Shown: piece by piece, positions 1 to 35,617 of the stretch
Layout: the number at the start of each line of letters is the position of its first letter
Position numbering within the stretch: position 1 is the first letter of the stretch
DNA from: Desulfovibrio sp.
Lineage (GTDB): Bacteria; Desulfobacterota; Desulfovibrionia; Desulfovibrionales; Desulfovibrionaceae
NCBI GenBank assembly: GCA_004796465.1
Contig: QZKZ01000089.1
Span: 1-35,617, forward strand
Length of the DNA: 35,617 nt
Direction: 5' to 3'
The notes under the pieces: model-generated
Database searches by the model: none
What the model was told of the DNA's origin: nothing
The model's input: the letters and a program-made list of their open reading frames with translations, nothing else
Position numbers and translations under genes: made by a program

Positions 1-945
1 GAGGAAGGGTATTTCAAGATCAAGGGAGGATATACCCGGTTTATCCGTGAACGTGAGAAATTTTTGAACGCCCAGCAGAAACTTGAGGGCTCTTTGAACA
101 GCAAAATGCGCCGGGAGGATGAGTGGCTGGCCCAGGGGCCCAAAGCCCGGACCACAAAAGCGAAGTACCGGATTGAACAGGCCCGCAGGCTCCGGTTGGA
201 ACTCTATGGCCTGAAACAGAGAAACCGGCAGACGGCCACCGTGGATATTGACTTTTTGGGCACCGGCCGCCAGACCAAACGACTCATGACCGGACTGAAC
301 CTTTCCAAGTCGATTGACGGAAAAGAGCTGTTCAAGGAGATCAGCTTTGAACTCGGACCCAAATCCTGCCTGGGGGTGGTGGGAGAAAACGGCAGCGGCA
401 AGTCCACCCTGCTGCGCATCCTGGCCATGCTGGAGGACCCGGTGCAAGGAACCGTGCGTTTCGAGGGCAAGCCGGCATCTTTCAAGAGCCGCTGCTTGCG
501 CCGGAAAATCTCCTTGCTCACCCAGGAACCCTATTTGCTCAAGCGCTCGGTGCGGGCCAACGTGGAATACGGCCTCAAGATGCGCGGCATGGCCCCGGAC
601 GAACGTTCTGAGATCGCGGACCAAGCCATGGCCATGGTGGGATTGGACCCCGGCGAATACGCCAAGCGCCCGTGGTACGCGCTCTCCGGCGGCGAAGCCC
701 AGCGCACGGCCCTGGCCTCCCGCCTGGCCCTGAGGCCCGGCGTGTTGCTCCTGGACGAACCCTTCAACAATTTAGATGTGGACAGTATCCGCCTCATCCA
801 GCAAGCTGCTCTCACTGCCCGCAAGGAGTGGAACGCAGCCCTGGTCATAGTCAGCCATGGCCGGGATTGGCTGGAACAAGCTTGCGACCGCATCCTGACC
901 TTCAAGCTCGGCCGCCTCAACGGCGACCATACCCCCGTCCATTAA
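1..945 (+). CDS. ABC ATPase, 5'-truncated by the window edge: ABC-F (Uup-like) linker joined to a TupC-like tungstate-importer ATPase
   Basis: The frame is open from base 1, so the gene starts outside the window; the TTG at 64 is internal. The first ~110 residues are the charged inter-domain linker typical of ABC-F translation factors such as Uup (GGYTRF, KMRREDEWL, GPKARTTKAKYRI, KQRNRQTA, GTGRQTKRL) followed by the first strands of the second ABC domain. From the Walker A motif (GENGSGKST, 382-408) onwards the protein instead resembles the ATPase of tungstate/molybdate importers: Q-loop TQEPYLLKRSV, ANVEYGLKMRG, signature LSGGEAQR, Walker B VLLLDEP with FNNLDV, and H-loop SHGRDW. All ATP-binding motifs look intact. 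An ABC-F ABC2 would lack the YLLKRSV..NVEYGL stretch. tupA lies 3.3 kb downstream and no tupB permease is present, which supports the TupC identity of the second half. Either a genuine fusion or a misassembly; the function of the joined product is unknown. Confidence 0.85.
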   Translation, partial: EEGYFKIKGGYTRFIREREKFLNAQQKLEGSLNSKMRREDEWLAQGPKARTTKAKYRIEQARRLRLELYGLKQRNRQTATVDIDFLGTGRQTKRLMTGLNLSKSIDGKELFKEISFELGPKSCLGVVGENGSGKSTLLRILAMLEDPVQGTVRFEGKPASFKSRCLRRKISLLTQEPYLLKRSVRANVEYGLKMRGMAPDERSEIADQAMAMVGLDPGEYAKRPWYALSGGEAQRTALASRLALRPGVLLLDEPFNNLDVDSIRLIQQAALTARKEWNAALVIVSHGRDWLEQACDRILTFKLGRLNGDHTPVH

Positions 946-954
946 GGAGACGCC

Positions 955-1128
955 ATGAGGACTCGCCACCGTTTGCTCCAAACCCGCATCAGGCTCCTGG
1001 CCCACAATCGCTGGTTTTTTACCCAGCGTTTTGACCAAGAGCACCGCGACATCCTCACCTGCCCCACTTGCCGCGACTTGGAAACCCAGGAGTGGAAGCG
1101 CCGCGCCAGGGAAGACCAAGACAGCTGA
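955..1128 (+). CDS. 57-aa basic protein with a CPTC motif, unknown function
   Basis: The ATG lies 9 bases after the preceding TAA, with AAGGAG overlapping that stop codon, so it is probably translated in the same operon. The product is strongly basic (many Arg, RIRLLAHNRW near the middle) and has one CPTC pair at residues 36-39, which could bind a metal or form half of a zinc knuckle. It ends RAREDQDS. No family is recognised. A hairpin followed by a T-run comes 52 bases after its stop and closes the transcription unit. I call it real because of the ribosome binding site, tight spacing and terminator. Confidence 0.6.
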   Translation: MRTRHRLLQTRIRLLAHNRWFFTQRFDQEHRDILTCPTCRDLETQEWKRRAREDQDS

Positions 1129-1179
1129 CCACCTTGCCCCGGATCCATGGCCTGCTTTCCCCCAGTCTACGCAGAGCGC

Positions 1180-1203
1180 CCCGCCTACTTTGGCGGGCTT
1201 TTC
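1180..1203 (+). terminator. Rho-independent terminator for the ABC ATPase/small protein unit
   Basis: Six-base-pair GC stem CCCGCC/GGCGGG with a TACTTT loop, followed by CTTTTC. The stem includes the stop codon of the convergent threonine synthase gene. Confidence 0.7.
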
Positions 1204-2282
1204 AGTCCATGCCCCGTGAACACGGACACCACGGCCTCGTCCGAAGACGTATCACGTACATAACGCAACAGCCCGGCAAAAGCCGCACCAGCCGTAGGCT
1301 CGATATAAAAGCCCATGGTGTGCGCCGTGTTGCGCGCCGCCAGGATTTCCTGCTCACTGACCGCGAGAAACTCGCCTTGTGTGTCACGGACAGCTGCCAG
1401 CATCTGCGCGCCGCGCACGGGCTCGCCAATGGCGATGCCTTCTGCGGCTGTGGGGCGCGGCTCCACGGCGGCGGGGCGTTCCTCGCCCCGGGCAAAGGCT
1501 GTGGCCAGGGGAGCGCAATGCTCGGCCTGGACCGCCACTAGCCGGGGCAGCCTGTCGGTAATCCCCTGCGCCTTGAGTTCCGTGAACCCCAAGTACGCCC
1601 CCAGAAGAAGGGTCCCGTTGCCCGCAGGCAGCACCACCGTATCCGGTGCTTGCCAGCCCAATTGTTCGGCAACTTCAAAAGCGAATGTCTTGGTCCCGTG
1701 AAAAAAGAAAGGATTGTAGGAGTGGCTGGCGTAAAAATGATCCTTGGCCGCATTGAGGGCTGCCCGGGCTGTGGCGTCGCGGTTTCCCGGAACCAGTTCG
1801 AGTTCCGCTCCGTAGGCTTGGATCTGGGTCAGCTTGGCTGGTGAGGTTGCCTCTGGCACGAGAATCCTGCAACGGATCCCGGCACGGGCGCAATATGCTG
1901 CGACTGCGCAGCCCGCATTGCCCGAGGAATCCTCCACGCATTCGCCCACGCCCAACTCGCGCATGCGGCTGATGAGCAGAGCCGCGCCCCGGTCCTTGTA
2001 TGACCCCGTAGGAAAGAGCTGCTCTTGTTTAATAAGCGCTGTTTTCCCATCAAGAACAACTTCCACCAGAGGCGTGGTCCCTTCGCCCAGGCTGGTGGCG
2101 AATTCCGGAGCCACAGGCAGGGCCTCGGCATATCGCCACAAGTTCCAGGGCCGCCCCGCCGTCTCCTTGGGATCAAAACAGCCGGACCACGCAACATTCC
2201 ACAGTCCGCCACAAGGGCAGACCATGCTTTGTTCGGTCAAGGGCCGGGTCTCGCCGCACTCCGCGCAAACCAGGCTGCCCAT
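1185..2282 (-). CDS. thrC: Threonine synthase-like PLP enzyme
   Basis: A 365-residue fold-type II pyridoxal-phosphate enzyme. The N-terminus carries a small zinc-ribbon-like segment (CAECG near residue 5, CPCGG near 23), as in the archaeal/plant type of threonine synthase. The PLP lysine lies in GSYKDRGA, the phosphate-binding SSGNAGC follows, and a glycine-rich PAGNGTLLLG loop is present. Threonine synthase converts O-phosphohomoserine to threonine and phosphate in the cytoplasm. The ATG at 2282 overlaps the TGA of ridA by one base (TGATG), so the two are translationally coupled; longer upstream starts would run inside ridA. The exact substrate is not proven: related enzymes include threonine dehydratases and other ammonia-lyases. 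RidA as partner fits any enzyme releasing enamine or imine intermediates. Confidence 0.85.
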   Translation of the reverse strand: MGSLVCAECGETRPLTEQSMVCPCGGLWNVAWSGCFDPKETAGRPWNLWRYAEALPVAPEFATSLGEGTTPLVEVVLDGKTALIKQEQLFPTGSYKDRGAALLISRMRELGVGECVEDSSGNAGCAVAAYCARAGIRCRILVPEATSPAKLTQIQAYGAELELVPGNRDATARAALNAAKDHFYASHSYNPFFFHGTKTFAFEVAEQLGWQAPDTVVLPAGNGTLLLGAYLGFTELKAQGITDRLPRLVAVQAEHCAPLATAFARGEERPAAVEPRPTAAEGIAIGEPVRGAQMLAAVRDTQGEFLAVSEQEILAARNTAHTMGFYIEPTAGAAFAGLLRYVRDTSSDEAVVSVFTGHGLKSPPK

Positions 2283-2665
2283 CACTCCCCTCCCACAGCC
2301 GCGATGCAGGCCACTTCCACGAGAAAACCAAAATGCAGGTCGCGGGTCGGCACCACGGCCCGGGCAGGCCTGTGCTCGCCGAAAAACTCGGCGTACACTG
2401 CATTGACCCTGCCCCACAATGCAACATCCGAAACATAGACCGTGACCGACAACACCTGGTCCTTGCTGCTGCCCGAGGCCTGGAGCACCCCTTCCATGCT
2501 GCCCAGGGCGATGCGGGTCTGCTCTTCCACACTGCCCAGCCTTTTTTCCCCGGTTTCAGGGTCAACAGCCAGCATGCCCGAGACATAGACCACGCCGTTG
2601 TGCACCACGCCTTGGCTGTAATGTCCGGCAGGCTTGGGCGCTTTGTCCGTGCTCACGAATTCCAT
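2282..2665 (-). CDS. ridA: RidA family enamine/imine deaminase
   Basis: 127 residues, the normal length for the YjgF/YER057c/UK114 family. Typical features are the N-terminal APKPAGHYSQ, NGVVYVSGMLAVDPETG, an EEQTR region with central helix, VTVYVSDV, and the C-terminal PTRDLHFGFLVEVACIA, in place of the usual PxxxLPxxxLVEIEAIA; the conserved active-site Arg/Glu pair appears present (R before DLHFG, E in LVEVA). RidA hydrolyses reactive 2-aminoacrylate and related enamines made by PLP enzymes. The start at 2665 is chosen because AAGGAG sits 6 bases upstream; the in-frame extension has no such site. It is first in a two-gene operon with the PLP enzyme, overlapping by one base. Confidence 0.9.
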   Translation of the reverse strand: MEFVSTDKAPKPAGHYSQGVVHNGVVYVSGMLAVDPETGEKRLGSVEEQTRIALGSMEGVLQASGSSKDQVLSVTVYVSDVALWGRVNAVYAEFFGEHRPARAVVPTRDLHFGFLVEVACIAAVGGE

Positions 2666-2732
2666 GGCTTTCTCCTTTTCCGTTATATGGCGTGACCTTG
2701 CGATACCACCCCATGGAGTGTATTCCAAGGGC

Positions 2733-3335
2733 ATGAGCAGAGCATCCCCCAAAGGACTGCAGGTGCGCGCCGTGTTTGCCTGGGGCCGGACCCTTCCGAT
2801 CTTCCTCCTGTTGGCCCTGGCGCTTGGTGTGGCTGCGTGCTCCAGTGAAGAACCTCAGCAGCAGGAGACAGAAGAAACGAGCCAAGCCCCGGCTTCGGAC
2901 AGGCTGGAAAACATCCCGGCCCTGCCACCGCCTTCCCGCTCCGCCGAGGAGGTCGGCGAGGCAGTCGCCCAAATCTACCTCAACGCCATTGCCGAGCTTG
3001 TAGTGCTCACACAAGGGACGCCTCCAGTCGAGGAGATTGCGCCGCAAGTGGATAACCTTCGCCAAGAGACCATTACCGCGCTTGTCCAGTGGGGTGAAAA
3101 GCGTGAAGAGCTGGACACGCGCGGCAAGGAAACTTGCGACCGTCTCATCCAACTGGCTTTCACCCATATTCCCGAGCAGGACCTAGCCGCGCTCCAAAAC
3201 GCGCAAACAGCGTATCGCGGAGACGCCGAGCTCTCCTCCGCTTTTGAGGACATGTACTTCATCACCCGCTACGCCATATTCGAGTTGCTCAGAGAGCAAG
3301 CGCCCATGGAAGCCGACCGCTTGGGCATCCACTGA
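2733..3335 (+). CDS. Lipoprotein made of an unnamed domain also found at the C-terminus of the kinase-TIR protein
   Basis: 200 residues. A basic N-terminus and hydrophobic stretch (about residues 17-35) end in LGVAAC, a lipobox with Cys36 as the lipid-modified residue, so the product is exported and anchored in a membrane facing the periplasm. A Glu/Gln/Pro-rich tether (37-70) follows. Residues ~72-200 form a mostly helical domain with REELD, GKETCD (Cys135), DAELSS, ELLREQAPMEADRLGI. By eye this aligns along its full length with the last ~130 residues of the protein encoded at 19904-22939 (REDLD, GKDQCD, DPELAS, VLRTELPEEAARFGI). I do not recognise a named family. The start at 2733 gives a proper signal peptide; the longer frame would place ~33 non-signal residues before it. 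It is divergent from ridA. Confidence 0.8.
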   Translation: MSRASPKGLQVRAVFAWGRTLPIFLLLALALGVAACSSEEPQQQETEETSQAPASDRLENIPALPPPSRSAEEVGEAVAQIYLNAIAELVVLTQGTPPVEEIAPQVDNLRQETITALVQWGEKREELDTRGKETCDRLIQLAFTHIPEQDLAALQNAQTAYRGDAELSSAFEDMYFITRYAIFELLREQAPMEADRLGIH

Positions 3336-3350
3336 TTCGCCCGAACCTGG

Positions 3351-3379
3351 TTGACAGTGTTTTCCCAGGCCGATAAGCT
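3351..3379 (+). promoter_or_regulatory. Possible sigma-70 promoter of the membrane protein gene
   Basis: TTGACA at 3351-3356 (perfect -35), 17-base spacer, TAAGCT at 3374-3379 as a weak -10. It lies 96 bases before the ATG at 3475. Confidence 0.4.
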
Positions 3380-3474
3380 GTGGAAAGTGGAGTGGTTGCG
3401 GTATGTATCCCTCTCCCTCCGAGGAGCCGCTATGATTTTTCCGAAACAGGACCTGAAAAACCGCCAACAAGCCT

Positions 3475-4029
3475 ATGCCTGACACCAATGTTTCCGCCGA
3501 CACCAACGGCATGGGAAAAAAGGCCGGAAGGCGGCCCTGTTCATTGCTTTTTCAGGCCGGAGTGATGCTGCTGTCCATTGCGGCCATGATTACGGCCCTG
3601 GCCCTGCGCCTTTCCCTGGACAATTCCTCGTCCAGGGCCCTTCCCCTGTTTTTTTTCGGAGTCAGCGCCTTTCTCGGCATCGCCATATCCCTGTTCCACA
3701 TCTTTCGCGTTTGGTCCTTTGTCCAAGACGGCTACGCACGCACCAGCCCGCTCAAGGCCATGGCGTACATGCTCCTGCCCTTTTTCAATCTGTACTGGAT
3801 CTTTGTGGTGGTGCACGGGTTTGCCCGCGATTACAACAGCCTCATTCAGCGCAAACGGCTTTCCGCTCCTCCCCTGCCCCACAGCCTGCACCTCGGATGT
3901 TGCGTCCTGTTCGCTGCTTCGGCGCTGCCCTATGTGGGCGTAGCCGCCAGTTTCCTCTTGCCCGTGGCTTGGCTGCTGGTCATGGGCTCCAACTGCCGGG
4001 CTGTCAGCCGCCTCAGCCCATACGTCTGA
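3475..4029 (+). CDS. Small integral membrane protein, unknown function
   Basis: 184 residues with a short polar N-terminus (MPDTNVSADTNG..) and about four hydrophobic helices: roughly 26-46, 58-76, 96-116 and 136-168. Helices two and three are joined by a loop FVQDGYARTSPLKAMAYM followed by LLPFFNLYWIFVVVHGFARDYN. That PFFNLYW...D.N arrangement recalls families of small bacterial membrane proteins of the DUF4234/DUF4328 kind, but I cannot assign one. Pairs of Cys occur in the third hydrophobic region (LGCCVLF). The ribosome binding site is poor (AACAAGCCT before ATG). Probably monocistronic, between the lipoprotein and tupA. Confidence 0.7.
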   Translation: MPDTNVSADTNGMGKKAGRRPCSLLFQAGVMLLSIAAMITALALRLSLDNSSSRALPLFFFGVSAFLGIAISLFHIFRVWSFVQDGYARTSPLKAMAYMLLPFFNLYWIFVVVHGFARDYNSLIQRKRLSAPPLPHSLHLGCCVLFAASALPYVGVAASFLLPVAWLLVMGSNCRAVSRLSPYV

Positions 4030-4230
4030 CCTTACGCCCCCGCCACCCATTCCCTTTTCCGAAGCATGCCGCGCTCGGCTCATCCTGCATGTTTTCGTTC
4101 TGGACCTTTTTGGCCTAATAAGACATAACAACCCAAACCAATGCCGAGCAAACGGGGAACCCTTTTGGGAAGAGCTTGGCAAGCCGGTTTCAACCATCAA
4201 TCTCTACAGTGAGAGAAAGGAGTCCTGATC

Positions 4231-5043
4231 ATGAAACGTTTTCTGGTTCTCATGCTGGCCCTGGCCCTGTTCGTTCCGGCCGCGGCCAAGGCCGACACCC
4301 TGATGATGGCCACCACCACGAGCACCGACAACACCGGCTTGCTCGACTATCTGGCCCCCATGTTCCAAGAAGCCACGGGCGTTGAGCTGCAATGGACCGC
4401 CGTGGGTACGGGCAAGGCCCTTGAACTGGGCAGAAACTGCGACGTAAGCGTTCTGCTCGTGCACGCGCCTTCGGCTGAACTGCAGTATGTGGAAGACGGC
4501 CATGGCGTTGACCGCCGTTTGGTCATGTACAACGACTTCGTGATCATCGGCCCGGCCGACGATCCCGCCGGTGTTGCCGGCATGTCCGTGGCCGACGCTC
4601 TCAAGACCATTGCCGAGCAGCAGGCCGTGTTCTGCAGCCGTGGCGACGACTCCGGCACCCATAAAAAAGAAAAGTCCCTGTGGGGCGCCGCCGGTCTCGA
4701 AGTACCCGACACCGCTGACTGGTATCTGCAGACCGGCCAAGGCATGATCGACACCATCAACGTGGCTGCGGAAAAGGGCGGCTACACCATGACCGACCGC
4801 GGCACCTACATCAAGTACGAGGACTCCAAAGGTGGCGAGCCGCCCCTGGTGGTCCTGGTGGAAGGCGACGAGACCCTGTTCAACCAGTATTCCGTGCTGA
4901 CCATCAACCCTGAGCAGTGCGACAACGTCACCTACGACCTGGCCCAGACCTTTGCCGATTGGATCACCTCCGAGGCTGCCCAGCAAGCCATCGCCGACTT
5001 CCGTTTGCTCGGCAAGCAGCTGTTCACGCCCAACGCCGAGTAG
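4231..5043 (+). CDS. tupA: Tungstate-binding periplasmic protein TupA
   Basis: 270 residues with a cleavable signal peptide (MKRF.. hydrophobic core, cut near AAAKA-D at 21/22). The mature protein opens with the oxyanion-binding TTTSTDNTGLL segment typical of TupA, followed by VGTGKALELG, HAPSAEL, NDFVIIGP and SRGDDSGTHKKE, all hallmarks of the tungstate-specific binding protein rather than ModA. It delivers tungstate to the TupB/TupC ABC importer; tungsten is used by formate dehydrogenases and aldehyde oxidoreductases of these bacteria. It has an AAAGGAG ribosome binding site and is closed by a strong terminator, so it is a single-gene unit. No tupB is seen here, and the only TupC-like ATPase is the chimeric gene at the left edge. 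Confidence 0.95.
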   Translation: MKRFLVLMLALALFVPAAAKADTLMMATTTSTDNTGLLDYLAPMFQEATGVELQWTAVGTGKALELGRNCDVSVLLVHAPSAELQYVEDGHGVDRRLVMYNDFVIIGPADDPAGVAGMSVADALKTIAEQQAVFCSRGDDSGTHKKEKSLWGAAGLEVPDTADWYLQTGQGMIDTINVAAEKGGYTMTDRGTYIKYEDSKGGEPPLVVLVEGDETLFNQYSVLTINPEQCDNVTYDLAQTFADWITSEAAQQAIADFRLLGKQLFTPNAE

Positions 5044-5055
5044 CACCGCTTTTTT

Positions 5056-5094
5056 ACGCCCGGGGAGTTTCAGCTTCCCGGGCGTTTTTCTTTT
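5056..5094 (+). terminator. Rho-independent terminator of tupA
   Basis: Nine perfect base pairs ACGCCCGGG/CCCGGGCGT extended by three more inner pairs, loop TTTCAG, then TTTTTCTTTT. Confidence 0.9.
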
Positions 5095-5185
5095 CCGCCC
5101 CCATCAGCTCATTGGACCGAGCCTGGTTTTGTGATAGGGTCGGTGCAGGCTCCCGCGTTCACCACTATTGCCCCTGAGAACTCCC

Positions 5186-6298
5186 ATGGACCAGCTCTCG
5201 CCCCTGATCATCGACGCCATCATCGATTCCATGCCCGTGGGCGTGATGGTGGTCGGCCCCCAAGGCAGGATGCTGCTGACCAACGCCACCCTGGAAACAA
5301 CGCTGGGCCTGTCCCGCGACCAGTTCCAGTCCAAGGGCTGGGCCGAACTGTTCATCCATGAAAACAAGAACATCGAGTTCAACCAGATCTTCCTCGACGT
5401 GATCCGCCAGGAGCTGGTCAACCTGACCCGGTCCGTGCCCTTTGAGCGTGCCGACGGCGAGGTGCGCCGCCTGATCGTGACCTCGTCCTACCTCAAGCAT
5501 GAGGGAAAAACCCACGGCATCGTGCTCCTGATCATGGACGTCACGGACAAGCACGCACTGAACGAACGGGAAAAGGAGCTGTTGCTCGCCAACAGCCAGA
5601 TCCAAAGCGAACGCGGGGAAAGCTTGAAGAACTTGGCCTTGTCCGTGGCCCACCAAATCCGCAATCCGATCATGAACATTGGCGGCTTTTCCAACCTCAT
5701 GCTCAAGGACCAGGCCCTGGAAGCCGGGCACCGCGATCGTCTGGCCACCATTATCGACCAGGCCTCCCGCTTGGAAAACATCGTCAGGGGCGTGACCGAC
5801 TATGCCTCCCTGCCCTTGCTCCAGCCGCAAAAGGTCCAGGCCCTGGGACTCATGGAAGCGGCCTGCGCTGACTTGGTTTCCGCTTCCAAGGACTTGGGCA
5901 AACACGTGGACATCCAGGACAAAGTCGTTGACGCCGAGGTCATTGCCGATCCCGTGCTGCTCAAGCGCGCCCTGGACGAAATTCTGCGCAACGCCCTGGA
6001 TTTCAGCAACAGCGACAGCGTGAATGTGGAAGCGACCTTCAATTCCCGGCCCGACGGCTTCCTGATCCTGGTCACGGACCGGGGGCCGGGCATGGACCCC
6101 GACCACCTGCCCTTTGCCTTTGACCCCTTTTTCACCACCAAGACCCGCGGCGTGGGCATGGGCTTGCCCATTGCCAAACGCATCGTCATGGAGCACCGGG
6201 GAGACATTACCCTGGCCAACCGGCCGGGCGGCGGCCTGAGCGCCAGGATGTTCATCCGCCAGGGCGAAGACGGCTGCCGACTCCCCGGGCCTGCCTAG
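5186..6298 (+). CDS. PAS domain sensor histidine kinase
   Basis: 370 residues, soluble, with no membrane segment. A single PAS domain spans about residues 8-120 (DSMPVGVMVVGPQGRMLLTNATLE.. to MDVTDKHALNEREKE), joined by a helical linker to a dimerisation/phosphoacceptor helix with His156 (SVAHQIRNP). The ATPase domain shows the N box (EILRNALDF), G1 (DRGPGMD), F box (FDPFFTTK) and G2 (GVGMGLPIAKRIV). No receiver domain and no adjacent regulator gene, so the partner is unknown. The ATG at 5186 is chosen over a TTG at 5168, which has no better ribosome binding site. It follows the tupA terminator and precedes cytochrome c3; a functional link to either is not shown. Confidence 0.9.
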   Translation: MDQLSPLIIDAIIDSMPVGVMVVGPQGRMLLTNATLETTLGLSRDQFQSKGWAELFIHENKNIEFNQIFLDVIRQELVNLTRSVPFERADGEVRRLIVTSSYLKHEGKTHGIVLLIMDVTDKHALNEREKELLLANSQIQSERGESLKNLALSVAHQIRNPIMNIGGFSNLMLKDQALEAGHRDRLATIIDQASRLENIVRGVTDYASLPLLQPQKVQALGLMEAACADLVSASKDLGKHVDIQDKVVDAEVIADPVLLKRALDEILRNALDFSNSDSVNVEATFNSRPDGFLILVTDRGPGMDPDHLPFAFDPFFTTKTRGVGMGLPIAKRIVMEHRGDITLANRPGGGLSARMFIRQGEDGCRLPGPA

Positions 6299-6396
6299 GC
6301 TGCCTCCATCCTTGCTTCGCTGACAACGGTTGTCTTGCCCCATAATTTGGTGTAGCCAAACCGGGTGAACACAACCTTCGAAGGAGGAGAATTATC

Positions 6397-6795
6397 ATGA
6401 GGAAATACTTGGTGATTGCTGCTTTGTGCGCGGCTGTTGCGGTACTTTTCGCCGTACCTGTGGTCCAGGCGTTCGAGATTCCTTGCGAAGTGGAGATCGT
6501 GCCCGAGGGCGAACCCGCTGGCGACCGTTTCGCCACGGTGACCTTCAGCCACGAGCCCCACGTGGATCTGACCTGCACGGCTTGCCACCATATGTTCGAG
6601 GGCTGCGGCGAAATCATGTCCTGCCGTGAGTGCCACTTTGACCGTGATGACCGCCAGGACACCATGGGCTTCTACTTTGCCTGGCACGGCAAGGACGCTC
6701 TCAACTCCTGCCTGGGCTGCCACAAGGCCCTGGCCGCTGAAGGCAACGAAGTGGTTCCCACCAAGTGTTCCCAGGGTTGCCACGTTTCCGAATAA
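6397..6795 (+). CDS. Periplasmic tetraheme cytochrome c3 (class III)
   Basis: 132 residues. A signal peptide (1-25, ending VVQA) directs export; the mature part carries four heme sites: CTACH (60-64), CRECH (76-80), CLGCH (105-109) and CSQGCH (124-129). His52, His55, His65 and His97 match the positions of the distal ligands in classical tetraheme c3 (FSHEPH, CHH, WHGKD), so all four hemes are likely bis-His. Cytochrome c3 shuttles electrons from periplasmic hydrogenases and formate dehydrogenases to membrane complexes. The second site is CX2CH and the fourth CX3CH, whereas classical D. vulgaris c3 has CX4CH at both. An excellent AAGGAGGAG ribosome binding site and a terminator frame it as a single-gene unit. 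Confidence 0.95.
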   Translation: MRKYLVIAALCAAVAVLFAVPVVQAFEIPCEVEIVPEGEPAGDRFATVTFSHEPHVDLTCTACHHMFEGCGEIMSCRECHFDRDDRQDTMGFYFAWHGKDALNSCLGCHKALAAEGNEVVPTKCSQGCHVSE

Positions 6796-6818
6796 GAATT
6801 TTGGCAAAGGCAGTTACC

Positions 6819-6852
6819 AAGCCCCTGCGCCGGACGCGGCCAGGGGCTTTTT
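6819..6852 (+). terminator. Rho-independent terminator of cytochrome c3
   Basis: AAGCCCCTG/CAGGGGCTT stem with a GC-rich loop, followed by TTTCTATT. Confidence 0.85.
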
Positions 6853-6892
6853 CTATTGCCCCCCTACTGAGTATGGGCGGGCTCTTGGGGAA

Positions 6893-9403
6893 TTACTCGG
6901 CGGGACAAGGTAAGGGAATCTGCAGAGTGAACACGCTGCCCCGGTCCATTTGGGACTGGACTGATACCTTGCCCTGGTAATGGTCCATGACCTTTTTCAC
7001 TATGGCCAGGCCCAAGCCCGTGCCGGGGGTCTTGCCTTCGGGCAGATCCTCGCCGCCCAGGGTATGGAAAGCGTCGAATATGCGCTCTTGCTCCGACTCG
7101 GGGATACCCGGCCCGGTGTCGGAAACTTCAATGCGGAGATAGCCGTTGTTCACGCCCGCCTTGAGCTCCACCTCGCCCTGCGCGGTAAACTTCGCGGCAT
7201 TACTCACCAGGTTCAGGACCACCTCGTGCAGCCTGTCCGGGTCCATGCGCACACCTGGTAAATCTCCTGGCGTGGATGCCTGGAACCTGACCTCGGGCTT
7301 GTCTTGAAAAAACCCCTTGGCTGTTTCCGCCACCTGGCTGAGAATCCCGCTCGCGTCCACCATTTGGTCGCGCCAAACTACCCGTCCCGACTCGATCTTT
7401 TCCAGGTCAAGGAAGTCGTTGATCAGGCGGGTCAGACGCTTGGACTCCTCGGAGACAACATCCAGGTTGAATTTGATACGCTCGATTTCCGCCGTGCCCT
7501 GCCCCGGACCGGACAAGGCCGTGGGCAAGCGGTCCACCAACTTCTGGGAAAGTTTGGCGAACCCCAGAATCGAGGTCAGGGGAGTGCGCAGTTCATGGGA
7601 TACCGAGGAGATGAGCTGGGACTTCACCTTGTCCAATTCCATGAGCCGAACATTGACTTGCTCCAACTCCTGGGCCTTGACCATCAACTCCTGGGTCCTC
7701 TGCCGTACGGTGAACTCCAGGTCCTCGTTGAGCCTGGTCAAGGCCTGCTCGTACATCCTGCGGTCAACGGCTTGGGCAGCTTGGTCGGAAACCGCTTCCA
7801 TGAGTTCCAAGTCTTTTTGGGTGAATTGCTCGGGATTGGCCTGATGCGCCACGCAGACCGCGCCGATGATCCGGTTGCCCACACGCAGGGGAGACGCCAT
7901 GAGCGAAGCTTTGCCGCTGATGTGCTCCACTCCGGGAAAGTCCACAAATGTTCGCAGAAAGGGTATCCCCCCCACCACGGCGTCTTGGGCAACGGAAGCC
8001 ATGAATTCGCGGCATCCGCCGCAGGCGCTGTCTTGTAGTTCTTTGAGGCATGACGAGTACACCAGGCTCAGGCCGGTTTCATCCTTAAGGGCGATGCCAA
8101 AGGTTGTGGCCTGGACCACACCGCCCAGTCCCTCGTGGATTTGCCCGAACAGTTCCTCCAGGGTATCCGAGGCGGCCATGGCCCGGGCGATTCCATACAA
8201 GGTCCGTGTTATCCGTTCGCTGGCCGTGCGCTTGGAAATGTCGATCAGGGAGGCGATGCGGTATTGGGTGGAAGGGATGGTGCTGACTTGGGCGTGAATC
8301 CGCTTGGGTTCCCCTCGCCGATTCATCAACGTGAACTCGAAAATCCTGTCGGAGGAACCCTTGCCCTTTTCCTGTGTCCTTTGTTCGTGCCAGCGGACAA
8401 GGCGCCCTATGTCCTCGGGAGCGACAAAATCGCTCCATTTCTTGAACCCCACCAATTCCCGGCTGGAATATCCCGTCAGATCCACGAAGCGGGAGTTGCA
8501 CTCTCTGATCACCATGTCGTTGCCGAATATGGCCAAGGCGGTTCCCGTGTTTTCAAACAAACTGCGGTAATACTGCTCCCGCTGGGCCAATTCTTCCCTG
8601 GCCCGGGTTTCCAGGGTCACGTCACGCGAGGCCCCGAAAATCAGTTTCCGGCCATGGACCACTTCCAACTCGGCCACGGTATGGAGCATCCTGACCCGGC
8701 CTTCCCCGCTCAGAATCCTGAAATGCACATCCACTGGCCGACCGGTGTTGACCAAGGTTTCCAAAGCCGCGCTCACATCCGACTGGTCATCGGGATGAAT
8801 CCATTTGGCGATGGTCTCGGTTACCAACGGCAGAGGAACGCCCGGCTCCAAGCCGAACAAGGAGTACATGTGGTCGGAAAACGAAAGCCCGCCACCCTGC
8901 AAATCAATCTCAAAGCTGCCTATGCCGCTGAGCGCCTGGGCCTTGCCCATGAAATGGCGGCTGCGCAGATTCTCGTCCAGGGCGAGCCGAGCATCGGTTT
9001 CATCTTGGACCGTGACCACCACGACCCCGTCAGCGAGCGCCACGGAGGTGAAGCGGAACAAGCGAGTTTCACCGCTTCGAATTTTCACCGTCAAGGAGTC
9101 GCTGTTGCCTTCCATGTCACGCGTCCGGCTCCAGCTTTCCTGGGCCTTGGACCGCAACTCGGGTTCCGGACAAAACAGGGATATGCCCGTGGATATATCC
9201 GGAAAGTCGCTGAGATCATACCCGCTCATTTCCGTGAAGGTGGCGTTGACGTACAGGGTTTCCCCTTGGGGGCCAATGGCGATCAACCCCACGGGCAAGT
9301 GTTCAAGCGCGGCGTCCATTACGGATTCGCGCCATCTTTCAGGAGAAAGTCCGGAATCGTGGTGCTGTGTTCCAGAGGATGTGGGCGGCTGGATTTTTTT
9401 CAT
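6893..9403 (-). CDS. Multi-PAS/GAF sensor histidine kinase
   Basis: 836 residues from the ATG at 9403; a GTG at 9439 would add 12 residues and cannot be excluded, as neither has a clear ribosome binding site. Domains in order: PAS (about 30-140, ALEHLPVGLIAIGPQGE), PAS (about 155-270, GIGSFEIDLQGGGLSFSDHMYSLFG), PAS (about 275-395, YYRSLFENTGTALAIFGND), GAF (about 405-560) with a Cys cluster CGGC, a coiled linker, phosphoacceptor helix with His603 (SVSHELRTPLTS) and an ATPase domain (LNLVSNAAKF N box, DTGPGIP G1, GTGLGLAIVKKV G2). No transmembrane segment, so it senses a cytoplasmic signal. The CGGC in the GAF domain could bind a metal or cluster. No receiver domain or neighbouring regulator; divergent from the caspase-like gene. 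Confidence 0.93.
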   Translation of the reverse strand: MKKIQPPTSSGTQHHDSGLSPERWRESVMDAALEHLPVGLIAIGPQGETLYVNATFTEMSGYDLSDFPDISTGISLFCPEPELRSKAQESWSRTRDMEGNSDSLTVKIRSGETRLFRFTSVALADGVVVVTVQDETDARLALDENLRSRHFMGKAQALSGIGSFEIDLQGGGLSFSDHMYSLFGLEPGVPLPLVTETIAKWIHPDDQSDVSAALETLVNTGRPVDVHFRILSGEGRVRMLHTVAELEVVHGRKLIFGASRDVTLETRAREELAQREQYYRSLFENTGTALAIFGNDMVIRECNSRFVDLTGYSSRELVGFKKWSDFVAPEDIGRLVRWHEQRTQEKGKGSSDRIFEFTLMNRRGEPKRIHAQVSTIPSTQYRIASLIDISKRTASERITRTLYGIARAMAASDTLEELFGQIHEGLGGVVQATTFGIALKDETGLSLVYSSCLKELQDSACGGCREFMASVAQDAVVGGIPFLRTFVDFPGVEHISGKASLMASPLRVGNRIIGAVCVAHQANPEQFTQKDLELMEAVSDQAAQAVDRRMYEQALTRLNEDLEFTVRQRTQELMVKAQELEQVNVRLMELDKVKSQLISSVSHELRTPLTSILGFAKLSQKLVDRLPTALSGPGQGTAEIERIKFNLDVVSEESKRLTRLINDFLDLEKIESGRVVWRDQMVDASGILSQVAETAKGFFQDKPEVRFQASTPGDLPGVRMDPDRLHEVVLNLVSNAAKFTAQGEVELKAGVNNGYLRIEVSDTGPGIPESEQERIFDAFHTLGGEDLPEGKTPGTGLGLAIVKKVMDHYQGKVSVQSQMDRGSVFTLQIPLPCPAE

Positions 9404-9460
9404 GCCGTGCCCGGTTTTGGTGGGTTGGAGCGTTGTCACCGTAAAAGCTGCGAAGTGTGT

Positions 9461-9466
9461 ACTATA
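9461..9466 (-). promoter_or_regulatory. Possible -10 element for the multi-PAS kinase
   Basis: TATAGT on the minus strand, with no good -35. A transcript would begin near 9454, before both candidate start codons. Confidence 0.3.
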
Positions 9467-9570
9467 TCGTTCCCTCCGGGAAAAGGCTGAATTTACCCAG
9501 ACTGTCCACAGAAATTACTTTTGCGCTGAGCTTCTTGTCCACTGCCCCCCTTCCCCTCGGTATGGCCGCG

Positions 9571-9579
9571 TGATATAAT
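9571..9579 (+). promoter_or_regulatory. Perfect extended -10 promoter directly abutting the start codon
   Basis: TGATATAAT, i.e. TGN plus TATAAT at 9574-9579. With the usual spacing, transcription would start at or within a base or two of the ATG at 9586, predicting a leaderless mRNA. There is no Shine-Dalgarno sequence before that ATG, which agrees. Confidence 0.55.
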
Positions 9580-9585
9580 TCGGCC

Positions 9586-12486
9586 ATGAAAACACGAATG
9601 CTCTCCGCCCTGGCCCTGGCCGCGGCGCTGCTCATTTGCGCCGCCATGCCGGCCCATGCCGGCGAACCGCCTGTGGACCCCGTGCTGCGCATGGAAACGG
9701 GCACCCACTCGGCCATGATCTGGCGCATCGGCATGGACGCCACCGGCACCTACCTGGTCACGGCCTCGGACGACAAGACCGCCCGGGTCTGGGAAGTGGC
9801 CACCGGCAGGCTGCTGCAAACTCTCAGGCCGCCCATAGGCATGGGCCACGAAGGCAAGCTGTATTACGCGGCCATGTCGCCGGACGGCGAATATGTGGCC
9901 ACGGGTGGCTGGACAGGCTACGACTGGGACAGCACCAACAGCCTGTACATTTTCGAGCGATCCTCGGGCCGGATGATCAAACGGATCACTGGCCTGCCGA
10001 TCATGGTCCACATGACCTGGTCCCCGCGCGGCGACTACTTTGCGGCCATGACCGAGGAAGGACTCAAGGTCTTTGACGGCCGCAGCTTTGAGCTCATCTT
10101 TGAGGACATATATTCCCGGCGGGGCAATGGCTGCGATTTCGACAGCCATGGCCGCCTGGTCACGGTCTGCCTGGACGGCTCCATCCGCTTGTACGACAGC
10201 AGCCTGCGGCTCGTTGCCCAGACTTACGGGTACAACGGCCGCGAGCCTTTTTCCGCTGACTTTTCGCCGGACGGCACTTCCATTGCCATTGGCTACCAAG
10301 ATGCGCCCGCCGTGGACGTGATCTCGGGCCGCGACCTCTCTTTCATGCACACCATGGACACCACGGGCGTGGACAATGGCGAGGTCCAATCCGTGCAATG
10401 GTCAGCAGATGGACGAACCCTCTATGCCGGGGGGACCTATCTCCAAGGCGGCGTCACACCCATCCTGCGCTGGGACGGCCCCAACGCCGCCTATCAAGTG
10501 ATCGAAGCCTCGACCCTCACCGTGATCCAAATACTGGCCCTGCCCAACGGCGATATGGTCTACGCGTCCCACGATCCGTCCTGGGGCGTAATCAACGGGT
10601 ACACCAGCGAAATTTCCGTGTTCCAACGCGCCCCCAACGCCGACTTCAGGGACAACTACGACGGCTTTCTCCTCAACCCCGACGGCACGGAAGTGGTGTT
10701 CGGCTACAAACTCTACGGCGCGGAACCCGCCCGTTTCTCCATCCAGGACAGGGAACTGATCCCCGGCCCCTTGACCGAAGGCGAGGGCTTCACGCCCCCG
10801 ATCCTGGAGGCCCCCGGGCTTGTGGTCACCAATTGGAAGCACAGGCCCAACCCGGCGGTCAACGGCCGCCCCATTGAGATGTCCCAGTTTGAAATCTCCA
10901 GGGCCGTGGCGCTCATGCCGGACAGCTCGGGATTCGCCCTGGGAACGGAATACAATGTCCGCTTCTTTGACCGCGAGGGCAACGAACAGTGGTCCGCGCA
11001 GGCCCCGGGCGTATGCTGGGCCGTGAACATCGCGGCCAACGGCAAGGTGCTGGTGGCCGCCTTTGTGGACGGCACCATCCGCTGGTACCGGATTAGTGAC
11101 GGCCAAGAAATGCTGGCACTTTTTCCCCATTCTGACCAGAGGCGTTGGGTCATGTGGACGGAGTCCGGATATTACGACGCCTCGGCCGGAGCCGAAGACA
11201 TGCTGGGCTGGCACATCAACCGGGGCAAAGACCAGGAAGCCGACTTCTTCCCTTTGTCGCGCTTTCGCGAAGTGTATTACCGGCCCGATGTGCTTTCCCA
11301 ACTGCTCGTCACCTTGGACGAGGACTCGGCCCTGCAGATGGCCGACGCGGAACGGGGAGAGGCCAGCCAAGGAGAACACGGTAAGATTCAAGGGTTGCGC
11401 GGCGTACGCGACATGTTGCCGCCCGTGGTGACCATCATTTCCCCCCAAGACGGCAGCCAAGTCTCGGAGACCAGCGTGACCCTGCGCTTTTCCGTGCGCT
11501 CCCCGGGCGGCGAGGACATCACCGGGGTCAGGGTCCTGATCAACGGACGTCCCGAGCCCTCGGCCCGGGGTTTTGAAGTGGCCGGACCCGAGGCGCGCGA
11601 CGGCGTTGACCAGGAAATCACCGTGTCCATACCGCCCGCAGACGTGGAGTTGGGCGTGATCGCGGAAAACGAACACGGCGCGAGCGAACCCGCGCTGATC
11701 AGCGTGGCCTGGGCCGGTGACACGCCCCAGGAAGACTTTGTGATCAAACCCAAGCTCTATGTGCTGGCTGTGGGTGTTTCCGACTACGAGAACAACGACC
11801 TGGATCTGCTGTATGCGGCCAAGGACGCCCAGGACTTCACCACGCTTATGGCCGGCCAGGCAGGCGGCTTGTACCGCGAGGTGGAGACCCACATCCTGCT
11901 TGACGCCGACGCCACCAAGGACAACATCCTGGATGGCCTGGAGTGGATCGAGCGCCAGACCACCCAGCACGACGTGGCCGTTCTCTTTTTGGCAGGGCAC
12001 GGGGTCAATGACTCAGCCGGCGACTATTATTACCTGCCCGCAAACACGGACTTGGACAGGCTCAGGCGCACTGGCCTGCCCTTCACCGAAGTGCGCAAGA
12101 CCTTGTCGTCCCTGGCGGGCAAGGCCCTGTTTTTCGTGGACACCTGCCACTCCGGCAACATCCTGGGCTCCCGGCGCGGCCAGGCCGACATCAACGCCGT
12201 GGTCAACGAGCTGTCCAGCGCGGAGAACGGAGCCGTGGTCTTTTCCTCGTCCACGGGCAACCAATACTCCCTGGAGGATCCGGCTTGGGAGAACGGCGCG
12301 TTCACCCTTGCCCTGGTGGAAGCTCTCTCCGGCTCAGCGGACTTCATGGGCACGGGCAGGATCACCATCAACATGATCGACCTCTACATGTCGGAACGGG
12401 TCAAGGAGCTGACCCGGGGCGAGCAAACGCCCACCACCACCAAGCCCGAAACCGTGCCCGACTTTCCCGTGGCCTTGATCCAGTAA
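9586..12486 (+). CDS. Secreted WD40-like/caspase-like (peptidase C14 type) protein
   Basis: 966 residues. A signal peptide (1-25, MPAHA-GEPP) places the protein outside the cytoplasm. Residues ~35-540 hold WD40-like beta-propeller repeats, e.g. IWRIGMDATGTYLVTASDDK followed by TARVWEVATG, AAMSPDGEYVATGG, ADFSPDGTSIAIGY, SVQWSADGRTLYAGG. Residues ~600-715 look like an immunoglobulin-type beta domain (PPVVTIISPQDGSQV.. GVRVLINGRPEP). The C-terminal ~245 residues are a caspase-like domain: LYVLAVGVSDYEN, ALFLAGHG-type motif with His805 (FLAGHGVND) and catalytic Cys854 in VDTCHSGN, then SSSTGNQYS and GAFTLALVEAL. Both catalytic residues are present, so proteolytic activity is likely. The substrate is unknown. 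Ends before a bidirectional terminator facing the phosphatase gene. Confidence 0.92.
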   Translation: MKTRMLSALALAAALLICAAMPAHAGEPPVDPVLRMETGTHSAMIWRIGMDATGTYLVTASDDKTARVWEVATGRLLQTLRPPIGMGHEGKLYYAAMSPDGEYVATGGWTGYDWDSTNSLYIFERSSGRMIKRITGLPIMVHMTWSPRGDYFAAMTEEGLKVFDGRSFELIFEDIYSRRGNGCDFDSHGRLVTVCLDGSIRLYDSSLRLVAQTYGYNGREPFSADFSPDGTSIAIGYQDAPAVDVISGRDLSFMHTMDTTGVDNGEVQSVQWSADGRTLYAGGTYLQGGVTPILRWDGPNAAYQVIEASTLTVIQILALPNGDMVYASHDPSWGVINGYTSEISVFQRAPNADFRDNYDGFLLNPDGTEVVFGYKLYGAEPARFSIQDRELIPGPLTEGEGFTPPILEAPGLVVTNWKHRPNPAVNGRPIEMSQFEISRAVALMPDSSGFALGTEYNVRFFDREGNEQWSAQAPGVCWAVNIAANGKVLVAAFVDGTIRWYRISDGQEMLALFPHSDQRRWVMWTESGYYDASAGAEDMLGWHINRGKDQEADFFPLSRFREVYYRPDVLSQLLVTLDEDSALQMADAERGEASQGEHGKIQGLRGVRDMLPPVVTIISPQDGSQVSETSVTLRFSVRSPGGEDITGVRVLINGRPEPSARGFEVAGPEARDGVDQEITVSIPPADVELGVIAENEHGASEPALISVAWAGDTPQEDFVIKPKLYVLAVGVSDYENNDLDLLYAAKDAQDFTTLMAGQAGGLYREVETHILLDADATKDNILDGLEWIERQTTQHDVAVLFLAGHGVNDSAGDYYYLPANTDLDRLRRTGLPFTEVRKTLSSLAGKALFFVDTCHSGNILGSRRGQADINAVVNELSSAENGAVVFSSSTGNQYSLEDPAWENGAFTLALVEALSGSADFMGTGRITINMIDLYMSERVKELTRGEQTPTTTKPETVPDFPVALIQ

Positions 12487-12510
12487 TCAAGAAGAGCTGA
12501 ATTGATATGA

Positions 12511-12534
12511 AAAAGGGGCCGGAAGGCCCCTTTT
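12511..12534. terminator. Bidirectional terminator between the caspase-like and phosphatase genes
   Basis: Perfect inverted repeat AAAAGGGGCC/GGCCCCTTTT around GGAA; the A and T runs let it work in both directions for the convergent genes. Confidence 0.9.
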
Positions 12535-12535
12535 G

Positions 12536-13414
12536 TTATTTCACGACATACACGCCGCTGCCGTTGCCGTACACGGGATGACGTCCCACGTCCGCGAGCA
12601 CGGTGTTGCGGTCTTCCAGTATTTCGACTCTATTGGACCGGGTGGGCGTATGGCCCACGATTTGGGTGAACCCGAGGTCCGAGTGGCCCTCGCGGGTGTC
12701 CAACCAAAACACTCCACCGGCATTGACCTTGGCGAACGCACCACCGCGCTTTGGCCCCACATAGAAGATGGGGTCCTTGAACACGTTTTCGCGGACAGCC
12801 TTGATGGAGGTGATTTCCGAGGAACAGCGAATGGCATTGAGCAAACGGCGGTTGATGTCCCTGGCCATATGCCCGGCGTCCTTGCCCCGCCACTCCGGAA
12901 ATATATCCAGATTGACGCCGGCGTGCACGGCCAGACACCCCTTGACCGCGACCGCGCCCAGGATTCGCCCGGTGGACAAGCCGTGCAGTACGAGTTTTGC
13001 CACGGCCAAGTGCTCGGCGTCGTTGAGACGGGTCGGCCATTGGCCCAGATACTTCAGTTCGTGGTTGCCGATGAGCCGGACCACGTCGCCGCCGTTCTGC
13101 TGGGCTTGGTCATTGAGCCTGCCCAGGGCGGCGCGCAAATAGTCGGCGTCAGCTCCCCGGTCATAGAGGTCGCCGAGTTGGACGAGAACGGCGTTGCCGC
13201 CGATCCATTCCCAGGAAAGGGGGTCGGCTTGGTCCGGGTTGAGCAGCCCCACGGCAGCGAGATCGTCATGCACCCGGTCCAGGGTGCCGTGCAAGTCACC
13301 AAGGAACACAGCCGGGCCGGTAGTCTCGATGACCGACCACTCCCGGATTTCCTCTTCGCTGACTATTTCGGCCACAGCACTGCGTCTGCGGAGTCCTTCA
13401 ACCATTCGCGCCAT
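12536..13414 (-). CDS. PPP-family metallophosphatase (Ser/Thr phosphatase-like)
   Basis: 292 residues, no signal peptide, so cytoplasmic. The metal-binding signatures of the PPP/calcineurin-like family appear in order: GDLHG (39-43), GDLYDRG, GNHE, AVHAGV and VGHTPT. PPP enzymes hydrolyse phosphoserine/threonine, and bacterial members may also cleave Ap4A or phosphotyrosine. The length and single-domain form fit bacterial PrpA/Shewanella-type phosphatases. The ATG at 13414 has GGGAAG upstream; a TTG at 13426 and ATG at 13405 are alternatives. It converges on the caspase-like gene. It is the only PPP phosphatase here and could counteract the Ser/Thr kinase encoded at 19904-22939, but they are 6.5 kb apart and this is inference. 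Confidence 0.9.
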   Translation of the reverse strand: MARMVEGLRRRSAVAEIVSEEEIREWSVIETTGPAVFLGDLHGTLDRVHDDLAAVGLLNPDQADPLSWEWIGGNAVLVQLGDLYDRGADADYLRAALGRLNDQAQQNGGDVVRLIGNHELKYLGQWPTRLNDAEHLAVAKLVLHGLSTGRILGAVAVKGCLAVHAGVNLDIFPEWRGKDAGHMARDINRRLLNAIRCSSEITSIKAVRENVFKDPIFYVGPKRGGAFAKVNAGGVFWLDTREGHSDLGFTQIVGHTPTRSNRVEILEDRNTVLADVGRHPVYGNGSGVYVVK

Positions 13415-13538
13415 AACGCTTCCCAATGCCCGGAAGGGTCCGGGTCAAAGGATACCTACCTAACCGGAATTCACTTGGTAGGCAATAGCACAGGGACGAG
13501 CCGGAAAAGACCATGCGTACGATATTGCGAGGTTTGTG

Positions 13539-13563
13539 AAGGGACGCTGAAAGCATGTCCCTT
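13539..13563. other. Hairpin in the phosphatase/Cys-rich gene interval
   Basis: AAGGGAC/GTCCCTT outer stem with an inner GCT-GAA-AGC stem. No T-run follows on either strand, so a terminator role is doubtful. The rest of 13415-13617 shows nothing I can name. Confidence 0.3.
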
Positions 13564-13617
13564 GCCCGGGACTTAGGTCGAGAAAAGTGAAACAACATTA
13601 CAAGAATGCAGGCGGGA

Positions 13618-13833
13618 TCACGATTCCACTATGTTTAAGGCGCGGTCCATTTGCCTGGGGTACAAATCATCGGGAACCACATGCAACCCTTTGGCTTTGA
13701 ACACCTTATACCGGGCGCACAAGCTGTTATCCCCACGGCAATACGTTCGTTTCAACATGTCTGCAATTACAGGCATGTTTGCCATTTTACCAAGAAAAAA
13801 CGGGCACATGGCGAGGCATTCACATTGAGCCAT
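13618..13833 (-). CDS. 71-aa Cys-rich protein of unknown function
   Basis: The product begins MAQCECLAMCPFF and continues with a second cysteine group (TYCRGDNSLCARY), then VVPDDLYPRQ. Five cysteines at 4, 6, 10, 32 and 38 suggest metal binding or an iron-sulfur site, and the layout CxC..CPFF...YCxGD...CAR...VPxxLxP is one I associate with small uncharacterised proteins of deltaproteobacteria. A GGAG ribosome binding site lies 6-9 bases before the ATG. It may follow the CBM48 gene on the same strand (127-base gap with no clear signal). Function unknown. Confidence 0.75.
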   Translation of the reverse strand: MAQCECLAMCPFFLGKMANMPVIADMLKRTYCRGDNSLCARYKVFKAKGLHVVPDDLYPRQMDRALNIVES

Positions 13834-13960
13834 GCTTTTCTCCGGTCTTCAGGGTTGAACCTCTCCCTTGTCCCGGCATTGTTCACACCGCGTTCAGGAA
13901 TACCGATCCAGCTCCATGGCCATGGGCGGCTCTTGTCCCCCAAAGGGATTCGATACCGGA

Positions 13961-14266
13961 TCAGACCGATACCACCGAGTTCTCGCAATTGCCAAAGGAG
14001 CTGTATTCGTAGCGATCGGCCTCCCAGTCGTTGATCCACTCCATACCATCCACCAAGTAGCGAAATTGGTATTCCCGGCCGGAATCCATCTTGACCGTGG
14101 TCGTGAATTCGCCGCTTTTCAGCCTGCGCATGGGCTCGGAGCTCTGGTCCCAATTGTTGAATTCACCGACAACAGTGACTTCCTTGGCCTGCGGGGCAGC
14201 CTCAGGGGGAATACGGAAAGTCACCTTGCACATGTCATTTTTCAGAAACTGCTTCTTCAAGGACAT
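13961..14266 (-). CDS. Small CBM48/AMPK glycogen-binding-like domain protein
   Basis: 101 residues, almost entirely one beta-sandwich domain. KEVTVVGEFNNWD is the typical opening of the AMPK-beta/isoamylase early-set (CBM48) fold, followed by MRRLKSGEFTTTVKM, REYQFRYLVDGMEWINDWEADRYEY. Free-standing copies like this occur in many bacteria and are presumed to bind alpha-glucans or serve as protein-interaction modules; no catalytic domain is attached. The ATG at 14266 is chosen because GGAGGGGAGA precedes it directly; the upstream in-frame extension has no such signal. The N-terminal MSLKKQFLKND segment is typical of these short proteins. Confidence 0.85.
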   Translation of the reverse strand: MSLKKQFLKNDMCKVTFRIPPEAAPQAKEVTVVGEFNNWDQSSEPMRRLKSGEFTTTVKMDSGREYQFRYLVDGMEWINDWEADRYEYSSFGNCENSVVSV

Positions 14267-14497
14267 TCTCCCCTCCATGGGGCTAGGGTAGCATGTGACA
14301 GATTTGAAAACGGCAAGCCACGGTTCCTTGATTATGTACGCATTTCCCTTGGCCGTGGCAAGAGGTGCGGCGTGACGATCAGGTGTCGGGAACATTGGCG
14401 TGGAAGACATGCCAGTTATACCCCATTGCTCACAAGCTCTCTTTTTTCATTGCTTGTGTAACACCCCTGCTTCTCCAGCGTCTGAATGTTCGAGAGC

Positions 14498-14546
14498 TTG
14501 ACTCAGACAAACATTTGATCTAAACAAATGTTTAAATCATTTGTTT
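14498..14546 (+). promoter_or_regulatory. TetR-family operator overlapping the promoter of the efflux operon
   Basis: TTGACT (14498-14503), a 17-base spacer and TAAACA (14521-14526) form a sigma-70 promoter. Over it lie two overlapping perfect inverted repeats: AAACATTTG/CAAATGTTT (14509-14517 and 14525-14533) and AAACAAATG/CATTTGTTT (14522-14530 and 14538-14546). Binding of the TetR protein encoded next would block the promoter. Confidence 0.8.
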
Positions 14547-14556
14547 CGGAGTACCC

Positions 14557-15246
14557 ATGACGCAAACACCTGCATCATCCAACGTAATGACATCCACCCG
14601 AGAGCGTATTCTTGTCGCCGCAGTGGAGGAATTCGGGGAAAAAGGCTTTGCCGCGGCAACGGTCAGGGCCATCTGCTCCCGGGCCAAGGCCAACGTAGCC
14701 GCGGTCAACTACCATTTCCAGGACAAGCAGGCCCTGTACGCCGCGGTTCTGGAGACCATTGTGGCCGAAGCGTTTGAACAATACCCCGCGGACAAGGACA
14801 TGGAACCGGACAAGGCACCCAGGCAACGGTTGCAGGCCTTTGTGCGCAACGCCCTGATGCGTTTTCTCCATAAAGGCGACTTCGGCGGGAACCCCCATGC
14901 CCTGAAACTCATTCACCGCGAAGTCATGGACCCTTCCCCGGCCATGGAAAAGATCATCTTCAGATACTTCGTCAAAGTCCGGGACCAATTGCACGGCCTG
15001 ATCCGGGATTACCTGGGGCAAGACGCCCGGCCTGAACTGGTCATGCGCTGTTCCGCCAGCATCATGGCCCAATGCAACCAAATGGTGTTCGCCAACAAGG
15101 TCATTTCGCGTATGCATCCCGGCATTCCCGCACCCATTGACGATGTCCATGGCACAGTGGACCATATTGTCGCCTTTTCCCTGGGGGGGCTGGAGCAAAC
15201 ACTGGCCCGGGAACAGGGCAACACAACTCCAACAACTCCCTTGTAA
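14557..15246 (+). CDS. TetR/AcrR family repressor with CecR-like C-terminal domain
   Basis: 229 residues. The N-terminal helix-turn-helix covers about residues 13-60 (TRERILVAAVEEFGEKGFAAATVRAICSRAKANVAAVNYHF), and the ligand-binding part contains HREVMDPSPAMEKI and CSASIMAQCNQ, as in the YbiH/CecR group that regulates efflux pumps. GGAG precedes the ATG. The gene lies immediately downstream of a strong double palindrome that overlaps its promoter, so autorepression and control of the RND pump genes behind it are likely. The membrane fusion protein gene starts 58 bases after the stop with no terminator between them. Confidence 0.92.
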   Translation: MTQTPASSNVMTSTRERILVAAVEEFGEKGFAAATVRAICSRAKANVAAVNYHFQDKQALYAAVLETIVAEAFEQYPADKDMEPDKAPRQRLQAFVRNALMRFLHKGDFGGNPHALKLIHREVMDPSPAMEKIIFRYFVKVRDQLHGLIRDYLGQDARPELVMRCSASIMAQCNQMVFANKVISRMHPGIPAPIDDVHGTVDHIVAFSLGGLEQTLAREQGNTTPTTPL

Positions 15247-15304
15247 CCAAATCGATTGCGCAGCGCCTCGCCAAACGCAGCGAGGCCAGCATAAGGAACG
15301 TTTC

Positions 15305-16672
15305 ATGAAACTACGCCGATTCGCAAAAAAGTCGCTCATTGTTCCGGCCATAGCCCTGGGGGTCCTGGTCCTGGTGGTGATGGTCAAATCCAAGCAACCG
15401 CCGGAACGCACCCTGGCCGAAGAAACCGCGCGAACCGTTCGAACGGTGCCCGTGCCCGAGGCTGAGGTCATTCCCCGCGCCCTGGGCTATGGTTTGGTTG
15501 AGCCCGCCCAGAACTGGCAAGCCGTGGCCGAGGTTGGCGGCCGCATCGTGGAGATGCACCCGGACTTGGAAAAGGGCGCACTCCTGCCCGAGGGCGCGGT
15601 GCTGTTCCGCATTGATCCCGAGGAGTACGGTTTAGCCGAGACCCAGGGCCAAGCGGATGTGGCCTCGATCCAGGCCCAGCTCACCCGTTTGGAGCAAAAC
15701 GAGGTCAACCTGCGCCGGTCCTTGGCCGTGGAGCTGGAAGCCTTGGCCCTGGCCCAGGCCGAATTGGCCAGGAAACGCCAATTGGCTGAATCCGGCACTA
15801 TCGCCCAATCCGAGCTCGACGCGGAAGAGCAGATCGTCCTGGGCAAACAGACCCTGGTGCAAAACATCCGCAATGAGCTTGCCCTGATCCCCGCCGAGCA
15901 GGAGCAATTGGAAGCCCAGCTTGCCTCTGCCCAGGCCGGTCGCGCCGGAGCGGTGCTTGACGTGGAACGGACCACGGTGACCGCGCCCTTTCCCTGCAGG
16001 ATCTCGGATGTGAATGTGGAGCTCTACCAATATGCCGCGCCCAACCAAGTCCTGGCGTCGGCCTCGGACATCCGCGCCTCGGAGGTCGAGGCCCAGGTGG
16101 CCATTTCCTCCTTGCGCAGGGTGCTGACAGCGCCGGAACAACACTCTGAACTTTCGGACTTTTCCATGGATATTCTGCGCGAGTACATGGACGTCACCGC
16201 TGTGGTCCGTTTTGAACTGGGAGACAAGACCGTGGAATGGGACGCCCAATTCTCCAGGCTCAGCGATGAAGTGGACCCTGAGACCCGCACCATGGGCGTC
16301 TTCGTCACGGTCGAGGATTCCTATCTCCAAGCCGAGCCCGGGGAAAGGCCACCGCTGATCCGCAACATGTACTGCTCCGTGGAACTCAGGGGACGCCCCA
16401 CCGATCCTATGCCCGTCATCCCCCGCACAGCCCTGCACCAAGATCAAGTGTATATTGTGAACGGAGACAACCGGCTGGAACTCAGGACCGTGCACACCAA
16501 ATTCGAGCAGGGTGGTTTGGCCGCCATAAGCTCAGGTCTGGAACCAGGGGAGTTGGTGGTGGTCACCGACCTGATTCCTGCGGTGGAGGGCATGCTTCTG
16601 AGTCCGGTCATGGATGACGAACTGCTTGAGGCTCTTCTACTCGAAGCCGCAGGGGAGGCATCCATCCGATGA
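15305..16672 (+). CDS. RND efflux periplasmic adaptor (membrane fusion protein)
   Basis: 455 residues. An N-terminal membrane anchor (about 11-28, LIVPAIALGVLVLVVMV) holds it in the inner membrane. A lipoyl-like half (NWQAVAEVGGRIVEMHPDLEKGALL), a long alpha-helical hairpin (about 115-220, rich in Leu, Gln, Glu, Ala), the second lipoyl half (TTVTAPFPCRISDVNV) and a beta-barrel region follow, as in HlyD/AcrA proteins. It connects the RND permease to an outer membrane channel; no TolC-like gene is present here. AAGGA precedes the ATG at 15305. The last four bases overlap the permease start (ATGA), so they are coupled. Confidence 0.92.
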   Translation: MKLRRFAKKSLIVPAIALGVLVLVVMVKSKQPPERTLAEETARTVRTVPVPEAEVIPRALGYGLVEPAQNWQAVAEVGGRIVEMHPDLEKGALLPEGAVLFRIDPEEYGLAETQGQADVASIQAQLTRLEQNEVNLRRSLAVELEALALAQAELARKRQLAESGTIAQSELDAEEQIVLGKQTLVQNIRNELALIPAEQEQLEAQLASAQAGRAGAVLDVERTTVTAPFPCRISDVNVELYQYAAPNQVLASASDIRASEVEAQVAISSLRRVLTAPEQHSELSDFSMDILREYMDVTAVVRFELGDKTVEWDAQFSRLSDEVDPETRTMGVFVTVEDSYLQAEPGERPPLIRNMYCSVELRGRPTDPMPVIPRTALHQDQVYIVNGDNRLELRTVHTKFEQGGLAAISSGLEPGELVVVTDLIPAVEGMLLSPVMDDELLEALLLEAAGEASIR

Positions 16673-19600
16673 GTTCGACACCTTCCAATCCCATGGACCG
16701 ATTCAGCGGCCTGCGCGGCATGCTGGCTTGGTTTGCGTCCCATCCCACTGCAGCCAATTTGCTCATGCTCATATTCCTGGGCATGGGATTTTTGACCCTT
16801 TCCGACCTCAAGCGGGAAACCTTTCCTGATTTCTCGTCCTCTGAAGTCCAGATTCAGGCCTCCTACCCCGGCGCTTCCGCCGAGGACGTGGAAAACGCCA
16901 TCTGCGAACGCATTGAAGACAGTTTGGACGGCATTGAGAACTTGGAGGAAATCACTTCGGAAGCACGCGAAGGCGTGGGCATTGTTGTGGCCGAGATGAG
17001 CGACGGTGGCGATATCGCCCGTTTCCTCGACGACATCAAAAGTGAAGTGGACGCGATCAATGATTTTCCCGAGGACGTGGACACTCCCGTGATCAGCGAA
17101 CAGGGACGCATGGACTTGGTTTGCGCCGTGGCCGTGTCCGGCCCCATGAGCACGCCGCACCTCAAGGATTATTGCGAGGCCCTCAAGGATCGGCTGCTCT
17201 CCCAAGCCAATGTTTCCCAAGTCCAAATCGTTGGTTTCGCGGACAGGCAAATCCGCATTGAACTCTCGGCCGAGATCCTGATGCAGCTCGGTTTGTCCGT
17301 GCAGTCCGTGGCCGAGGCCGTGGCCGCACAATCCGTGGACTTGCCTGCCGGAACCTTGGAGACCACGGACCGGGACATCCTGCTCCGCTTTTCCGATGAG
17401 CGGCGCACAGTGCACGAATTCGAAGACTTGGTTGTGGTGGCCGCATCCTCGGGCGCTGAGCTTCGGCTCGGGGACATCGCGACCATCACCGACACCTTTT
17501 CCAGTGATGAGCATTACTACCAGTTCAACGGCCGCAATGCAGGCATGCTGCTCATCAACAAATCCAAGCAGGAAGACGCCCTTGAGGTCATGGACTCGGT
17601 CCAGGCCTTTATTGACAAGGAGCAGCTCACCGCCCCGCCCGATGTGGAATACGTCATCACCTACAACATCTCCAAGGTGGTGCGCGACAGGCTGAACCTG
17701 CTCACGGAAAACGGAATCATGGGTTTGATCCTCGTGTTCCTGGCCATGTGGCTGTTCTTTGCCCTGCGCTTTTCCTTTTGGGTGGCCATGGGCTTGCCCG
17801 TCTCATTCATGGGCGCTTTCTTTTTCATGCAGGCCACGGGCTTTTCCCTGAACATGCTGACCATGGTCGGCCTGCTTCTGGCCTTGGGCCTGCTCATGGA
17901 CGACGCCATCGTGATTTCGGAAAACGTGGCTCTGCGGCTCAGCCGAGGCGACACTCCGCTCAAAGCCGCGGTCAACGGTACAGCCGAGGTCTTTGGCGGT
18001 GTCATGTCCTCCTTTCTGACCACCCTGTTCATCTTCGGCTCCATTGCCGCGCTCATTGAAGGCAACATCGGCAAGGTCATGTGGGTCATGCCCGTGGTGC
18101 TGATCATGACCCTGTCCGTGAGCCTGGTTGAGGCCTTTCTCATCCTGCCCAATCACCTGGCCCACTCCCTCAAGGGCGTGGACCCGGAGAACTCGGGCCG
18201 GCTCCGGAACACCATCAACCGGATGATGGATTTTACGCGGGAAAAGGTGGTGGGCAGCTTTGCCGACTGGGCCATTTCCTGGCGCTACCTGTTCATGGGC
18301 CTGACCATTGCCGCATTCCTGTCCTCCATGGCCATGCTCGCCGGAGGCGTACTCAAGACCACGGCTTTTCCCGAGATTGACGGTGACGTGCTCCAGGCGC
18401 GCATTCTCCTGCCCCAAGGCACGCCTTTTGAGCGGACCCAGGAAGTGGCCGAGCATGTGATAGCAGCCCTGGAAAGGGTCAACGAGACCCTGACCCCTGA
18501 CCAGCCCTTGGACGAGAACGGCGACCACATGGACCTGGTCCAGGACATCTCCGTGCGGTACAGCCACAATGAGGACGCTTATGAGTCCGGCGACCACCTG
18601 GCCACGGTCATTGCCGACTTGTTGGGCGCGGAGGTGCGCCAGGGACAGCTCGCGGCGGTCAACGCCCTGTGGCGCGAGGAAGTGGGCGAAGTCGAGGATG
18701 TGATCGCCATCGGCTTCAAACAGCCGACCATTGGCCCAGCAGGCCTAGCCATCAACATCCGCCTCACGGGCCAGGACCTGGGCAGGGTCAAGGCTGCTTC
18801 CCTGGAGCTCATGGACTGGCTGAACGGCTTTCCCGGCGTGGTCGACCTTATGGATGACCTCAGGCCGGGAAAACCCGAGATTCGGGTGGAAATGCGGCCT
18901 GGCGGTTTGTCCTTTGGGATGAACGCGGCTCAAGTGGCGTCTCAGCTCCGCGCTGCTTTCCAGGGGGTGACCGCCACCGAGGTCCAGTACCAGGGTGAAT
19001 CCTTTGAAGTGGAAGTACGCTTGGCCCAGGAAGACCAAAACAACCTGGCGGACTTGGAGTACTTCTACCTGCGTACGCCTTCGGGAGACAGCATGCCGCT
19101 TTCCGCCGTGGCCACATTGACCGAGGGCCGGGGGTACTCGCGTATTGCCCGCATCGACTCCCAGCGCACCGTGACCATACGTGGCGACGTGGACACGCGC
19201 ATTGCCAATGCGGACCAAATCATCAGCCGCACCAGGAACGAATTCCTGCCCGAGCTGTTGGAACGCTATCCCGATGTAACCACCAGCTTGGAGGGCCAAG
19301 CCTCTGAAGGCTCCCAAACCGGACAATCCCTGCTTCGCGCCATGCTCATCGGGATTTTCGGCGTGTTCATCCTGTTGTCCCTGCAATTCAAAAGCTATGT
19401 TGAACCCTTTGTGGTCATCTCGGTGATTCCCCTTGCCCTGATCGGCGTGGTCTGGGGGCACTTGGCCATGGGCCTGGACCTTTCCATGCCGTCGATCATG
19501 GGCTTTGTGTCCTTGGCCGGGGTCGTGGTCAACGACTCGATCTTGGTGGTGCTGTACATCAAACAACGCCGGAGCTTGGGCGACGACGCCCGTCAGGCCG

Positions 19601-19836
19601 CGGCAGCTGCTTCGCGCCGCCGGTTCCGGCCCGTGCTGCTGACTTCATTGACCACCATTGTGGGCTTGGTGCCCTTGCTGCTGGAGCGCAGCCTCCAGGC
19701 GCAGATCCTGATCCCCCTCGCCGCCAGCCTGGTCTTTGGCCTGCTGGCCACCACCGTCCTGGTGCTGTTCACCATCCCCTCGCTGTATTGCATCTTGGAC
19801 GATTTCGGACTGGCCAGGAAAGTGGAACGCTCATAG
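16669..19836 (+). CDS. RND efflux transporter permease
   Basis: 1055 residues, full length for the AcrB/HAE family. It shows the standard plan: first membrane helix (NLLMLIFLGMGFLTL), periplasmic porter loop with FPDFSSSEVQIQASYPGASAEDVE, a group of helices including the proton-relay Asp pair (GLLMDDAIVISENV) in helix four, a second porter loop and helices 7-12 ending near DDFGLARKVERS. Proton-driven export of small molecules from the inner membrane or periplasm is expected; the substrate is not readable from sequence. The ATG overlaps the adaptor stop codon. A strong hairpin after the stop ends the TetR-adaptor-permease operon. Confidence 0.95.
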   Translation: MSSTPSNPMDRFSGLRGMLAWFASHPTAANLLMLIFLGMGFLTLSDLKRETFPDFSSSEVQIQASYPGASAEDVENAICERIEDSLDGIENLEEITSEAREGVGIVVAEMSDGGDIARFLDDIKSEVDAINDFPEDVDTPVISEQGRMDLVCAVAVSGPMSTPHLKDYCEALKDRLLSQANVSQVQIVGFADRQIRIELSAEILMQLGLSVQSVAEAVAAQSVDLPAGTLETTDRDILLRFSDERRTVHEFEDLVVVAASSGAELRLGDIATITDTFSSDEHYYQFNGRNAGMLLINKSKQEDALEVMDSVQAFIDKEQLTAPPDVEYVITYNISKVVRDRLNLLTENGIMGLILVFLAMWLFFALRFSFWVAMGLPVSFMGAFFFMQATGFSLNMLTMVGLLLALGLLMDDAIVISENVALRLSRGDTPLKAAVNGTAEVFGGVMSSFLTTLFIFGSIAALIEGNIGKVMWVMPVVLIMTLSVSLVEAFLILPNHLAHSLKGVDPENSGRLRNTINRMMDFTREKVVGSFADWAISWRYLFMGLTIAAFLSSMAMLAGGVLKTTAFPEIDGDVLQARILLPQGTPFERTQEVAEHVIAALERVNETLTPDQPLDENGDHMDLVQDISVRYSHNEDAYESGDHLATVIADLLGAEVRQGQLAAVNALWREEVGEVEDVIAIGFKQPTIGPAGLAINIRLTGQDLGRVKAASLELMDWLNGFPGVVDLMDDLRPGKPEIRVEMRPGGLSFGMNAAQVASQLRAAFQGVTATEVQYQGESFEVEVRLAQEDQNNLADLEYFYLRTPSGDSMPLSAVATLTEGRGYSRIARIDSQRTVTIRGDVDTRIANADQIISRTRNEFLPELLERYPDVTTSLEGQASEGSQTGQSLLRAMLIGIFGVFILLSLQFKSYVEPFVVISVIPLALIGVVWGHLAMGLDLSMPSIMGFVSLAGVVVNDSILVVLYIKQRRSLGDDARQAAAAASRRRFRPVLLTSLTTIVGLVPLLLERSLQAQILIPLAASLVFGLLATTVLVLFTIPSLYCILDDFGLARKVERS

Positions 19837-19854
19837 GACTTCCACCATCAACAA

Positions 19855-19895
19855 AGCCGCCCCAGTCACATGACTCGGGGCGGCTCTTCTCATTT
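19855..19895 (+). terminator. Rho-independent terminator of the RND operon
   Basis: AGCCGCCCC/GGGGCGGCT stem with inner AGTCA/TGACT pairs and a one-base bulge, then CTTCTCATTTT. It lies between convergent genes and may also act weakly on the minus strand. Confidence 0.8.
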
Positions 19896-19903
19896 TCCCC
19901 AAT

Positions 19904-22900
19904 TTATTCGATGCCGAACCGCGCTGCTTCCTCGGGGAGTTCAGTGCGCAGCACGTCGAAATCCACATACTGGTACAACACGGTGAATTGGGTGATCAGC
20001 GAGGCCAGTTCCGGGTCCGTATCAGCATAAAATTGCCAGGAACGCTGAAAGTCCTCGCGGATGGCTGTGGGCGTGTTCTCCACTTCCTGGCGCAGGATCA
20101 CGTCGCACTGGTCTTTACCGTTGTCGTCAAGGTCTTCGCGCAAGCGGCCCAGTTCGATCATGCGCTCCACGTTCCAGGCTTTGAGTTCGGCCAGGTCCGA
20201 CCAGAGGTGGTCGCTGGGTTCGGGTTTGTCCTCCAGAATGAGGACCACGGCTTCCAAGGCCTCCACGTAAATATCCCCGGCAGCCATGCCGATCTCCACC
20301 GAGGTCAGGGAGTCCGAGGGCAAGGAGCTGGTGGCGTTGTCCGGGGAGGCGTCGCGGCCCAGGGCTTCGCGCGGAGCGGCCTGCGAATCAATCATGGCCA
20401 AGCGGAAGCCCACGGCAAAATCGCGGGTGTCCGGGGGAAAATGGATGCGGTTGGCAAAGCGGACCGTGGAAATGGGGTTGAACCAGCTCCCTCCGCGCAG
20501 CACCCGATCGCTGTCCGGCGATCCCCGGTACAAGGGGTTGCGCTCGGGCAAACCGCTGTTGTCTTCAGCATAGGCGTCCGCAGTCCATTCCCAGACATTG
20601 CCCAGCATGTCGCCCACACCAAATCCGTTTGCCTTGAATGACCCCACTGGTGCGGACGCAATATACTGATCCATGCAGGGTTCCGGCTCCCAGGCCAAAG
20701 ACAGGCCCGTGGCGCTGCTCATGTCGTAGACCGAGGCCCACCGGCAGGCGTCTTCCCGGTCCGCTTCCCACGGAGTCGCCCCGGCTTCCCCGGCCCTGGC
20801 CGCATATTCCCACTGGGCCTCGGTGGGCAGTGTGAAGTCCAGGCTGGGGTAAGCCTGCGACAACCACTGGGCATAGCGCACGGCGTCCTCGTAACTCACC
20901 TTGACCGCGGGTTGCTCAGGCTCGTTTAAGGCGGCCTCACGGTAGGAGCCGCTGTCGTGGCCGGAGTCGGCAACCGCGTACTCGGCATTGCTCGTCTCGT
21001 ACCGGGCCAACCAAAAGCCGTCGATGCACACATGGTGGGGCGTTTCATCCTCATTGCGGCCCGCTTCCTGAACCGGGCTGCCCATGGTGAAACAGCCACC
21101 GGGTATCCAGACAAACTCCATGGAGGTATTGGCTTGCTCCACCCAGGTGTCGCCCGCCTTGGGCGCGCTACGGGGCAAGGAATCCCCGGGCATAGGCGTG
21201 GAAAACGCGGGCTGTTCCCCTTCTCCGGATTCCGGCTCTTGCCCTGCCTCTTGGGTTCCGTTCACAACGCCGACCTGTTCGACTTGAACAGGTTCTTGTT
21301 CCGGTGTTCCTTCACCTGAAAACATCTCCGGCCCCAGAAAGTACGCTACTCCTACGAGAGCAAATATTGCCGTTGCAAGAACCAAAAGCCAGGGCCGGGG
21401 GGACCTAGGCGTGGACTCGTTCTCCAGGGTGAAGGGCGTGCGTTCCGAGGATGGCGCGGAAGGTTCCCTGCTGGGCGCGGTAGGTTCCGGCTCGGGCTCC
21501 GGTACGGGTTCCAGCGACGGTTCCGGAACTGGTTCCGGCGATGGTTCTGGAGCTGGGGCGGGCAGATCTTCGGGAATGCGGTCGGGAGCCACGAATCGCA
21601 ACAGTTCCAAAAGGCCCGCTGGGGTCAGGGGCACGACCTGGTGGTTCCTGAGGCCCACGGGCAAGTCCTCAATGGCCATGCCCTGGGCCAGTACCGTGAC
21701 CAGGTTGCCTTGCTTGCGGCCCGAGCGCTTCTCGTTGAGGAACATGCCCCACTCGGCCTCGACCCAGGACGACTCCACGTTCTCGCGGCTGGAGCCCACC
21801 ACCACGAAATGTTCGCAGTCCTCCACGGCTTGGTCAATGACCCGCCGGTATTCCGCCTCGCTCACCTCGGGGATGGCCAACTCGCTTAAAAAGGCCCTGA
21901 TCCCACGGCTTTCCAAAAAGTCATACACCTGCCGGGCATGGGCAAGGTCCGCGCTCTTTTTACACAGAAACACTTCCCAGCCCGAGGCCCCGGCGTGGCT
22001 CAGCAGCGCCGCCTCAAAGGCTCCGATGTCCTGGTAACGGTCCTGGGGCCGTACGGCCAGAGCCTTTTCCAAGGCCGAGCACAAGGCCTCGCCCGCTCCA
22101 ACATCCTTACTGCTACAGGCAAGCTCGTCGTCCTCGCGTCTGCCGGGCGCTTCGGGCGGCGCATGGCCCGTGAGCAAGTAGTACAGGGTCGCGCCCGAGG
22201 CGTAGACATCGCTCCAGGGGCCGATCTCGCCATGGCTGTGGTACTGTTCATAGGGCGAAAATCCGGGGGTGAGGAACACGGACAGCCCCCGGCTGTGCTC
22301 GCCCACTGCCTGGCGCGCCGCGCCGAAATCGAGCAGGATGGGCGCGCCGTCCCTGGTCAGATAGATGTTGTGGGGTTTGACGTCGCGGTGCAGGAAACCC
22401 TGGGCGTGGACCTGTTTGAGACCCATCAGCACAGGCAAGATCACGTCCACGGCCCGCCTTTCCGGCAAGCGGCCCCCGGCCCGGCGCACGTGCTCGACCA
22501 GGTTCTCGCCCTCGTAATAATCCATGACCAAGTAGGCCGTGCTGTTGGCTTCAAAGAAATCCAGCACGCGCACCACGTTGGGATGGCGGAACTTGGCCAG
22601 GGTGCGGGCCTCGGCCAGGAATTTTTTCAGGCCGTACTCAAAGGATGCTCCGTCCTCGGAGCTGTGGGGAACCACAGTGGACCTGTCCGCGTCGCGGCCC
22701 GCAGCCTCCCGGGGCAAATACTCCTTCACGGCCACGGCCACTTGGAGCACCGTGTCCCAGGCCAGGTAGGTCAGGCCGAAACCACCGGGGCGGCCCAGCA
22801 GACGGCCGGTGAGATATTTGTTGTTCAGCAGGGTGCCGTAGGGCAGGGCGAGGGGGCCGGGACCCGCGGAAGCATCAAATCCGCAGGCCGGACATACGTC

Positions 22901-22939
22901 ATTGCCGCCCTTTTCCCCAAAGCATCCCGGACACAACAT
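19904..22939 (-). CDS. Ser/Thr kinase-TIR-SUMF-like transmembrane protein with an unnamed C-terminal domain
   Basis: 1011 residues. Order: zinc ribbon (Cys3, 6, 16, 19); protein kinase (about 40-315) with glycine loop GRPGGFG, Lys72 in VAVKEY, HRDVKPHN (184-191) and DFG (204-206), all intact; TIR domain (321-438, WEVFLCKKSAD.. SSWVEAEWGMF with the conserved Trp and a Glu in the catalytic position); Pro/Glu-rich linker (458-505); one membrane helix (517-535); SUMF/formylglycine-generating-enzyme-like domain (about 605-850: GGCFTMGS, TLPTEAQWEYAARAG, GNVWEWT, RVLRGGSW); and residues ~880-1011, an unnamed helical domain that matches the lipoprotein at 2733-3335. Kinase and TIR should face the cytoplasm, SUMF and the last domain the periplasm. 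The SUMF part has FNPISTVRF where true FGEs have two Cys, so it is probably non-catalytic. AAGGGAG precedes the ATG. It follows cheB-cheR on the same strand by 108 bases. Confidence 0.93.
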   Translation of the reverse strand: MLCPGCFGEKGGNDVCPACGFDASAGPGPLALPYGTLLNNKYLTGRLLGRPGGFGLTYLAWDTVLQVAVAVKEYLPREAAGRDADRSTVVPHSSEDGASFEYGLKKFLAEARTLAKFRHPNVVRVLDFFEANSTAYLVMDYYEGENLVEHVRRAGGRLPERRAVDVILPVLMGLKQVHAQGFLHRDVKPHNIYLTRDGAPILLDFGAARQAVGEHSRGLSVFLTPGFSPYEQYHSHGEIGPWSDVYASGATLYYLLTGHAPPEAPGRREDDELACSSKDVGAGEALCSALEKALAVRPQDRYQDIGAFEAALLSHAGASGWEVFLCKKSADLAHARQVYDFLESRGIRAFLSELAIPEVSEAEYRRVIDQAVEDCEHFVVVGSSRENVESSWVEAEWGMFLNEKRSGRKQGNLVTVLAQGMAIEDLPVGLRNHQVVPLTPAGLLELLRFVAPDRIPEDLPAPAPEPSPEPVPEPSLEPVPEPEPEPTAPSREPSAPSSERTPFTLENESTPRSPRPWLLVLATAIFALVGVAYFLGPEMFSGEGTPEQEPVQVEQVGVVNGTQEAGQEPESGEGEQPAFSTPMPGDSLPRSAPKAGDTWVEQANTSMEFVWIPGGCFTMGSPVQEAGRNEDETPHHVCIDGFWLARYETSNAEYAVADSGHDSGSYREAALNEPEQPAVKVSYEDAVRYAQWLSQAYPSLDFTLPTEAQWEYAARAGEAGATPWEADREDACRWASVYDMSSATGLSLAWEPEPCMDQYIASAPVGSFKANGFGVGDMLGNVWEWTADAYAEDNSGLPERNPLYRGSPDSDRVLRGGSWFNPISTVRFANRIHFPPDTRDFAVGFRLAMIDSQAAPREALGRDASPDNATSSLPSDSLTSVEIGMAAGDIYVEALEAVVLILEDKPEPSDHLWSDLAELKAWNVERMIELGRLREDLDDNGKDQCDVILRQEVENTPTAIREDFQRSWQFYADTDPELASLITQFTVLYQYVDFDVLRTELPEEAARFGIE

Positions 22940-22949
22940 GGAGTGGCTC

Positions 22950-23044
22950 CCTTGCCTGATCCCAATGAATGCTTCCCCTTACCCAGGCTCGAATTCCGTG
23001 TAAAGCAAACCGGATTCCAGGCGGTAGCCCCAATCCAGGCAAGG
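22950..23044 (-). promoter_or_regulatory. Inverted repeat in the leader of the kinase-TIR gene that covers part of its Shine-Dalgarno site
   Basis: Perfect 9-base arms CCTTGCCTG (22950-22958) and CAGGCAAGG (23036-23044). In the minus-strand mRNA the upstream arm comes just after the cheR stop and the downstream arm ends within the AAGGGAG ribosome binding site (22947-22953). Pairing would hide that site. No T-run that would indicate termination is seen. Confidence 0.4.
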
Positions 23045-23047
23045 CAG

Positions 23048-23911
23048 CTACTTGATTGGCGTGTGCTTGCGGTACACCGTGGCAGCGCCCAGGTGCGCGG
23101 GTTCAAAAAGATTGCCCACACCGTAGAGGTTCTCGGCGCTGCCGATGATCAGCATGCCCTGGCCGGACAAAGAGTCGTGGAGCCGGGTAAGGATGGTCTT
23201 TTTGGTCCGGGTGTCAAAGTAGATCAGCACATTGCGGCAAAATATCAGATCAAAAACACCGAATGTGCCGAAGGGACTGAGCAGGTTCACCTTGCGAAAC
23301 TCGACCATGTCCCGCAAATTATCTTGGATTTTCCACTCATCCCCATCCCGGACGAAATACTTTTGCCTGGAGTCCTCGGACAAGCCCCGGCACATTTCCA
23401 TCTCGCTGAACACCCCACGTCTCGCCTGGTCAATGACCTTGGCCGAGATGTCTGTGGCCAGCAAAGAAAAATCGCTGAGCGACACACCCGGAACCATGCC
23501 GGCCAGCACAAATTCCCGGATGATGATGGCCAGGCTGTAGGCTTCCTGTCCCGTGGACGAGCCGGCTGACCAGATGCGCACGGGCCTGTTCTCGCCCTTC
23601 ACCCGCCGCCGGACCACTTCCTTGGCCAATCCAAGCAAGATGGTGTCACGAAAGGCGTCAAAGGGATGGTTGTCGCGAAAGAACGAGGTCTCGTTGGTGG
23701 TGATGGCTGCAATGATTTGTTCCTGCAGCTCAATGGAGGGGTTTTCCACCAACAACTCGGCGAAGGCCGCGAAGTCTCCACCCGCGCGCTCCACAACGAG
23801 CTTTTCCAAGCGCTGCCGCACCAAATAGTGCTTGTCATCGGGAATGAACAATCCGCACAGGCGGTGCACAAAATCACGCACCTGGTGAAAGGTGGGCATG
23901 GACAGTTCCAT
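23048..23911 (-). CDS. cheR: Chemoreceptor methyltransferase CheR
   Basis: 287 residues, the usual CheR length. The N-terminal helical domain (about 1-75) carries LCGLFIPDDKHYLVRQRLEKL and ends with the family signature TTNETSFFRD; the catalytic domain has the SAM-binding GSSTGQEAYSLAI, LATDIS, and FDLIFCRNVLIYFD followed by SENLYG. It methylates glutamates on chemoreceptors using S-adenosylmethionine, opposing CheB. Its ATG follows the cheB TAA with no gap, and GGAG is placed in front of the stop, so cheB and cheR are one unit. The kinase-TIR gene comes next on the same strand. Confidence 0.95.
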   Translation of the reverse strand: MELSMPTFHQVRDFVHRLCGLFIPDDKHYLVRQRLEKLVVERAGGDFAAFAELLVENPSIELQEQIIAAITTNETSFFRDNHPFDAFRDTILLGLAKEVVRRRVKGENRPVRIWSAGSSTGQEAYSLAIIIREFVLAGMVPGVSLSDFSLLATDISAKVIDQARRGVFSEMEMCRGLSEDSRQKYFVRDGDEWKIQDNLRDMVEFRKVNLLSPFGTFGVFDLIFCRNVLIYFDTRTKKTILTRLHDSLSGQGMLIIGSAENLYGVGNLFEPAHLGAATVYRKHTPIK

Positions 23912-24994
23912 TTATCTCCCCCCCACCAGCCCGTTCACTGTTCCAGCAATTTCTTTGTAATCCAATACCCGGTCAGCCAACCCCGCATTGGCCACGGCCC
24001 CGGGCATGCCCCATACCACGCTTGTGGCCTCGTCCTGGGCAACGACGCATCCCCCCGCGCCCTTGATCTCATAGGTCCCGGACAAACCGTCATTGCCCAT
24101 GCCCGTCAGGATCAGGGCCAAAACGTCCCGGCCCAGGACCTTGGCCGCGCTGGCGAACAAATAATCCACCGAAGGCCGGAAACCGTTAATGGGCGGTTCG
24201 TCGTTCACGGCCAGGGTTGGAGATGGTGTGCCAAACTCCAGGGACAAATGCTTGCCCCCTGGCGCCACGTATATGCGGCCCGGTTCCAAGGGCTCTCCGT
24301 GTACGGCCTCGGCCGCCTTGTGGCGGCATTTGCCGTCCAGGCTCGCGGCCAGGAACGAGGTGAACTTCTCGGGCATGTGTTGGGCGATGAGCACGGGGAG
24401 GGTCGTGGCCTCGCATATCTCGGGCAGAATGTGGGCCAGCACCTTGGGCGCGCCCGTGGACCCACCCACCAGCACGGCTCTGAACCTGGTTGTACGCTTG
24501 GCAATGGGCACTGAGGCCTCCACCGGGCCGGGCCTGCGTTCATCTCCGGGCATGCTGGAAATAAGCCGCTTGGAAGAAAAATGCCTGACCTTGACCCGAA
24601 GTTGCCTTGCCAGGGAAGCCACGGAACTCTCCAAATCGGTGGTCCCGGGCCTGAGCACCACGTCAAAGGCCCCGGCCTCAAGCCCTTCAATGGCTAGCGC
24701 GGCGTCAGCGCTCGTGCGGCGGGCCACCAACACGACACCCATTTCGGGCCGGTCCGGGTGGGCTCGGGACAATTTGCGCATATCGTTCAGCGTGCCCACG
24801 GCCCCGGGTACGCTCACGTCCAGAATCACCACGTCCACATGCCGTTTCTCCAAGGAGGTGAGCAAACGCACGGGGTCCGCCACCACTTCGGCGACTTCCA
24901 TGTCCGCTTCCCGCGCCAGTTCCTCGGCCAAGGCGCGGCGCAATTCCTCGGAACGGTCCAGGATGATGGTGGCGACTGAATGTGTTTCGCGCAT
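23912..24994 (-). CDS. cheB: Chemotaxis methylesterase CheB with a degenerate receiver domain
   Basis: 360 residues: receiver (about 8-125), linker, and methylesterase domain (about 172-355). The Ser-His-Asp triad is visible as Ser179 (GGSTGAP), His206 (AQHMP) and Asp302 (TGMGNDG), so esterase/deamidase activity on chemoreceptors is expected. In the receiver the phospho-acceptor Asp59 (VILDVSVPG) remains, but the acidic pair of strand one is reduced to Asp13 (ILDRS), the Ser/Thr after strand four seems to be Ala91, and the conserved Lys of the KP motif is Arg115 (VVLRPG). GGGAG precedes the ATG at 24994. Divergent from parA; first in cheB-cheR. Confidence 0.93.
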   Translation of the reverse strand: MRETHSVATIILDRSEELRRALAEELAREADMEVAEVVADPVRLLTSLEKRHVDVVILDVSVPGAVGTLNDMRKLSRAHPDRPEMGVVLVARRTSADAALAIEGLEAGAFDVVLRPGTTDLESSVASLARQLRVKVRHFSSKRLISSMPGDERRPGPVEASVPIAKRTTRFRAVLVGGSTGAPKVLAHILPEICEATTLPVLIAQHMPEKFTSFLAASLDGKCRHKAAEAVHGEPLEPGRIYVAPGGKHLSLEFGTPSPTLAVNDEPPINGFRPSVDYLFASAAKVLGRDVLALILTGMGNDGLSGTYEIKGAGGCVVAQDEATSVVWGMPGAVANAGLADRVLDYKEIAGTVNGLVGGR

Positions 24995-25193
24995 GGTGCT
25001 CCCTGATGAACCGGAAAAGCCCGGGGGTCGAATCCGCTTGTTCCAATGCCCGGTCCTTCTATACCAAAGCTGGTCCCTGGGGAAGGCCCAAAAGGGGCTG
25101 CTGGACATGCGCGGCAATGAGCCGTTATATTGCCCCACCAACATATGAGGGATCGACGGATATTGTCCAGGACCGCCCTTGTATGGAGCGATT

Positions 25194-25964
25194 ATGAAAC
25201 GTGTGGCATTGGCCATAGAAAAGGGTGGCACGGGCAAGACCACCAGCGCCGTGCACTTGGCGCATGCTTTGGCCCTCATGGGGCGAAACGTGTTGCTCGT
25301 GGACACGGACACCCAGGACCAATGCGCGGCCCACTTGGGACTCAAGCAGTTCCAGCCCGGACTGGCCGAACTCATCCTGGGGGAGGTCACGCCGCGCCAG
25401 GCCGTTCTCAAGGCCAGGGACCGTCTCTATCTCTTGCCTGCCGGAGAGAAGCTCGACCAAGTCAAGGCCGGGTTGGACGATATCGCGGCGCGGGCTTCAT
25501 TGGAGACCCGTGAAATCCTGGCCCAGGCCTTGTCGTTCACCAGTTCCGGGAGCCTTGATTGGATCATCCTGGATACGGCCCCGGGCAGCGACGCCTTGCT
25601 GCTCAACGTGTTGCTTTTCGCTGATGTGGTGATCACCCCGGTGCCGCCGGAGATGCTCGCCATCCGAGGCATGATGCGCTTTTTCCGTACCCTGCGCCTG
25701 TTGGGACGCAGCGTGGACTACATCCTGCCCACCATCCACGACAAGCGGGTGAGCAAGACCCAGCGGATCATGGACAAGCTCAAAGAACGTTTTTCCGACA
25801 TCCTGCTCAATAAAATATCCTACACCTCGATGATTTCCGAGGCAGCGGGCGCGGGCCTGACTATCTTCGAGTACAAGCCCGGACACGGAGCGGCACAGGA
25901 GTACATTCATCTCGCTGAAACCATAGACAAGGAATCCCGGTCATGGAGGACGAACGCCGCATAG
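25194..25964 (+). CDS. ParA/MinD-type ATPase of the chemosensory operon
   Basis: 256 residues. Deviant Walker A KGGTGKTT near the N-terminus (residues 10-17), Walker A' VLLVDTDTQDQ, and Walker B LDWIILDTAPG mark a ParA-superfamily ATPase that dimerises on ATP and usually positions cargo. It sits at the head of an operon continuing with the STAS-like protein, cheA and cheW, which suggests that it helps to position a chemosensory array, as ParC-type ATPases do. GGAG precedes the ATG at 25194. The last 22 bases overlap the next gene. No ParB or replicon genes are nearby, which argues against plasmid partitioning. Confidence 0.9.
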   Translation: MKRVALAIEKGGTGKTTSAVHLAHALALMGRNVLLVDTDTQDQCAAHLGLKQFQPGLAELILGEVTPRQAVLKARDRLYLLPAGEKLDQVKAGLDDIAARASLETREILAQALSFTSSGSLDWIILDTAPGSDALLLNVLLFADVVITPVPPEMLAIRGMMRFFRTLRLLGRSVDYILPTIHDKRVSKTQRIMDKLKERFSDILLNKISYTSMISEAAGAGLTIFEYKPGHGAAQEYIHLAETIDKESRSWRTNAA

Positions 25965-26527
25965 ACACCGAGCCGGATGAGGCTTTTGAGGAAGTTCTCG
26001 GCGACGTGGACACCCATCCGTTGCTTTCGGGCGCGGACAAGACGCCTGCGGAACCCGCGCGGCCGCGTACCGTGGTGGCGGAAAAGCAGGATCACGCCGA
26101 GGTCGAGCCCCGGACACCTACAGGGGAAGTTCCCGCTGCAAGCGTTGAACCGCAGGTGGATTCGGGTTCCCTTGCCCTGGCCCGGTCCGGTGCGACGAGT
26201 CCCTTGGGCGGCAGTGGAGGTGTGCGCCTTTTTGAAGACGCCGGCCGCCAGGTGGCCGCCCTGACCCGCAAACCCGACCCAGGTCTGGCCCAGGAACTGC
26301 ACCACGCGCTCATGGACCGCCTGAGCCGGGGCATGCTCCGCTTTCGCCTGGACTTGGCCCAGTCCGGGGACTTGGACGGACCGGTCCTGGCCGTGGTCGC
26401 GGCTTTCGGCCGCTTGCTGGTCAAACACGGCGGAGACCTGGAAGTGATCAACGCCCCGGATCCCCTGTCCCTGCTGCTGGTCAAAGCGCCCCTTTCCGGC
26501 GTGAGAATAGCAAAAAACCGAGCCTGA
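25943..26527 (+). CDS. Acidic protein with a C-terminal STAS-like domain, chemosensory operon
   Basis: 194 residues. The N-terminal ~90 residues are acidic and Pro-rich, probably disordered (EDERRIDTEPDEAFEEV..). The C-terminal ~90 residues (QELHHALMDRLSRGMLRFRLDLAQSGDLDGPVLAVVAAFG, then LVKHGGDLEVINAPDPL) resemble a STAS/anti-sigma-antagonist fold: strand-LD-helix-GGDLEVINAP-helix. The usual DSSG is DLDGP here, so the phosphorylatable Ser seems to be missing. The gene overlaps parA by 22 bases and ends 10 bases before cheA, hence co-translated. It may bridge ParA and the CheA/CheW array; that is inference from position, and the STAS call is by eye. Confidence 0.7.
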   Translation: MEDERRIDTEPDEAFEEVLGDVDTHPLLSGADKTPAEPARPRTVVAEKQDHAEVEPRTPTGEVPAASVEPQVDSGSLALARSGATSPLGGSGGVRLFEDAGRQVAALTRKPDPGLAQELHHALMDRLSRGMLRFRLDLAQSGDLDGPVLAVVAAFGRLLVKHGGDLEVINAPDPLSLLLVKAPLSGVRIAKNRA

Positions 26528-26537
26528 GGAGGAAGGG

Positions 26538-29500
26538 TTGGACGACGTCCTGCTTGCCGAATTCAAGGCTGAAGCCGACGAACACCTCGTTGACCTGGAG
26601 GAAGGCTTCCTGGGATTGGAAGCCGATTCCAGCCGCCCTGATCCCGATCTGGTGGACCACCTGTTTCGTGCGGCCCATTCCCTTAAGGGGGGATCCGCTT
26701 TTCTCGGTTTGGACCACATCAGCGACCTGGCCCACGCCATGGAGCACTTGCTGTCCCTGGTCCGCAACAAGGAACTCCTGCCGGAGCGCCCACATATTGA
26801 TGCGCTTCTTGCGGGCGTGGACCTGCTCAAGGCCATGGTCGGCGAGCCCGGCAACCCGGCCCCGCCCCAAACCGAAGAGGTCAAGCAACGCCTTGAGCAA
26901 GTGATCACCGGCCCTGCGCCTTCTCCTCCCCAAGAGGTTCCGGCCCAATCATTGCCTGAAGAGGACGACCCGTATCCCTCGACCATGCCACCCGGCGCTG
27001 CCCTTCCTCCTGACCGGTCTCCAACCGATACGGCTGCGTCCCCTATTCCTTCAACGTCTTCCCGGATTGCCAAACCCTCCGGTCCCACTGATTTGGACGC
27101 CATGCTGTTGATGGAATTCCAGGCCGAGGCCGAGGACCACATCGCGGACATGGAGGAGTCGTTCCTGGCCCTGGAGGCCCAAGGCCTGGACCCGGATCCT
27201 GTTCTGGCGGAAAAGGTCTATCGCGCCGCCAATTCGATCAAGGGCGGTGCGGCCTTTGCCGGACTCTCCGCCATCGAGGACTTGGCCCATGCCATGGAAA
27301 GCCTTATCTCCACGGTCCGTAGCGGCCTGGTGACCCGATCGGCCCATGCCGACGCCTTGCTCGCGGGCATGGACCTGCTCAAAACCATGATCGCCGAGCC
27401 CACCCAAAGCCATGGAGTGGTCGCCGGACCCGTTATTGACGAACTCAAGCGCTTGCTCTCGACGCCCCAAGAAGCAACTACGCCCCTCGACACCGTGATG
27501 GCCCGGCAATCCGAGGCCACATCGCAGGATTCGGCTTCTCTCCCTGCAGCGAACCAACCGGTTCCACGTCCCGTCGAGCCGCCGCCCCCCGCGTCTTTGC
27601 CCCTGGAAGTCCCGGCAACGGTCCAGCCCCTGTCCCGGACAGAGCCTGGGGATCAAGAGCTGGAACACCACGCTTACATTTACAGCTTGAACATCGACTT
27701 ATCCAGGCTCGCGCCGTCGCTGACTCCTTCGGAACTGTTCGCCCGCTTGGACGGCAACGGTTCCGTGCTCAAGGCCTCTCTGGACCTGAACACCGATCCC
27801 CAGGATGGCGTTGGGCATTCCTTGGGCACCTTGACCTTGACCGCAACTTGGGCCGCCAACCTCTCGCCCCGGCAAGCCGCTGATTTGACCGGCCTCCTGC
27901 CCGAGGACTTTGTCATTGAGCAAGGAACGCGCATGGAAGCGCCCGTTCAGGAGCCCGCTCCGCCTGCCGACCCTCCGGTCCCACAGGAAACGAGAGCGGT
28001 CGAAGCGCCCGCGCACATCGACCGCAGCGGCACGGTGAGACTCAACGTGGCCTTGCTGGACAAGCTCATGGGTTTGGCCGGCGAACTGGTCCTGGTGCGC
28101 AACCAGCAACTGATCACCATCAAGACCGCCAAACTGGTGGACCGAGAAGCCGAACGGTCCCTGCGCGACATTATGCAGCGCCTGGACATCGTCACCACTG
28201 AACTACAGGAAACCATCATGCGCACGCGCATGCAACCCATCGGCAACGTCCTGGGCAAGCTGCCGCGAATTGTCCGCGACCTGGCGGCCCGGCTGCGCAA
28301 ACGCATACGCCTGACCATTTCCGGCAGTGAAGTCGAATTGGACAAGACTATCCTCGAGTCCCTGACCGATCCCTTGACCCACATCATCCGCAATTGCTGC
28401 GACCACGGCCTGGAACCCTTGGCTGAGCGAGAATCCCAGGGCAAGCCCCCCGATGGCAGGCTCAAGGTCAAAGCCTTTCACGAAGGCGGCCAGATCATCA
28501 TTGAAATCAAGGACGACGGCAGAGGCATGGACCCGGCCGATTTGCGGGCCAATGCCGTGGCCCGGGGCCTGAAATCCGAAGCGGAACTGGCCCAAATGAG
28601 CGACCGAGAAATCCTCGGCCTGATCATGTTGCCTGGGTTCTCAACCCTGGACACGGTGAGCGAGGTTTCGGGCCGGGGCGTGGGCATGGACGTGGTCAAA
28701 CACGCCATTGAAGAATTGGGCGGGTCCCTGGAAGTGGATTCCTGGCCCGGCCAAGGCTCCACCTTTACCCTGCGCTTGCCCCTGACCCTGGCCATCATCC
28801 CCTGCCTCATCGTTTCCGTGGGCAACCACCGCTTTGCCGTTCCCCAAGTGAATCTGGAAGAGCTGGTCACCCTGTACGACGACGAAGTGTTCACCCGCAT
28901 TGAAGTGGCGGGCAACCAAGAGGTATTCCGTTTGCGCGACCGGCTCCTGCCCCTGGTCCGCTTGCCCGAGATATTGGCCCGGCCCAAGCCTTTCAGCCGC
29001 GAGGTCAAGGCGGAGATCGCCGAGCACTACCGGCTGGCCAACCAAAACATGCGCCACGCCCTGGCCATGGCCAAGCTCAAGGACAGCGAAGCCGACCCCT
29101 TGACCGACTCCCTGCACTTTGCCGTGGTCAAGGTAGGGGCCGAGCGCTTCGGTCTGATCGTGGACCAAATTTTGGGCACCGAGGAGATCGTCGTCAAGCC
29201 CATGCACTCCGGGCTCAAATGGCTCAAGTGTTACTCGGGCGCCACGGTCATGGGCGACGGCTCCGTGGCCTTGATCCTGGATATTGAAGGCGTGGCCCAG
29301 CACGCCGGGGTGTTCCTGGACGTGAAAAAGGACGACAAACACCTGGCGCCCGCCACATCCAGCGCCTTTGACACACAAAGCGTGCTGCTGTTCAAGAACG
29401 GTCCGGACGAGCTGTTTTCCTTGGCCCTGCCCCTGATCAGGCGCATTGAAAAGATGCCCATATCCCAAGTGGACCGAATCGGGCCCAAGGAATTTATCAC

Positions 29501-30203
29501 CATTGAGGGCGTGTCCACCCGCATCCTCAGGCTGGAACACCTGCTCACGGTGTCCGCGCCCGAGATGCGCGAGGAGATGTTCCTGATCCTGCCCAAATTC
29601 GCGCCCAAGCCTTTCGGCATCCTCATGCGCGAGATCGTGGACATTGTGGAGCGGCCCATCTCCCTGAACACGGACAGCTACACCGAGGACGGCTTGCTCG
29701 GCACGGATGTGATCGACGGGAGGATCACGCTCTTCCCGGACATCTACCGCTTGGCGGAAAAGGCCGAACCCGAATGGTTCCAGGACCGGGGCCGCCTGGA
29801 CCCGCCGGGCAAGGTGCTGCTCATCGAGGACTCCCCCTTCATGCGCCACATGGTCCGCCGCTTTCTCGAGGCTGACGGCTACCAGGTGCTTGACGCGGAA
29901 AACGGCAAGGACGCTTTGGACATCCTGGCGGGCAACGAATTCGACGCAGTGGTTTCGGACATTGAGATGCCGGTCATGGACGGTCTGGATTTCATCCGCA
30001 CGGTGCGCGCCAAGCACCGGCGGCCCGACATCCCGGCCATGGCCCTGACCGCGCTCAAAAGCGACAAGGACCGCAACAACGCCCTGACCAGCGGCTTTGA
30101 CGAATACCACATCAAGATCGACCGGGAAGGTTTCCTGGAAATGGTGGCCGGACTCGTGGAAACGGGCCGCCGCAAGCTGGGAGGGCGTCCCCATGGATAC
30201 TGA
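26538..30203 (+). CDS. cheA: Hybrid chemotaxis kinase CheA with tandem Hpt domains, two CheW-like regions and a receiver
   Basis: 1221 residues from a TTG start preceded by GAGGAGGA. Domains: Hpt1 (about 1-115) with His47 (AAHSLKGGS); Hpt2 (about 183-300) in which the matching position is Asn232 (AANSIKGGA); Pro-rich linkers; a middle domain (about 375-460, HAYIYSLNIDLSR..); dimerisation (about 497-570); ATPase (about 590-745, HIIRNCCDHGLE N box, DDGRGMD, GRGVGMDVVK); CheW-like (about 745-890); a second CheW-like region (about 945-1065); receiver (about 1092-1210) with Asp1141 (SDIEMPVMDG). It autophosphorylates and passes phosphate to CheB or its own receiver; no separate CheY gene is present here. 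cheW overlaps its 3' end. Confidence 0.95.
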   Translation: MDDVLLAEFKAEADEHLVDLEEGFLGLEADSSRPDPDLVDHLFRAAHSLKGGSAFLGLDHISDLAHAMEHLLSLVRNKELLPERPHIDALLAGVDLLKAMVGEPGNPAPPQTEEVKQRLEQVITGPAPSPPQEVPAQSLPEEDDPYPSTMPPGAALPPDRSPTDTAASPIPSTSSRIAKPSGPTDLDAMLLMEFQAEAEDHIADMEESFLALEAQGLDPDPVLAEKVYRAANSIKGGAAFAGLSAIEDLAHAMESLISTVRSGLVTRSAHADALLAGMDLLKTMIAEPTQSHGVVAGPVIDELKRLLSTPQEATTPLDTVMARQSEATSQDSASLPAANQPVPRPVEPPPPASLPLEVPATVQPLSRTEPGDQELEHHAYIYSLNIDLSRLAPSLTPSELFARLDGNGSVLKASLDLNTDPQDGVGHSLGTLTLTATWAANLSPRQAADLTGLLPEDFVIEQGTRMEAPVQEPAPPADPPVPQETRAVEAPAHIDRSGTVRLNVALLDKLMGLAGELVLVRNQQLITIKTAKLVDREAERSLRDIMQRLDIVTTELQETIMRTRMQPIGNVLGKLPRIVRDLAARLRKRIRLTISGSEVELDKTILESLTDPLTHIIRNCCDHGLEPLAERESQGKPPDGRLKVKAFHEGGQIIIEIKDDGRGMDPADLRANAVARGLKSEAELAQMSDREILGLIMLPGFSTLDTVSEVSGRGVGMDVVKHAIEELGGSLEVDSWPGQGSTFTLRLPLTLAIIPCLIVSVGNHRFAVPQVNLEELVTLYDDEVFTRIEVAGNQEVFRLRDRLLPLVRLPEILARPKPFSREVKAEIAEHYRLANQNMRHALAMAKLKDSEADPLTDSLHFAVVKVGAERFGLIVDQILGTEEIVVKPMHSGLKWLKCYSGATVMGDGSVALILDIEGVAQHAGVFLDVKKDDKHLAPATSSAFDTQSVLLFKNGPDELFSLALPLIRRIEKMPISQVDRIGPKEFITIEGVSTRILRLEHLLTVSAPEMREEMFLILPKFAPKPFGILMREIVDIVERPISLNTDSYTEDGLLGTDVIDGRITLFPDIYRLAEKAEPEWFQDRGRLDPPGKVLLIEDSPFMRHMVRRFLEADGYQVLDAENGKDALDILAGNEFDAVVSDIEMPVMDGLDFIRTVRAKHRRPDIPAMALTALKSDKDRNNALTSGFDEYHIKIDREGFLEMVAGLVETGRRKLGGRPHGY

Positions 30204-30693
30204 TCGCTCCGGCATAAAGGCCATTGCTGAAAAGGCCAAGCAGTTCTGCACGTTCTGGCTATCGGGCCGTCTCTTGGGCGTGGACATCCTCCATGTCAAG
30301 GAGGTCAATCCGGAAGCGGAATTCACCACCATTCCCCATGCCCCGGACGAGGTCATTGGTTTTGTCAACATCCGGGGGCAAATCCACCTCATCCTCGACC
30401 TGAAGCGGGTTTTGGGACTGCCTTCCATTGCGACCGGAGAAAAGAGCCGCTTGGTCCTGTTCAAACCCTCCGTGGGCGAGGCTTTTGGCGTGCAAGTCGA
30501 CCAGATCGGCGACGTGGTGGAGGTCCCTGAATCAACCCTGGAAGCAGGAGCAGTGATTCAAGACGAACTGCGGCCCGAGGACAACGTAGACATCAGTGAC
30601 CTTATATCAGGCGTCTGCCGCCTGGAGAGCACCTTGCTGCTGGTGGTCAACGCCCGCAACCTCTTGGCCGCCGTGGACCACGCCCCTAAATAG
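30193..30693 (+). CDS. cheW: CheW scaffold protein
   Basis: 166 residues, one CheW SH3-like domain: QFCTFWLSGRLLGVDILHVKEV, TTIPHAPDEVIGFVNIRGQIHLILDLKRVLGL and VDQIGDVVEVPES are the standard strands including the NIRG/DLKR motifs that bind receptors and CheA. The ATG at 30193 overlaps the cheA stop by 11 bases and has GGGAGG upstream. It couples chemoreceptors to CheA at the membrane. No methyl-accepting receptor gene is in the window, so the input is unknown. Confidence 0.95.
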   Translation: MDTDRSGIKAIAEKAKQFCTFWLSGRLLGVDILHVKEVNPEAEFTTIPHAPDEVIGFVNIRGQIHLILDLKRVLGLPSIATGEKSRLVLFKPSVGEAFGVQVDQIGDVVEVPESTLEAGAVIQDELRPEDNVDISDLISGVCRLESTLLLVVNARNLLAAVDHAPK

Positions 30694-30769
30694 TCCGCCT
30701 TCTTGTTTCACAGGGAAAAACAGGCTATGCCTCTGCCAACTTCCACCCGTCACCAGGGAGAGCGTTGCC

Positions 30770-31213
30770 ATGGAGATGAACACCTTTGCCCAAAGCTGGT
30801 TCATTAGCGTTGTCCCCTCGGTCTTGGCCGACGCCATGCTTGTCTTGTCCGTCATCAAGACCACCGGCGTTCTCGCTCGATTGAATGGCGAGATATCCGG
30901 CCACAGCGACCTGTCGCTGGTGCGCGGAACCATCAACCTCTCCATGCTGCTGGCGATCATCTATCTGGTGCTTGTGGCCGGAGCCCTGGTAGCCCTTATC
31001 CTTTCCGTGACCATATGGAACATGCCCATTTTTCTCGCCTCATGTCACATGGGTTTGTTCGGCATACTGACCCTGCCCTTGGGTTTCATCGGCAAGGAGC
31101 AGGAAAAAAAGGTGCGCAAGCTCGAGGTTACGGCGCAGGACCCTGATGTGGCCGAGACTTATGAACGCTGGCTGGTGCAATGGAACCAGCCCAGGATTCA
31201 GTTGCCTGACTAG
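30770..31213 (+). CDS. Small membrane protein of unknown function
   Basis: 147 residues with about three hydrophobic segments (roughly 8-32, 55-80 and 83-106) and a charged cytoplasm-like tail (GKEQEKKVRKLEVTAQDPDVAETYERWLVQWNQ). CAGGGAG precedes the ATG at 30770; a second ATG two codons later is possible. It lies 76 bases after cheW on the same strand and may be the last gene of that operon. No family is recognised. Confidence 0.7.
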   Translation: MEMNTFAQSWFISVVPSVLADAMLVLSVIKTTGVLARLNGEISGHSDLSLVRGTINLSMLLAIIYLVLVAGALVALILSVTIWNMPIFLASCHMGLFGILTLPLGFIGKEQEKKVRKLEVTAQDPDVAETYERWLVQWNQPRIQLPD

Positions 31214-31243
31214 CCCTTGGCGTCCTTGTTGGTGAGCACTCAA

Positions 31244-31279
31244 CAAAAGCGCCCGCCTTGGCTCATGCTCAAGGCGGGC
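31244..31279 (-). terminator. Terminator of the mscS-hemolysin III unit
   Basis: GCCCGCCTTG/CAAGGCGGGC stem (31251-31279), followed on the minus strand by GCTTTTGTTG. On the plus strand no T-run follows, though the stem could still pause transcription from the chemosensory side. Confidence 0.65.
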
Positions 31280-31310
31280 GGTTGTGTTGGGTTTGAAGCG
31301 CGAGCCCTGG

Positions 31311-32441
31311 TTATTGGCTCGGCGGCACAAAGGTCTCTGGAGCTTCGCCCGGCATGGTCTCCACGTAGAGCGATGTGCTGGGGAAGGCGAAATCGCTGCC
31401 CGCGCCAAGCACGATGTCCATGATCTTGTAGGCCAACTCTTCCTTGATCTGCAGCCAGTCACCCCAGACCGTGGTCTTGGTGAAGCAATACAGCATGATG
31501 TCGATGGACGAGTCGGAGAACGCGTCAATGCGAACAAAAGTAGACACTGCCGGAGGCTTGGCAAAGTCGTCGTTGTTCAGGATGTATTCTTCGAGTTGAT
31601 CGCGGATCGTGCGCAGTTGCTCAATGGTGGTGGAGTACTTGACCCCGATTTTCCAATAGATGCGGCGGTGGGTCATTGCCGAGAAGTTGGTCACCGCGTT
31701 GTCCGAGAGCAGGGCATTGGGCACGTACACCGGGGCCTTGTCAAAGCGGCGCACCAGGGTCGAACGAAAGCCGATGGTCTCCACCGTGCCTTCCACCACG
31801 CCGTCCACCTTGATCCAGTCGCCCTTGTAGTAGCGCTTTTCCGCCAAAATCAGGATGCCGGAGATCAGGTTCTTGAACAGGTCTTGCGCGCCCAAGGCCA
31901 CGGCCACACCGAGCAGGCCAAGACCGGCCAGGATGGGCCCGATCTGGATGCCCCACAGCTCAAGGATGGTTGCCGCGCCGATAAAGATCAGGGCTACTCG
32001 GATCGCCTTGATCAACCAGTCCACCATGGATGGGGTGAACACCTTTTCCAGTTTGCGCAGCAGTGCGGACAGCGGCTTGACCAAGCGCACCAGGCCCCAA
32101 AAAATAGCGACCACGATCATGGACTTGACCACCTTGTCGCCGATCACCGCACCCGTGCCGTCCAGAGGCAATATCTCCACGGCCAGGAACACGCCGAGCA
32201 CCATGGGCAGCAAACGGATCGGCGCTTCCAGGCAGTCGAACACCTGGTCGTCCAGGGTTGTTTTGGTCCGTTTGGTGATGCTCTTGAGCCGGTTGACGAT
32301 GAACCGGGTAATCAGCTTGCGCAGCAGCAAGAACAGCACCAGAACCAACAGGGCCAGCAATATGCTGCCGATGTCGATCCCCCAAACGCCCTCTTGCCAG
32401 ACCTCTTTGACTTCGCTCCAGAACCTTTCATACCACGGCAT
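31311..32441 (-). CDS. MscS-family mechanosensitive channel
   Basis: 376 residues. Several N-terminal membrane helices (LLALLVLVLFLLL, LLPMVLGVFLAVEI, SMIVVAIFWGLV, VALIFIGAATIL) precede the pore helix and signature (GPILAGLGLLGVAVALGAQDLFKNLISGILILAEKRYYKGDWI), then the beta domain (GTVETIGFRSTLVRRFDKAPVYVPN) and alpha/beta tail (NFSAMTHRRIYWKIGVKY). It releases solutes on hypo-osmotic shock. About 376 residues makes it a little longer than E. coli MscS, with extra helices. It begins 12 bases after the hemolysin III-like gene, so the two are probably cotranscribed. Confidence 0.94.
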   Translation of the reverse strand: MPWYERFWSEVKEVWQEGVWGIDIGSILLALLVLVLFLLLRKLITRFIVNRLKSITKRTKTTLDDQVFDCLEAPIRLLPMVLGVFLAVEILPLDGTGAVIGDKVVKSMIVVAIFWGLVRLVKPLSALLRKLEKVFTPSMVDWLIKAIRVALIFIGAATILELWGIQIGPILAGLGLLGVAVALGAQDLFKNLISGILILAEKRYYKGDWIKVDGVVEGTVETIGFRSTLVRRFDKAPVYVPNALLSDNAVTNFSAMTHRRIYWKIGVKYSTTIEQLRTIRDQLEEYILNNDDFAKPPAVSTFVRIDAFSDSSIDIMLYCFTKTTVWGDWLQIKEELAYKIMDIVLGAGSDFAFPSTSLYVETMPGEAPETFVPPSQ

Positions 32442-32453
32442 GTGCGCCCCCCT

Positions 32454-33116
32454 TTATCCAGGCAATACGTGAAACAACATCATGAAGAAATGGGCCAGGC
32501 TTCCGGCCAACACAAAGATGTGAAATATCTCGTGAAACCCGAACACCATGGGCCAAGGATCAGGCCATTTTACTGCGTAGACAATCCCGCCCACACTGTA
32601 ACATGCGCCGCCGATCATGAGCCACATGATGGCCCCACCGGAAAGTTTGATGGCAATCACGGGCATGGCCACAAGAAACATCCAGCCCATGGCCAGATAG
32701 AACCCTGACGTAACCCAGCGCGGCGTGTTGAATCTCAACAATTTGAGCGCCGCCCCTGCCAAAGCCAAGCCCCAGATCACGCCGAACACGGACCAGCCCC
32801 AACCGCCCCGCAAGGGAACCAGGCACACGGGTGTGTATGTGGCTGCAATCAGTACATAAATCATTACGTGGTCGAACTTCTCAAACCACTGCTCCACCCG
32901 TCCGGACACGGGCAGCCAGTGGCACAGGGTGCTGGCCAGATACAACAGCACCAACCCCGCGCCGAACACGGAAAAGGACACGATGCGCCACGGCTCCCCC
33001 ATGAACGCGGACTGGGTCACCAAAATCGTGAGCCCGGCAATGGACAGCCCGAACCCCAAAAAGTGGATCAGTCCGGCCAAGGGGTCGTGTACGCGAATGG
33101 TAATGGCTTTGCTCAT
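32454..33116 (-). CDS. Hemolysin III/PAQR-family membrane protein
   Basis: 220 residues with seven hydrophobic helices. Family signs: HDPLAGLIHFLGFGLS at the start, STLCHWLP, FEKFDHVMIYVLIAATYTPV (His-rich metal site with the D-H pair), and FHEIFHIFVLAGSLAHFFMM at the end. Members of this YqfA/PAQR group are presumed metal-dependent membrane hydrolases; the name hemolysin is historical. The ATG at 33116 directly follows GGAGG; the upstream in-frame Met would overlap it. Divergent from the perR gene, with a 220-base shared regulatory region. Confidence 0.93.
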   Translation of the reverse strand: MSKAITIRVHDPLAGLIHFLGFGLSIAGLTILVTQSAFMGEPWRIVSFSVFGAGLVLLYLASTLCHWLPVSGRVEQWFEKFDHVMIYVLIAATYTPVCLVPLRGGWGWSVFGVIWGLALAGAALKLLRFNTPRWVTSGFYLAMGWMFLVAMPVIAIKLSGGAIMWLMIGGACYSVGGIVYAVKWPDPWPMVFGFHEIFHIFVLAGSLAHFFMMLFHVLPG

Positions 33117-33271
33117 GATATCCTCCAAACCTCATTATCCTTGTGAAAATGCTTCCCATTGTCAAGGCGAATCCACCTCGCGGACATGCGCGGCTCGTGA
33201 ATACCGCGCCCCCACGGCGTTTTGCCCCTGGAAAACACTGGTAGGTTATTCATGAATACGCTACACACACC

Positions 33272-33322
33272 TTGACTTTTTTCGGACCTGCAGTAATACT
33301 TTGTATTAGGAATAATTCCTAA
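33272..33322 (+). promoter_or_regulatory. Promoter and Fur/PerR-type operator of the perR operon
   Basis: TTGACT at 33272-33277 and a -10-like TAATAC/AATACT at 33294-33300. Downstream is a perfect 8-1-8 palindrome TTAGGAAT-A-ATTCCTAA (33306-33322), overlapped by a second perfect repeat TAATAC-TTT-GTATTA (33294-33308). AT-rich 17-base palindromes with a central A/T base are typical PerR boxes. Likely site of autoregulation. Confidence 0.75.
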
Positions 33323-33336
33323 CAACCGAGGACTTC

Positions 33337-33780
33337 ATGGAGCAACATTTTCAAAAAAAGTTCAACCACCTCAAGGAACTTTGCAGCCAAAAAGGACTCA
33401 GGCTGACGCACCAGCGTACCGAGGTCTTGAGGGAGTTGGCTTCGGCCAAGGACCACCCTTCCGCTGAAACCTTGTACAGCAGGGTCAAGGGACGTGTGCC
33501 CGCCATCTCCTTGGATACGGTCTACCGCACCCTGGGGACGTTCATGGACTTGGGCTTGGCGGCCAAGGTTCCTGTTGACGGCGACCTGGGCCGCTTTGAT
33601 GGAGATGTGAGCCCCCACCACCATGTTGTTTGCGTGTGCTGCGGAGCTATCCGCGATTTCATATGGGACGAGGTGAGCTGCGGTGAACTGCCCGCTGAAG
33701 TCACGGATTGGTGCCATGTGACCGACACCCAAGTGATTGTCCGCGGTATTTGCCGCGATTGCAAAGGTTCGGATTCCTAA
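33337..33780 (+). CDS. perR: Fur-family (PerR-like) peroxide-sensing repressor
   Basis: 147 residues. Winged-helix domain RLTHQRTEVLRELAS.. ETLYSRVKGRVPAISLDTVYRTLGTFMDLGL, then the metal region SPHHHVVCVCCGAIRDF and the C-terminal CRDC. CVCC and CRDC give the structural zinc site; the HHH and GDGDLGRFD region supplies regulatory metal ligands. Its lineup with desulforedoxin and rubredoxin genes, and the PerR-like palindrome at its promoter, favour PerR over Fur or Zur. In anaerobes PerR controls oxygen and peroxide defence. No terminator separates it from the desulforedoxin gene 91 bases on. Confidence 0.88.
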   Translation: MEQHFQKKFNHLKELCSQKGLRLTHQRTEVLRELASAKDHPSAETLYSRVKGRVPAISLDTVYRTLGTFMDLGLAAKVPVDGDLGRFDGDVSPHHHVVCVCCGAIRDFIWDEVSCGELPAEVTDWCHVTDTQVIVRGICRDCKGSDS

Positions 33781-33886
33781 GCGTCTATAGGCGTTCTCAA
33801 TCCAAAGAGGAAGGCTTGCGCAAGCCGAATTCGCAAGCACCTATGAACGTTCTCAACCCAAGGAGAAGGTCATGGCGCAACCCGGA
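33781..33886 (+). repeat. Imperfect tandem duplication (period 56) of the desulforedoxin ribosome binding/start region
   Basis: Bases from 33781 align with bases from 33837: shared CTAT, CGTTCTCAA, CCAA, the purine-rich SD, and TTGCGCAAGCCG against ATGGCGCAACCCG with a one-base gap. In the first 38 aligned positions 27 are identical and nine of the eleven differences are transitions. The upstream copy opens a 25-codon frame (33816-33893, TTG start after AGAGGAAGG) that overlaps the desulforedoxin start in another frame. Confidence 0.65.
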
Positions 33887-33988
33887 GATGTGATGCGTTG
33901 CGACTTGTGCGGACAGGTAGTGGAAGTGACCACTGGGGGAAGGGGCCAGTTGGTGTGCTGCGGCCAGCCCATGGTCAAGGTGGACTGA
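33872..33988 (+). CDS. Desulforedoxin
   Basis: 38 residues: MAQPGDVMRCDLCGQVVEV, then TTGGRGQLVCCGQPMVKVD. Four cysteines in a CxxC...CC layout (10, 13, 29, 30) bind one iron in a distorted rubredoxin-like site. This is nearly the length and layout of Desulfovibrio gigas desulforedoxin; the same fold also forms the N-terminal domain of desulfoferrodoxin, but no superoxide reductase domain follows here. It probably works as a small dimeric electron carrier in oxygen/superoxide defence. AAGGAGAAGG precedes the ATG. It lies between perR and rubredoxin in one operon. Too short for many gene callers. Confidence 0.9.
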   Translation: MAQPGDVMRCDLCGQVVEVTTGGRGQLVCCGQPMVKVD

Positions 33989-34063
33989 TTTTTCGGCATC
34001 CAACAAGGAGTCCCGGTCCGGAGAAACCCGGGCCATATGAACACAACATTGGAGGAAACACAG

Positions 34064-34222
34064 ATGAGCAAGTGGGAATGCCCCTGCGGATATGTTTACG
34101 ACCCCGCCGAAGGCGACGCTGACAACAACATCCCCGTGGGAACCGCTTTTGAGGACCTGCCCGAGGATTGGGTCTGTCCCAAGTGCGGCGCTGAAAAAGA
34201 ATACTTCGAAGAAATGGATTAA
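34064..34222 (+). CDS. rub: Rubredoxin
   Basis: 52 residues, the normal size. The two iron-binding loops are CPCGYVYDP (Cys6, Cys9 by position, CxxC-GY) and DWVCPKCGA (CPxCG), with the conserved [21 protein letters not shown] stretch between them. It is a one-electron carrier that donates to superoxide reductase, rubrerythrin or rubredoxin:oxygen oxidoreductase. GGAGG lies 9 bases before the ATG; an in-frame ATG nine codons earlier (34037) is less likely because it lacks a site. Last gene of the perR-desulforedoxin-rubredoxin operon. Confidence 0.95.
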
Positions 34223-34243
34223 TACGCAACAACGCAATTACGC

Positions 34244-34279
34244 AACAAGGAGCAGGCCTGGCTTGCTCCTTGTTATTTT
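34244..34279 (+). terminator. Rho-independent terminator of the perR operon
   Basis: Perfect 11-base-pair stem AACAAGGAGCA/TGCTCCTTGTT (34244-34254 and 34264-34274), then ATTTTAT. Confidence 0.88.
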
Positions 34280-34287
34280 ATATCCTT

Positions 34288-35562
34288 TCAAGGGGCCTCT
34301 GGCGCTTCCGGTCGTGCGAGGTCCGCTTCCACCCTATTCCGGCCATTGGCCTTCGCCGCATACAGCAGTGAATCCGCAGTGTTGAGCATGTCCTCAATGG
34401 AGCCTTGGGCCGTGGCTGTCACACCGATGGACACCGTATAGTTGATACGCATGCCCTCCACGGTCACTGTGCGATTGGCCAGTTTTTCCCTGAGTTCTTC
34501 GAATGTCCGGAGCAGCCCGCTGTCCGTTTCCTGGGTCAGCAAGGCGCAAAACTCCTCTCCGCCAAAGCGGGCGATAATCCCGTAGGGCGATAGCATGCGG
34601 TCCATGGTCGTGGCCAAGTCGCGGATCACCAAGTCCCCGGCATGGTGGCCATAGGTGTCGTTGACCCCCTTGAAATGGTCAATGTCCAGCATGGCGGCCG
34701 CCACATGGGGTGATCCCTTGTGCTCTTCCAGCAACCGGCTTCCTGATTCGAAAAAATGGCGGCGGTTGAACAGGCCGGTAAGGGGATCGCGAGTGGCCCT
34801 GTCGCGCATGGTGTCCATGAGTTCCAATAGATCGAGGTTCATGGTCACCCGCCATAAAAACTCCTCGGCCGAGCAGGGTTTGGCCAGGAAGTCGTTGGCC
34901 CCGAGCTTGAGAAACCGGGGCGCAACCTCGGGCGCGTCGTCCGAGGACAGGGCGATGACCGCGATGGCGTCCTCGGGATATTCTTTGCGAATGCCCGCCA
35001 CCAAGCCAAAACCGTCCAGTTCCGGCATATGATAATCCGTGACCACCAAACGCACGTCCTGGCCCGATTGTATGATGTCCAAGGCCTGGCGGCCGTTTTC
35101 CGCTTCAAGCACATTGATGCGATGGGTAGTGAGAATCCTGCGATAAAAAGTCCGGGCTTGGCGTGAGTCGTCAGCCACCAGAACCGTGACTTCCCGATTC
35201 TTTTGCAGACGTTTGAGAATGCGCAACAGATGGCCCATCTCCTCCAAGCGGCGTTTGACCACGTAGTCGGCCACCCCCTTGGCCATGAACCGCCGCCGGG
35301 TCTCGTCTTCGTACGAGCCCGTGACCACCAGGACCGGCACGTTCAGTCCCAGGCAATACTCCACGGCCTCGCCGTGGGGCGCGTCAGGCAACACCAAGTC
35401 GATGAGCACCGCTAGGAAGTCACCTTTGCGTTTCTTGGCTATCACTTGGGCTTCAGCAAACGAGGCGGCCACGTCGCAAAACAGGCCGAGTTCCCGTTGG
35501 ATCCAACGGGAAAGACCAAGAGCCACCATCTTGCTGTCTTCGACAATAAGAATCCGATCCAT
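34288..35562 (-). CDS. Diguanylate cyclase response regulator with two receiver domains
   Basis: 424 residues. Receiver 1 (about 1-120) has VEDS, Asp55 (LIDLVLPD), VTGS and the Lys in YVVKRR. Receiver 2 (about 126-245) has ADDS, Asp176 (TDYHMPELDG), ALSSD and AKP; both look able to accept phosphate. The GGDEF domain (about 255-415) opens with RDPLTGLFNRRHF and has GGEEF at 334-338, so it should make cyclic di-GMP. The inhibitory RxxD site expected just before GGEEF is absent (SPYG in its place), suggesting no product feedback through it. This PleD-like layout usually couples two-component input to cyclic di-GMP. No adjacent kinase; the window ends 55 bases upstream of its start. Confidence 0.95.
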   Translation of the reverse strand: MDRILIVEDSKMVALGLSRWIQRELGLFCDVAASFAEAQVIAKKRKGDFLAVLIDLVLPDAPHGEAVEYCLGLNVPVLVVTGSYEDETRRRFMAKGVADYVVKRRLEEMGHLLRILKRLQKNREVTVLVADDSRQARTFYRRILTTHRINVLEAENGRQALDIIQSGQDVRLVVTDYHMPELDGFGLVAGIRKEYPEDAIAVIALSSDDAPEVAPRFLKLGANDFLAKPCSAEEFLWRVTMNLDLLELMDTMRDRATRDPLTGLFNRRHFFESGSRLLEEHKGSPHVAAAMLDIDHFKGVNDTYGHHAGDLVIRDLATTMDRMLSPYGIIARFGGEEFCALLTQETDSGLLRTFEELREKLANRTVTVEGMRINYTVSIGVTATAQGSIEDMLNTADSLLYAAKANGRNRVEADLARPEAPEAP

Positions 35563-35617
35563 GCGCCATCCCTGAAAAGGAGAGAAAACAGACTCCAGCC
35601 CCCCAAAAAAACTACAA

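Follow-up and report, generated by a model that had tools for sequence, protein, structure and literature searches.

A predicted helical extracytoplasmic domain shared by a small lipoprotein and the C-terminus of a kinase-TIR receptor in Desulfovibrio sp.

The window analyzed here, that is, the whole stretch of 35,617 nucleotides of contig QZKZ01000089.1 from a Desulfovibrio sp. (assembly GCA_004796465.1, a draft genome of 434 contigs), carries a gene for a small predicted lipoprotein and, on the opposite strand, a gene for a large receptor that joins a Ser/Thr kinase, a TIR domain and an ectodomain in one polypeptide (Table 1). The lipoprotein has GVAAC at residues 32–36, read from the sequence as a lipobox ending in Cys as in bacterial lipoproteins, and its Cys is followed by a Ser and a flexible E/Q-rich linker. 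Translation may begin at GTG 2763 instead of ATG 2733, since AAAGGA lies at Shine-Dalgarno distance from this codon and the signal peptide would then have a normal length of 25 residues. We assigned signal peptides and the predicted membrane helix by eye rather than with a prediction program, and gene calls beyond the window are simple longest-ORF calls. The same window also encodes an exported protein (9586–12486, plus strand) that combines WD40 repeats and a bacterial Ig-like segment with a caspase of the EACC1-associated Peptidase_C14 type at its C-terminus; caspase-like proteins would not usually be expected in the periplasm.

Table 1. Features of the lipoprotein and receptor genes in the window.
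Feature	Position	Strand	Basis and remarks
Domain lipoprotein gene	2733..3335	+	200 aa from ATG 2733; 190 aa if GTG 2763
AAAGGA, possible Shine-Dalgarno for GTG 2763	2751..2756	+	read from sequence; inference
Lipobox VAAC	2829..2840	+	read from sequence; lipidated Cys would be residue 36
Shared helical domain in lipoprotein	2931..3332	+	sequence comparison; AlphaFold pLDDT 93.6
Receptor gene, 1011 aa	19904..22939	-	zinc ribbon, Ser/Thr kinase, TIR, TM helix, FGE-like, shared helical domain
Protein kinase domain	22004..22837	-	Pfam PF00069; VAVK, HRD and DFG motifs intact
TIR_2 domain, WVEAE motif	21623..21973	-	Pfam PF13676, E=1e-11; candidate catalytic Glu
Single predicted membrane helix, PWLLVLATAIFALVGVAYFLG, residues 516-536	21332..21394	-	read from sequence
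FGE-sulfatase (C-type-lectin fold) domain	20396..21118	-	Pfam PF03781, E=2e-48; active-site Cys pair absent
Shared helical domain, extreme C-terminus of receptor	19907..20314	-	sequence comparison; pLDDT about 96

The receptor opens with a Cys-rich ribbon followed by a kinase whose nearest solved relative is PpkA of Serratia (PDB 5hnv, E=3e-54); VAVKEYLP, LHRDVKPHN and LDFGAAR align to PpkA and supply the catalytic Lys, HRD and DFG of Hanks-type kinases. Its TIR domain contains SWVEAEW, also kept in a paralogue of the same genome described below, in which the Glu of the WxxxE region is a candidate catalytic residue. The FGE domain contains RGGSWFNPISTVRFANRI, and in the alignment no Cys stands at the positions that hold the cysteine pair, after RGGSW, in solved FGEs. 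Because these active-site cysteines of true FGEs are missing, the domain probably serves in binding, as has been suggested for the FGE/C-type-lectin domains of bacterial conflict systems (PMC10907252). Assuming the usual topology, the kinase and TIR domains would face the cytoplasm and the FGE and shared helical domains the periplasm. A literature search for this same receptor architecture found no match.

It had been claimed in the earlier note that the lipoprotein consists of the same unnamed domain as the receptor C-terminus, and this was confirmed. Residues 63–199 of the lipoprotein match residues 872–1010 of the receptor in one collinear BLASTP alignment (28% identity, 50% positives, 2 gaps, E=3e-16); the motifs listed earlier are all present in both copies, and the coordinates given in the note are correct. 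The profile comparison proposed there also gave significant similarity in two forms. A profile of the two copies retrieves two further copies from the same genome (E=2e-23 and 2e-22), and an HMM built exclusively from members in other genomes, which avoids circularity (Z=1e6), gives E=4.3e-32 for the lipoprotein and E=5.9e-26 for the receptor, with the best of 1,000 shuffled controls above 1e3. Since this HMM detects both copies and the controls lie that far away, the similarity is homology.

Scanning of genome contigs and whole-genome searches brought together 23 members of the domain family. Four of them belong to the source genome (the receptor, the lipoprotein of the window and two adjacent lipoprotein genes on contig C72), and the other 287 genomes of the taxonomic family have none, leaving the source genome as one in 288. 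Two copies occur in one genome of another class of the same phylum, three across two genomes in the Myxococcota sample, and one in each of 14 of the 42 genomes of Fermentibacterota (Hyd24-12, Aegiribacteria), where matches confined to the signal-peptide half (L045–L049) were left out of the count. The two adjacent lipoprotein genes of the source genome lie at the end of contig C72 (L009 4267–5393, joined to the end of L010). An apparent fifth copy in the source genome, on contig C409, was discarded: its last 67 bases are an overlap with the end of contig C72, and the two contigs are probably contiguous. Weak matches in genomes G159 and G623 and on contigs C127 and C399 (E=8e-4 to 0.04) were not counted either; those of G159 and C127 are a long helical membrane protein and an out-of-frame stretch. 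Searches of phages, plasmids and viral contigs for the domain gave no match, and an origin from a phage or plasmid was rejected.

With the exception of the receptor copy, which forms part of an ectodomain, the members (22 of 23) are small stand-alone proteins of about 170–200 residues with a signal peptide and, as judged by eye, mostly with a lipobox. The strongest conservation falls at the C-terminus, QYA-F-LLRxQxPEEAARLGI, and PxEAxRLG(I/L) is the end of the chain, or lies at most two residues from it, in all members but the divergent L061. AlphaFold2, run on the alignment of 23 sequences, predicts with confidence a domain made up entirely of helices (mean pLDDT 93.6, pTM 0.85), and the receptor copy was modelled with the same helices. 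When the 23 members were scanned singly against Pfam and NCBIfam, no family rose above its curated cut-off and only sub-threshold chance matches appeared. Foldseek found no significant match in the PDB (at best E=0.28; none of the 50 matches listed exceeded a TM-score of 0.44) and no significant relative among viral models. Matches to BAG-domain and Bcl-2-like folds were not significant by Foldseek, and a CpxP-like or V-ATPase-like similarity from a PDB sequence search (E at least 0.03) was unconvincing. The suggestion that this is an undescribed extracytoplasmic domain family therefore held on both counts, since 23 members match no named family or fold and every copy is predicted to be exported or to lie C-terminal to a membrane helix. 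The segment common to the two proteins is thus predicted to be a compact, all-helical domain acting beyond the inner membrane; its usual form is a protein of its own, tethered by lipid or soluble in the periplasm.

The relation of the domain to the receptor is made clearer by a second kinase-TIR-TM-FGE receptor of the same genome (contig C287, L070 3748–6213, minus strand), which lacks the domain. Pfam domain calls give it the same N-terminal ribbon, kinase, TIR, membrane helix and FGE; it is 47–51% identical to the receptor of the window (47% over 884 columns) and ends at the linker position just before the shared domain. Since the paralogue stops at the domain boundary, the domain is removable and, from this comparison, is an accessory module gained or lost at the predicted periplasmic end of the receptor. 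Two further kinases of the genome begin with the same zinc ribbon: one (contig C127, L091 1849–4080, plus strand) has a C-terminal helical region between two membrane helices and the other (contig C60, L092 1303–2655, plus strand) ends in a CD225 (interferon-induced transmembrane protein) segment. These C-terminal parts are unrelated, which indicates that C-terminal exchange is normal in this kinase group. Upstream of the C127 kinase lies a divergent ORF resembling an FHA-domain protein, and the C287 paralogue adjoins an AraC-type regulator gene and a gene for an exported Cys-rich, PAN/apple-like protein (7292–8146).

The surroundings of the stand-alone genes vary. Among the Fermentibacterota loci (L050–L057), one subgroup has the domain gene behind thiM/thiE-like genes and another has it behind a glycosyltransferase gene; its neighbors thus change within a single phylum. 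In genome G463, one copy follows an alpha-2-macroglobulin gene and pbpC, with 118 bp separating it from pbpC (L023 6115–9120), and a second copy lies downstream of murD with murE, murF and mraY nearby (L024 5927–9131). This arrangement hints that the domain may be linked to the cell wall; as the neighbors are not conserved overall, the hint comes from this single genome.

Several known systems resemble parts of this arrangement. Like the Hanks-type receptor kinases (PknS of Xanthomonas, PpkA of Serratia and the PASTA kinases), the receptor has an intact kinase; as read from the sequence, this kinase would be cytoplasmic and combined with one membrane helix and a C-terminal periplasmic sensor. 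Unlike them, it has a TIR domain between the kinase and the membrane, and an FGE domain and a new helical domain in place of TPR, vWA or PASTA domains. The FGE/C-type-lectin sensor proteins of bacterial conflict systems, which have kinase, TIR or STAND domains (PMC10907252, PMC7159879), likewise have an FGE-like domain joined to such domains, whereas here the FGE domain would face the periplasm and precedes a further domain; no diversity-generating retroelement was noticed. QseG, CpxP and NlpE are lipid-anchored or periplasmic proteins that share a compartment with a kinase ectodomain, as the lipoprotein would; in contrast to them, the lipoprotein has no sequence family match and no linkage to a kinase gene.

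The reading that we favor, tentatively and at somewhat less than an even chance, is that the domain has a binding partner in the envelope and that its fusion lets the kinase-TIR receptor read that partner or be tethered to it. The partner would most likely be a protein or a peptidoglycan-associated structure, and the conserved C-terminal face would be the likely contact. The fusion would thus add a sensing or tethering module to the receptor: a change at the partner would be relayed by the FGE domain and the membrane helix and so reach the kinase and the TIR domain. The lipoprotein would be a paralogue recognizing the same kind of partner. An influence of the periplasmic region on activity has been described for the receptor kinase PknS (PMC13147305). 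When the FGE and helical domains were modelled together, the FGE half had low confidence and the interface was unreadable. It is somewhat unlikely, by comparison, that the fusion is neutral or purely structural, the product of a duplicated lipoprotein-type gene that came to lie in frame behind the receptor gene and whose domain folds but has no signalling role or serves for anchoring only. A neutral fusion would fit its restriction to one genome (1 of 288 in the taxonomic family), the long branch of the kinase copy in the tree and the existence of the C287 paralogue without the domain. However, the kinase copy retains nearly all invariant positions, including the C-terminal PEEAARFGI, as well as the predicted fold, and their preservation despite strong divergence elsewhere suggests that selection went on once the two parts had been joined.

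The lipoprotein and the receptor might also form a regulatory pair, in which binding between the two domains or competition for a ligand switches the kinase-TIR protein on or off, in the manner of QseG-QseE or CpxP-CpxA. Such a pair is possible and, in our estimate, unlikely. Both copies are homologous, predicted to be extracytoplasmic and in one genome, and binding of sensor kinases by accessory lipoproteins or periplasmic proteins has been reported (PMC6075780, PMC4160245). On the other hand, the two genes are separated by 16.5 kb and lie on different strands, the two lipoproteins on contig C72 are equally good candidate partners, and every other genome with the domain carries it without a kinase fusion; nor is the domain gene in other genomes linked to a kinase gene, as would be looked for in a lipoprotein regulator of a kinase. 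The copies are moreover as divergent as their 28% identity implies and are not clear sisters: the tree does not group them reliably, and a sister grouping is not rejected (p-AU 0.47). Synteny, co-occurrence and phylogeny thus give the pair no support. A wider version, in which the copies on lipid anchors and on receptors bind each other or share a ligand and a lipoprotein of the outer envelope controls the receptor across the periplasm in an immune-like or envelope-damage response, appears improbable. The disulfide between the copies through the Cys of GKxxCD, raised in the earlier note, did not survive the family alignment and is very hard to credit. The Cys is present in both copies of the window and in two Myxococcota copies, but it is missing in 19 of 23 members, among them both other copies of the source genome; the column holds V (10), A (6), C (4) and I (3), i.e., it is otherwise small and hydrophobic, the pattern of a packed helix face, which makes the bond unlikely.

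The domain family described here has no fold relative that could be detected, and its distribution over at least three phyla is patchy. To our knowledge, the inputs of membrane-bound kinase-TIR proteins are not known. The source genome offers a natural experimental pair in this respect, with two kinase-TIR-FGE receptors that are about half identical, one with the domain and one without it. If the domain is a sensor, it would give a way of finding the signal to which membrane-bound proteins of the kinase-TIR type respond.
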